DNA of 38,015 nt from a virus: positions 1 through 38,015 of the IMG/VR virus record IMGVR_UViG_3300043409_001222. One strand, given 5' to 3'. The translations under genes and the position numbers were made by a program. Shown in pieces: positions 1 to 38,015 of the stretch; positions within the stretch are counted from its first letter, which is position 1, and every line of letters begins with the position of its first letter. The notes under the pieces were generated by a model. It worked only from the letters and a program-made list of their open reading frames with translations, was not told where the DNA came from and ran no database searches.

Positions 1-39
1 TTATAATTTGCTTTTTATTTTGTTTGTTAAGTCATAAAC

Positions 40-94
40 CGATACTTTAGGATTGTCTGCACGCTACATCGTTTAGCTGCAAAACGTTATAAGC
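40..94. repeat. attC-like site, right part only
   Basis: The right core AACGTTATAAGC ends at 94 and has the form seen at the other attC-like sites (CG then TTA). The left partner arm is not visible and probably lies beyond the start of the window. The core GTTATAAGC is the exact reverse complement of the left core GCTTATAAC at 436-444, on the far side of the next gene. This is the pairing expected of the two ends of one integron cassette. Confidence 0.4.
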
Positions 95-98
95 TATG

Positions 99-404
99 TT
101 ACGAGTCAGACTTAACAGAAAGATATTCTTCTACAAATTCATCCCATTCAACACCTTCTTCTTCGTTGTAATAACTTACCCAATCAGGATTTCCGTCTCC
201 ATCTGAATCTTCTTCCCACATTACCACTTCAATTGAGTTACAATAGTCAGGAATCACATTGTTATCAAAAAGAAATAAATGCTGGTTAGCTAATGTTTCT
301 TGAATTAAATACGCCTGTTCCTCATCTTTCACATCTACAAAAAACGGTGTACAAGGAATTTGTGGGTAATGCAATACTCTTAATTTGTTTTTTACTTTTA
401 TCAT
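99..404 (-). CDS. Hypothetical cassette protein, 101 aa (copy 1)
   Basis: Acidic small protein with no signal peptide or membrane segment and no function I can name. The N-terminal half (VLHYPQIPCTPFFVDV) looks like a compact alpha/beta fold. The C-terminal half is rich in Asp, Glu and Trp (DSDGDGNPDW, WDEFVEEY). It lies between attC-like sites and its stop codon begins 12 bases after the crossover core. A second copy begins at the right edge of the window (37835-38015) and is identical over the shared 197 bases except one base, which changes Val85 to Phe. Being carried twice suggests a useful accessory function, but that is inference. Confidence 0.7.
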   Translation of the reverse strand: MIKVKNKLRVLHYPQIPCTPFFVDVKDEEQAYLIQETLANQHLFLFDNNVIPDYCNSIEVVMWEEDSDGDGNPDWVSYYNEEEGVEWDEFVEEYLSVKSDS

Positions 405-435
405 TTTAATTTAGTTTTAAACCCCAAAACACACA

Positions 436-628
436 GCTTATAACAGCAATGTATGGGAACACATCAAAGCAATCAGCGTGGACTAAAACACTACGCATAA
501 CATCGGTTTTGCAATAGTGGGGCGGAAGTTGTAAATTCATCATTTGTAATTCTATTAAACATTAGTTGTGGGTTGAACATTTGTGCCTTGAAACCCCACC
601 ATCGCAAAGCCGAGAACCGTTATATTCC
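436..628. repeat. attC-like site 2 (compound)
   Basis: Left core GCTTATAAC at 436-444, right core CCGTTATATTCC at 617-628. The main stem pairs TCGGTTTTGCAATAGTGGGG (about 503-522) with CCCCACCATCGCAAAGCCGA (about 594-613), with a few mismatches and a loop of about 70 bases. A second left core, CGCATAAC, ends at 501. The 57 bases at 444-500 therefore look like the remnant of an extra, gene-less mini-cassette. The stop codon of the next gene (562) lies in the loop. Confidence 0.65.
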
Positions 629-990
629 AGCTTCGAGCAACTTATCTGCCAACATTGTGGTTGTTGTAATTTTTCTATTTCTTCTCTAATTTTTAAATGG
701 TATTTCATAGCTTCTTCGTCATAAAATCCCATTTGCATTTTTAAAAATGTTATTATTTCGTCAATGCTTATCAATGCACATTCTTTAGCTTGATAAAAAG
801 TTAATCTTTCTTTTTGAAATTGCATCTTAAGTACAATTTCTATTGCTCTAAACTGTTCTCCTGTCATTTTATTTTGTTTTAATTTTTTATTTGTTTTTGT
901 TTCGTAAGTTATTCCATTTTTAGTATAATACTTTGGTATATTGTGGGTTGGTATTAACCTCCCTTGCCATTTTTCAGGAAATATGCTCAT
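562..990 (-). CDS. Hypothetical cassette protein, K-x-CA-LI-x-DEII family (long form)
   Basis: A 142-residue frame. Residues 42-110 (from MTGEQFRAIEIVLKMQ through QAKECALISIDEIITFLK) match the 59-residue product just upstream at 1000-1179, so the two are paralogues. The family looks all-helical and has no known function to me. The first 41 residues (MSIFPEKWQGRLIPTHNIPK...) may be a fused extra segment; an internal ATG at about 867 would give a product starting like the short paralogue. The last 18-19 residues are encoded by the adjacent attC-like palindrome, so the gene seems to lack its own stop codon. It follows the short paralogue by 9 bases and is probably co-transcribed with it. Confidence 0.6.
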   Translation of the reverse strand: MSIFPEKWQGRLIPTHNIPKYYTKNGITYETKTNKKLKQNKMTGEQFRAIEIVLKMQFQKERLTFYQAKECALISIDEIITFLKMQMGFYDEEAMKYHLKIREEIEKLQQPQCWQISCSKLEYNGSRLCDGGVSRHKCSTHN

Positions 991-999
991 AATTTTAAT

Positions 1000-1179
1000 T
1001 TATCTATTTAGTATTTCTTGTTTGACTTCTTGCCAATATTTTTGACTTTCAATATCTTGTAATTTATTAATTGATATTATTTCATCAACTGCAATTAATG
1101 CGCATTTCATTGCCATAATAATACTTATTTCTTCTTGGTATTTAATTAATAATTTTAATGCTTTCTTTTTTGGTGTCAT
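1000..1179 (-). CDS. Hypothetical cassette protein, 59 aa, short paralogue
   Basis: An ATG at 1179 opens a 59-residue frame starting MTPKKKALKLLIKYQEEI. Its core, AMKCALIAVDEIISINK, aligns with QAKECALISIDEIITFLK in the neighbouring 562-990 gene. It is Lys/Glu-rich, probably helical, with no Cys pairs or membrane span. It is first in a two-gene cassette, 46 bases from the attC-like site at 1225-1304. Function unknown. The clear match to its neighbour is what makes it a real gene. Confidence 0.65.
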   Translation of the reverse strand: MTPKKKALKLLIKYQEEISIIMAMKCALIAVDEIISINKLQDIESQKYWQEVKQEILNR

Positions 1180-1224
1180 TTTTTTAAATATTTTAATTTA
1201 TTATTTATTAGTAAATAAAGCCGA

Positions 1225-1304
1225 GAATATAACAATCACTACAAGCTAGTTGCCGAATCAACGCACCGCATAGGCAACCAGCGTGTAGTTTTAACGTTAT
1301 AAGC
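1225..1304. repeat. attC-like site 3
   Basis: Left core GAATATAAC (1225-1233), right core CGTTATAAGC (1295-1304). The stem pairs CTACAAGCTAGTTGCC (1239-1254) with GGCAACCAGCGTGTAG (1273-1288): 14 of 16 positions pair, and the mismatches are internal as in attC sites. It is nearly the same sequence as site 6 at 2832-2910. Its left core is complementary to the right core of site 2 (GTTATATTC). Confidence 0.75.
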
Positions 1305-1308
1305 AAGT

Positions 1309-1635
1309 TTAGACGACCTCGTTATAATCAAATTCTTCTTTATAATTTACTACTTTCATAAAATCCTCTAAAGTTTTAAACATTGAACCGTCAGGATTTT
1401 TAATCGTAAAATAAGTATCGCTACTCCATTCACTTTTCGCTTTTTCAACAATATATCCTCTTTCGTGATATTCGCTCTCTAAGCCTTGAAACTCAATTAA
1501 TAAACAAGGCGATGACATCATCCCACCTGTTGCAACTCTTGAATTTTCTAAAAATTTAATTTTTGACATTAGTAGCTGTAATCTTGGTTCGTTTTCTAAT
1601 GCTACTGCAATTGTAATTTTTTTAATTTTATCCAT
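1309..1635 (-). CDS. Hypothetical cassette protein, 108 aa
   Basis: Soluble mixed alpha/beta protein starting MDKIKKITIAVALENEPR, with a Gly/Met/Ser stretch (ATGGMMSSPCLLIEF) near the middle and a Tyr/Asp/Glu-rich end. No recognised family. It is the only gene of its cassette. The start is 18 bases from the left core of the next site and the stop begins 12 bases from the crossover core, the same distance as in four other cassettes. Confidence 0.65.
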   Translation of the reverse strand: MDKIKKITIAVALENEPRLQLLMSKIKFLENSRVATGGMMSSPCLLIEFQGLESEYHERGYIVEKAKSEWSSDTYFTIKNPDGSMFKTLEDFMKVVNYKEEFDYNEVV

Positions 1636-1645
1636 AATAAAACCT

Positions 1646-1766
1646 GCTTATAACAGTTGTTTGGCACTATTGCCGTTTAGTTTTTCAGCGGAAAATACGC
1701 TGTTTTTAGTTTTCAATTCACGTTCACGTTATCGGCAACATTGCCAAGCACGGGAACGTTATCAGG
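1646..1766. repeat. attC-like site 4
   Basis: Left core GCTTATAAC (1646-1654), right core CGTTATCAGG (1757-1766). The stem pairs TTTGGCACTATTGCCG (1660-1675) with CGGCAACATTGCCAAG (1733-1748), with a loop of about 57 bases. The left core matches the right core of site 3 and the right core matches the left core of site 5 (CCTGATAAC), as cassette ends should. Confidence 0.75.
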
Positions 1767-1770
1767 AATA

Positions 1771-2076
1771 CTACGTTAATGCCTTTTCAAGAACTTTTCT
1801 CACTTTGCTTACGTCAAATGATAGTAGTTGTCCTTTTTGTTCGTAACATTCAATTATTTCCTGTAAAACATTTAACATATCAGGCGCAGAACATATAAGC
1901 CTTATATCGGCTCTCGTGTCATTTCCTCCCATAGCCCCATAAGTAGAAATTATTTCAGTTTTTGAGCCGTCTAAATCCCATTCAGGATTTGGTTCTATAC
2001 TCCATTCGGTGTCGCTTTCAATACAATGTTTATATTCATTGTAAATCCATTTACCTGTTGTGTGTTTTGTTTTCAT
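1771..2076 (-). CDS. Phage protein of the HTTGKW / ANxRLIxxAP family
   Basis: A 101-residue protein. It opens with MKTKHTTGKW and ends with TRADIRLICSAPDMLNVLQE. This pair of motifs is typical of a widespread small phage protein family (HTPGPW at the front, A-A-LIA-APE-LEAL at the back) whose function is unknown to me. Residues 76-101 probably form two helices. It is the single gene of its cassette; the stop begins 12 bases from the crossover core of site 4. The family link is from memory of the motif, not from a search. Confidence 0.75.
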   Translation of the reverse strand: MKTKHTTGKWIYNEYKHCIESDTEWSIEPNPEWDLDGSKTEIISTYGAMGGNDTRADIRLICSAPDMLNVLQEIIECYEQKGQLLSFDVSKVRKVLEKALT

Positions 2077-2104
2077 AACATATTTAGTTTTAAATTGCCG
2101 TACT

Positions 2105-2177
2105 CCTGATAACAGTTGCTATAAGAGATTTTCGGCTTCGATTTCCCCACCATCGCAAAGCCGTTTAACGTTACTGG
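2105..2177. repeat. attC-like site 5
   Basis: Left core CCTGATAAC (2105-2113), right core CGTTACTGG (2169-2177). The stem pairs CGGCTTCGAT (2133-2142) with ATCGCAAAGCCG (2152-2163), with a two-base bulge. Its right arm, CCCCACCATCGCAAAGCCG, is identical to the right arm of site 2. Its right core matches the left core of site 6 (CCAGTAAC). Confidence 0.65.
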
Positions 2178-2182
2178 TAATT

Positions 2183-2341
2183 TTACCTACTAAGACTATT
2201 TAGATAATCCCGAACCATTTTTTTTACTTCATCAACTTTTGAAATTGGAATCCTAAAAGCAGTTGTTTTCGTTGGCTCGTTGTACTTAGGCTTTGCGCCA
2301 GCATTTCTGCGAGCACCACCTCTTATTGTTCTTTTTTGCAT
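2183..2341 (-). CDS. Small basic phage protein, RGGARxNAGxKPKY family, possible ribbon-helix-helix
   Basis: An ATG at 2341 gives 52 residues. The basic N-terminus RGGARRNAGAKPKYNEPTKT is followed by FRIPISKVDEVKKMVRDYL. This layout (basic G-A-R-G-A-G-KPKY arm, then one short strand and helix) is common in small phage and plasmid proteins thought to bind DNA, often compared to ribbon-helix-helix proteins. Such a role is inferred here. It overlaps the end of the upstream gene by 19 bases and is last of three genes in its cassette. The stop is 12 bases from the site 5 crossover. Confidence 0.7.
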   Translation of the reverse strand: MQKRTIRGGARRNAGAKPKYNEPTKTTAFRIPISKVDEVKKMVRDYLNSLSR

Positions 2342-2517
2342 TGTTTGAATTTGGTTTTTAAGAATGCTTCTATATTTTTTTTGCTGAAATTTGCGTTTAT
2401 TGTCCAGCTAAAGGCTATTCCGTCAGTTTCAATATCTATAAAGTTGATTGTGTTGCCTATTTTTTTTACAACTATTATTTTTTCATCATCAACTTTATAA
2501 AAATAAATACTACGCAT
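2323..2517 (-). CDS. Hypothetical cassette protein, 64 aa
   Basis: Short protein starting MRSIYFYKVDDEKIIVVKK: a run of probable beta strands followed by a helical basic tail (FLKTKFKQCKKEQ). Family not recognised. It overlaps the upstream gene by 8 bases and the downstream gene by 19, so the three appear translationally coupled and mobilised together in one cassette of about 726 bases. Confidence 0.6.
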   Translation of the reverse strand: MRSIYFYKVDDEKIIVVKKIGNTINFIDIETDGIAFSWTINANFSKKNIEAFLKTKFKQCKKEQ

Positions 2518-2701
2518 TTAGCATAGTATTTATTTTTTCTTTTAAAACTTGGAAAGTCCCAGCTTTCATAATGTAGCTAAGTTCAACAAGAACATCGTTT
2601 AAATATTCCATAGCCTCTACATCATTAGAGTACTTAGTAAAAGCTAAAGCATCAGCTATTAATCCTTGTTCTGTTGTTGGCATATTATCTGATAGTTTCA
2701 T
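2510..2701 (-). CDS. Hypothetical cassette protein, 63 aa, with its own promoter
   Basis: The frame could extend to a TTG at 2776, but that segment contains a full Bacteroidota promoter (2747-2777). The start is therefore placed at the ATG at 2701, 46 bases downstream of the -7 box. The product is MKLSDNMPTTEQGLIADALA followed by an acidic helical region (NDVEAMEYLNDVLVELSYIM). Function unknown. First gene of a three-gene cassette. Confidence 0.6.
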   Translation of the reverse strand: MKLSDNMPTTEQGLIADALAFTKYSNDVEAMEYLNDVLVELSYIMKAGTFQVLKEKINTMLNA

Positions 2702-2746
2702 AATTAAAAGTGTTAAGATAAAAACTTCGTTGTTGTTATCTGAGTA

Positions 2747-2777
2747 CAAATATACATACTTATTTTGAATACGCAAA
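2747..2777 (-). promoter_or_regulatory. Bacteroidota promoter inside a cassette
   Basis: On the minus strand, TTTG (2777-2774) and TATATTTG (2754-2747) are separated by exactly 19 bases, a full match to the Bacteroidota consensus. It would drive the three overlapping genes 2701 to 2183. Confidence 0.7.
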
Positions 2778-2831
2778 CTTTTTCAAAGAAAATTTAATTT
2801 ATTTTTAATTACACGTAAAAAATAAAAACTA

Positions 2832-2910
2832 CCAGTAACAATCGCTACAAGCTAGTTGCCGAAATTCAGCAACCGCACAGGCAACCAGCGTGTAGCTTGA
2901 ACGTTGCAGG
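2832..2910. repeat. attC-like site 6
   Basis: Left core CCAGTAAC (2832-2839), right core CGTTGCAGG (2902-2910). The stem pairs GCTACAAGCTAGTTGCC (2844-2860) with GGCAACCAGCGTGTAGC (2880-2896): 15 of 17 positions pair. It is nearly identical to site 3. Next to it, 2915-2938 is an almost perfect hairpin (TGCTCAACTTTG with CAAAGTTGCGCA) of unknown role. Confidence 0.75.
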
Positions 2911-2946
2911 TAAGTTTGCTCAACTTTGTAGCCAAAGTTGCGCAGA

Positions 2947-3132
2947 CTACCTTTTATCGGTTATTTTATAGTATTGTTTAGCCTCCATTATATGCAAGAA
3001 TCTTGCATCCTGATATTTATTTTCAATATAATAATCAATTTCTTTTTGAGCAATTTCCTCTGAATCATACTCTTGTTGCGTGTATCTTTGCAGTTTATTT
3101 TTATCGTCGTGATACGTGATAATGTATGTCAT
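2947..3132 (-). CDS. Hypothetical cassette protein, 61 aa
   Basis: Small charged protein, MTYIITYHDDKNKLQRYTQQ then EEIAQKEIDYYIENKYQDAR, with a probable strand-helix-strand order. Family not recognised. Single gene of its cassette. It lies 36 bases beyond site 6, with an intervening hairpin. Confidence 0.6.
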   Translation of the reverse strand: MTYIITYHDDKNKLQRYTQQEYDSEEIAQKEIDYYIENKYQDARFLHIMEAKQYYKITDKR

Positions 3133-3154
3133 AATTCGTTATTTAAAAAACCTA

Positions 3155-3289
3155 CCTACAACAATATATTGTAACAATTAAGGCTTTTGTTATTAATTTA
3201 TTTACTGTTTTGTACTTTTTAGTTTAGGTCTTTAATCGAAGTATAAGGTGTACTTTTCCTTAACTGCTACAATAATGAACGTTAGTGGC
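3155..3289. repeat. attC-like site 7
   Basis: Left core CCTACAAC (3155-3162), right core CGTTAGTGGC (3280-3289). The stem pairs ATTGTAACAATTAAGG (3168-3183) with CCTTAACTGCTACAAT (3258-3273), with two mismatches and a loop of about 74 bases. The right core is the exact complement of the left core of site 8 (GCCACTAAC). Confidence 0.7.
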
Positions 3290-3293
3290 AAGG

Positions 3294-3752
3294 CTACGAA
3301 TTCGTTTTTTTAGAAGATTTAGGATTTTCGACAATCATCCAATTCAATACTTTAGTTTCACTAGATACTTGCCAATTTCCATATTTAAAAGAAATAACTT
3401 CTTGCCATTTTAAGGATGTTCCACAATCATTTTTTCTAATCAAGAAACACAAATAATCATCATCAAATTCAGGTATAAAATTGGTCGACAACCATATCTG
3501 AGGGCATTTAATAATTCGTTCTTGTTTAATTAATAAAGTACCATCTTTTTGAACTTCTGAAACTTCTGTAACTATCATTGCATATTCATTTTCCAAATAA
3601 GCATCTTTAGCCTCTTTTAGAGTTTTAAATCTTATTAATGGGTTTTTATCTATCATTTTACCATAAATAGCATAATCAATTCTAATTGAGTTTTCTTGTT
3701 CAATTAATCCTCCATCGATTTGTTCTGATATTCTGTTTTCGTCGTATGACAT
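3294..3752 (-). CDS. Hypothetical cassette protein, 152 aa
   Basis: Largest gene of the left array. The product starts MSYDENRISEQIDGGLIEQE and looks soluble, with probable strands around residues 70-140 including FDDDYLCFLIRKNDCGTSLK and Trp residues. No motif I can assign. Single gene of its cassette. The stop begins 12 bases from the site 7 crossover and the ATG is 46 bases from the left core of site 8. Confidence 0.65.
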   Translation of the reverse strand: MSYDENRISEQIDGGLIEQENSIRIDYAIYGKMIDKNPLIRFKTLKEAKDAYLENEYAMIVTEVSEVQKDGTLLIKQERIIKCPQIWLSTNFIPEFDDDYLCFLIRKNDCGTSLKWQEVISFKYGNWQVSSETKVLNWMIVENPKSSKKTNS

Positions 3753-3789
3753 AGTTTTTTAATTAAATTTAGTGCTGATAATCCGCCCA

Positions 3790-3927
3790 GCCACTAACAG
3801 CGGTTTTATTCAATTGCGAAATTTAGTAGTGTTATCACGTTCACGTTTCGCATCGTGTTTTTATTTATCCGAAAATATCCAGTTCCGTAGTTCGCAACTG
3901 AAATAAAGCCACAGGACGTTATGCGGG
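3790..3927. repeat. attC-like site 8
   Basis: Left core GCCACTAAC (3790-3798), right core CGTTATGCGGG (3917-3927). The stem pairs GGTTTTATTCAATTGCGAA (3802-3820) with TTCGCAACTGAAATAAAGCC (about 3891-3910). It belongs to the same arm family as site 10 at the other end of the window (TAACAGCGGTTTT on the left arm in both). Confidence 0.7.
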
Positions 3928-3942
3928 ATGCCGTAATACCGC

Positions 3943-4200
3943 TTAAAAAACATCTATTTCTTCTATTAAAAATTTTTCTTCATCTATCAAAGATTGAATT
4001 TTATGCATATAAACTTTTTCACTTTCAATAACACCACTTGCTCTTAAATCAAAGATAAGTTCTCTTAAATAATGATACCTATCTTTTACAACTACTTTCA
4101 TTAAATCATTAATATCATTATCACTCATTGCCTCATATTCAGGAACGGAACAATTAATTTTTTCAAATAATTCTTGTTTTTTTTCTTTTAAATCTATCAT
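3943..4200 (-). CDS. Hypothetical cassette protein, 85 aa
   Basis: Starts MIDLKEKKQELFEKINCSVP and is strongly helical and charged throughout (YHYLRELIFDLRASGVIESE, ending in EEKFLIEEIDVF). Probably coiled-coil or helical-bundle; no family recognised. Last recognisable cassette gene of the left array before the degenerate site at 4244-4275. Confidence 0.6.
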   Translation of the reverse strand: MIDLKEKKQELFEKINCSVPEYEAMSDNDINDLMKVVVKDRYHYLRELIFDLRASGVIESEKVYMHKIQSLIDEEKFLIEEIDVF

Positions 4201-4243
4201 TGTTAATTTGTTTTAATTGATTAATATTGTTTTGCACATGCTA

Positions 4244-4275
4244 TACGCATTAATGAGGGTAGCGTCCGTTAAACC
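4244..4275. repeat. Degenerate attC-like end of the left array
   Basis: TACGCATTAATGAGGGTAGC followed by GTCCGTTAAACC. The right end has the CG-TTA form (crossover at 4268/4269). CGCATTAA is a weak match to the expected partner of the site 8 core (GCATAAC). The arms are too short for a normal attC, so this may be a truncated terminal site. Confidence 0.35.
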
Positions 4276-4287
4276 TGTTATTTTCTC

Positions 4288-4545
4288 TTATTTTTCAAAA
4301 GAAACAGTTATTTTTTTACCTGTCTTTTTTCCTATTTCGTGGGCAAATTCGATAAGTTTATCTTGGTCGCCATCATAAAGAAGAACATCTATTTTATTTT
4401 CTTCAAGATATTGATCTACATTACTAAGTTTAGGAGAACTTTTCCCTTTTTCCCAATTTAAAATAGTTCTTGGAGAAACTACAACAACTTTGCTTTTCTT
4501 TGTTTTTTCGGTTAGTATTTTAACTAATTGTTCGATTATGCTCAT
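4288..4545 (-). CDS. HTH (Xre-like) regulator
   Basis: An 85-residue protein. Residues 10-50 include SPRTILNWEKGKSSPKLSNV, the recognition-helix pattern of Xre/Cro-type helix-turn-helix proteins (S-x-x-TI-x-NWE-G-x-x-x-P). The C-terminal 35 residues (LLYDGDQDKLIEFAHEIGKK) may form a dimerisation domain. It is last of a leftward three-gene operon facing the early genes, a typical position for a regulator of the divergent promoters; that role is inferred. It overlaps the upstream gene by 4 bases. Confidence 0.6.
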   Translation of the reverse strand: MSIIEQLVKILTEKTKKSKVVVVSPRTILNWEKGKSSPKLSNVDQYLEENKIDVLLYDGDQDKLIEFAHEIGKKTGKKITVSFEK

Positions 4546-4751
4546 TTCTGTATTGTTTTATTAATTAGTTGATTGTCAAATTCGTTTTGTTTTTGTCTTT
4601 CAGCTAGTGCGTGGTAATAGTTGGCTTTTACCAAATCAAACATCTCTACGCTTTCTTTAATTGTGCAGTCTAGCGTTAGTAATTCTGTAATCAATTGCAC
4701 TTTGTTTTTTTGCTCTACCGTTTTAAATAGATTTGTAATTAGTTTTTTCAT
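4542..4751 (-). CDS. Hypothetical protein, 69 aa
   Basis: Start taken at the ATG at 4751 (MKKLITNLFKTVEQKNKVQL), because it directly follows the stop codon of the upstream peptide (TGATATG). An in-frame ATG at 4775 lies inside that peptide. The product is helical and charged, with LTLDCTIKESVEMFDLVKAN and a Gln/Asn-rich tail. No family recognised. Middle gene of the operon 4878 to 4288, coupled to the HTH gene by a 4-base overlap. Confidence 0.6.
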   Translation of the reverse strand: MKKLITNLFKTVEQKNKVQLITELLTLDCTIKESVEMFDLVKANYYHALAERQKQNEFDNQLINKTIQK

Positions 4752-4752
4752 A

Positions 4753-4878
4753 TCATTTATTTTTTTTAAATTCATAATCTATATATCCTACTAAGCCAAC
4801 TAACCACATACCTATTGATGTTGGGCTTTGGTATACTACAAGTAAAATTGTAAGTACTAATAATAATGGTCTAATCAT
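4753..4878 (-). CDS. Small membrane peptide, 41 aa
   Basis: Frame MIRPLLLVLTILLVVYQSPT then SIGMWLVGLVGYIDYEFKKN: two hydrophobic stretches (about residues 3-16 and 21-33) and a charged tail, consistent with an inner-membrane peptide. First gene after the leftward promoter at 4895-4902. The stop codon is one base from the next start. Function unknown. Confidence 0.5.
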   Translation of the reverse strand: MIRPLLLVLTILLVVYQSPTSIGMWLVGLVGYIDYEFKKNK

Positions 4879-4894
4879 ATCATTTATTTTTTGT

Positions 4895-4974
4895 CAAAGA
4901 TAGTACTTTTATACATTACTTTTCCGTTTTAACATAATTTTAACATTGATTTGTAAAAAACAAATGTATCTTTG
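4895..4974. promoter_or_regulatory. Divergent early promoters
   Basis: Leftward -7 box TATCTTTG on the minus strand at 4902-4895, 17 bases before the ATG at 4878. Rightward -7 box TATCTTTG at 4967-4974, with ATTG 18 bases upstream, 31 bases before the ATG at 5006. The two boxes share a 100-base control region between the HTH operon and the early genes. Confidence 0.6.
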
Positions 4975-5005
4975 TCAAAAATATTAATCATTAAAACAAA
5001 AAATT

Positions 5006-5251
5006 ATGCCATTAGACACGTACACAGAGCACAACCCCGACGCCCCTTGGAATCAAATAGAGGTAAATGATCCCGAAATTATACAAGGTTATGAGAATTT
5101 CAGTCAAGCCTACGAAAGCGGACACATTGACGAGATTTTTAAAATAATCAACGAAGCTAGGGAAGAAATAGATAAGCTAGTTTATTGTTTAGAATCCGTT
5201 GAAAGCGGATTAGCAGGAAAAGCAAGAAATATTAAAGAATTATTAAAATAG
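5006..5251 (+). CDS. Hypothetical early protein, 81 aa
   Basis: First gene of the rightward early operon. Acidic, MPLDTYTEHNPDAPWNQIEV followed by a long probable helix or coiled coil (EEIDKLVYCLESVESGLAGK). It resembles small acidic proteins that accompany phage recombination genes, but I cannot assign a family. It ends 5 bases before the next ATG. Confidence 0.65.
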   Translation: MPLDTYTEHNPDAPWNQIEVNDPEIIQGYENFSQAYESGHIDEIFKIINEAREEIDKLVYCLESVESGLAGKARNIKELLK

Positions 5252-5256
5252 AAATT

Positions 5257-5859
5257 ATGAACGACAATTTAAAACTTTGGAGCGCAGTCGAAAAGACCAA
5301 TCCAAAATATACAAAGAAAGCAAATGTAAAGGGCAATAATATAATATCTATTGCCCCTCAATATCAAATAAAAAACGTTACTGAACAGTTTGGTATTTAT
5401 GGCGAAAAATGGGGTTTTAAAAGCCTTGAATTTGATTACACATTAACTGAAAGTTTGGGATTAGTTATTTTACACGCTGTATTCTTTTTCCCTGGCGGTG
5501 AATTTCCAATTAAAAACGCACAATCTTTATTTATGGATAATGCAAAAACTAAAGTAGATGATAATTTTGCAAAGAAATTAGAAACAGATACCTTGACAAA
5601 GGCAATATCTAAACTTGGTTTTAATGCTGATATATTTTTGGGTAGCTTTGACGATGTTAAATATTTGGCTGAGGTTACAAAAGAGTTCGCGGAAAAGCCA
5701 AAAGAAATAGAAAATATTTCAGATGAAAAATTCTTAGAATTAATAGAGCAGCCAAAAGAAACAATCGAAAAATATCTTTTAGCAGTTGAAAAAGGAACTA
5801 GAAAAGCAACACAAAAACAAATTTTAGATTTAGAAAATAAATTAAAAACCTTAAAGTAA
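5257..5859 (+). CDS. Possible phage single-strand annealing protein
   Basis: A 200-residue protein. Conserved-looking segments are ANVKGNNIISIAPQYQIKNV, EQFGIYGEKWGFKSLEFDY and the block TDTLTKAISKLGFNADIFLG near residues 115-135. This kind of order (T-ANVKG, PQYQI, FG-YG-GWG, DA-TKALS-LGF-ADVF-G) is seen in phage recombination proteins of the Rad52/Erf-like group. The tail from about residue 145 is charged and helical. An SSB-like gene lies two genes downstream, as is usual for annealing proteins. The assignment is inferred from pattern and context; a structure comparison would settle it. Confidence 0.45.
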   Translation: MNDNLKLWSAVEKTNPKYTKKANVKGNNIISIAPQYQIKNVTEQFGIYGEKWGFKSLEFDYTLTESLGLVILHAVFFFPGGEFPIKNAQSLFMDNAKTKVDDNFAKKLETDTLTKAISKLGFNADIFLGSFDDVKYLAEVTKEFAEKPKEIENISDEKFLELIEQPKETIEKYLLAVEKGTRKATQKQILDLENKLKTLK

Positions 5860-6074
5860 TGGGTGCGAGTAAAGAGATATTTTGCATCATGCGTGAAGAA
5901 CAGTTTAACGCAATGCAACAAGAGGAAAGAGAGTCTTTAATATACGTTGAATTTAGAGAGGCTAACGAGTACCAAAATAACAAAGATGATGCAAACTATA
6001 TTAAACTAAAAAAAGCCGAGAAAAAGGCTAAAAATAATTTGCAAACTTACCTTTTCAATAAGCGTAATAAATAA
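5859..6074 (+). CDS. Hypothetical early protein, 71 aa
   Basis: Starts at TAATG, overlapping the previous stop by one base. The product MGASKEIFCIMREEQFNAMQ is Glu/Lys-rich and probably all-helical, with no motif I can place. Tight coupling to the neighbouring gene supports it being real. Confidence 0.6.
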   Translation: MGASKEIFCIMREEQFNAMQQEERESLIYVEFREANEYQNNKDDANYIKLKKAEKKAKNNLQTYLFNKRNK

Positions 6075-6132
6075 TAAAAACTGAATAGCCGACAACAGTA
6101 AAAAAAGGTAGGCTAAATTAAATATTTACACA

Positions 6133-6507
6133 ATGGCAAAATTACAATCTTACGCAATGAGCGTAGCACTTACAAAATTGAAACATTCTATTATTACCGC
6201 TAAAAGCGGTCAAAAATGTTTAGTAATTCCAATCGATGACAATTACCTAACGCATAAAGAAGATGCTGTTTATATGCAAACGGATATTGTTACGATGGAT
6301 AGCGAAGATACAAACGGGAATTGGGGGTTTCAAGTTCAAAAACTACCTAGTGAAATTTATAAAAAACTTGGTGCTGATACTGCAAAAGAAATTAAACTAC
6401 CTTATTTTGGAAATTTAAAAGTATTCCAAAAATCGAATAACAATAATGATAATTCGGGTGCAGTTGATTTGCCAATTGATGACGAGTCAGACGATTTACC
6501 TTGGTAA
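6133..6507 (+). CDS. SSB-like single-stranded DNA-binding protein
   Basis: A 124-residue protein. Residues 1-100 are beta-rich (MAKLQSYAMSVALTKLKHSI, then a conserved-looking Trp segment NGNWGFQVQKL). A low-complexity Asn linker (NNNNDN) follows, then the acidic C-terminal tip DDESDDLPW. An acidic tip ending in P-F/W is the hallmark by which SSB proteins recruit repair and replication partners. It is shorter than cellular SSB (about 170 residues), as is normal for phage versions. Position next to a possible annealing protein fits. It is followed by a terminator. Confidence 0.65.
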   Translation: MAKLQSYAMSVALTKLKHSIITAKSGQKCLVIPIDDNYLTHKEDAVYMQTDIVTMDSEDTNGNWGFQVQKLPSEIYKKLGADTAKEIKLPYFGNLKVFQKSNNNNDNSGAVDLPIDDESDDLPW

Positions 6508-6519
6508 TTAACCAAAAAC

Positions 6520-6548
6520 AACCGTCCTATAATTTAGGACGGTTTTAA
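6520..6548 (+). terminator. Intrinsic terminator after the SSB-like gene
   Basis: AACCGTCCTA (6520-6529) pairs perfectly with TAGGACGGTT (6535-6544) across a 5-base loop, followed by a short T-rich stretch. Confidence 0.75.
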
Positions 6549-6558
6549 ATAAAAAATT

Positions 6559-6762
6559 ATGATAAAGCTAGAAACTAAAATTTCAGAAACAGAACTAAAC
6601 GAAAATATAAAAAAGGTTTTGATAGAAAATAATATCAATACAATAACTGATTTGATGAAATGCAAACTTTTAGATTTAAGTAAATTAAAAGGCATTGGCA
6701 AAAAATCACGCTTACAAATAGTTTTATTCACTCACAAAAACGGATATTTTTTTAAAGATTAA
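6559..6762 (+). CDS. Helix-hairpin-helix protein resembling the RNA polymerase alpha C-terminal domain
   Basis: A 67-residue protein. Residues 20-58 read NNINTITDLMKCKLLDLSKL then KGIGKKSRLQIV. This matches the alpha-CTD layout: an N-I-T-I-DL helix, an LL-L segment, and a G-G-KS hairpin. In the host subunit this fold binds UP-element DNA and activators. A free-standing phage copy could bind DNA or host polymerase, but that is inference. Other HhH proteins are possible. It is expressed just after a terminator and before a run of small genes. Confidence 0.5.
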   Translation: MIKLETKISETELNENIKKVLIENNINTITDLMKCKLLDLSKLKGIGKKSRLQIVLFTHKNGYFFKD

Positions 6763-6766
6763 TATT

Positions 6767-6898
6767 ATGAAATACACCGAAGAACAAAAAAAACAATTAA
6801 AAAATAAAGGTAAAGAAATGTTTGGCAAATACGACAGACCTATTCCATCTATTATAATTAAAGATGGTTATTATATTATTCAATCAAAAATGAACTAA
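6767..6898 (+). CDS. Small hypothetical protein, 43 aa
   Basis: The frame MKYTEEQKKQLKNKGKEMFG continues through PIPSIIIKDGYYIIQSKMN. It starts 4 bases after the previous stop and its TAA overlaps the next ATG (TAATG). Coupling on both sides supports a translated gene. Function unknown. Confidence 0.5.
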   Translation: MKYTEEQKKQLKNKGKEMFGKYDRPIPSIIIKDGYYIIQSKMN

Positions 6899-7236
6899 TG
6901 AGCGAAAAACTAAAAAACGGGTTAGAATTAACAACTTCTCTACAATTAAGTACCGAGTTAATGGATCAATACCCTGTAAAAGGGATAATTAAAAAAACAG
7001 CAAAAGACTTTTTAAAAGCAGCTGAAAATGATATAGCAAACGAGTATTCAAGAGTTTACAACACTAACCACGAATTTGCTATTAATGCTATTAAAAAAAA
7101 GCACCAATTAATTAAAATTATTGCTGAATTTGATGAAGCTGATTTTATTCTTTGTTCAGACTTTTTACAAAAATTTAAAGACAATATTGGAATAGCACGA
7201 AAAAAAGGAATAGTATTTTTTGATAAAATTATTTAA
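6898..7236 (+). CDS. Hypothetical protein, 112 aa
   Basis: Lys-rich, probably helical: MSEKLKNGLELTTSLQLSTE, then a central region with HEFAINAIKKKHQLIKIIAE. No membrane segment or motif I recognise. It lies in the early operon between the alpha-CTD-like and MazG-like genes, ending one base before the latter's start. Confidence 0.6.
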   Translation: MSEKLKNGLELTTSLQLSTELMDQYPVKGIIKKTAKDFLKAAENDIANEYSRVYNTNHEFAINAIKKKHQLIKIIAEFDEADFILCSDFLQKFKDNIGIARKKGIVFFDKII

Positions 7237-7237
7237 A

Positions 7238-7606
7238 ATGAAAATAAGCGAATTACCACAAGAGATAAGAGAAAAGGCATTAAAGTATCAAAAAGATACA
7301 ACTCCATTGTTTGATAAAAATACAGATGACCTTATGGACGCTTTTAATTGGTTATACACCAAAGAGGGTGTTTGTTTTTGGTCTCAATGGTATGAAAAAG
7401 AACCCGAAATACCACAAGACCAAAACGTACTTGAAGTGATAGAATCATTTAAAAGGCGTTCAGAGGTAGGATTTAAAAAATACGGTATTAACACCGAAAG
7501 AACAGATATTGACCTGTTAGGGTGGCTTAATCACTTACAAGAGGAGTTAATGGATGCGACAATTTATATACAACGTTTAAAAAAAGAATATGAAAATAAA
7601 AATTAA
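7238..7606 (+). CDS. MazG-like phage protein
   Basis: The ATG at 7238 is chosen over an upstream TTG. The product has 122 residues. The C-terminal half, SEVGFKKYGINTERTDIDLL then WLNHLQEELMDATIYIQRLK, carries the KYG...WL-HL-EEL-DA-IYI pattern of phage MazG-like or related all-alpha NTP pyrophosphohydrolase proteins. The EExxD-type metal motif is only partial (EELMD), so catalysis is uncertain. It overlaps the dUTPase gene by 17 bases, which fits a role in nucleotide-pool control. Confidence 0.5.
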   Translation: MKISELPQEIREKALKYQKDTTPLFDKNTDDLMDAFNWLYTKEGVCFWSQWYEKEPEIPQDQNVLEVIESFKRRSEVGFKKYGINTERTDIDLLGWLNHLQEELMDATIYIQRLKKEYENKN

Positions 7607-8006
7607 AAAGTTACACGAAAATGCAGTAATTCCGAGTTATTCAAAACAGGGAGATGCTGGAATGGATTTGACAGTAGTAAGTACTGAAATATTAGATAGC
7701 GAGCATGTCAAATATAATTTTGGCATTGCTATTGAAATTCCTTTCGGTTACGTTGGTCTAATATTCCCACGATCCAGTTGTTATAAACAAAGACAAATTT
7801 TATCTAATTGTGTTGGGGTTATTGACAGTGGTTATAGAGGCGAATTGTCATCGGTTATGATTGGGACTTCTTCTCAAAAATACAAAACAGGTCATAGAGC
7901 TGCACAAATATTAATCTTACCTTTCCCACAAATTGAATTTGAATTAACTGATGAGTTATCAGATAGCGAAAGAGGTTTAGGCGGTTATGGATCAAGCGGA
8001 AAATAA
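7590..8006 (+). CDS. dut: dUTP diphosphatase
   Basis: Hydrolyses dUTP to dUMP and pyrophosphate, which keeps uracil out of phage DNA and supplies dUMP. All five motifs of the trimeric family are visible in 138 residues: DAGMDL (22-27), PRSS (60-63), GVIDSGYRGE (76-85, with the catalytic Asp), RAAQILILP (103-111) and RGLGGYGSSG (128-137). The last replaces the usual F with Y in GGFGSTG. Length is normal. It starts within the end of the MazG-like gene, an arrangement suggesting translational coupling. Confidence 0.93.
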   Translation: MKIKIKKLHENAVIPSYSKQGDAGMDLTVVSTEILDSEHVKYNFGIAIEIPFGYVGLIFPRSSCYKQRQILSNCVGVIDSGYRGELSSVMIGTSSQKYKTGHRAAQILILPFPQIEFELTDELSDSERGLGGYGSSGK

Positions 8007-8007
8007 G

Positions 8008-8295
8008 ATGAAGCCAAATTATAACCTAATCCGTGAAAAAATGATTAAACATCCCGATTGTTATTTATGGGACAAATCAATATGGAGTAAGGAAGATAAT
8101 TTATATTTTGAAAAATTATCAAACGTTAATATTTTAGAAATTAAAAAAAGAAAGGTTAAAAGCGGATTAAAAGTTATGCGTATTTCAGACGGTAAAATAT
8201 ACGATAGTGTAAAGTTATGCCGTGACGAAAATGGATTTTACAGTGATCAAATGATAGAAAAATTAAATAATGGGATAGAATTTAAAAGACTATGA
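8008..8295 (+). CDS. Hypothetical protein with a NUMOD-like C-terminal motif
   Basis: Start taken at the ATG at 8008, one base after the dUTPase stop; an in-frame ATG at 7987 overlaps the dUTPase end and is possible. The C-terminal 40 residues (RISDGKIYDSVKLCRDENGF) resemble the NUMOD1-type DNA-binding motif found at the ends of homing endonucleases, but no nuclease domain is present. A DNA-binding role is therefore only suggested. It overlaps the next gene by 4 bases. Confidence 0.5.
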   Translation: MKPNYNLIREKMIKHPDCYLWDKSIWSKEDNLYFEKLSNVNILEIKKRKVKSGLKVMRISDGKIYDSVKLCRDENGFYSDQMIEKLNNGIEFKRL

Positions 8296-8552
8296 AAAAA
8301 CAACTAGAAACAATTGCAACGGAAATATTAAACAATATTGAAGATAAACCAAACTACAGCAATCGTGATTTTATGAATGCTTTAATTATATTTCAATCTG
8401 CTTTAATGGATAAAATGTACGATAATCAAGATTATGACAAAATGAATATTGAGCAACGCTACCAAATGGCTGAATCTTGCGGAACTCAACTACATAAATT
8501 AATACATACGTTTACAGGATTAGATACTCATGAATTAGAAAATTTTTTGTAA
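8292..8552 (+). CDS. Hypothetical early protein, 86 aa
   Basis: Helical protein beginning MKKQLETIATEILNNIEDKP with a conserved-looking MAESCGTQLHKLIHTFTGLD end. No family recognised. Last gene of the early operon: a terminator follows at 8632-8670 and then a new promoter. Confidence 0.6.
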   Translation: MKKQLETIATEILNNIEDKPNYSNRDFMNALIIFQSALMDKMYDNQDYDKMNIEQRYQMAESCGTQLHKLIHTFTGLDTHELENFL

Positions 8553-8631
8553 TATGAAATAACCAAACACCCCTACAAAATTACAGTGTTATTTTAAAAT
8601 TGAAATACGTTACATAACTGTAAATTTTTAA

Positions 8632-8670
8632 AAACAATTAGTGAAAAATAGTAGCTAATTGTTTTTTTTT
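8632..8670 (+). terminator. Terminator of the early operon
   Basis: AAACAATTAG (8632-8641) pairs with CTAATTGTTT (8655-8664), followed by T residues to 8670. The T-run runs into the next promoter. Confidence 0.6.
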
Positions 8671-8671
8671 G

Positions 8672-8785
8672 TATATTTGCTTTAGTAATCTACCACTTAC
8701 TGATAAGATTTTTAGTCAACTGACTAACCGACAAATCCGAATTAATAGTGTGGTAGCTATTTTTTCGGATTTTGTTTTTTGTATT
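8672..8785 (+). ncRNA. Structured leader 1: promoter plus predicted pseudoknot before the helicase gene
   Basis: The -7 box TATATTTG (8672-8679) is followed by TTTAGTA. The transcript then has interleaved pairings: A CTACCAC (8690-8696) with A' GTGGTAG (8750-8756), and B AAATCCGA (8733-8740) with B' TCGGATTT (8765-8772). A T-run follows at 8775-8780 and the ATG at 8786. The order A-B-A'-B' is an H-type pseudoknot. An extra small hairpin, TTAGTCA/TGACTAA, sits at 8712-8727. Leaders at 10424-10521 and 23662-23755 have the same order and spacing with different stem sequences. B' plus the T-run could act as a terminator, so an attenuator role is plausible but unproven. Confidence 0.6.
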
Positions 8786-10423
8786 ATGAAGCCATACCCG
8801 CACCAAGAAAAATCTATAAAAGAAATACTAGAGCATTTAGAAACTCAAAGCCGTGTTTGCTATGTTTTGGCAACGGGTGGAGGAAAAACGGCCGTATTCT
8901 CTTTTCTTACTAAAATATTTGCTAAAAAATACAATCAGAAAGTTTTGATTGTGGCCCATCGTGAAGAACTAATAAATCAAACTACGGCCACGCTTAGAAA
9001 CATAGGCGTATCGGTTGAAACTGTAGTAGCCTCAAAAAAGTATTTAAACCACGCTTCAACGGCTTACGTGGCTATGATTCAAACATTACGCAAAAGGTTA
9101 AAAAATGACGAAAATTTTTGCAAAGACATAGGCCTTATTATTGTTGACGAGGCCCATTTATTAATGCATGAAGAAATATTTGAATATTATCCAAACGCTA
9201 AAATTTTAGGAGTAACCGCAACACCAAGCGTGCTAAAAAAAATAAACTTCACAAAATGCGCCCGATGTGGCCGAGAGTATAAACAAGTGCAAGATTGTTG
9301 CAATATAGAAACTTTTGAATATAGTAGGCCCTTTACTCTTTCGGAAATTTACGAAGATATAATTATTGGCCGTGACATTTCGGACCTGATTAATGATGGT
9401 AAATTGATTAAAGAATTAGTTTATAAAACAGGCTCTTTGGACCGTAGCACGATAAAAATTGATGCAAAAACAGGAGATTTTGACAATCAAGACGAACAAA
9501 TAGAAAAAGGTATTTTCGATGTTGTTAGGAATTACAAAGAAATTGCTTTTAATAAAAAGACCATTATATTCAATTCAAGTAGCAAAATGAACTTGCTAGT
9601 ATATAATGCTTTTTTAGATGCAGGAATTGAAAATGTAAAATTATTTGATTCTGTAAACGATACAGAAAACAGAAAAAAAGTTTTAGATTGGTTTAAAAAT
9701 ACGCCAAATGCTATTTTATGCAATGTTTCAGTTTTTACAACAGGATTTGATGAACCTAGCGTTGAATGTGTAATTTTAAACAGGGCCACTTTGTCATTAT
9801 CTTTATATCTTCAAATGGTCGGGCGTGGTGGTCGTCCTTGTGATTCTATTTATAAACCTTATTTCACGTTAATTGATGGAGGCGGTAATGTTGAATATTT
9901 TGGCAAATGGTCCGACGAAAGAGATTGGCCGAGTGTTTTTTATGGTTCAAAAAACAAACCAAAACCCAAAAAAGAAGTTTTGGAGCAAATAAAAGAGTGT
10001 GTAAATTGTGGATCTGTTCACGCTAAAAATGCTATAGAATGCCCCGAATGCGGACACGTAGAAGAAAAAGTAATAAAAGAAATTACAGTTTCTAATGAAG
10101 TGGCTAAGTTGGCCGATGCAGTACCCTATCCCGATGGTACAAAAATAGTTAAGTATTGCGAGCGTATTGGCCGTGATCGAAATTTTGCATTAATCATTCT
10201 TATTAATCAAACATTAGATATGTTTTTTTATCATTCAGTAAGCGAAGGTAATTTTACAAATACTGTAATTAATGGTAATTTTGAAATAAAAATAAGAAAA
10301 ATAATAAAAGAACCGTATCAAAAAATATTTAATTCAAATTTAGAAGGCGGAGTATTTAGGACTAAAGCATATATTGTGAATAAAATAAAAAAGAAACTTG
10401 AAGAATATTATTCTAAAAAGTAG
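8786..10423 (+). CDS. Superfamily 2 DEAD/DEAH-box helicase with Cys-rich zinc motifs
   Basis: ATP-driven DNA helicase or translocase, probably in phage replication or recombination. The start at the ATG at 8786 is chosen over a TTG frame start at 8669, because 8669-8785 is the promoter and leader. In 545 residues: Walker A ATGGGKT (29-35), DEAH (121-124), motif III TATPS (144-148), motif VI QMVGRGGRP (about 343-351). Four Cys at 158-172 (CARCG...CC) form a probable zinc knuckle inserted between the helicase lobes, and CVNCG/CPECG lies near 405-425. It resembles RadD/Type III-type phage helicases. The stop codon is immediately followed by the next promoter. Confidence 0.85.
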   Translation: MKPYPHQEKSIKEILEHLETQSRVCYVLATGGGKTAVFSFLTKIFAKKYNQKVLIVAHREELINQTTATLRNIGVSVETVVASKKYLNHASTAYVAMIQTLRKRLKNDENFCKDIGLIIVDEAHLLMHEEIFEYYPNAKILGVTATPSVLKKINFTKCARCGREYKQVQDCCNIETFEYSRPFTLSEIYEDIIIGRDISDLINDGKLIKELVYKTGSLDRSTIKIDAKTGDFDNQDEQIEKGIFDVVRNYKEIAFNKKTIIFNSSSKMNLLVYNAFLDAGIENVKLFDSVNDTENRKKVLDWFKNTPNAILCNVSVFTTGFDEPSVECVILNRATLSLSLYLQMVGRGGRPCDSIYKPYFTLIDGGGNVEYFGKWSDERDWPSVFYGSKNKPKPKKEVLEQIKECVNCGSVHAKNAIECPECGHVEEKVIKEITVSNEVAKLADAVPYPDGTKIVKYCERIGRDRNFALIILINQTLDMFFYHSVSEGNFTNTVINGNFEIKIRKIIKEPYQKIFNSNLEGGVFRTKAYIVNKIKKKLEEYYSKK

Positions 10424-10521
10424 TATATTTGCATAGTAGGGTCGTAGCTACTAATAACAATTTTATATAATTCCTGCAATGATAAAGCCTACGACCTTTT
10501 GATTTGCAGGTTTTTTATTTT
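10424..10521 (+). ncRNA. Structured leader 2: promoter plus predicted pseudoknot before an HNH gene
   Basis: -7 box TATATTTG (10424-10431), then CATAGTA. A GGTCGTAG (10440-10447) pairs with A' CTACGACC (10489-10496), and B CCTGCAA (10473-10479) pairs with B' TTGCAGG (10504-10510). A T-run follows at 10511-10516 and the ATG at 10522. The order is A-B-A'-B' as in leader 1. The unpaired segment after A (CTACTAATAACAATTTT) resembles that of leaders 1 and 3. Confidence 0.65.
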
Positions 10522-11154
10522 ATGAAAACATGTACTGGTTGTCTGTTAACTAAAGAATTAAAACATTTTCACAATTCAAAAGATGGAAAGTTTAAAAAGA
10601 AATCAAAATGTAAAGATTGTGTTTTAATATCTTCTAAAGATTATCTTTTACAAAATAAAACAGACATAAATAATAGAAGATCTAAACAATACATTCTGAA
10701 TAAAGACAAAATAATTAAAAGAGTATCTATATATAAAAAAAACAATATTGATAAAATAAATATTTATCAAAAAGACTATAGGACTATCAATAAAGATAAA
10801 TTAAATAAATACACGCTAAACAGAAACACTGTTGATAGTTTGTTTTACTTAAAAGGTAGGCTTAGAAAATCAATTAGTTCATCTATAAAAAGAAATGGGT
10901 TTGTGAAACTTTTAAAAACTACAGATGTTTTAGGATGTGACTTTTTATTTTTTAAAGATTATATTGAAAGTCAGTTTAGTAAAGGTATGAATTGGGATAA
11001 CATACATATTGACCATATAAAACCTTTAAAATTAGCTTTAAATGAAAAAGAGGTTTTGCAATTAAATCATTACACAAATCTACAACCATTATTGGCAATA
11101 GATAATTTAAAGAAGGGCAGTAAATTAATAGAAAAACAATTAAGGCTTATATAA
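10522..11154 (+). CDS. HNH endonuclease
   Basis: Predicted DNA-cutting enzyme, free-standing and possibly mobile. The ATG at 10522 is used instead of a TTG at 10504, which lies in the leader stem. In 210 residues: an N-terminal zinc motif with Cys at 4, 7, 30 and 33; a long Lys/Asn/Tyr-rich middle; and a C-terminal HNH core IHIDHIKPLKLALN...NHYTNLQPLLAIDNLKKGSK (about 159-201). The DHIKPL...NLQPL...DN-KKG pattern is characteristic of phage HNH nucleases. Its base composition is even more AT-rich than its neighbours', as often seen in homing-type genes. Confidence 0.8.
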   Translation: MKTCTGCLLTKELKHFHNSKDGKFKKKSKCKDCVLISSKDYLLQNKTDINNRRSKQYILNKDKIIKRVSIYKKNNIDKINIYQKDYRTINKDKLNKYTLNRNTVDSLFYLKGRLRKSISSSIKRNGFVKLLKTTDVLGCDFLFFKDYIESQFSKGMNWDNIHIDHIKPLKLALNEKEVLQLNHYTNLQPLLAIDNLKKGSKLIEKQLRLI

Positions 11155-11159
11155 ATATT

Positions 11160-11564
11160 ATGAAAAAAAAGGACGAAAATAAACTACAGCAAGAGTGCTG
11201 GCTTTATGTAGAAAAAAATCACAAAGGATTAATTATGCACGCTGTAGTCAATGGTTTTGGCATCAACATTCCTGAAACTATACCAAAACAATTTCACGAC
11301 ACAATAAGAAAAGTTATTGCGATAAAGGTCCAAATGTTAAGTTTTATAGGTATGAAGCATGGAATATCAGACACTTTAATTCATGGAAAAAATGGCCGTT
11401 GTTTATGGTGTGAATTTAAAACGCCTACAGGAACTCAAAGAGAGGCTCAAATCAGAATGCAAAATAAAGTTTTATCAAATGGTGGCCGTTACATTATGCC
11501 AAGAACAAAAGAACAATTCATTAAAGATTTTACAGAAAATATGATGTGGCTATTGGATAAATAG
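11160..11564 (+). CDS. VRR-NUC domain nuclease
   Basis: Predicted PD-(D/E)xK-type nuclease of the VRR-NUC group, common in phages and often a Holliday-junction or flap nuclease. In 134 residues the active-site block runs from GMKHGISDTLIHGKNGR (64-80, with Asp71) through LWCEFKTPTGTQREAQ (82-97, E85-x-K87, Gln97) to SNGGRYIMPRT. It starts 5 bases after the HNH gene and is probably co-transcribed with it. Confidence 0.8.
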   Translation: MKKKDENKLQQECWLYVEKNHKGLIMHAVVNGFGINIPETIPKQFHDTIRKVIAIKVQMLSFIGMKHGISDTLIHGKNGRCLWCEFKTPTGTQREAQIRMQNKVLSNGGRYIMPRTKEQFIKDFTENMMWLLDK

Positions 11565-11566
11565 CC

Positions 11567-11574
11567 TACATTTG
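11567..11574 (+). promoter_or_regulatory. Promoter -7 box before the small HTH gene
   Basis: TACATTTG matches TAnnTTTG. The ATG is 35 bases downstream at 11609. It opens the replication operon 11609-13280. Confidence 0.5.
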
Positions 11575-11608
11575 TTTTTCGCTTAAAGTGTTAAAAAAAA
11601 TTCACAAA

Positions 11609-11767
11609 ATGAAAAAATACAAAGACAAAATAAAACAAAAAGGCCTTAAAAAAAGTTGGGTAGCAGAGCACATTGGGATTTCCTCTCAGATGTTTTCAAT
11701 GTACTTAAATGAATCTAGGCCAATACCAAAACTAATTGAAGAAAAACTAAAAAAACTTTTATTATGA
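11609..11767 (+). CDS. Cro-like small HTH protein, 52 aa
   Basis: Frame MKKYKDKIKQKGLKKSWVAE then HIGISSQMFSMYLNESRPIP. Residues 14-40 fit a helix-turn-helix of the Cro/Xre type: a K-SWVAEHIGIS first pair, then recognition helix SQMFSMYLNESR, followed by IP. Likely a DNA-binding regulator of this operon or of an early promoter. Its TGA overlaps the next ATG by ATGA, indicating coupling. Confidence 0.7.
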   Translation: MKKYKDKIKQKGLKKSWVAEHIGISSQMFSMYLNESRPIPKLIEEKLKKLLL

Positions 11768-12246
11768 AACTATCAGATGCATTTTCAAGGCTTAGATTTA
11801 CTCTTTCTAAGCAACACAAACCAAACGAAAAAGACATTGAAGCTTTTAACAAAATATGCGAGGTTTTCGCTTTATCCGAAAAGGCTACTATTGAAGATAA
11901 CCAGCATTTTTGTAAATTATACGCTTGGTCCTTATACAACATTATACCTCACACAAATGATGTAGACCTAGCTAACAAAAAAATTAATTCAATAATTCAA
12001 GAACCTATAGAAATGCATATTAATAGGCTTGTAATGGAATTAAAAGCGATGGAACTCAGAAAAGTGTTTAAAGACCCTTTTTTAAACGGTAAAAGTCCAA
12101 AATCAAATTTTGAAACATTGGCAAACTATCCGCAATTTGCTGATTTAGTAAAAGAGTCTTGGGATACTTGGGATGCAGACACGGCTACAGCTAACTTAAA
12201 TACTAATATTAACCTTACTTTGAAATGTTTGAACCAATCCAAATAG
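11764..12246 (+). CDS. Hypothetical replication-operon protein, 160 aa
   Basis: Helical protein MKLSDAFSRLRFTLSKQHKP..., with ALSEKATIEDNQHFCKLYAW near the middle and an acidic, Thr/Asn-rich end (DTWDADTATANLNTNINLT). Family not recognised. It sits between a Cro-like gene and the replicative ATPase and overlaps the latter by 22 bases, so a replication-initiation accessory role is plausible but inferred. Confidence 0.6.
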   Translation: MKLSDAFSRLRFTLSKQHKPNEKDIEAFNKICEVFALSEKATIEDNQHFCKLYAWSLYNIIPHTNDVDLANKKINSIIQEPIEMHINRLVMELKAMELRKVFKDPFLNGKSPKSNFETLANYPQFADLVKESWDTWDADTATANLNTNINLTLKCLNQSK

Positions 12247-13280
12247 AAAAAATACCCGAAGAAAAATTTGACCCTAGATTAATAGAAAATTATAGGGTAA
12301 AACATACGGATGAAGTATCGCCGCCTGATGTTGTGCTTTTTGTATCGGGCCAAATGGTTGCTACTAGAAAAAACATTTTTGGAATTACAGGAAAAGCAAA
12401 AGTTGGAAAAACTTTTTTAATGACTTTGATTAACTCTGTGGTCCTAAAAAAAAATGAACTAGGGGTACTTTCAAGCTATCTTCCAAAAGGTAAAGACAAA
12501 ATTTTGTATATTGACACTGAGCAGTCGGAGTGGCACGTTTCAAAGGTTATGCAACGAATTAATAAATTAATTGAATCGAAAAGAATTGAAAACCTATTGA
12601 TGTATTCTTTTGATGCTGTACCGACTTCGCAAAGATGGCAATATACGGAATGGTTAATTTGCAATAATCCAAACGTAGGTCTAGTTATTATTGATGGTAT
12701 AGCCGATTTAGTAAAATCTGTAAATGATGAAATAATTGCGTGCGATACGGCCGATTGGATGCGAAGAATGGCTACTATAAATGATGTAGCAATTGGTTAT
12801 GTATTGCACCAAAACCCAAGCGACAGCGCAAAAATGCGAGGCCATTTAGGGACTGTTTTAATGAATAAATCAGAGACAGTTATACAAATATCTTCATCAA
12901 AGGAAAATGAATCTATAAAGTTGGTCCAAACAACTCAAACAAGAAATAAAAAGCCTGAGGATTGGAGTTTTGAAATTATAGACGGAATTCCTGTAATTAT
13001 GGACCAATGCTATACTGAACCTGTGGCGGGCCGAAAAAAAACAAAGGTACTTACGGATTTAGAAAAATACGATCTTCTTTTGGAATGCTACCGTTACGAA
13101 AAAGAAATAGGGTATACAGTTTTAACTGAAAAGATGCGTAAAAACTATATTGAAAAGTTTGGAGAAATTGGAATAAATTCAATCAAGGAGATATTAAAAT
13201 ACTGCAAAGAAATGAATTTTTTAACCCAAGACAAGCCTAAAGCTGGTTATGTTTTACAGCCTCATCGGTTTACGGTTTAA
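12225..13280 (+). CDS. RecA-fold replicative ATPase (RepA/DnaB-like)
   Basis: A 351-residue AAA_25/RepA-type ATPase, probably a replicative helicase or helicase-like initiator. Walker A GKAKVGKT is at 56-63, then a DKILYIDTEQS strand (91-101) typical of RecA-fold helicases. Walker B-like LVIIDGIADL is near 152-161 and a sensor-type HQNPSDSAKMRGHLGTV follows near 195-211. The C-terminal 80 residues look like a winged-helix DNA-binding domain. It directly precedes the CGTAC-rich non-coding stretch, as expected near a phage origin. Confidence 0.75.
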   Translation: MFEPIQIEKIPEEKFDPRLIENYRVKHTDEVSPPDVVLFVSGQMVATRKNIFGITGKAKVGKTFLMTLINSVVLKKNELGVLSSYLPKGKDKILYIDTEQSEWHVSKVMQRINKLIESKRIENLLMYSFDAVPTSQRWQYTEWLICNNPNVGLVIIDGIADLVKSVNDEIIACDTADWMRRMATINDVAIGYVLHQNPSDSAKMRGHLGTVLMNKSETVIQISSSKENESIKLVQTTQTRNKKPEDWSFEIIDGIPVIMDQCYTEPVAGRKKTKVLTDLEKYDLLLECYRYEKEIGYTVLTEKMRKNYIEKFGEIGINSIKEILKYCKEMNFLTQDKPKAGYVLQPHRFTV

Positions 13281-13609
13281 AAATAGGTATGTGTTAAAAG
13301 TTTGTTAACGTACCATCTAATTTGTAAGAATACTTCCAAAGTTTAAAATCAAAACATTTAACAAAATTATGCCGTACAACGTTAAAAATCGAAAAAATCA
13401 AATTATTATCAATAAAACTGTTAAAAAAATGTGCGGTACGGTAAAAAATGCAAATCGTACCGATAATATAGCAATGGTACGAGTATGTAACGCCCTATAT
13501 ATAATATAGGGCGTACCGTACCGTACTGTACAAGAAAAAAAACACATCTTCTATTACTTGCAAGGTTTGAAAATTGATTGTATATTTGAATAATAAACCA
13601 ATAAAAAAT
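13281..13609. other. Non-coding CGTAC-repeat region, candidate origin
   Basis: About 330 bases with no credible gene. CGTAC or its complement occurs at about 13309, 13373, 13435, 13456, 13476, 13512, 13517 and 13522; the last three are in tandem. A perfect 10-bp hairpin, CGCCCTATAT with ATATAGGGCG around a 3-base loop, lies at 13491-13513, directly against the tandem repeats. The region is otherwise A-rich. Position after the replicative ATPase suggests a replication origin; an operator cluster is the alternative. A -7 box TATATTTG at 13581-13588 drives the next gene. Confidence 0.5.
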
Positions 13610-13933
13610 ATGATCACAGAAACACAATATTTAGAGGCTAAAAAATTATATCTAAAATCTAAAAGTATTTTAATAAAATATAATTCTCAACAACCAAAAA
13701 TAAAAAACAAAGTTGGCAGAAAACTTTTTGCGCATCCAAGTGAAGAAGAAATTAGTTTTTGTTTGGAATTAATATTTAAAGAAAAACCAAAATTAATGTA
13801 CACGGAAATAATTTCATTAATGGCATCTAATTTAAAAATCGGAATAAACTCATGCAAAAAAATATTTACTAAAATAGTTTTAGAAGAAAAAATTAAAAGT
13901 AACGGTCCGAGAAAATCTTATGAAAAAAACTAA
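13610..13933 (+). CDS. Hypothetical protein, 107 aa
   Basis: The ATG at 13610 is preferred: a frame start at 13574 (TTG) overlaps the -7 box TATATTTG. The product is basic, with probable helices: EAKKLYLKSKSILIKYNSQQ, then HPSEEEISFCLELIFKEKPK, and a region that may be a helix-turn-helix (GINSCKKIFTKIVLEEKIKS). Candidate DNA-binding protein beside the putative origin; family unknown. It overlaps the next gene by 14 bases. Confidence 0.55.
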   Translation: MITETQYLEAKKLYLKSKSILIKYNSQQPKIKNKVGRKLFAHPSEEEISFCLELIFKEKPKLMYTEIISLMASNLKIGINSCKKIFTKIVLEEKIKSNGPRKSYEKN

Positions 13934-14117
13934 TTGCAAACATTGTCAGATGCCCTGCAAGCAACAAGGAAAAACAGAATGCTCTAAATACAACGCAATA
14001 GCAGACAGACCATCACAACTACCAACGCTAATAAGGGAAGCTATAAACAAAGGAGATCATAAAAAAGTAAAGGAATTGCAAATTGAACTTGATCAGTTTA
14101 ATTATGGGAAGTGTTAA
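13920..14117 (+). CDS. Small Cys-rich hypothetical protein
   Basis: A 65-residue protein starting MKKTNCKHCQMPCKQQGKTE with C-x2-C-x3-C-x7-C spacing, which could bind a metal. A helical segment LREAINKGDHKKVKELQIEL-type follows (present here as IREAINKGDHKKVKELQIEL). Phage proteins with this N-terminal Cys cluster and E-IN-GD--KV-EL tail occur in Bacteroidota phages. Function unknown to me. Confidence 0.6.
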   Translation: MKKTNCKHCQMPCKQQGKTECSKYNAIADRPSQLPTLIREAINKGDHKKVKELQIELDQFNYGKC

Positions 14118-14198
14118 AATAGTGTTAAAATTAATATTTAGAGTTGCAAATGTAAATAGTTGTTGTATCTTTGCTAAAGAAATCAAAAAAATATAATT

Positions 14199-14285
14199 AT
14201 GAAAACATCAGAAAAAATAATCGCAGTTTTAACAATCGCTATAATAATAGCAATTCATTTAATAACTCCAAATATTTATAAATAA
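14199..14285 (+). CDS. Single-span membrane peptide, 28 aa
   Basis: Preceded by the -7 box TATCTTTG at 14166-14173, 25 bases upstream. The frame MKTSEKIIAVLTIAIIIAIH has one hydrophobic helix (7-22). Its TAA overlaps the next ATG (TAATG), so it may mainly couple translation of the downstream gene, or act as a small membrane protein. Confidence 0.45.
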   Translation: MKTSEKIIAVLTIAIIIAIHLITPNIYK

Positions 14286-14653
14286 TGATAAAAGTAATTG
14301 AAAATTTAAACATAGATCACAACGGGAATATTTACACGCCCGAAAGTATAGGGTATCATTCTTTGTATTGCAAGTTTATTCAAAAAAACATTCCTTTCAA
14401 AATAGGCTCTGTAATCGAAGAAAAAACAGTAGGACGACCTAGAACATCAAACAGAGAGAGATTGCAGTTGTACGTGCAAAAAAACCATATAGAAAAGGTT
14501 AGGACGTTTAAAAAAGGTTTAGATATTGAGGAATACATTGTAAAAAAGGTAAATGAGGGACAAGAAAGCGATGTTAAGCCTTATACAATTGAAACAATAC
14601 CGTTTAATTTGATTGAGTTTTGGGTAGAAAAATATAAAATAGAAAAATCATGA
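14285..14653 (+). CDS. Hypothetical protein with a GRPR basic motif
   Basis: A 122-residue protein. The N-terminal half includes IDHNGNIYTPESIGYHSLYC. The middle has EKTVGRPRTSNRERLQLYVQ, a basic GRPR-type stretch often found in DNA-binding proteins, followed by helical KVRTFKKGLDIEEYIVKKVN. DNA binding is a suggestion only. It overlaps the next gene by ATGA. Confidence 0.55.
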   Translation: MIKVIENLNIDHNGNIYTPESIGYHSLYCKFIQKNIPFKIGSVIEEKTVGRPRTSNRERLQLYVQKNHIEKVRTFKKGLDIEEYIVKKVNEGQESDVKPYTIETIPFNLIEFWVEKYKIEKS

Positions 14654-15150
14654 AAAATATATTAATTACATTATTATTCCCTATTTTCGCTTTTAGCCAA
14701 ACAGGGGTATATCATCAATTTGTTAGTTCAAATTGGATGCTATGAGCAGATGCTTTATTTGAAACTAACAACGGACATATAGGTATTGGTTTTAGCGGTG
14801 CATTAGATAAAATGACCGCAGCAGGAGAATGGCGTCCAGGAAAAGCGCAAGATTACGAAAAACAATACATTACAGGTCAAGAAAAAGAAAGATGGTTTTC
14901 TTGTTACGGGATCATTTCAAAAGGATACATAAACGAAATACAAGTTTCTTTTAATGCTGGCTTTGGTTTATTCGATGTAAAGGACGAATTTAATAAATAT
15001 GGGTATTTGTATAATAAAAATAAATTCGTTCAATGCGTGCCTTTAATTGGCGTGGGTGGTCAATATGCAATTACTAAAGATGTGGGGGTAATGATCGGAG
15101 TAGATACTTTCAACGGAGCAAAAATAGGAATATCAATAATATTTGAGTAG
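14650..15150 (+). pseudogene. Exported beta-barrel-like protein interrupted by an in-frame TGA
   Basis: An ATG at 14650 opens a frame with a clear signal peptide (MKNILITLLFPIFAFSQ), then reads to codon 32, where TGA (14743-14745) interrupts it. The same frame continues for 135 more codons. The remaining sequence has alternating strands and Gly/aromatic ends (FNAGFGLFDVKDEF, GVGGQYAITKDVGVMIGVD, ending IGISIIFE), as in small outer-membrane barrels. The context NWML-stop-ADALFE suggests a Trp codon (TGG) became TGA. Either a recent nonsense mutation, a sequencing error, or read-through. A phage-encoded surface protein could alter host receptors, but that is speculation. Confidence 0.6.
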
Positions 15151-15154
15151 TAGT

Positions 15155-15292
15155 ATGAGAACAAAAAAAAGGAATCCCGAAACAAAAAAAGTCTATATCT
15201 TCGATGAGCCTTATGAAAATCGAGAAAAAGCAAAACAACTAGCGGAATTAAATAAAAATAAAAAAGTAGATAGATATGACATTAAGAGATAA
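15155..15292 (+). CDS. Small basic hypothetical protein, 45 aa
   Basis: Frame MRTKKRNPETKKVYIFDEPY then Lys/Asn-rich (ENREKAKQLAELNKNKKVDR). It overlaps the next gene by 17 bases. No recognised family; its tight packing in the operon is the main support. Confidence 0.45.
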   Translation: MRTKKRNPETKKVYIFDEPYENREKAKQLAELNKNKKVDRYDIKR

Positions 15293-15470
15293 AATAGTAG
15301 AAGCAACCGATTTGTTCTATAAAAGCAAATTAGATAGTTTAGAAAAAATTGCAAATGAATACGCTATTGAGTTTGCTGAGTGGGTAACAGATTCGAGAAA
15401 CGAAAATGTAAAAGGCAGTATATCAATAGAACAACTTTTAGAAATATTTAAAAAAGAAACTAAATTATGA
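15276..15470 (+). CDS. Hypothetical protein, 64 aa
   Basis: Helical, MTLRDKIVEATDLFYKSKLD..., with EFAEWVTDSRNENVKGSISI and a final IEQLLEIFKKETKL. It resembles short phage proteins of unknown function that precede terminase genes. The stop overlaps the next ATG by ATGA. Confidence 0.55.
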   Translation: MTLRDKIVEATDLFYKSKLDSLEKIANEYAIEFAEWVTDSRNENVKGSISIEQLLEIFKKETKL

Positions 15471-15547
15471 CACCACAAACAAAAATTAAAATAGGACTTT
15501 TGTATTTTTGGCTCTTTATTGTAATGTTTATTAATTTAATTTTGTAA
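15467..15547 (+). CDS. Single-span membrane peptide, 26 aa
   Basis: Frame MTPQTKIKIGLLYFWLFIVM ending in FINLIL: one hydrophobic span (residues 9-26). Its end overlaps the promoter of the terminase operon. Expression is not certain. Confidence 0.4.
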   Translation: MTPQTKIKIGLLYFWLFIVMFINLIL

Positions 15548-15552
15548 ATTTG
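15545..15552 (+). promoter_or_regulatory. Promoter -7 box of the terminase operon
   Basis: TAAATTTG fits TAnnTTTG and ends 5 bases before the ATG at 15558, predicting an mRNA that starts at or next to the start codon. Confidence 0.55.
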
Positions 15553-15557
15553 TGGCT

Positions 15558-15935
15558 ATGGCATACGATAAAAAAGAAATATTTGAACAAGCAAAACAAG
15601 CTGTAATTAATAATAGCTTGTATTTTATTGAAGATATAGTTGCTTTTGTTTCTTGTAGTCGTTCAACTTTTTACGAGTACTTTCCAGCTGACTCGGACGA
15701 ATCGGACAACTTAAAAGAGTTATTAGACAAAAACAAAGTAGCTACAAAAGTTAAATTGCGTAAAAAGTTAGGAGAGGGAGAAAAAGCAGCAGAAATACTA
15801 GCTTTATACAAACTTATTGCAACAGATGACGAAAGGCGCGCTTTATCAATGCAACACATCGACCATACTACAAAAGGCGAACAAATAAACGTTATATCAC
15901 TAGGTAACGGTATCAATCCAAATGAGACTACTTAA
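15558..15935 (+). CDS. Terminase small subunit
   Basis: DNA-recognition subunit of the packaging motor. A GTG at 15552 also fits the frame, but it is the last base of the -7 box, so the ATG at 15558 is used (125 residues). The N-terminal half contains a helix-turn-helix-like segment, IVAFVSCSRSTFYEYFPADS. The helical middle (ALYKLIATDDERRALSMQHI) is typical of Bacteroidota phage small terminases. It overlaps terL by 14 bases. Confidence 0.75.
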   Translation: MAYDKKEIFEQAKQAVINNSLYFIEDIVAFVSCSRSTFYEYFPADSDESDNLKELLDKNKVATKVKLRKKLGEGEKAAEILALYKLIATDDERRALSMQHIDHTTKGEQINVISLGNGINPNETT

Positions 15936-17220
15936 AAAGCAGGAACACGCTGTATTTTACTTAAAAGACAATCAAACTAAAGAATTGATTTATGGTGGGG
16001 CTGCTGGTGGTGGCAAAAGTGCATTAGGTGTGCTTTGGCTTATTGAACAATGCCAAACATATCCAGGAACTAGGTGGTTAATGGGTAGATCAAAATTAAA
16101 AGCATTAAAAGAAACTACTTTAAATACATTCTTTGAACAAGCTAACGCATTAAAAATAAGTAATCAATTTAATTTTAATGCTCAAGCGGGTATAATATAT
16201 TGGAATAACGGGAGCGAAATACTTTTAAAAGATTTATACGCATACCCTAGTGATCCCAATTTTGATAGTTTAGGTTCGTTAGAGATTACAGGTGCTTTTA
16301 TTGACGAGTGCAACCAAATCACTTATAAGGCGTGGCAGATTGTTAAGTCACGTATTCGTTATAAAATAAAGCAATTAGGAATAACTCCTAAAATGTTAGG
16401 CACTTGTAACCCCGCTAAAAATTGGGTTTATGCTCAGTTTTACCTAAAAGATAAAAACGGTAAAATTGACAATGACAAGAAATTTATTCAAGCTTTACCA
16501 ACGGATAACCCACATTTACCGCAATCTTACTTAGATTCTCTTTTGTCGTTAGATGACAATTCAAAGCAACGTTTGTATTTTGGTAATTGGGAATACGATA
16601 ACGACCCCGCAAAATTAATTGATTACGAGAATATACAAAATATTTTTACTAACGATTTTATACAACACGGAGAAAAGTTTATAAGTGCTGATATTGCCCG
16701 TTTTGGTAGCGATAAAATGGTTATTATGGTTTGGAGCGGGTTTAGGGTTATTGAAATATTTACGCTCGCCAAATCAAGTATTACAGATACCGTAAAAGCT
16801 ATAAAAGATTTATCAACTAAACATTCAGTACCTTTAAACAACATCATTGCTGATGAGGACGGTGTTGGCGGTGGTGTAGTTGATATGTTACGATGCAAAG
16901 GATTCATAAATAATTCAAAACCTTTACCCGTCGAAAATGTAATTGTGCAATATCAGAACCTTAAAACGCAATGTTACTATAAGTTAGCAGAATTAATACA
17001 ATCTAATTTAATTTTCGTAAATTGCAACGATAATTCAGTAGTTGATGAAATTACAAAGGAATTAGAGCAAGTGAAAAGAGATAAAATCGATAGTGACGGG
17101 AAGCTACAAATAATAAGCAAAGAAAAAGTAAAAGAGTTAATTGGTAGATCACCCGATTACTCAGATGCTTTAATGATGCGTATGTATTTCGAGTTTAGAC
17201 AATCTTTTTTCGTAGTTTAA
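15922..17220 (+). CDS. terL: Terminase large subunit
   Basis: ATP-driven DNA translocase and headful or site-specific nuclease that packages DNA through the portal. In 432 residues: Walker A GGAAGGGKS (25-33), Walker B and catalytic Glu in FIDEC (about 126-130), C-motif-like MLGTCNPAKNW (about 154-164). The RNase H-like nuclease has SADIARFGSD (about 254-263), ADEDGVGGG (about 309-317) and DYSDALMM (about 412-419) as its acidic residues. Length and order are normal for the phage Terminase_6/17 type. Confidence 0.92.
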   Translation: MRLLKKQEHAVFYLKDNQTKELIYGGAAGGGKSALGVLWLIEQCQTYPGTRWLMGRSKLKALKETTLNTFFEQANALKISNQFNFNAQAGIIYWNNGSEILLKDLYAYPSDPNFDSLGSLEITGAFIDECNQITYKAWQIVKSRIRYKIKQLGITPKMLGTCNPAKNWVYAQFYLKDKNGKIDNDKKFIQALPTDNPHLPQSYLDSLLSLDDNSKQRLYFGNWEYDNDPAKLIDYENIQNIFTNDFIQHGEKFISADIARFGSDKMVIMVWSGFRVIEIFTLAKSSITDTVKAIKDLSTKHSVPLNNIIADEDGVGGGVVDMLRCKGFINNSKPLPVENVIVQYQNLKTQCYYKLAELIQSNLIFVNCNDNSVVDEITKELEQVKRDKIDSDGKLQIISKEKVKELIGRSPDYSDALMMRMYFEFRQSFFVV

Positions 17221-17232
17221 CACAAAAATATA

Positions 17233-17240
17233 TATCTTTG
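17233..17240 (+). promoter_or_regulatory. Promoter -7 box before the portal gene
   Basis: TATCTTTG ends 4 bases before the ATG at 17245. It predicts a leaderless or near-leaderless transcript. Confidence 0.6.
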
Positions 17241-17244
17241 TTTT

Positions 17245-18621
17245 ATGGCAAATATTTTTTCAAATCTTTTCAATAGAAATAAACAGCAAGAAAACGCATT
17301 TAACAAGGCGTTCTATCAGTTGTTAGGCGGTGCGACTACCAAATACGATCAAAACAATGTAACTTACTTAGAGAAAGGGTATAACATCAATCCCGATGTT
17401 TATTCGATTATAAATAAGCAGTCATTAAAAACCGTATCCGTTCCTTACGCTATAAAAAAAGTAAAAGATAAAAAATCGCACTACGAATTAAAACAACTAA
17501 AGGAAGCTACTAAAGGATCAGTATCTTTTAATCAGTTCGTAAAGCAAATAAAACTACAAACTAAAGCCTATTCAGATGAAACTTTACCTTTTCCATTAGA
17601 GCAACCAAACCCAACACAAACGTGGAGTGATATTTGGGCGTTATACAAAACTTATATGAAAATTACAGGCAACTGCTATATTTATTTTGTTACACCTGAG
17701 GACGGAATGAATAAAGGCGTTCCGTTATTAGTTTATGTGTTACCTGCTCATATGATTGAAATAGTTTTGAAGCCTAACGCTGATATGTTAAGCGTTGAAA
17801 GTCCTATTTCACATTATATGCTTACTGAGGGTAATCAATACATAGATTTTAAAGCAGAAAACGTAATTCATATAAAATACCCTAATCCAAACTTTGATAC
17901 GCAAGGGTCTCATTTATACGGTCATTCGCCATTACAAGCAGCATTGCGTAATATTAACATCCAAAATAGCGCAATTGATAACAATATCAAAATGATGCAA
18001 AATAGCGGTGCTTATGGGTTCTTATTTGGAAAAGGTACACCGTTAACACAAGATCAAGCTAATTCATTAAAAGAAAAGTTGATTGAATTGGATAATGATA
18101 CGTCAAGACTTGGTAAAATAGGCGCATCTAGTGCTGAGGTTGGTTTCCAAAGAATAGCTTTAACAACCGACGAATTAAAGCCTTTTGATTACTTACAATG
18201 GGACAGGAATACTATTTGTAATGTACTTAATTATCCTAAGGAGTTACTAGGAGAAAAGACAGGCGGTTCACTAGCTAAAACAGACTCGAACGATGCTCGA
18301 AAAGAGTTGATTACAAACGATATTCAACCCGATTTAGTGCTATTGCAAGATAGCTTAAACAAACATTTTATACCGCTCTTTAAAGGTTATGAAGATGCGG
18401 TTATAGAATGGGATTGTACGGAATTGCCAGAGATGCAGGAGGACATGGCTAAGATGATAGAGTGGTTGGATAAACTACCATTGACACCTAACGAAATGAG
18501 AACGGCTTTTAAATACGAAACGTTAAATGATGACGGTATGGATACTGTTTGGATAAATAGCGGTAAAATGCGAGTTGATGAAATAAGCGAGGGAACTTTT
18601 AACAATGCTAATAATTTATAG
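17245..18621 (+). CDS. Portal protein (HK97 family)
   Basis: A 458-residue portal subunit; twelve form the ring at the capsid vertex for DNA entry and exit. Recognisable segments: YINPDVYSIINKQSLKTVSV-type start (here GYNINPDVYSIINKQSLKTV), ITGNCYIYFV, YPNPNFDTQGSHLYGHSPLQ, SGAYGFLFGKG, and the C-terminal FDYLQWDRNTICNVLNYPKE and PLTPNEMRTAFKYE. The last two are typical of HK97-type portals. It lies between terL and the Mu F-like gene. Confidence 0.9.
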   Translation: MANIFSNLFNRNKQQENAFNKAFYQLLGGATTKYDQNNVTYLEKGYNINPDVYSIINKQSLKTVSVPYAIKKVKDKKSHYELKQLKEATKGSVSFNQFVKQIKLQTKAYSDETLPFPLEQPNPTQTWSDIWALYKTYMKITGNCYIYFVTPEDGMNKGVPLLVYVLPAHMIEIVLKPNADMLSVESPISHYMLTEGNQYIDFKAENVIHIKYPNPNFDTQGSHLYGHSPLQAALRNINIQNSAIDNNIKMMQNSGAYGFLFGKGTPLTQDQANSLKEKLIELDNDTSRLGKIGASSAEVGFQRIALTTDELKPFDYLQWDRNTICNVLNYPKELLGEKTGGSLAKTDSNDARKELITNDIQPDLVLLQDSLNKHFIPLFKGYEDAVIEWDCTELPEMQEDMAKMIEWLDKLPLTPNEMRTAFKYETLNDDGMDTVWINSGKMRVDEISEGTFNNANNL

Positions 18622-18624
18622 GTT

Positions 18625-18717
18625 ATGTGGGAATTTATAACAAAACCAAGAGTATCGTATTTAAGTTTTATAATTACATTAATAATTCTTGATGTAATAA
18701 AAGAATATTTATTTTAA
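18625..18717 (+). CDS. Single-span membrane peptide, 30 aa
   Basis: Frame MWEFITKPRVSYLSFIITLI ending in ILDVIKEYLF: one hydrophobic span (about residues 12-24). Its TAA overlaps the next ATG (TAATG). Probably translated, if only for coupling; function unknown. Confidence 0.45.
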   Translation: MWEFITKPRVSYLSFIITLIILDVIKEYLF

Positions 18718-19478
18718 TGAATTGGCAAAAACAACAAAGCATATATGAGCGTAAAGCATACCGAATAATTCAGAATCACATAAAAAAGATACTGAATGAT
18801 TTACCTATTAACAACGTATCAAAATCAACTTTAAAATATCTTTTACAAGGCAATATTAACGAAGAAAAGATAAAAAATATGTTTGTAGAAATATACACGA
18901 CAATCGGTTTTGACTACGCTAAAAAGGTTAATTTGACTTTTGAAAGGTATAAAAAAAAGAATATTCTTTTTAATGATGAATTGTTAAAGGAAATTTTACT
19001 ATTTTTGTCTAACGAGGGCGGTATTAAAATAGTATCAGTTCGTGAAACGTTAATTGAAAGCATTATAAAGGAAGTAAACGAGCAATTAAACGAACAAAAC
19101 TCTTTAATTGATATTCGAGACGCTATTTATAATATAGTTCGTAAATCTCAATCATTTTACAAATGGCAAGCGTTACGAATTGCAAGGACTGAAACAACAA
19201 GCGCAAGCGGTTTTGCTGCATATCAGTCAGCATTGCAAAGTGAGTTAGTAATGGAAAAACAATGGATTAGTGCAACCGATAATAGAACACGTCGAGACCA
19301 TATAATTGAAAACGGGCAAAAAGTAGATTTAGAAGATCCTTTTATAATGGCAGATGGAAGTAAGCTGCTTTATCCTGGTGATATAAAAGGTAAAGCAAGT
19401 CAGATTATAAATTGCAGATGCACAATAGGTTTTGTACCTAAAAGAGATGAAGACGGAATGTTAATAATAAAAGGTTAG
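18717..19478 (+). CDS. Minor head protein, Mu gpF / SPP1 gp7-like
   Basis: A 253-residue head morphogenesis protein. The signature C-terminal domain is present: ALRIARTETTSASGFAAYQS, KQWISATDNRTRRDHIIENG, then DPFIMADGSKLLYPGD and a final NCRCTIGFV. The RTE, D-R-R-H and NCRC motifs define the Mu F-like family, present in a few copies per head and linked to DNA ejection. It follows the portal gene as usual. Confidence 0.88.
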   Translation: MNWQKQQSIYERKAYRIIQNHIKKILNDLPINNVSKSTLKYLLQGNINEEKIKNMFVEIYTTIGFDYAKKVNLTFERYKKKNILFNDELLKEILLFLSNEGGIKIVSVRETLIESIIKEVNEQLNEQNSLIDIRDAIYNIVRKSQSFYKWQALRIARTETTSASGFAAYQSALQSELVMEKQWISATDNRTRRDHIIENGQKVDLEDPFIMADGSKLLYPGDIKGKASQIINCRCTIGFVPKRDEDGMLIIKG

Positions 19479-19481
19479 GAT

Positions 19482-20141
19482 ATGGATTTTAAACAATTAT
19501 CGTACGATTTAAAGGAATTAGACGAAAAAAAAGGAGTAGTGACCGCTTATGCAAATGCTTATAACTTTAAAGATAGCGACGGAGATATTTCTGCTTATGG
19601 TTCGTTCGAAAAAACGGTAAATGAAAACTTTAAACGTATTCGTGTTTTGAAAGACCACGACCCAAAAATGATGATAGGCGTACCTTTAAATATTGATACT
19701 AAAGATACATACGGATTACTTACAACAAGTCAATTTAATATGAATAAAGACTTAGGTAGGGATATGTTCCAAGATGTAAAATTAATGCACGAAAACGGCT
19801 TAAATGCTGAATTAAGTATAGGTTACAAAGTAATGCAAAGGGATCAAAAAAACAAAAGCATTATTAGTGAGTATAAGTTAATGGAATATTCTTTTTTGTC
19901 ATCTTGGGGTGCCAACGAATTAAGCACGGTACAAGGTATTAAGAATATAAAATCTACTTACGGAATTTTAGAATTAATTGAAAAAGCATACAATTTAGAT
20001 TACTCTGATACAAGACTAAGACAAATTGAAACAATATTAAAAGCACTTACTGATAAGCCGTCAGAAACTGACACTTTGAATGAAAAGCCGCTTATACTAG
20101 ACACGTTAAAATCATTTTCACAAACACTAAACATTAAATAA
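19482..20141 (+). CDS. Prohead protease (HK97 family)
   Basis: A 219-residue serine protease that cleaves the capsid scaffold during maturation. Catalytic His59 in RVLKDHDP and Ser112 in NAELSIGY fit the herpes/HK97-type protease fold. The N-terminus (KKGVVTAYANAYNFKDSDGD) and GSFEKTVNE are family-like. The C-terminal part (from about 165) is likely scaffold-like. It ends 1 base before the capsid gene. Confidence 0.88.
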   Translation: MDFKQLSYDLKELDEKKGVVTAYANAYNFKDSDGDISAYGSFEKTVNENFKRIRVLKDHDPKMMIGVPLNIDTKDTYGLLTTSQFNMNKDLGRDMFQDVKLMHENGLNAELSIGYKVMQRDQKNKSIISEYKLMEYSFLSSWGANELSTVQGIKNIKSTYGILELIEKAYNLDYSDTRLRQIETILKALTDKPSETDTLNEKPLILDTLKSFSQTLNIK

Positions 20142-20142
20142 A

Positions 20143-21387
20143 ATGGCATTAGATTTAGAATTAAAACAAGAGTTCGAAGCAATAAAAACAGGCTTAGAAA
20201 CAAAAACATCAGTAGAAGTAAAAAGTGCAATTGACGCATTAGAGTTGAAATTAGCTGATTCAGACGCTAAAACACAAAAAGCATTTGAATCTAAATTAGC
20301 TACTTTAACTTCTGAAATGGAAGCTAAATTTATGGCTGACATTAAAGCAGTTCAAGAACACGCGGATAAATTAGATTTAAAATTAAACGCTACTACTAAA
20401 GTTAATGCAAAAGGAGCTGAAAACTTTGATGATGTATTAAAGGAAGCTATTTTAGGAAAATCAAAAGAGATTGAAGATTTTAGAGACAAAAAAACTAAAT
20501 CAGTAGAACTTGAATTAAAAGCGGTTGGAGACTTTACAACTTCAAACGTTACAGGCGGAAATAGATACGGTCAATTATTTGCTCCTCAGATTATCGACTT
20601 ACCATCTCGCAAAATGCATATGGATGAAATTTTGCCAGGCGGGACAATTGGAGCTGGTAATTCATTCACATTTATGCGTGAAGTTGGAGTAGGTGAGGGA
20701 GAAATTGCGCCAACTGCTGAAGGAGCTACAAAAGCACAATTTGATTTAGACCTTGAGGAGTCTACCGTGCAAGTAGAGACTATTGCAGGTTGGATGAGAG
20801 TGACCCGAAAAGCAATGAGTAATATACCTGGTTTCATTTCTTATTTGCAACGTAGATTACCACAAAAATTTAGAAATGTTCTCGACAACCAAGTTTTATA
20901 CGGATCAGGAACGACTCCAAACATCAAAGGTATTTTAACATCAGGTAATTTTACAGCTTCAACAGCTACTATTACATTGCCTTTAATTGAAAAAATTATT
21001 TCTGATATTTCAAGATTAGAGGATGCTTTTGAGAGAAATGCAAACGCTATAATTTTAAGACCATCGGCTTACTATTCTTTTTTCTTGAATAAAGCAAGTG
21101 GTTCAGGAGAATATGATTTACCTCAAGGAGTTTCTATTGTAAATGGACGTTTATTCTTTATGGGAATACCTGCTTATGCTTCTACTGCATTAACAGGAAC
21201 TGATTATATAGTAGGAGATTTAGAAGGCGCTCAATTACTTACTCAGGAATCAATGAGAATTGAATTTTTTGAGCAAGACGGTACAAACGTTAGAGAAAAT
21301 AAAGTAACTGTACGTATTGAAGGAAATTTTGCATTGCCTGTTTACGGTTCTACTTATTTTATTAAAGGAACTACTGCACAAGCATAA
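20143..21387 (+). CDS. Major capsid protein (HK97 fold)
   Basis: A 414-residue capsid subunit. The first 100 residues are Lys/Glu/Ala-rich coiled coil (the delta domain, expected to be removed by the protease). The mature part has the HK97 order: MHMDEILPGGTIGAGNSFTF, EGATKAQFDLDLEESTVQVE, GWMRVTRKAMSNIPGFISYL, LYGSGTTPNIKGILTSGNFT and the C-terminal DYIVGDLEGAQLLTQESMRI. Two terminators follow. Confidence 0.92.
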   Translation: MALDLELKQEFEAIKTGLETKTSVEVKSAIDALELKLADSDAKTQKAFESKLATLTSEMEAKFMADIKAVQEHADKLDLKLNATTKVNAKGAENFDDVLKEAILGKSKEIEDFRDKKTKSVELELKAVGDFTTSNVTGGNRYGQLFAPQIIDLPSRKMHMDEILPGGTIGAGNSFTFMREVGVGEGEIAPTAEGATKAQFDLDLEESTVQVETIAGWMRVTRKAMSNIPGFISYLQRRLPQKFRNVLDNQVLYGSGTTPNIKGILTSGNFTASTATITLPLIEKIISDISRLEDAFERNANAIILRPSAYYSFFLNKASGSGEYDLPQGVSIVNGRLFFMGIPAYASTALTGTDYIVGDLEGAQLLTQESMRIEFFEQDGTNVRENKVTVRIEGNFALPVYGSTYFIKGTTAQA

Positions 21388-21412
21388 TTAATTTAACAGA
21401 AAGGAGAATTAA

Positions 21413-21441
21413 ACCGATATGTTTTGTATATCGGTTTTTTT
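21413..21441 (+). terminator. Terminator 1 after the capsid gene
   Basis: ACCGATAT (21413-21420) pairs with ATATCGGT (21428-21435) over a 7-base loop, followed by a T-run to 21441. It would lower transcription beyond the capsid gene. Confidence 0.75.
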
Positions 21442-21522
21442 ATTTATATTTGTTTATTCATAATTGATATTTTTTGGTTTTTTAGTTTTTTTTCCCGTTG
21501 CTTAATTGTAACGGGTTTTTTT
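21423..21522 (+). ncRNA. Possible small RNA between two terminators
   Basis: TTTG (21423-21426), 18 bases, then TATATTTG (21445-21452) is a near-consensus promoter. The -33 box lies in the loop of terminator 1. A transcript from about 21457 would run into terminator 2 (CCCGTT 21494-21499, AACGGG 21510-21515, T-run to 21522), giving an RNA of about 65 bases with no open frame of note. Confidence 0.35.
21494..21522 (+). terminator. Terminator 2 after the capsid gene
   Basis: CCCGTT pairs with AACGGG across a 10-base loop, followed by seven T. Confidence 0.7.
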
Positions 21523-21524
21523 AT

Positions 21525-21532
21525 TATCTTTG
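21525..21532 (+). promoter_or_regulatory. Promoter -7 box of the neck operon
   Basis: TATCTTTG directly after terminator 2 and 23 bases before the ATG at 21556, restarting transcription for the neck genes. Confidence 0.55.
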
Positions 21533-21555
21533 AATAACTTAAAATTTAATAAGGT

Positions 21556-21699
21556 ATGAAAGTTATATTTTTAAAAAATCATTTGCATTTCTTAGAGGGT
21601 GATGATTGGGAAGTAAACGATGCGATGGCTAGATATTTAGTTAGAGTTGGAGTTGCTAAAATAGAAGAAAAAGTAAAAAAAGAAAAAGCTAAGAAATGA
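21556..21699 (+). CDS. Small neck-operon protein, 47 aa
   Basis: Frame MKVIFLKNHLHFLEGDDWEV then NDAMARYLVRVGVAKIEEKV and a Lys-rich tail. Short proteins with K-F-K---H---GD-W-V-----A-YL---GVA are regular companions of connector genes in Bacteroidota and other phages; role unknown. The TGA overlaps the next ATG (ATGA). Confidence 0.65.
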   Translation: MKVIFLKNHLHFLEGDDWEVNDAMARYLVRVGVAKIEEKVKKEKAKK

Positions 21700-22142
21700 G
21701 TTATTTAGATGTAATATCATTGCAACGTGCAAAAGACTATCTTAGGGTAGATTTAGACTTTAATGATGACGATGTGCAAATCGAATCGATGATTAAAGCT
21801 TCTTTGCGGTTTATCGAAAAGCGAACTAATCATATAATGTTTGAACAAGACAAAACTTATATGGGTGTTTGTCAAGTTAAAGTATATGATTATCCTATTA
21901 ATTCAATCGTTACAACGCCTACACCTTTTAACGTTAATTATTCTTTGTTTAAGATATTCCCAAACGATAAAGAAGTAGTTTTGAATGTAGGTTATGGGGT
22001 TGGCGAAGTGCCTGATGATTTAATTGAAGCTGCTTTGCAAATGATACAAATATTTTATTATCAGTCAGAGAAACAAGTCAATACTACTTTGCTACCTATT
22101 TCAGTTCACGAGGTTTTGGATATTTATAAAAGATTTATGTAA
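21696..22142 (+). CDS. Head-tail connector (gp6-like)
   Basis: A 148-residue protein with the start typical of HK97 gp6 connectors: SLQRAKDYLRVDLDFNDDDV then MIKASLRFIEKRTNH. The C-terminus AALQMIQIFYYQSEKQ is also family-like. It forms a ring below the portal. The order capsid, connector, adaptor, gp10 is conserved here. Its stop overlaps the next start. Confidence 0.82.
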   Translation: MSYLDVISLQRAKDYLRVDLDFNDDDVQIESMIKASLRFIEKRTNHIMFEQDKTYMGVCQVKVYDYPINSIVTTPTPFNVNYSLFKIFPNDKEVVLNVGYGVGEVPDDLIEAALQMIQIFYYQSEKQVNTTLLPISVHEVLDIYKRFM

Positions 22143-22324
22143 TGGAAAAGATAAAAAATAATTTATGGTGTATAGTATTGTCGATGTACATATTATTCGC
22201 TTTATGGTTTGGAATAACAAGAACAATACAAGCGTATAAATGCCCTAAAATGACTAACACAGAATTATTTTTAAATACTGATAATTCATTTTTATTAAAT
22301 TTTAAAGAGTGTGAAAATGATTAG
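22142..22324 (+). CDS. Small membrane protein, 60 aa
   Basis: MEKIKNNLWCIVLSMYILFA then LWFGITRTIQAYKCPK: one hydrophobic helix (about residues 9-26) and a polar C-terminus with two Cys. An unusual insertion among neck genes. It overlaps the adaptor gene by 14 bases, so it is probably translated. Function unknown. Confidence 0.5.
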   Translation: MEKIKNNLWCIVLSMYILFALWFGITRTIQAYKCPKMTNTELFLNTDNSFLLNFKECEND

Positions 22325-22643
22325 CAGACAATACACACGTAAAATACAATTATTTAAGACTACTAGCGTTCCAGATGGTTTTGGCGGTAATACCGTTAAT
22401 GATGTTTTAATCGGTTCGTATTGGGCTGAAGTAAAGCAAAACAGCGCATTTAAAGATAACGCAATAGGTAACTCACAAATCAAAAATAACTATACTTTTA
22501 AAATTCGTGCATCTATTAATTTTGATATGGATATTTCAAATTTAAGTATTGTTTATAAAAATGCAAAGTATGTTGTTAATGATATTCGATACGATGATGA
22601 GTTATTCAGATTTATTGTAATTAGTGCTAATGGGATCAGTTAA
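22311..22643 (+). CDS. Head-tail adaptor (SPP1 gp16-like)
   Basis: A 110-residue beta-rich stopper or adaptor. Family-like features: RKIQLFKTTSVPDGFGGNTV at the front, GSYWAEVKQNSAFKD, and a final DIRYDDELFRFIVISANGI. It sits between the connector and the gp10-like gene, matching the usual order of Phage_H_T_join proteins. Confidence 0.8.
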   Translation: MKMISRQYTRKIQLFKTTSVPDGFGGNTVNDVLIGSYWAEVKQNSAFKDNAIGNSQIKNNYTFKIRASINFDMDISNLSIVYKNAKYVVNDIRYDDELFRFIVISANGIS

Positions 22644-23145
22644 AGGCATAAACGAAACAATAAAAGAAATACGTAAGTTTGGCGCAAATGCTGAAAAATT
22701 AGTAGCGTTTGAAACTGAAAATATAGCAAGACAAATTGAACTTGATGCTAAAAGATTAGCACCTAAAAACTTCGGTAAATTAGCGCAAAGTATATCGAGA
22801 AAAAAAGTAAAAGACTTACTTTATAAAGTTACGGTAAATGAGTTGTATGGTGCTTATATGGAGTTTGGAACGGGTACAAAAGTAGTTGTTCCTGCTGAGT
22901 TTAAAGATATGGCTAATAGCTTTAAAGGACAAAAAAGCGGTACATTTAAACAAGGATTAGAAGCGATTAAAGTTTGGTGTAGAGCGAAAGGAATTGATGA
23001 AAAAGCAGCCTATCCAATATTCGCAAAAATACTCGGTGCAGGAATCAATCCACAACCTTTTTTATATCCCTCATACATTAAAGGTAAACGTGACTATTTA
23101 AACAACTTAGAAAAAATATTAAAACGATTAAACAAGAAAATTTAA
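22630..23145 (+). CDS. HK97 gp10-like tail/neck protein
   Basis: The ATG at 22630 is used (MGSVKGINETIKEIRKFGAN); a TTG at 22624 is also in frame. 171 residues. The HK97 gp10 pattern is visible: DAKRLAPKNFGKLAQSISRK, then VTVNELYGAYMEFGTGTK, and a C-terminal PFLYPSYIKGKRDYL. It probably links neck and tail. The stop is inside the shared terminator at 23144-23171. Confidence 0.8.
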   Translation: MGSVKGINETIKEIRKFGANAEKLVAFETENIARQIELDAKRLAPKNFGKLAQSISRKKVKDLLYKVTVNELYGAYMEFGTGTKVVVPAEFKDMANSFKGQKSGTFKQGLEAIKVWCRAKGIDEKAAYPIFAKILGAGINPQPFLYPSYIKGKRDYLNNLEKILKRLNKKI

Positions 23146-23171
23146 GCCTTACAGATTATGTAAGGCTTTTT
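23144..23171. terminator. Bidirectional terminator between converging genes
   Basis: AAGCCTTAC (23144-23152) pairs with GTAAGGCTT (23160-23168), with T residues on the right and A residues on the left. It lies between the ends of the gp10-like gene and the antisense endonuclease, whose stop codon is in the stem. Confidence 0.7.
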
Positions 23172-23661
23172 CGTATGCTAAATGAGCATCATATTCATTT
23201 ATAAAATAACCTAAATGTTTTCTAGTGCCATTTAACCAAATTTTAGAAACCCATTTACTACTATTTTTATGCAAATTTACGCCGACATATTGGCTAGTAC
23301 TTTTGAATCTTTTTAAATTTGCGTTTTCTCTTTGAGTTACAATTTCTAAGTTTTTTAAATTATTGTTTATTTTGTTTCCGTCAATATGGTTTACAACTAA
23401 TTTATGACCACATAATTTGTGATTTAAAAATGCGATAGCCACTAGCTGATGAACTTTTATTCTCTTACAGTTTAGGTTGTATAGACCAACAACGCAATAT
23501 CCGTGAAAATCAACAGTAGGTTTTAAAATTTTCTCTTTGTTTATTCTTAAGTTAATTTTCCCTTTTACCAATCTTTGTAAACTTTTAACACGACCTAAAT
23601 TGCTTACTTGATAAATTCCTTCGTAGTTAGGAATATCTTTCCAAATTTCTATTATTTCCAT
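23149..23661 (-). CDS. Homing-type HNH endonuclease (NUMOD4-HNH-AP2)
   Basis: Antisense gene inside the late operon. The start is at 23661, because upstream residues read from the frame fall in the leader. In 170 residues: NUMOD4 motif WKDIPNYEGIYQVSNLGRVK (6-25), HNH core VNHIDGNKINNNLKNLEIVT with preceding His residues (about 100-120), and an AP2-like DNA-binding end SQYVGVNLHKNSSKWVSKIW followed by LGYFINEYDAHLAYEKA. This domain order is typical of free-standing homing endonucleases. It has its own promoter and pseudoknot leader. Confidence 0.88.
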   Translation of the reverse strand: MEIIEIWKDIPNYEGIYQVSNLGRVKSLQRLVKGKINLRINKEKILKPTVDFHGYCVVGLYNLNCKRIKVHQLVAIAFLNHKLCGHKLVVNHIDGNKINNNLKNLEIVTQRENANLKRFKSTSQYVGVNLHKNSSKWVSKIWLNGTRKHLGYFINEYDAHLAYEKALHNL

Positions 23662-23755
23662 AATACAAAAAACCCTCAAAAAAGCGATGCAAGGCACTTA
23701 AAAGAGGGAATTTTATTAAATTGTTATATCGCTTGCATTCGATACTACAAATATA
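23662..23755 (-). ncRNA. Structured leader 3: promoter plus predicted pseudoknot before the HNH homing gene
   Basis: Minus strand: -7 box TATATTTG (23755-23748), then TAGTA. A ATGCAAG (23738-23732) pairs with A' CTTGCAT (23693-23687), and B CCCTC (23708-23704) pairs with B' GAGGG (23677-23673). A T-run and then TTTTTTGTATTATG lead to the start at 23661. The order A-B-A'-B' and spacing match leaders 1 and 2. The bases after A (AACAATTTAA) resemble leader 2. Confidence 0.65.
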
Positions 23756-23789
23756 AGGATTATTTTTTAAATTAAGTATTAATTTTTAC

Positions 23790-23797
23790 TATCTTTG
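23790..23797 (+). promoter_or_regulatory. Promoter -7 box of the tail operon
   Basis: TATCTTTG ends 4 bases before the ATG at 23802, predicting a leaderless mRNA. It restores rightward transcription beyond the antisense gene. Confidence 0.6.
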
Positions 23798-23801
23798 AAC
23801 T

Positions 23802-24233
23802 ATGGCAATAAATATATCACCAGATAAATACATCCGTAAAGCGGTTCACGACCTTGTAAACGGTATTGTTGTGAACGGTAAGCAAATATTTTGTTTTGAC
23901 AGTAGGTTAGCGGGTAATAGTAAACTAACTGAGTACATTTTATTAAGTTCGCAAACAAAAGAAGTTGACAAGGCGACTAAATGCGAGTATCGTTGGGAAA
24001 CTTCGCTACTAATTGAAATATTTACAAAAACATCGAGTGCGGGTAATAGTGGTTCACGTGTTTTAGTTAATGATATAGAACAGGCTATGTTGGATTTATT
24101 AAACCCTAAAATAACGGTTCAAGGATTTGAGAATATGACACAAAACATAACATTTGAGGCTAATTTAGAAACGATAACAGATACAGAGGTTATTTTTCGT
24201 TCAATGATGAGATTAAATTTAATACTAATATAA
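23802..24233 (+). CDS. Tail terminator / completion-like protein
   Basis: A 143-residue protein: SPDKYIRKAVHDLVNGIVVN, EYRWETSLLIEIFTKTSSAG and a C-terminal beta region (TITDTEVIFRSMMRLNLILI). It occupies the slot between gp10-like and tail-tube genes, where tail terminators lie, and its size fits. The sequence itself is not diagnostic, so the function is inferred mainly from position. Confidence 0.55.
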   Translation: MAINISPDKYIRKAVHDLVNGIVVNGKQIFCFDSRLAGNSKLTEYILLSSQTKEVDKATKCEYRWETSLLIEIFTKTSSAGNSGSRVLVNDIEQAMLDLLNPKITVQGFENMTQNITFEANLETITDTEVIFRSMMRLNLILI

Positions 24234-24245
24234 AACAATACAACA

Positions 24246-24683
24246 ATGGCAAAAATTAAAGGGGAATTAGGTATTTTATACATCCACGACAATACTATTT
24301 ATCGTCCGATCGCTTGTTTAACATCAAATAGTTTTAACCCTACTGTATCGGTTATTGAATCGATGACAAAGTGCGCTCCTGGAGTAGTTGAAAAAACAGC
24401 GGGAATGTTTAATTATACATTAGAAGCAGAGGGCGAATACATCGACACTACTAGCGTTGGTGGCGAAACTACAAAAGCATCACACGATTACTTATTCACG
24501 AGAATGACTGCAAAACTTCCTGTTACTTGGAAATTAGACACAGGTGTTACAGGTGCTATCTATTACGGTACGGGTATTATTACAGATTTACCATTAGAAC
24601 AAGGGGCAGGCGATGAGTTGAGTACATTCTCTATATCTATCGAGGGTAGCGGTGCAGTAGTATTAATAGATCCAAAAGCATAA
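24246..24683 (+). CDS. Major tail tube protein (TP901-1-like)
   Basis: A 145-residue tube subunit. The N-terminal pattern LGILYIHDNTIYRPIACLTS-NSFNPTVSVIESMTK matches the TP901-1 type (short strand, ACLT-S-S, then a T-rich strand). Beta-rich throughout, ending SFSISIEGSGAVVLIDPKA. It ends 1 base into the chaperone gene (ATAATG). A second related protein occurs at 29469-29981. Confidence 0.78.
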   Translation: MAKIKGELGILYIHDNTIYRPIACLTSNSFNPTVSVIESMTKCAPGVVEKTAGMFNYTLEAEGEYIDTTSVGGETTKASHDYLFTRMTAKLPVTWKLDTGVTGAIYYGTGIITDLPLEQGAGDELSTFSISIEGSGAVVLIDPKA

Positions 24684-25021
24684 TGAGCGCATTTAAGACA
24701 ATTTTAGGAATGGATTTTCATTTTGGTATAGGTTTTTTAAGTGAATTAATCGAGGGTACGGGTTTAAAACTTGACGAACTAGGTACTCAAGATGATGTCG
24801 TACTAGTGCCTAAATTAATGTACTATTCGCATAAATACGCATTAAAAAGAAGTGGTCAAGATATTGATTTTACAATGGCTAACTTACACGATTTTATTGA
24901 TGATAATGGTGGTATAGGTGGCAAGTTTTGGATTGACTTTAAAGTAGCTTTTAACGAATCAATGTTTAAAGATGTGCCAACCGACACGAACGATAAAAAA
25001 AAAGCGAAAGCAGCGAAATAG
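24683..25021 (+). CDS. Tail assembly chaperone gpG-like
   Basis: A 112-residue product, MSAFKTILGMDFHFGIGFLS..., helical, with the acidic DDNGGIGGKFWIDFKVA region and a Lys/Ala-rich end (KKKAKAAK). Between tail tube and tape-measure genes, two overlapping frames normally make a chaperone G and a frameshifted GT. The slippery run of nine A at 24995-25003 lies close to its end. Confidence 0.75.
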   Translation: MSAFKTILGMDFHFGIGFLSELIEGTGLKLDELGTQDDVVLVPKLMYYSHKYALKRSGQDIDFTMANLHDFIDDNGGIGGKFWIDFKVAFNESMFKDVPTDTNDKKKAKAAK

Positions 25022-25362
25022 ATTTTAAAAGGGACGTTATTTCATTTGCGGTAGGCGAATTAGGAATTAAGCGATTAGTCGATGTTTATGATATGACTTT
25101 TGCAGAGTTCCAAATTCGCCTATTTGCGTATAAAAGAATGGAGTTAAGGGATTGGGAAAAGTTTAGATTAGTCGCTTATAACGCATTAATAGCACCTTAC
25201 CAAGACTATAAAAAGCTACCAAAAACAATGGATAAGTTTATGGATTTAAGCGGTGGAAATGCAAAGAAAAGCATAGGCGTAAGCGATGAGCAAAAACAAA
25301 GATTTATTGAGGCTACAAAAGAATATTTAAACAAAATTGCAAATGGCAAACTTACAAATTGA
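24683..25362 (+). CDS. Tail chaperone gpGT, made by -1 frameshift
   Basis: The -1 frame is open from 24997 to 25362. Slipping back one base in the A-run at 24995-25003 would join gpG to a 120-residue T domain (SSEIDFKRDVISFAVGELGI, ...MTFAEFQIRLFAYKRMELRD), giving about 226 residues. The same arrangement is known widely in tailed phages, where GT delivers the tape measure to the tube. A start at the ATG at 25093 alone would miss about 30 conserved-looking residues. Confidence 0.75.
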
Positions 25363-27121
25363 AATTGGTGCGGATAGTTCCGAACTAAATGCAGAAATAG
25401 CAGCAGCAGAAGCAAAGATAAAACGTTTAGGGGCGTTAAAAGTTGAACGTGTTAAACTAGGTTTAGACGTTAAAGAATTAAACGCTGATATTAACCAAGC
25501 TAAACAGCAACTTTCTTCTTTAAACAAAGCTACACAAGCGACGGGGCAAAGTTTTACGGCAATGACTCCTAAGGTAGCGAATGGTGGTAACGCATTAATG
25601 CAGTTTTCAAGGATTGCACAAGACGCTCCTTATGGTATTATCGGTATAGGTAATAACATCACTGCTACTGCTGAAAGTTTTTCGTATCTTAAACAACAAA
25701 CAGGCTCTACAGGTGGTGCTTTAAAAGCATTAGCAGGCTCGATAATGGGCACGGGAGGGATTTTACTAGCGGTGTCATTAGTAACAACCGCTTTTACTTA
25801 TATGGCTCAGAATGGTATAACGGTTAAGGACGTTTACCAACGTATGACGGGATCATTTAACGAAACTGCAAACGCTTTAGCTAATATTGCAAAAGAAGCC
25901 AATAAGTCAGCGCAAGAGGAAATTTCAACAATAAAGGCTTTAGTATCAGTTGCACAAGATGAAACGGTAAGTAAAAAAGAACGATTAATAGCGGTTCAAG
26001 AATTACAAAAGCAATACCCTGCATACTTTGGTAATTTAAATCAAGAACAGGTTTTATACGGTAATTTAAAAAGCGTTATTGATGATGTATCACAAGCATT
26101 AATTGCTAAATCGGTAGCCGAAAAAGTAGCGGGTAAAGCAGGAGATGCTCAGTACAGAATTTATGAGATAAACGCTTTGTTGATTAAGGCAAAAAAAGAA
26201 CAAATAAAACTTGAAAAGGAATACTTAAAGGCAGCTGCAAGTACAAGCGGTGCAACTGTAGAACCTGCTTTAATTGCTTATGAAAAAGCAAAAAATAGAG
26301 TTTCAGAAATTCGTGAGGAATGGATAAAAACAAGCAAAGTATTAGAACAGTATCAAAATATACTTGACAAATCTACAAAAGCAAGTATTAAATTAAGAGC
26401 TAGTCCACCACCAAAAGCAGCGAAGCCAAAAAAAGCGGCATTTGTTGGAAATACTCCACAAGTTGATCCGATTGACAATAGTTTAATAACAGCAGGATTA
26501 GCAAAAATAGAAAGTGAGCCTTTGCCTGTTAGAATACCTGTAAAACCTCTTTTGCAATTAACCGATGCAGAAAATCAATTAAACTATTTAAAATTATTAT
26601 TAGTTGAGTTTGATGCGGAAGCAAACGAGTTAATAGGTAATAGTATAGCTAATACATTTGGGAATTTAGGCGATGCAATAGGCGGAGCATTGGCAAATGG
26701 CGGGAATGTATTAAAGGCAGTAGGTCAGTCTTTGCTGTCTAGTTTAGGTGGTTTTTTATCAGATATGGGCGGTTTACTCATTAAATACGGAACTTTGGCG
26801 GTATTAAAAGGTAAATTAGATTTAGCTATATTATCGGGGGGTCCCGTTTCTATTGCAGCGGGTGTAGCAGCTATAGCGGTGGGCGTAGCATTAAAAGCAG
26901 CAGGTGGAGCAATAGGAAACGCTGCAAGAGGTGGCGGCGGTAGTCGCTCAGTATCGGGTGGCAATAGCGTATCAAGTCCTACAAGCTCTACATCATCAAG
27001 CGGTGGCGGTTTTAGCGGTGGTACGGTAGTTTTTGAGATAAGTGGTCAATCATTAATAGGCGTGTTAAGCAATACTTTGGATAAAAATAGACGTTTAGGC
27101 GGTTCGTTAGGATTGGGATAA
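25343..27121 (+). CDS. Tail tape measure protein
   Basis: Start at the ATG at 25343 (MANLQIEIGADSSELNAEIA), preferred to a TTG at 25337. 592 residues, small for the family. Helical coiled-coil regions (residues 15-60, 190-340) and hydrophobic spans near 130-155 (GTGGILLAVSLVTTAFTYMA) and 480-520 (SIAAGVAAIAVGVALKAAGG). The Gly/Ser-rich end GGGGSRSVSGGN is typical. At about 1.5 angstrom per residue a tail near 90 nm would be expected. It overlaps the GT frame by 20 bases. Confidence 0.88.
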   Translation: MANLQIEIGADSSELNAEIAAAEAKIKRLGALKVERVKLGLDVKELNADINQAKQQLSSLNKATQATGQSFTAMTPKVANGGNALMQFSRIAQDAPYGIIGIGNNITATAESFSYLKQQTGSTGGALKALAGSIMGTGGILLAVSLVTTAFTYMAQNGITVKDVYQRMTGSFNETANALANIAKEANKSAQEEISTIKALVSVAQDETVSKKERLIAVQELQKQYPAYFGNLNQEQVLYGNLKSVIDDVSQALIAKSVAEKVAGKAGDAQYRIYEINALLIKAKKEQIKLEKEYLKAAASTSGATVEPALIAYEKAKNRVSEIREEWIKTSKVLEQYQNILDKSTKASIKLRASPPPKAAKPKKAAFVGNTPQVDPIDNSLITAGLAKIESEPLPVRIPVKPLLQLTDAENQLNYLKLLLVEFDAEANELIGNSIANTFGNLGDAIGGALANGGNVLKAVGQSLLSSLGGFLSDMGGLLIKYGTLAVLKGKLDLAILSGGPVSIAAGVAAIAVGVALKAAGGAIGNAARGGGGSRSVSGGNSVSSPTSSTSSSGGGFSGGTVVFEISGQSLIGVLSNTLDKNRRLGGSLGLG

Positions 27122-27163
27122 TCGATATAAGATGCCTTACTAAATATACAACACAACTATTAA

Positions 27164-27195
27164 AAACCTAAACATTAATTTGTTTAGGTTTTTTT
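27164..27195 (+). terminator. Terminator after the tape measure
   Basis: AAACCTAAACA (27164-27174) pairs perfectly with TGTTTAGGTTT (27181-27191), followed by T to 27195. The T-run abuts the next -7 box. Confidence 0.8.
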
Positions 27196-27196
27196 G

Positions 27197-27204
27197 TATC
27201 TTTG
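27197..27204 (+). promoter_or_regulatory. Promoter -7 box before the baseplate-like gene
   Basis: TATCTTTG ends 4 bases before the ATG at 27209, immediately after a terminator. A leaderless mRNA is predicted. Confidence 0.6.
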
Positions 27205-27208
27205 AACT

Positions 27209-29449
27209 ATGGCAAAAAAAGTTATAATATCATTTACAGACAACCCTAATTTATTTGAGGGAATTAATATAATAATTAATTTTAACAGTTTACCTATTTA
27301 TTACAATAGTGGCGAGGCTGCTATTGCGGTAGAATATATTACAAACGGAACTCCCGATTTGCCACCGTCACAAATTGAACGTCAATTAACTTTAGACGCT
27401 ACTATTCAAAAAACGATAGCTTACTTTAATACTTATTATTATAATGATAATGTAGTTTATCAAAGAATAAATAATACTATTGAAGTGATCGTGAATCTTG
27501 ATAATGTTACGTTTGCGATTACAAATGTAAATAGTGATATTGTAATAACAACCGAAGACATAGACCCCGCTACAAACTTAAATTTAAGATACTTTTTTCA
27601 ATACACAAATAGCGTAAATGATTCGTTTCTTTGCCAAATATTTAAAAAAAGATATGTTGGCGAACCTTTAGAAATTAACGGAAGTGCTACTTTAGATAAA
27701 GGAAGCGTTAAAAACCATACTGACCCAATACGAGGTACAGGATTAACTATTGATTTAGAAGCAAATGTAAATCTAACTTTTGAAGATTTATATACCGAAA
27801 ATGAACAGGATTATACTGTAATATTTTACAGAAACAATAAAGTTTTGTTTCGTGGATTTTTAAAACCCGATGGAGTTTTTCAATCTTACACACGTGATGA
27901 ATGGATAATTTCTTTAGATTGTGTTGACGGTTTGGGAACTCTTGAAAACCTGTCTTTTGTTAAAGATAATGGACTTAGATACGTTGGGAAGCTAAAAGTA
28001 TTAGATGTAATTTATAATTGTTTAAAACGTACAGGAATAACAATGGCTATTAATACATCTATCAATGTAAACTATAATGGGTTTGTTGGTAATGATGTTT
28101 TAGATAATATTTATTTACTTTCAGATAGATTTTTTAAGGAAGACTCACAAGGAACAGGAGATGGTACTTTAATGAGTTGTGAGGAAGTTTTAAAAAGTGT
28201 TTTAGGCATTTTTAGAGCGTGTATAACTCAACAAGACGGCGAATGGTATATTTATAAGGCGGATGAAATCTACAATAATACAAACGTTTTATTTAATCGA
28301 TATGATGTGAATAATGCTTACGTAGGTAATAAAACAAATAATCTCTTAAAAACAATAGGCTCGCAAATCGATAATTTTTACCCTCATTTTGCAGGAGGAG
28401 ACCAAAAAATAAAAATAGAGGGTAGTATCTCGGCTTTTCGTTTAGGCTATAAATATGGCTTCTTAAATGGATTATTGCCAAATGGAAAACTAGAACGAAC
28501 AGGAACTAATTTTGACTTATGGACTGAAAACCCACCAGCAATTCCTTTTATTATTAATGACCCTCAAATACCAAGCGGTTTAATAATCAGAACGCAAGCA
28601 TTAGCTGACGGTAATTTTTTAGTACTTACATCTACGGCAATAAACGTTAATTTAGGAGATAAATTTGATTTTAAAGTAAATGCAAGCATTACAGGAGGTC
28701 GTGTATTATTTGGATTTAAAATAAGGATTGGAAGTTTTTATCTTGAAGATGATGGATTATGGAAAACTGATAGTAATTCCTTTTATAATCCTATAATTGG
28801 CGACCCATCTAGTGATTTATACATAGAGCAAAATGCAACGTTTAATATTAGTGCATCGCCCGCACCTGTTTCGGGTGATTTAATAATAGAGATATACAGA
28901 CCTGTATTTCTTATGTTGATTCCTTTTTCCACATTTAAACCAAATGCAATTATTCGGTCAGTCGATATAACTACTAATAGTGCAGAATTGAATGGTAAAG
29001 TTGGGGAATTTCACACAGTGCAAAGAGAAGCACGTGTAAGTTCAATTATAAAAGAAAATGACAATGTAATTATTGGAGACGAAACAGATAGTTTTTATAG
29101 TGGAAGTATATTTCAAAACGACCAAATTACAACTACTTCATTATGGAGCAGAAAAGGAGCGTTTGAATTATTCCCATTATTACGAATTTCAGCAGAAACA
29201 GAATTACGATTAGGACAAAAACCTTTGAAATTATTTAGCGGTTCTCTTTACGGTTACATTCCTTATTTATCAATAATTAGTATAAACAATTTGCAAGGTA
29301 AATTCATGTCAATTAAGTATGTTTACGATACGAAATCAAACAAAGTAACTTTTGATTTATTGGAACTAATTGCGGACGAAATAAGCGATATAAATTATAA
29401 ATTTACATTTGACTATGGCGAAACTGTAAAACCTACAATACAAGGATAA
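27209..29449 (+). CDS. Large tail-tip / baseplate protein
   Basis: A 746-residue, beta-rich structural protein. Notable segments: LTFEDLYTENEQDYTVIFYR (about 190-209), WIISLDCVDGLGTLENLSFV (about 232-251), and the domain around FKKRYVGEPLEINGSATLDK. The region with D-L--ED-YTV-FYRN-KVLF-G-L-PDG resembles the early part of Bacteroidota phage baseplate or hub proteins. Directly after the tape measure, this is the slot for distal-tail and hub proteins. The exact role is inferred. Confidence 0.6.
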   Translation: MAKKVIISFTDNPNLFEGINIIINFNSLPIYYNSGEAAIAVEYITNGTPDLPPSQIERQLTLDATIQKTIAYFNTYYYNDNVVYQRINNTIEVIVNLDNVTFAITNVNSDIVITTEDIDPATNLNLRYFFQYTNSVNDSFLCQIFKKRYVGEPLEINGSATLDKGSVKNHTDPIRGTGLTIDLEANVNLTFEDLYTENEQDYTVIFYRNNKVLFRGFLKPDGVFQSYTRDEWIISLDCVDGLGTLENLSFVKDNGLRYVGKLKVLDVIYNCLKRTGITMAINTSINVNYNGFVGNDVLDNIYLLSDRFFKEDSQGTGDGTLMSCEEVLKSVLGIFRACITQQDGEWYIYKADEIYNNTNVLFNRYDVNNAYVGNKTNNLLKTIGSQIDNFYPHFAGGDQKIKIEGSISAFRLGYKYGFLNGLLPNGKLERTGTNFDLWTENPPAIPFIINDPQIPSGLIIRTQALADGNFLVLTSTAINVNLGDKFDFKVNASITGGRVLFGFKIRIGSFYLEDDGLWKTDSNSFYNPIIGDPSSDLYIEQNATFNISASPAPVSGDLIIEIYRPVFLMLIPFSTFKPNAIIRSVDITTNSAELNGKVGEFHTVQREARVSSIIKENDNVIIGDETDSFYSGSIFQNDQITTTSLWSRKGAFELFPLLRISAETELRLGQKPLKLFSGSLYGYIPYLSIISINNLQGKFMSIKYVYDTKSNKVTFDLLELIADEISDINYKFTFDYGETVKPTIQG

Positions 29450-29456
29450 TTTTTTA

Positions 29457-29464
29457 TATATTTG
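29457..29464 (+). promoter_or_regulatory. Promoter -7 box before the second tail-tube-like gene
   Basis: TATATTTG ends 4 bases before the ATG at 29469. Confidence 0.55.
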
Positions 29465-29468
29465 TGAT

Positions 29469-29981
29469 ATGAATTACATAAAAGGAGAAGATAGAATTTT
29501 GTATTTTAAAATCAATGGCGATTGGTTACCTGTTGGTTGCTTGACTGAAAATTCAATTGATGAAACTAGCGAGTTTTTAGACACTACAACTAGAGATAAT
29601 CAAGGGTGGAATACTAGCAGACCTATAAACCAAAGTTATAATATTAGCTTTGCGGGTTTGCAGATAATTACAACGATGGCTGGAGGAAATTTTAATATTG
29701 CTAGTTTAGATAAACTAAGGCAATTAAAAAGAAACAAAACTCTTTTAGAATGGAAATTTCAAGGCTCTATCTATCCAATAGTAGATTATGGTAAATGTTA
29801 TATTTCTGATTTGTCAGATGCAAATGTAACAGGCGAATTAATCTCTTTTAGTGGTTCAGCAGTTGGATACGGTAAGCCATTAACTCAAAGTTTAGGAACT
29901 GTTTTATTAAACAATGGTAATCCAAATGTAATTGTAAATAGTGGAAATGAAAACGAATTAATTAGAATTAGTCAAATATGA
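29469..29981 (+). CDS. Tail-tube-like protein (second copy of fold)
   Basis: A 170-residue protein with the TP901-1-type pattern: DRILYFKINGDWLPVGCLTE, then DTTTRDNQGWNTSRPINQSY and NISFAGLQI. This is a better match to that signature than the major tail protein at 24246. It lies far downstream, next to collar and spike genes, so it may be a minor tube or tail-tip ring component. It overlaps the next gene by 4 bases. Confidence 0.65.
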   Translation: MNYIKGEDRILYFKINGDWLPVGCLTENSIDETSEFLDTTTRDNQGWNTSRPINQSYNISFAGLQIITTMAGGNFNIASLDKLRQLKRNKTLLEWKFQGSIYPIVDYGKCYISDLSDANVTGELISFSGSAVGYGKPLTQSLGTVLLNNGNPNVIVNSGNENELIRISQI

Positions 29982-30532
29982 TAGATCCAAATTTAATAAC
30001 AACAAAAAGCGTTGGAGAACTACCTCCTTTGCCTTTAACGACTGACAGTGTAATTCCTCACGAGTTAACAGGCGAATTATACAAAGGCACTATTCAACAA
30101 CTAGTGCAATTAATTAGACCCTTAGTGGGTAAATTGCAGTATGAAATCGTAGAGCTTGACGTAACTACGCAATATATTATCGATAATTTTGACGAAACGG
30201 GTTTAGGGAAAAATCTATGTTTAGGGTTCGCAATTTGCAACGGAAATAACGGGACTAAAAATAGAGACGGTAGGAGTTCGTTAGCTTATGGAACTACTTT
30301 CAATTTCGCTGGTGTTTTCGGAGGTTTTAAAGACGCTACGTTAGTTGAACATAATCACAGGATAGGAGATGAGTCAGGAAGCTCAGGAAGTGGAACGTCG
30401 AATGTTAGGTATATAGGTAAAGAGATAGAGTCTAACTCTTTAGGTACTCCATTCACAGACAATGCAGGTACTAGCGGAGTAAATAAAAATTATCATCCAT
30501 ACATCGTAACTTTAACAATAATGAAACTATGA
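29978..30532 (+). CDS. Tail collar-domain protein
   Basis: A 184-residue protein. The N-terminal 45 residues (VGELPPLPLTTDSVIPHELT, then IQQLVQLIRP) resemble the start of the following tailspike and look like a shared tail anchor. The C-terminal part has the tail-collar pattern: GFAICNGNNGTKNRDGR, GGFKDATLVEHNH, NKNYHPYIVTLTIMKL. Collar proteins lie at the tail tip and often act in adsorption. It overlaps the tailspike gene by 4 bases. Confidence 0.72.
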   Translation: MIDPNLITTKSVGELPPLPLTTDSVIPHELTGELYKGTIQQLVQLIRPLVGKLQYEIVELDVTTQYIIDNFDETGLGKNLCLGFAICNGNNGTKNRDGRSSLAYGTTFNFAGVFGGFKDATLVEHNHRIGDESGSSGSGTSNVRYIGKEIESNSLGTPFTDNAGTSGVNKNYHPYIVTLTIMKL

Positions 30533-32481
30533 TAGATCCGAATAACACAAACACAATAAGAGTTGGCGAATTGCCAAGCGAGCCTTTTAATTTAACAGAC
30601 AATATACCTCACGAAATTGGAACGGATTTAAAACGTGGCACAGTTCAGCAATTAACCGATTTAATAGCTAGTGTTATAGAAGTAACGGGTGGCGTTGGTT
30701 TTCGTGCTATTTCCGTCACAGATGGACAAACATTGCCTACTACTACGCAACAAGAATTTATTTTAGTTGGAAAAGGGACTTACTTTAATGTAAATGGTGG
30801 TGATACACTTGTTTTAACTGAGGAATTAAACGCTATTGTTAGTAATGGTTCTTTTTGGTTTGTAGGTGTTGAAATACCTATTGATGTTGAATTAGCAGGA
30901 ATTACGCAATTTATACGTGAGGGATTTACGGATACTGCACCGAGTGAAAACGCTGTATTTAATGCTTTGGCTAATATTGACCTTTCATCAAAAGAAAACA
31001 CCGCAAACAAGCAAAATAGCTTAGTAGTTGACGGTACAGGCGCTAAATTTCCAACAGTCGATGCTGTAAATAAAGCCGTGACTTTTGTAACTCCTGAGCT
31101 ATTCGGGGCGGTCGGTGATGGGATAACCGACGATAAAACAGCGATACAGAACGCTTTAAATAGCGGTGAAACTGTTTTTTTTGGTAATAAAAGATACTTT
31201 ATATCAGGAAGCGTTACATTACCCGCAGGATGTACTATAATAGGTGCATCGACAGGAGAGGTTACTAATATATTTATCTCTGCAAACGAACCTGCTTTTA
31301 TTATAAATGGCAACAATATAACTATACAGAGTCTATCTATACTAGGAAGCAACCCCATATCTAACCCAAATCAACACGGAATATCTTTAATAGGCTCGGC
31401 ATCATTAACTAGTTCTTTTGAGAGGATATTAATTTCTAACTGTGCATTTTACGATCTTGGCGGTGCGGGATTTTACTCTAGGACAAATGGATCTACAAGT
31501 TTTTCGTCTGCTCAAATATCTAATAGTTACGCCTATCAGTGTAGGATAGGTTTTTGGTTTGATGACAGGGCGGAATATAATAATCTATCTAATATAAAAG
31601 CACATAAAAACGGAACAGGTATAATTTTAAAAGGAGGTAACAATTTAATCACAGGCTTAATCTCTACATATAACGATGTTAACGTAAAATTAGAAGGTAG
31701 TTTGAACGATGGTCACACCTCTATTTCGGGAGGGGAAATTAACCACGCTAATACTTATAATGTTTTTTCAGACGGCTTAACTCTAGGCTATACATTTAAT
31801 TCTTGTGCATTTTATGCGGGGGACATTTTGATAAAAGATAGTAAAGGAGTAAGGTTTTTAAATTCAGAAATTGGAGCTACTAACAATATTTATTTTCAAA
31901 ATTCTACAGAATCTTCATTTACAAATGTTGCTTTTTTAGCAAATCCTGCATTTTATTTAAAATGGAACGGAACGAATAATACTGGCGTAGAAAGTGAGGT
32001 TAAATTTTTTAATAATAATTTTTGGGCGGGTACTCCGAGTAGTGTTGTCAATAATGAAATAAGTGACGGTTTAGTTGTAACTAACGGAGATGTTAAAGCT
32101 TATGAGGGTCAAAAAATAGGTTTTAGATATTCAAGTGGCACGCCTTTACTTGCCAACTACATGACCACTTCGGAAGCTAGCCCTTTATCTTTTTTCGGGC
32201 TGTGGACATCCACGCCGTCGACAGAAATGTTTAATTTCAATACTAATTTAGGTAAGATAATATCTATATTCAACAATGGGGATTTTCAAATAAATGGTAG
32301 TTATCAATCAGACGCGCTAATAGGTACAGGTACACGCCTTGTGAATGCAAGTCCTACTGGGCAATTAGGAGCAATCTCAACACTACCTGTTTTTGCGGAT
32401 AACACCGCAGCAATCGCAGGAGGCTTAGGAGTTGGATCTTTATATCGTACAGTTATAGGACTTTTAGCAATAGTATTTTAA
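30529..32481 (+). CDS. Tailspike with pectate-lyase-like beta-helix
   Basis: A 650-residue receptor-binding or polysaccharide-degrading spike. Residues 1-45 share the anchor of the previous gene (VGELPSEPFNLTDNIPHE, TVQQLTDLI). At about 190-240 the start of a right-handed beta-helix appears: FGAVGDGITDDKTAIQNALN and VTLPAGCTIIGAS, the pectin-lyase-fold signature. Repeated Asn/Gly/Ser strands follow to about residue 500. The final 80 residues are probably trimerisation. No obvious catalytic residues can be called by eye. Confidence 0.75.
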   Translation: MIDPNNTNTIRVGELPSEPFNLTDNIPHEIGTDLKRGTVQQLTDLIASVIEVTGGVGFRAISVTDGQTLPTTTQQEFILVGKGTYFNVNGGDTLVLTEELNAIVSNGSFWFVGVEIPIDVELAGITQFIREGFTDTAPSENAVFNALANIDLSSKENTANKQNSLVVDGTGAKFPTVDAVNKAVTFVTPELFGAVGDGITDDKTAIQNALNSGETVFFGNKRYFISGSVTLPAGCTIIGASTGEVTNIFISANEPAFIINGNNITIQSLSILGSNPISNPNQHGISLIGSASLTSSFERILISNCAFYDLGGAGFYSRTNGSTSFSSAQISNSYAYQCRIGFWFDDRAEYNNLSNIKAHKNGTGIILKGGNNLITGLISTYNDVNVKLEGSLNDGHTSISGGEINHANTYNVFSDGLTLGYTFNSCAFYAGDILIKDSKGVRFLNSEIGATNNIYFQNSTESSFTNVAFLANPAFYLKWNGTNNTGVESEVKFFNNNFWAGTPSSVVNNEISDGLVVTNGDVKAYEGQKIGFRYSSGTPLLANYMTTSEASPLSFFGLWTSTPSTEMFNFNTNLGKIISIFNNGDFQINGSYQSDALIGTGTRLVNASPTGQLGAISTLPVFADNTAAIAGGLGVGSLYRTVIGLLAIVF

Positions 32482-32499
32482 TAATTAAATATAAAAACA

Positions 32500-32745
32500 A
32501 TGAAACAAAGTAAATTTTTAAGCCTTAATTGGCTAGATTTGGGTAAAGGGTTATTAATAGCAATTTTAGCAACAGTTTTTAATTGGCTGCAAGAAACGTT
32601 TATCCCTGCTTTAAATGTTAGTCCCGAAATTAAAGTTTTGTTAGTGACTGCAATTGCTTACTTGACAAAGAATTTTTTTCAAGGGAATGAAACAAACAAG
32701 TTTATAGGAGGTTCAAAACCACCTGTTATTAAAGATGAAAAGTAA
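32500..32745 (+). CDS. Putative holin
   Basis: An 81-residue membrane protein: LNWLDLGKGLLIAILATVFN (hydrophobic 12-30), then KVLLVTAIAYLTKNFFQGNE (about 45-65), with a charged C-terminus (KPPVIKDEK). Two spans and this size suit a class II holin, which makes membrane holes so that the endolysin reaches the wall. An M15 endolysin gene follows two genes downstream. The sequence alone is not conclusive. Confidence 0.6.
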   Translation: MKQSKFLSLNWLDLGKGLLIAILATVFNWLQETFIPALNVSPEIKVLLVTAIAYLTKNFFQGNETNKFIGGSKPPVIKDEK

Positions 32746-33094
32746 ACATTATCTATTGTTATTATTAGTGCCTTTTTCTGAGATTAAGGCACTTTTTTAC
32801 AATAGTGATGTAAAAGTATATGTAAGCTTTTTTAGCAACAAAAAAAGCTACTTATGTAATGTTATAGAAGATTATATAAACATAATTATATTCTCTATTT
32901 TATTTTATTTTGTTACCTTTATCAAAATTGACAGAACCACTAGAAAAATATGTTTTTTTCTTTTTATTTTAACTATTTTAGATTTAATTCACTTAGGTAT
33001 AATGGATATGCAATATTTTATTGCTTTAAAAATATTCATAGCTTATTTTATTTATAGATTATGCTTCAAATACGCAACTTTTTTAACGGCTTAG
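32735..33094 (+). CDS. Multi-span membrane protein, 119 aa
   Basis: MKSKHYLLLLLVPFSEIKAL... with about four hydrophobic stretches (5-14, 47-62, 70-88, 95-115). It overlaps the end of the holin gene by 11 bases and the following gene by 34, so it belongs to the lysis cassette. It might be a second holin or antiholin, but no family is recognised. Confidence 0.5.
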   Translation: MKSKHYLLLLLVPFSEIKALFYNSDVKVYVSFFSNKKSYLCNVIEDYINIIIFSILFYFVTFIKIDRTTRKICFFLFILTILDLIHLGIMDMQYFIALKIFIAYFIYRLCFKYATFLTA

Positions 33095-33372
33095 ATTATC
33101 TAGTTTCTTTATTTTGGAGTTTTACTTTAATTGACATTTTACCTCATTTAAGTTCAGGATATGTTTTTTCTACACTAGACAATATTATTAAAACTCTTTT
33201 TGCTTTAGCAGGTTTAGTTTACGCTGTAATAAGATGCTATGTATATTATTTAAAAGGGTTAAGAGAAAACGCAAAAGCTTTGATAGAGGAAAAAAGAGCA
33301 TTGCAAGAAATAGAGAATTTAAAAACTAAAAACTTTTACGAAAAATTAAAAAACGATGACTTTTTAAAATAA
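33061..33372 (+). CDS. Membrane protein with coiled-coil tail, possible lysis accessory
   Basis: A 103-residue protein: two hydrophobic stretches (about 14-25 and 43-62: [20 protein letters not shown]) followed by a Lys/Glu-rich coiled coil ([20 protein letters not shown]). This shape suits an i-spanin-like or holin-accessory protein, but there is no paired lipoprotein nearby. It ends 8 bases before the endolysin gene. Confidence 0.45.
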
Positions 33373-33380
33373 ATAAAATT

Positions 33381-33845
33381 ATGATAACAACCGAACAAGC
33401 CACATCAAAATACGGTATCCCTAGCAAAAACCCGAATTATCTAACTACTTTAAATTTACCTTACCCAATGCGATTATCTTGGGATACTAAAGTTAAAGTA
33501 AACAAAATACAATGCCACAAATTAATACATAATAAATTATCAAGTGTTTTTGCTGATATTTTAGCGCATTACGGATATGAAAAAATAGTTGAGTTGGGAA
33601 TTGATTTATTTGGGGGTTGTTTTAATTTTAGACCTATGCGTGGAGGAAATGCACCTAGCCGTCACTCTTGGGGAATTGCTATTGATTTAGACCCCGAAAG
33701 AAATAAATTAAAAGAAACAAGTAAAACAGCACGTTTTGCACGTCCCGAATATAAGCCAATGATTGATATTTTTTACAAACACGGTTTTATTTCTTTAGGA
33801 CGTGAAAAGAATTATGATTGGATGCACTTTGAAATTAAAAATTAA
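33381..33845 (+). CDS. Endolysin, M15-family D-Ala-D-Ala peptidase
   Basis: A 154-residue zinc peptidase that cleaves peptidoglycan cross-links to release progeny. The zinc-binding block [12 protein letters not shown] (93-104, His95 and Asp102) and the third ligand His149 in DWMHFE are clear. Also [10 protein letters not shown] (80-89). No signal peptide, so it needs the holin for export. Start at the ATG at 33381. Confidence 0.88.
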
Positions 33846-33847
33846 AT

Positions 33848-34186
33848 ATGATACCAACTTGGAATATACAAAAAGGGGTTAACGATTTTGAGTTTATTAA
33901 AAACGACACGTTTAATAGTATCAAAATTACGTTTCCTTTCACAATTACTACTTCTAAAATAGAAATGCAATTTAAATTAAGAGCAGGCACAGGCTCTGTT
34001 TTTTCTTGGTCTACCGAGGACGGGACTTTTGAAAAAATTAGTTCTACTGAAATTATAATGAAAAGTAGATTATTAGCCTATCCAGCAAACAATTATATTT
34101 CAGATATGCAAGTTACTCTCGCAAACGGAACTGTAACTACTTATCTACGTGCTAATTTAAAAATAGTTCAAGACATAACCGTATGA
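33848..34186 (+). CDS. Tail-fibre associated protein, 112 aa
   Basis: MIPTWNIQKGVNDFEFIKND, then ITTSKIEMQFKLRAGTGSVF and a strand-rich end (SDMQVTLANGTVTTYLRANL). The beta-sandwich-like pattern resembles the N-terminal domain of BppU-type upper baseplate proteins. It overlaps the collagen-like fibre by 4 bases. It might be an adaptor for that fibre; the function is inferred. Confidence 0.5.
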   Translation: MIPTWNIQKGVNDFEFIKNDTFNSIKITFPFTITTSKIEMQFKLRAGTGSVFSWSTEDGTFEKISSTEIIMKSRLLAYPANNYISDMQVTLANGTVTTYLRANLKIVQDITV

Positions 34187-34923
34187 GTATAATTATAGAG
34201 CAAACACTAGAAGAAAATATTATTCAATTTGAGCAAAATTTGACTGATATTACTATAGTTACAAGTCAAACTATTTCGAACACTACTATTCAAGTGGCTC
34301 AAATGGGTATTCAAGGAGAACAAGGGATTGCGGGTCAAAAAGGGGATAAAGGTGATACGGGGGAAAAGGGTTTGAAAGGAGACGTAGGCGAGCAAGGTTT
34401 AAAAGGAGACAAAGGTGATATTGGATTAAATGGTTCGCAAGGAGCGCAAGGAATACAGGGCTTGCAAGGGTTGCAGGGAGTACAGGGCGAAAAAGGCGAA
34501 AAAGGCGATATTGGCTTGCAAGGACTACAAGGGTTAAAAGGCGACACAGGAAATCAAGGTATTCAAGGCTTAACGGGACAGCAAGGGTTGCAAGGTATTC
34601 AAGGCGTAAAAGGTGATAATGGAGAACAAGGACCTGCTGGGGTAAGTTTAAATTCAATCATTGGAAACGCTGTTTTAAATTTTGGAAACGAAAATGATAT
34701 TGCTATTTTAACTATAGCCAATACCTCTTTGGCAAATTCGAATATAAAAAGCTTTTCGTTTTTGCCACAAGAAACAACAGAAACAAGTTTAGATGATTTT
34801 AGTCTAAACGGTGTCGGTTTTAGTATTGAAAATATTGTAAACAACGTTAGTTTTGATATTCGTGGCACTTCGACAAACAGTGCAAGTGGTAATTATACCG
34901 TAAAATATTTAATTCAATTTTAA
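34183..34923 (+). CDS. Collagen-like tail fibre
   Basis: A 246-residue protein. After a 41-residue head, about 37 uninterrupted Gly-x-y triplets (42-152, e.g. [20 protein letters not shown]) predict a collagen triple helix. A C-terminal beta domain of about 90 residues ([20 protein letters not shown]...) follows. Collagen-like fibres occur in many phages as stiff rods for host contact. The Gly triplets give an internally repetitive DNA sequence, which explains the long shadow frames here. Confidence 0.8.
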
Positions 34924-34924
34924 A

Positions 34925-36379
34925 ATGAGTACAGTAATTAAAGACCCTATTACGGGGGCGTTGTTAGAAGTAACAGGCGGGAGACAATTAAAGGTAAAAC
35001 AAGCTAATCCAGTAGATGTAGACGGTTCAGAGCATTTTACTGACGTAGGGTCGGTTAGAATGCAATCAGAAGTAGATGCGGGTACAATTACAGGCACACC
35101 TACGCTAAAAGCTTTAGAAGTATCTAGTGATTACAGGTTGAGGGTAGGTGTTGACCATTCAGTAATTAATGAGTTATTTCCTGGTACTGTTTTAAACACT
35201 GCTTTATGGACTACTCCTACAGCTACTATGACAGCTACGGTTGCAGGGGGTTTTGTAAACTTAAATGCAGGTTTGTCTTTAGCGTCTGGAGCGGTTGCGA
35301 GATTATCTTCTTATAGAAGTTTCCCTTGCTATAAATCTTACACGACTTATTATGAAAGTCAATTGCAATTTACAGAAACGCCAATAGCGGGTAATGTTTG
35401 CGAGTGGGGAGCGGGTATTGCAACAGGAGTTGCTACTCCAACAGACGGATGTTTTTTTAGATTAAATTCTGCTGGGGAATTTAGAGCAGTAGTAAATAAT
35501 AACGGTACAGAAATACAATCAGCAAGTTTAAATTTTGCTAGTTTAATAGGGGTTAATACTTCAAGATTATTTTTGATTTACGTAATTTCTAATAAGGCTT
35601 TATTTTGGATTGATAATATTTTAGTAGCTGAGGTAGATATGGCTATAGCACAAGGCTCAATCACTTCATCAATGCAGCTACCTGTTTTGTTTAGAAATTA
35701 TAATAGTACCGCAGTTAGTACAGCGCAAGTGATGAAAATTTCATTTGTGAATGTTACAATGGCAGACCAAAACACATCAAAATTATGGAACTCTATATTA
35801 TGTGGAGCTGGTGGTCATTCTAGTCAAGGGCAAACAGGGCAAACAATGGGCAGTACTGCTTTGTATTCAAACAATTTAGCAGCGGGTGCAGGTGTAGCAA
35901 TGACAAACACAACCGCAGCTTTAGGCTCTGGATTAGGTGGTCAATTTTCAGCATTACCTACATTAGCAGTAGGTACAGACGGTATTGTTTCTAATTTTCA
36001 AGTTCCTTTGGGATCTTCTTTAATTCCAGCAAAAACACTGTATATTACAAGAATAACTTTAAATGCAGCAGTAACAACAACGCTTGCTGGTGGGAATGTG
36101 CTTTACGCTTATTCTTTAGCTTATGGACACACAAACGTTTCTTTAGCCACAACAGAAACAGCTACATCTAAATCGTCAAGAAGGATTCCTGTAGGGTTTC
36201 ATAACTTTTCAGCAGCTGCACCATCAGGGACAATTGGCGGAACTATTGATTTAGATTTAAATAGTCCTATAGTTGTACAACCTGGGGAATTTGTACAATT
36301 AGTTGCAAAAAATTTAGGAGTAGTTACAACAGCAGGTGTTATAACATTTTTAGTAAGTTTTGGAGGATATTGGGAATAA
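34925..36379 (+). CDS. Large virion surface protein, function unknown
   Basis: A 484-residue beta-rich protein, MSTVIKDPITGALLEVTGGR, poor in charge and rich in Ala, Thr, Gly and Ser. It includes RLFLIYVISNKALFWIDNIL and an Ala/Gly-rich segment (QGQTGQTMGSTALYSNNLAA). It lies one base after the collagen-like fibre gene and is likely part of the fibre or receptor-binding complex. I recognise no domain. Confidence 0.6.
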   Translation: MSTVIKDPITGALLEVTGGRQLKVKQANPVDVDGSEHFTDVGSVRMQSEVDAGTITGTPTLKALEVSSDYRLRVGVDHSVINELFPGTVLNTALWTTPTATMTATVAGGFVNLNAGLSLASGAVARLSSYRSFPCYKSYTTYYESQLQFTETPIAGNVCEWGAGIATGVATPTDGCFFRLNSAGEFRAVVNNNGTEIQSASLNFASLIGVNTSRLFLIYVISNKALFWIDNILVAEVDMAIAQGSITSSMQLPVLFRNYNSTAVSTAQVMKISFVNVTMADQNTSKLWNSILCGAGGHSSQGQTGQTMGSTALYSNNLAAGAGVAMTNTTAALGSGLGGQFSALPTLAVGTDGIVSNFQVPLGSSLIPAKTLYITRITLNAAVTTTLAGGNVLYAYSLAYGHTNVSLATTETATSKSSRRIPVGFHNFSAAAPSGTIGGTIDLDLNSPIVVQPGEFVQLVAKNLGVVTTAGVITFLVSFGGYWE

Positions 36380-36394
36380 TTTAAAATTAAATAT

Positions 36395-36538
36395 ATGAAA
36401 CCAAAAAAGAGATTTTTCGATACGGTAGTAGGCAAGATACTACTAACTATACTACCAATGATTATAAAAAATCAGAAAGGCATTAAAGGTACAGATAAGG
36501 CACAAAAAGTGGATGATGTTGCTGAATTATTAAAATAA
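36395..36538 (+). CDS. Small hypothetical protein, 47 aa
   Basis: Frame MKPKKRFFDTVVGKILLTIL then PMIIKNQKGIKGTDKAQKVD. A hydrophobic segment (11-24) and a basic end suggest peripheral membrane association. Last gene of the late operon, immediately before the terminator. Function unknown. Confidence 0.5.
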   Translation: MKPKKRFFDTVVGKILLTILPMIIKNQKGIKGTDKAQKVDDVAELLK

Positions 36539-36568
36539 AAAAAACGCTCTTAATAAGAGCGTTTTTTA
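36539..36568. terminator. Bidirectional terminator at the end of the late genes
   Basis: AAAACGCTCTTA and TAAGAGCGTTTTTT form a long hairpin with A- and T-rich flanks. It separates the rightward late genes from the leftward block starting at 36571. Confidence 0.82.
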
Positions 36569-36570
36569 TT

Positions 36571-36855
36571 TTATAAATTAAACACATAATCTAAGTGTAT
36601 CTGCTCGTTCCATTGCAAGATGCTAACATCTTTTTTAACTTCCTCAACTTTTACCAAATCTTTTATTTTACTTAAACTATACCACTTTCGATTAATCCAA
36701 TAGCCTAAACAATTATTATTGTCTTTTAATTCTAGTTTTATAGGTAAATTGCTGATGTCGAACAAAACTTTTTTTCTGAATGAAAACGTCTTATTATCTA
36801 TTTTAAAATAGTTTGAATAAGTAATGAAATATTCGTTGTCAAGGTTTGAAGCCAT
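36571..36855 (-). CDS. Hypothetical protein, 94 aa
   Basis: Begins MASNLDNEYFITYSNYFKID, with Lys/Asn/Tyr-rich strands (KVLFDISNLPIKLELKDNNN) and Trp residues (GYWINRKWYSLSK). No family recognised. Its stop is directly at the shared terminator. It is outside the clear attC-like pattern, so it may be a resident gene rather than a cassette. Confidence 0.55.
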   Translation of the reverse strand: MASNLDNEYFITYSNYFKIDNKTFSFRKKVLFDISNLPIKLELKDNNNCLGYWINRKWYSLSKIKDLVKVEEVKKDVSILQWNEQIHLDYVFNL

Positions 36856-36879
36856 TGTTTATAGGGGTTTGAGTAGGTT

Positions 36880-36908
36880 AGTTAGTTGTATGGATGAGTT
36901 ATGCGTCA
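36880..36908. repeat. Possible array start of the right cassette block
   Basis: GTTAGTTGTATGGATGAGTT then ATGCGTCAGC. The GAG-TTATGCG junction (36898/36899) resembles the right cores of the attC-like sites (GTTATGCG also at 3918 and, on the minus strand, near 501). No full palindrome precedes it. It may be a non-attC insertion point, like an attI, or chance. Confidence 0.25.
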
Positions 36909-37358
36909 GCTTACAAGAGCGTCAAAAACGACAATCATACTATCTTTCGTTCCGCTCTGTTCCTTTCCGTCTTTATTTAATGGAATATAGAAGTTTCCGT
37001 TTTCGTCTAACTTTCCAAATTTTATTCTACCTTTTAAAAATTCTATTTCAGTTGCATTTGGTTTGATCCATTCGTGAAATAGTTTTGTACTTGTAGATAC
37101 AGGTATCAGGAAAACACAAACTTTTCCTTTTTTCATTTCTTCAACTCCTTTTTTCACAAATTCTTCTTTTAGCTTTTGGCTATAAGGTGGATTTATAAAA
37201 TTTGAGTTTCCCCATTCGATTTTTAAACCATCATTTACAATTTCATTTTCATTGTAAGGACAAGGATCAAAATCAAAATTAAACCGCTTATTCAGTTCCT
37301 CGTATAATTTTGGGGGTGTAGCGTAATTATCATCGTTGTTTATATGTATTTTCTTCAT
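36906..37358 (-). CDS. Phage DNA N6-adenine methyltransferase (Dam-like)
   Basis: A 150-residue enzyme that methylates adenine in DNA using S-adenosylmethionine. Visible features: NNDDNYATPPKLYEELNKRF (the D-Y-TP---F motif of phage N6A methyltransferases), FDFDPCPYNENEIVN, the catalytic NPPYS at about residues 57-61, and FLIPVSTSTKLFHEW and FLKGRIKFGKL. It fits the compact phage family rather than classical Dam. It may protect phage DNA from host restriction. It lies in the right cassette block, preceded by a clear attC-like site. Confidence 0.88.
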   Translation of the reverse strand: MKKIHINNDDNYATPPKLYEELNKRFNFDFDPCPYNENEIVNDGLKIEWGNSNFINPPYSQKLKEEFVKKGVEEMKKGKVCVFLIPVSTSTKLFHEWIKPNATEIEFLKGRIKFGKLDENGNFYIPLNKDGKEQSGTKDSMIVVFDALVS

Positions 37359-37385
37359 TTCTAAATTTTAGTAGATAAAAAGCCA

Positions 37386-37524
37386 GCTCCTAACAGCGGT
37401 TTTGACTTATTGCCGTTTTCGGCTTCATTTAATGTTGTTTTTTTATTTTCCATAATCTGTCTTAAATTTAAATATTAGGTCTTATTTTATCGGCAACAAG
37501 ACAAAGCCACGAACCGTTAGCGAC
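37386..37524. repeat. attC-like site 10
   Basis: Left core GCTCCTAAC (37386-37394), right core CGTTAGCGAC (37515-37524). The stem pairs GCGGTTTTGACTTATTGCCG (37396-37415) with CGGCAACAAGACAAAGCCAC (37491-37510): 16 of 20 positions pair, with a loop of about 75 bases. Confidence 0.75.
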
Positions 37525-37777
37525 AATGACAGTAGAGGGCGTGAATAACAGTCCATTTGCTTTTTGATTCATTTTTAAAAGTGAATGAAATATTATTGTT
37601 TTCAACTCTTTTTAAAACGCCAAATAAAATCCTTGTTGGTATTGCGGTACACTTTCCATCTCTTAAAAAAGATAATACTAAATCGGAAGTTGCTTGTAAA
37701 TCACTGTCGCTAACACACGCTTGTAGCAATGCTTCGTTTTTTTCTTCGATTGACGTTTTATTCTCTTCTGTTTTCAT
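37517..37777 (-). CDS. Hypothetical cassette protein, 86 aa
   Basis: The start is taken at the ATG at 37777 (MKTEENKTSIEEKNEALLQA); the ATG at 37813 would extend into the attC-like site. The product is helical with CVSDSDLQATSDLVLSFLRD and TAIPTRILFGVLKRVENNNI. Family not recognised. The stop codon TAA is formed by the first three bases of the site 10 right core (TTA), an economical arrangement also seen in some integron cassettes. Confidence 0.55.
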   Translation of the reverse strand: MKTEENKTSIEEKNEALLQACVSDSDLQATSDLVLSFLRDGKCTAIPTRILFGVLKRVENNNISFTFKNESKSKWTVIHALYCHCR

Positions 37778-37796
37778 AAGTTCTTTTATTTTTAAT

Positions 37797-37830
37797 GAGT
37801 CGCACTGCGACAAGCTTTAACGTTATAAGC
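37797..37830. repeat. attC-like site 11, short
   Basis: Right core CGTTATAAGC (37821-37830) preceded by GTCGCACTGCGAC (a 6-bp perfect palindrome around C) and AAGCTTTAA. The usual long arms are missing, so this looks like a deleted site. From 37819 onward the sequence equals that from 83 onward. Confidence 0.5.
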
Positions 37831-37834
37831 TATG

Positions 37835-38015
37835 TTACGAGTCAGACTTAACAGAAAGATATTCTTCTACAAATTCATCCCATTCAAAACCTTCTTCTTC
37901 GTTGTAATAACTTACCCAATCAGGATTTCCGTCTCCATCTGAATCTTCTTCCCACATTACCACTTCAATTGAGTTACAATAGTCAGGAATCACATTGTTA
38001 TCAAAAAGAAATAAA
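37835..38015 (-). CDS. Hypothetical cassette protein (copy 2, cut by the window end)
   Basis: Equivalent to the C-terminal 59 codons of the 99-404 gene. The only difference in the shared 197 bases is at 37888 (A) versus 152 (C), changing Val85 to Phe. The start lies beyond the window. The sequence before the stop is shared back to 37819, the attC core, and then diverges. Confidence 0.7.
   Translation of the reverse strand, partial: LFLFDNNVIPDYCNSIEVVMWEEDSDGDGNPDWVSYYNEEEGFEWDEFVEEYLSVKSDS

Follow-up and report, generated by a model that had tools for sequence, protein, structure and literature searches.

The window analysed here (the whole 38,015-nucleotide stretch of viral record IMGVR_UViG_3300043409_001222) carries an integrase-less, integron-like cassette array. 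The seven long palindromes described in the first-pass annotation are all present in the 1-4400 region (Table 1). Every site reads AACA...CGTT on the plus strand, and the cassette genes lie on the minus strand, antiparallel to the sites. The earlier claim that the right core of each site pairs with the left core of the next was borne out: 1-4400 plus 36300-38015 contain eight GTT.../...AAC pairs of 9 bp or longer, where Markov shuffles predict 1.05 and an equal length of the remaining genome holds 1.18. The core pair 2903/3162, which matches at nine of ten positions, is additional to these eight. When only core pairs were used for finding chains, many chance chains arose in AT-rich DNA (one shuffle reached eight), and only the chains with regular site lengths were retained.

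Table 1. Sites, cassettes and genes of the array in the window. R1 is a home-made covariance model built on the attC-like sites.
Coordinates	Strand	Feature	Evidence and remarks
1..95	+	attC-like site, 5' end cut by contig start	R1 50.3 bits, E 2e-8, model positions 46-140; absent from first-pass annotation
86..444	+	cassette 1 body, holds gp17-like gene	core GTTATAAGCT to AGCTTATAAC, 10-bp core match
99..404	-	P22 gp17-type superinfection exclusion protein	PF17420 8e-16; phrog_1510
436..501	+	truncated attC-like left half, cassette 1 end	R'' matches core at 86
492..628	+	attC-like site	R1 86 bits, E 2e-16
619..1233	+	cassette 2 body, small genes on - strand	9-bp core match
1224..1306	+	attC-like site, short class (~63 bp core to core)	arms and cores; arms recur in 13 viral stretches
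1296..1654	+	cassette 3 body, gene 1309-1635(-)	10-bp core match; present whole in L060, 82% identity
1645..1767	+	attC-like site	R1 62 bits, E 4e-11
1758..2113	+	cassette 4 body, gene 1771-2076(-)	10-bp core match; gene is phrog_1273 (unknown function)
2104..2179	+	attC-like site, short and weak	R1 22.7 bits, E 0.027, yet cores match
2170..2839	+	cassette 5 body, several small - strand genes	10-bp core match
2830..2912	+	attC-like site, short class	
2903..3162	+	cassette 6 body, gene 2947-3132(-)	core match 9/10; both ends recur in L012, L056, L065
3153..3290	+	attC-like site	R1 89 bits, E 4e-17
3281..3798	+	cassette 7 body, gene 3294-3752(-)	9-bp core match
3789..3927	+	attC-like site, last one detected at distal end	R1 72 bits, E 3e-13
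36850..36905	+	putative phage insertion point (attI-like)	core GTTATGCG at 36898
36906..37358	-	Dam-type DNA adenine methyltransferase, first cassette	PF05869 5e-20; ~85% identical DNA counterparts in L038 and L055
37385..37525	+	attC-like site	R1 106 bits, E 8e-21; absent from first-pass annotation
37516..37714	+	cassette body	core GTTAGCGACA to TGTCGCTAAC, 10-bp core match
37705..37831	+	attC-like site	R1 50 bits, E 3e-8; absent from first-pass annotation
37822..38015	+	cassette 1 start, second occurrence, after a different site	193/194 identical to 86-279

The array had been placed at 83-4275, where it does lie, but this extent was too small, as the array resumes at 37385-38015, at the other end of the contig. 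The two contig ends overlap with a single mismatch; the same cassette thus follows two different sites, and the identity begins at the (AAC)GTT core. The palindrome reported at 436-628 contains a site but is composite, consisting of a full site and a truncated left half that forms the end of the previous cassette and has no right arm of its own. The region 36850..36905 is a probable attI-like insertion point of the phage, because the L055 homologue of gene 36571-36855 likewise precedes a GTT core and an array. No IntI was found in the phage record, and with eight R1 matches the window holds well over the two attC without a nearby integrase that define a CALIN. Mobile cassettes were observed in related phages, and in the window's own phage only as the end repeat. 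An Rfam scan of the window at gathering thresholds gave no match.

The predicted fold of the sites has two helices, 15 of whose 16 pairs show compensatory changes, and the bottom strand was predicted to be the more stable one in 47 of 54 sites. The cassettes end in folding palindromic sites with matching R' and R''. The sites had been likened to attC of the VCR type, and the AACA...CGTT asymmetry upholds this likeness, but they are not classical. Of the classical RYYYAAC/GTTRRRY cores, GTTRRRY fits just 7 of 131 unique sites; GTT itself is kept, but the detector requires it. Classical attC have extrahelical bases on the left arm, whereas 37 of the 54 sites have no bulge (4 extra bases on the left and 15 on the right), and one-sided A.C/G.T differences are seen instead. 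A pattern search of 84,980 bacterial genomes for the short site class found none.

Flavobacterium phages isolated from the Baltic each have 9-15 cassettes of this kind, and near-identical phages differ by whole cassettes, exact to the base. In lillamy9-7, compared with 9-1, an internal cassette is now in the first position and all three junctions lie at the GTT core; this was the only clear relocation found. The proximal flank of the phage arrays is fixed and the distal cassettes are constant. These cassette-exact gains, losses and one relocation are the opposite of a gene order fixed in all relatives, and they agree with the earlier suggestion that the phage acquires cassettes. A PF00589 recombinase was absent from the seven complete phage genomes.

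Matches to R1 were detected in the genomes of 225 of 250 Flavobacterium species, and phage sites are 90-92% identical to the chromosomal ones. At the heads of the chromosomal arrays lies a conserved gene for a 347-aa tyrosine recombinase, and the arrays begin about 100 bp beyond it. A conserved attI-like sequence is located 93-107 bp downstream of the recombinase stop in 15 of 18 loci, adjoining the recombinase gene where the first cassette starts. The notion that the chromosomal arrays lack any integrase was dropped after PF00589 and R1 coordinates had been compared.

The head recombinase is related to IntI but lacks I2, the IntI-specific additional domain. In alignment the IntI1 insertion is absent, and 57 residues of IntI4 in the I2 region face 15 in the head recombinase. 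TIGR02249 scored about 211 bits in two pieces, which is under the cut-off of 265, and the best NCBIfam match was NF040815, at or slightly over its cut-off. The protein has the fold family of XerA, XerC and XerD (NF040815, TIGR02224, TIGR02225) and shares with them the lack of I2, but it differs in about 75 extra N-terminal residues (without Pfam assignment) and in its fixed place at the array head, and it stands apart from XerC and XerD in the tree. The branches of this tree are long, and therefore we make no claim as to whether I2 was lost or never gained.

We consider it quite likely that these observations reflect an integron-like platform of Bacteroidota, whose I2-less host integrase would be used in trans by integrase-less phage arrays, letting the phages exchange methyltransferase and exclusion genes. 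This reading starts from what can be read directly in the sequences (the array, the cassette-exact changes, the linkage of recombinase, attI-like site and array, the missing I2, and the absence of a recombinase from the tested phages). The carrier would be a Flavobacterium-type siphovirus without its own integrase, and a cassette would consist of one or a few small genes and a folded attC-like site. Cassettes would be gained at a fixed proximal point of the phage, lost and moved via recombination at the GTT core. The first-pass annotation had envisaged a host integrase; a host enzyme is indeed probable, but one other than a canonical IntI. The enzyme for the phage arrays is most likely the 347-aa recombinase, encoded in Flavobacterium and other Bacteroidia next to the attI-like site and to long arrays of such attC-like sites, and known from genomes other than those of the phage hosts LMO6 and LMO9. 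It would serve the phage sites in trans, on folded single strands; a search of viral contigs for the head enzyme, with two short patterns only, matched none. Counting against this explanation, the head enzyme was found in 116 of 200 genomes while sites occur in 225 of 250, the phage insertion points are unlike the chromosomal attI, relocation was clear in a single case, and the short site class is missing from the bacterial genomes searched.

The asymmetry, the R'/R'' matching and the folding would also be expected if ordinary attC were substrates of a canonical IntI that some hosts possess, the phage array being a plain CALIN. CALINs are known in phages, most phage sites tested worked with IntI1 (PMC9892861), and a few Bacteroidetes have a canonical IntI (PMC9024848). 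However, a TIGR02249 search at 1e-60 for the integron integrase found canonical IntI in none of the 250 Flavobacterium genomes, 225 of which have the sites, whereas the same search recovered the positive control IntI1 at 2.6e-154. Together with the rarity of GTTRRRY cores and the missing bulges, this makes a classical integron improbable.

Slightly less probable still is that the head gene is a bystander and that the cassettes are moved by XerC/XerD or by some unrelated mobile-element enzyme. Flavobacterium genomes do encode XerC/XerD-like proteins and further PF00589 genes, and some have sites without a detected head enzyme. In genome G178, however, a single one of nine PF00589 genes lies by an array (986 bp), the remaining ones being 25 kb to 1.2 Mb from any site listed. 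Many species share the head gene in a conserved orientation and at a conserved distance from attI and from the first cassette, with loci also outside Flavobacterium and on a plasmid. It appears very improbable that the palindromes represent terminators or repeats of another kind and that ordinary homologous recombination or phage mosaicism produced the variation. Phages are mosaic, intergenic palindromes are frequent, and the relative 11b has Erf-type recombination. Where flanking cassettes are shared, swaps between them could have arisen by homology. Terminators, however, need no match between the two ends of each cassette, and a conserved site beside a recombinase opens the chromosomal arrays. 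The relocation in lillamy9-7 led us to reject plain homologous recombination, since this move created its three new GTT-core junctions without shared flanking cassettes.

The platform shares with integrons (class 1, Vibrio superintegrons) an integrase gene with attI next to it, an array of cassettes that end in palindromic sites and whose ends match, proximal insertion, relocation and bottom-strand preference (here in predicted folds); it differs in that the integrase lacks I2 and its gene precedes and reads toward the array. Phage-borne CALINs have been reported previously (Qi et al. 2023, PMC9892861), likewise as integrase-less arrays in virulent phages with methyltransferase cargo, and some of these phages are flavobacterial (P12002L). 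Since R1 gave no match to the P12002L sites at E 0.5, sameness of type is not claimed. Cassette-exact changes in near-identical isolates and a candidate host enzyme go beyond that report, and an I2-less platform appears to be unreported in the open-licence PubMed Central literature. The extra domain serves to tell IntI from other integrases, and the sole complete integron that a large survey named in Bacteroidetes proper was that of Salinibacter (PMC9024848). With somewhat less assurance than the platform itself, we favour an integron lineage that is widespread in Bacteroidota and so far unrecognised, having an I2-less integrase, strands told apart by A.C versus G.T pairs, and arrays of virulent phages served in trans.

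If this is true, most Flavobacterium species would hold an integron-type gene reservoir. The single-strand activity of IntI has been ascribed to the innovation of acquiring I2 (PMC7790495), an evolutionary step that would become testable in a living platform having attI and folding sites but no I2. Cultured pairs of virulent phage and host let cassette gain and loss be watched. Because genes and sites are antiparallel, transcription of the phage cassette genes probably starts at a leftward phage promoter located distally and not on the attI side. Judging by their cargo (methyltransferases, superinfection exclusion, small unknown proteins), the cassettes may form a rapidly changing kit for countering host restriction and competing phages. 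Plating has been linked to the presence of a methyltransferase gene (PMC7077304), and cassette cargo may likewise set the plating efficiency on restricting hosts.

The left and right ends of the window together make up one cassette array. The long palindromes reported by the first-pass annotation are present, and the matching of cassette ends that it described was recovered as well: comparing the GTT... start of each cassette with its own ...AAC end gave 8 matching pairs of 9 bp or longer, compared with 1.05 expected by shuffling. Sites were scored with R1, a covariance model built from 54 sites, two of them from the window; all R1 site counts are those of a home-made model whose training sites were chosen by our own detector.

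attC-like sites in the window
Feature	Position	Basis
attC-like site, truncated	1-95	R1 match
attC-like site	492-628	R1 match
short site	1224-1306	second length class, outside R1 model
attC-like site	1645-1767	R1 match
attC-like site, weak	2104-2179	R1 match
short site	2830-2912	second length class, outside R1 model
attC-like site	3153-3290	R1 match
attC-like site	3789-3927	R1 match
attC-like site	37385-37525	R1 match
attC-like site	37705-37831	R1 match

The phage is siphovirus-like, has a terminase and near its Erf gene is related to Flavobacterium phage 11b; a search of the 38,015-base record revealed no integron integrase. Its cassettes carry a P22 gp17-type superinfection exclusion protein, a Dam methyltransferase and small unknown proteins. 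The last 194 bases of the window repeat positions 86-279 with one mismatch, the identity starting at the GTT core and the preceding sequence being different, which places the same cassette behind two different sites. Either the cassette is present twice or the phage population is variable; the repeat may stem from the assembly of a mixed population, and even then it would show cassette-exact variation. A homing-endonuclease-like gene (HNH/NUMOD4/AP2; 23149-23697, minus strand) lies within the late operon.

Two helices, of 10 and 6 pairs, make up the consensus fold over the 54 sites, and 15 of the 16 pairs show compensatory changes. The bottom strand was predicted to be more stable in 47/54 sites (P = 2e-7; top strand read AACA...CGTT). 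Differences between the arms were one-sided (left-A/right-G 70 times versus 10 for the reverse), giving G.T pairs on the bottom strand and A.C mismatches on the top. A bulge was absent in 37/54 sites, and GTTRRRY fitted only 7/131, the bases past the GTT and following purine demanded by the detector being variable. Across all site sets, core-to-core lengths fell mainly into two groups, about 115-124 bp and about 55-67 bp, and intermediate values were few.

Parts of the array recur in other viral stretches. The short site was found with both arms conserved in 13 of them; window 1293-1673 recurs in L060 (82%) in another context, the cassette start at 618 in L057, and both ends of 2903-3162 in L012, L056 and L065, and Dam has counterparts in L038 and L055. 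The clearest evidence for cassette movement came from the isolated Baltic Flavobacterium phages (PMC7077304), the left regions of which hold 9-15 cassettes each with the same kind of sites. Their flank is identical up to ...AATATTGTA|GTTA and divergent thereafter (the two mumin records were compared without that flank). With individual cassettes lettered, lillamy9-1 reads P N H I J K L R E A G B C D and lillamy9-7 reads R P N H I J K L E A O B C, the compared stretch ending at C; lillamy9-6 has O in place of G, snork6-2 is without P, stinky9-1 lacks M and F of hemulen6-1, and snusmum6-1 and snusmum9-1 differ solely in their first two cassettes. Common cassettes are mostly 98-100% identical, with the same core-to-core length. 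In lillamy9-7, cassette R has gone from its internal place and is now first, all three new junctions lying at the GTT core; attC x attC excision followed by insertion at a proximal site would give this pattern. The comparison across related phages called for by the annotation yielded cassette-exact gains and losses and this one relocation. The variation is mostly proximal or internal, and the distal end (B, C, and D where included) is constant. One phage contig (L023) has two separate arrays, at 2470-4003 and 12601-14703.

The same kind of site is widespread in Flavobacterium. At E 0.01, 225/250 Flavobacterium species had R1 matches, with at most 13 candidates scored per genome; a deeper search of seven genomes found 27-49 sites each, many in long clusters, which in two genomes (G178 and G054) extend over about 40 kb. 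Flavobacterium chromosomes match some parts of the hemulen6-1 array, each roughly one site in length, at 90-92% identity. A relative of one hemulen6-1 methyltransferase cassette occurs in Flavobacterium croceum. It has such sites on either side, and the adjoining cassette holds an HNH protein together with a D12 methyltransferase (L083, 6371-8352), a probable restriction-modification pair.

One tyrosine recombinase gene lies beside the Flavobacterium site clusters. In G178, 986 bp separate this gene from the array, whereas for the eight other PF00589 genes the distance to any listed site is 25 kb to 1.2 Mb. Seven such head enzymes from six genomes have 347 aa and are 65-91% identical to the first. 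Within flanks of up to 1.5 kb, 16 of 30 head-type genes had a site, the nearest downstream on the same strand, where about one was expected from mean density. In 15/18 loci the first cassette begins 93-107 bp past the recombinase stop codon, and its two ends agree at 8-10 of 10 bases. Before it lies a conserved attI-like site, which contains inverted repeats and terminates in TATAnACnA|GTT. The phage insertion points showed no likeness to this chromosomal attI on comparison. At the thresholds used, the family occurred in 116/200 Flavobacterium and 170/375 Bacteroidia genomes, weaker matches possibly being other recombinases; in the second of these searches, 7/23 loci had sites beside the enzyme, some of these loci being from Flavobacterium. 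The Chryseobacterium sp. SNU WT5 plasmid NZ_CP041688 (L208, 7995-17035) carries a family member, 66% identical, and four sites. Inside the plasmid array are genes of two element types known to target attC sites: an IS110-family transposase and the reverse transcriptase of a group II intron. In another locus (L130, G250:C1, 1416-3158) the head recombinase reaches 580 aa and carries at its N terminus about 280 additional residues without Pfam assignment.

Canonical IntI (TIGR02249, 1e-60) was detected in 0/250 Flavobacterium genomes, whereas the same search found IntI1 at 2.6e-154; its matches to the head enzymes were split into two fragments. None of seven complete phage genomes (11b, P12002L and five Baltic isolates) had PF00589, the single match among 14 records being a fragment of 32 residues where a contig ends, and a pattern search of limited reach found no viral contig encoding a relative of the host enzyme. 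Positions 77-252 and 268-344 of the head-enzyme profile align with IntI4 (2A3V) residues 8-183 and 241-317, respectively, which leaves 57 IntI4 residues opposite 15; the IntI1 insertion is likewise absent from the alignment. In the tree, the head enzyme falls on the IntI1 side and separately from XerC/XerD; support is moderate and the branches are long. The additional domain I2 is used as the mark of IntI (PMC9668308, PMC9024848) and has been considered the innovation that allowed single-strand recombination (PMC7790495). Since the head enzyme, unlike IntI, is without I2, the host system is no integron by that definition; judged from its sequence features, it appears to work like one. The insertion is not fully conserved within the integron-like subgroup of PMC8138268, which may include the head enzymes.

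Integrons are known from a few Bacteroidota (PMC8618304, PMC9024848), and phage clusters of attC lacking an integrase, with methyltransferase cargo and active with IntI1, were described in 2023 (PMC9892861). A search of the open-licence literature turned up no earlier account of the arrays in Flavobacterium or of cassette arrays headed by an integrase without I2, and none of cassette-exact shuffling among the Baltic isolates.

We propose that on the chromosome the head enzyme would insert and excise cassettes by acting on attI and the attC-like sites. An infecting phage would supply a cell containing this enzyme with attC-like sites and a usable insertion point, allowing cassettes to pass from phage to phage and to be exchanged with the host. 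In seven phage arrays, every ORF of 45 residues or more (63, the cassettes being partly the same) runs antiparallel to the sites; in one chromosomal array 8/10 run parallel. A leftward phage promoter at the distal end would presumably drive expression of the phage cassettes, and selection would retain those that fit. The cargo, as predicted from sequence, fits restriction escape and exclusion: the filifjonk9-1 array region has five methyltransferases, and according to PMC7077304 the phages plating poorly on the host LMO6 lacked a particular methyltransferase. Apart from two cassettes, F and the methyltransferase cassette M, the arrays of stinky9-1 (L082) and hemulen6-1 (L072) are nearly identical and provide a ready pair for testing cassette M against host restriction.
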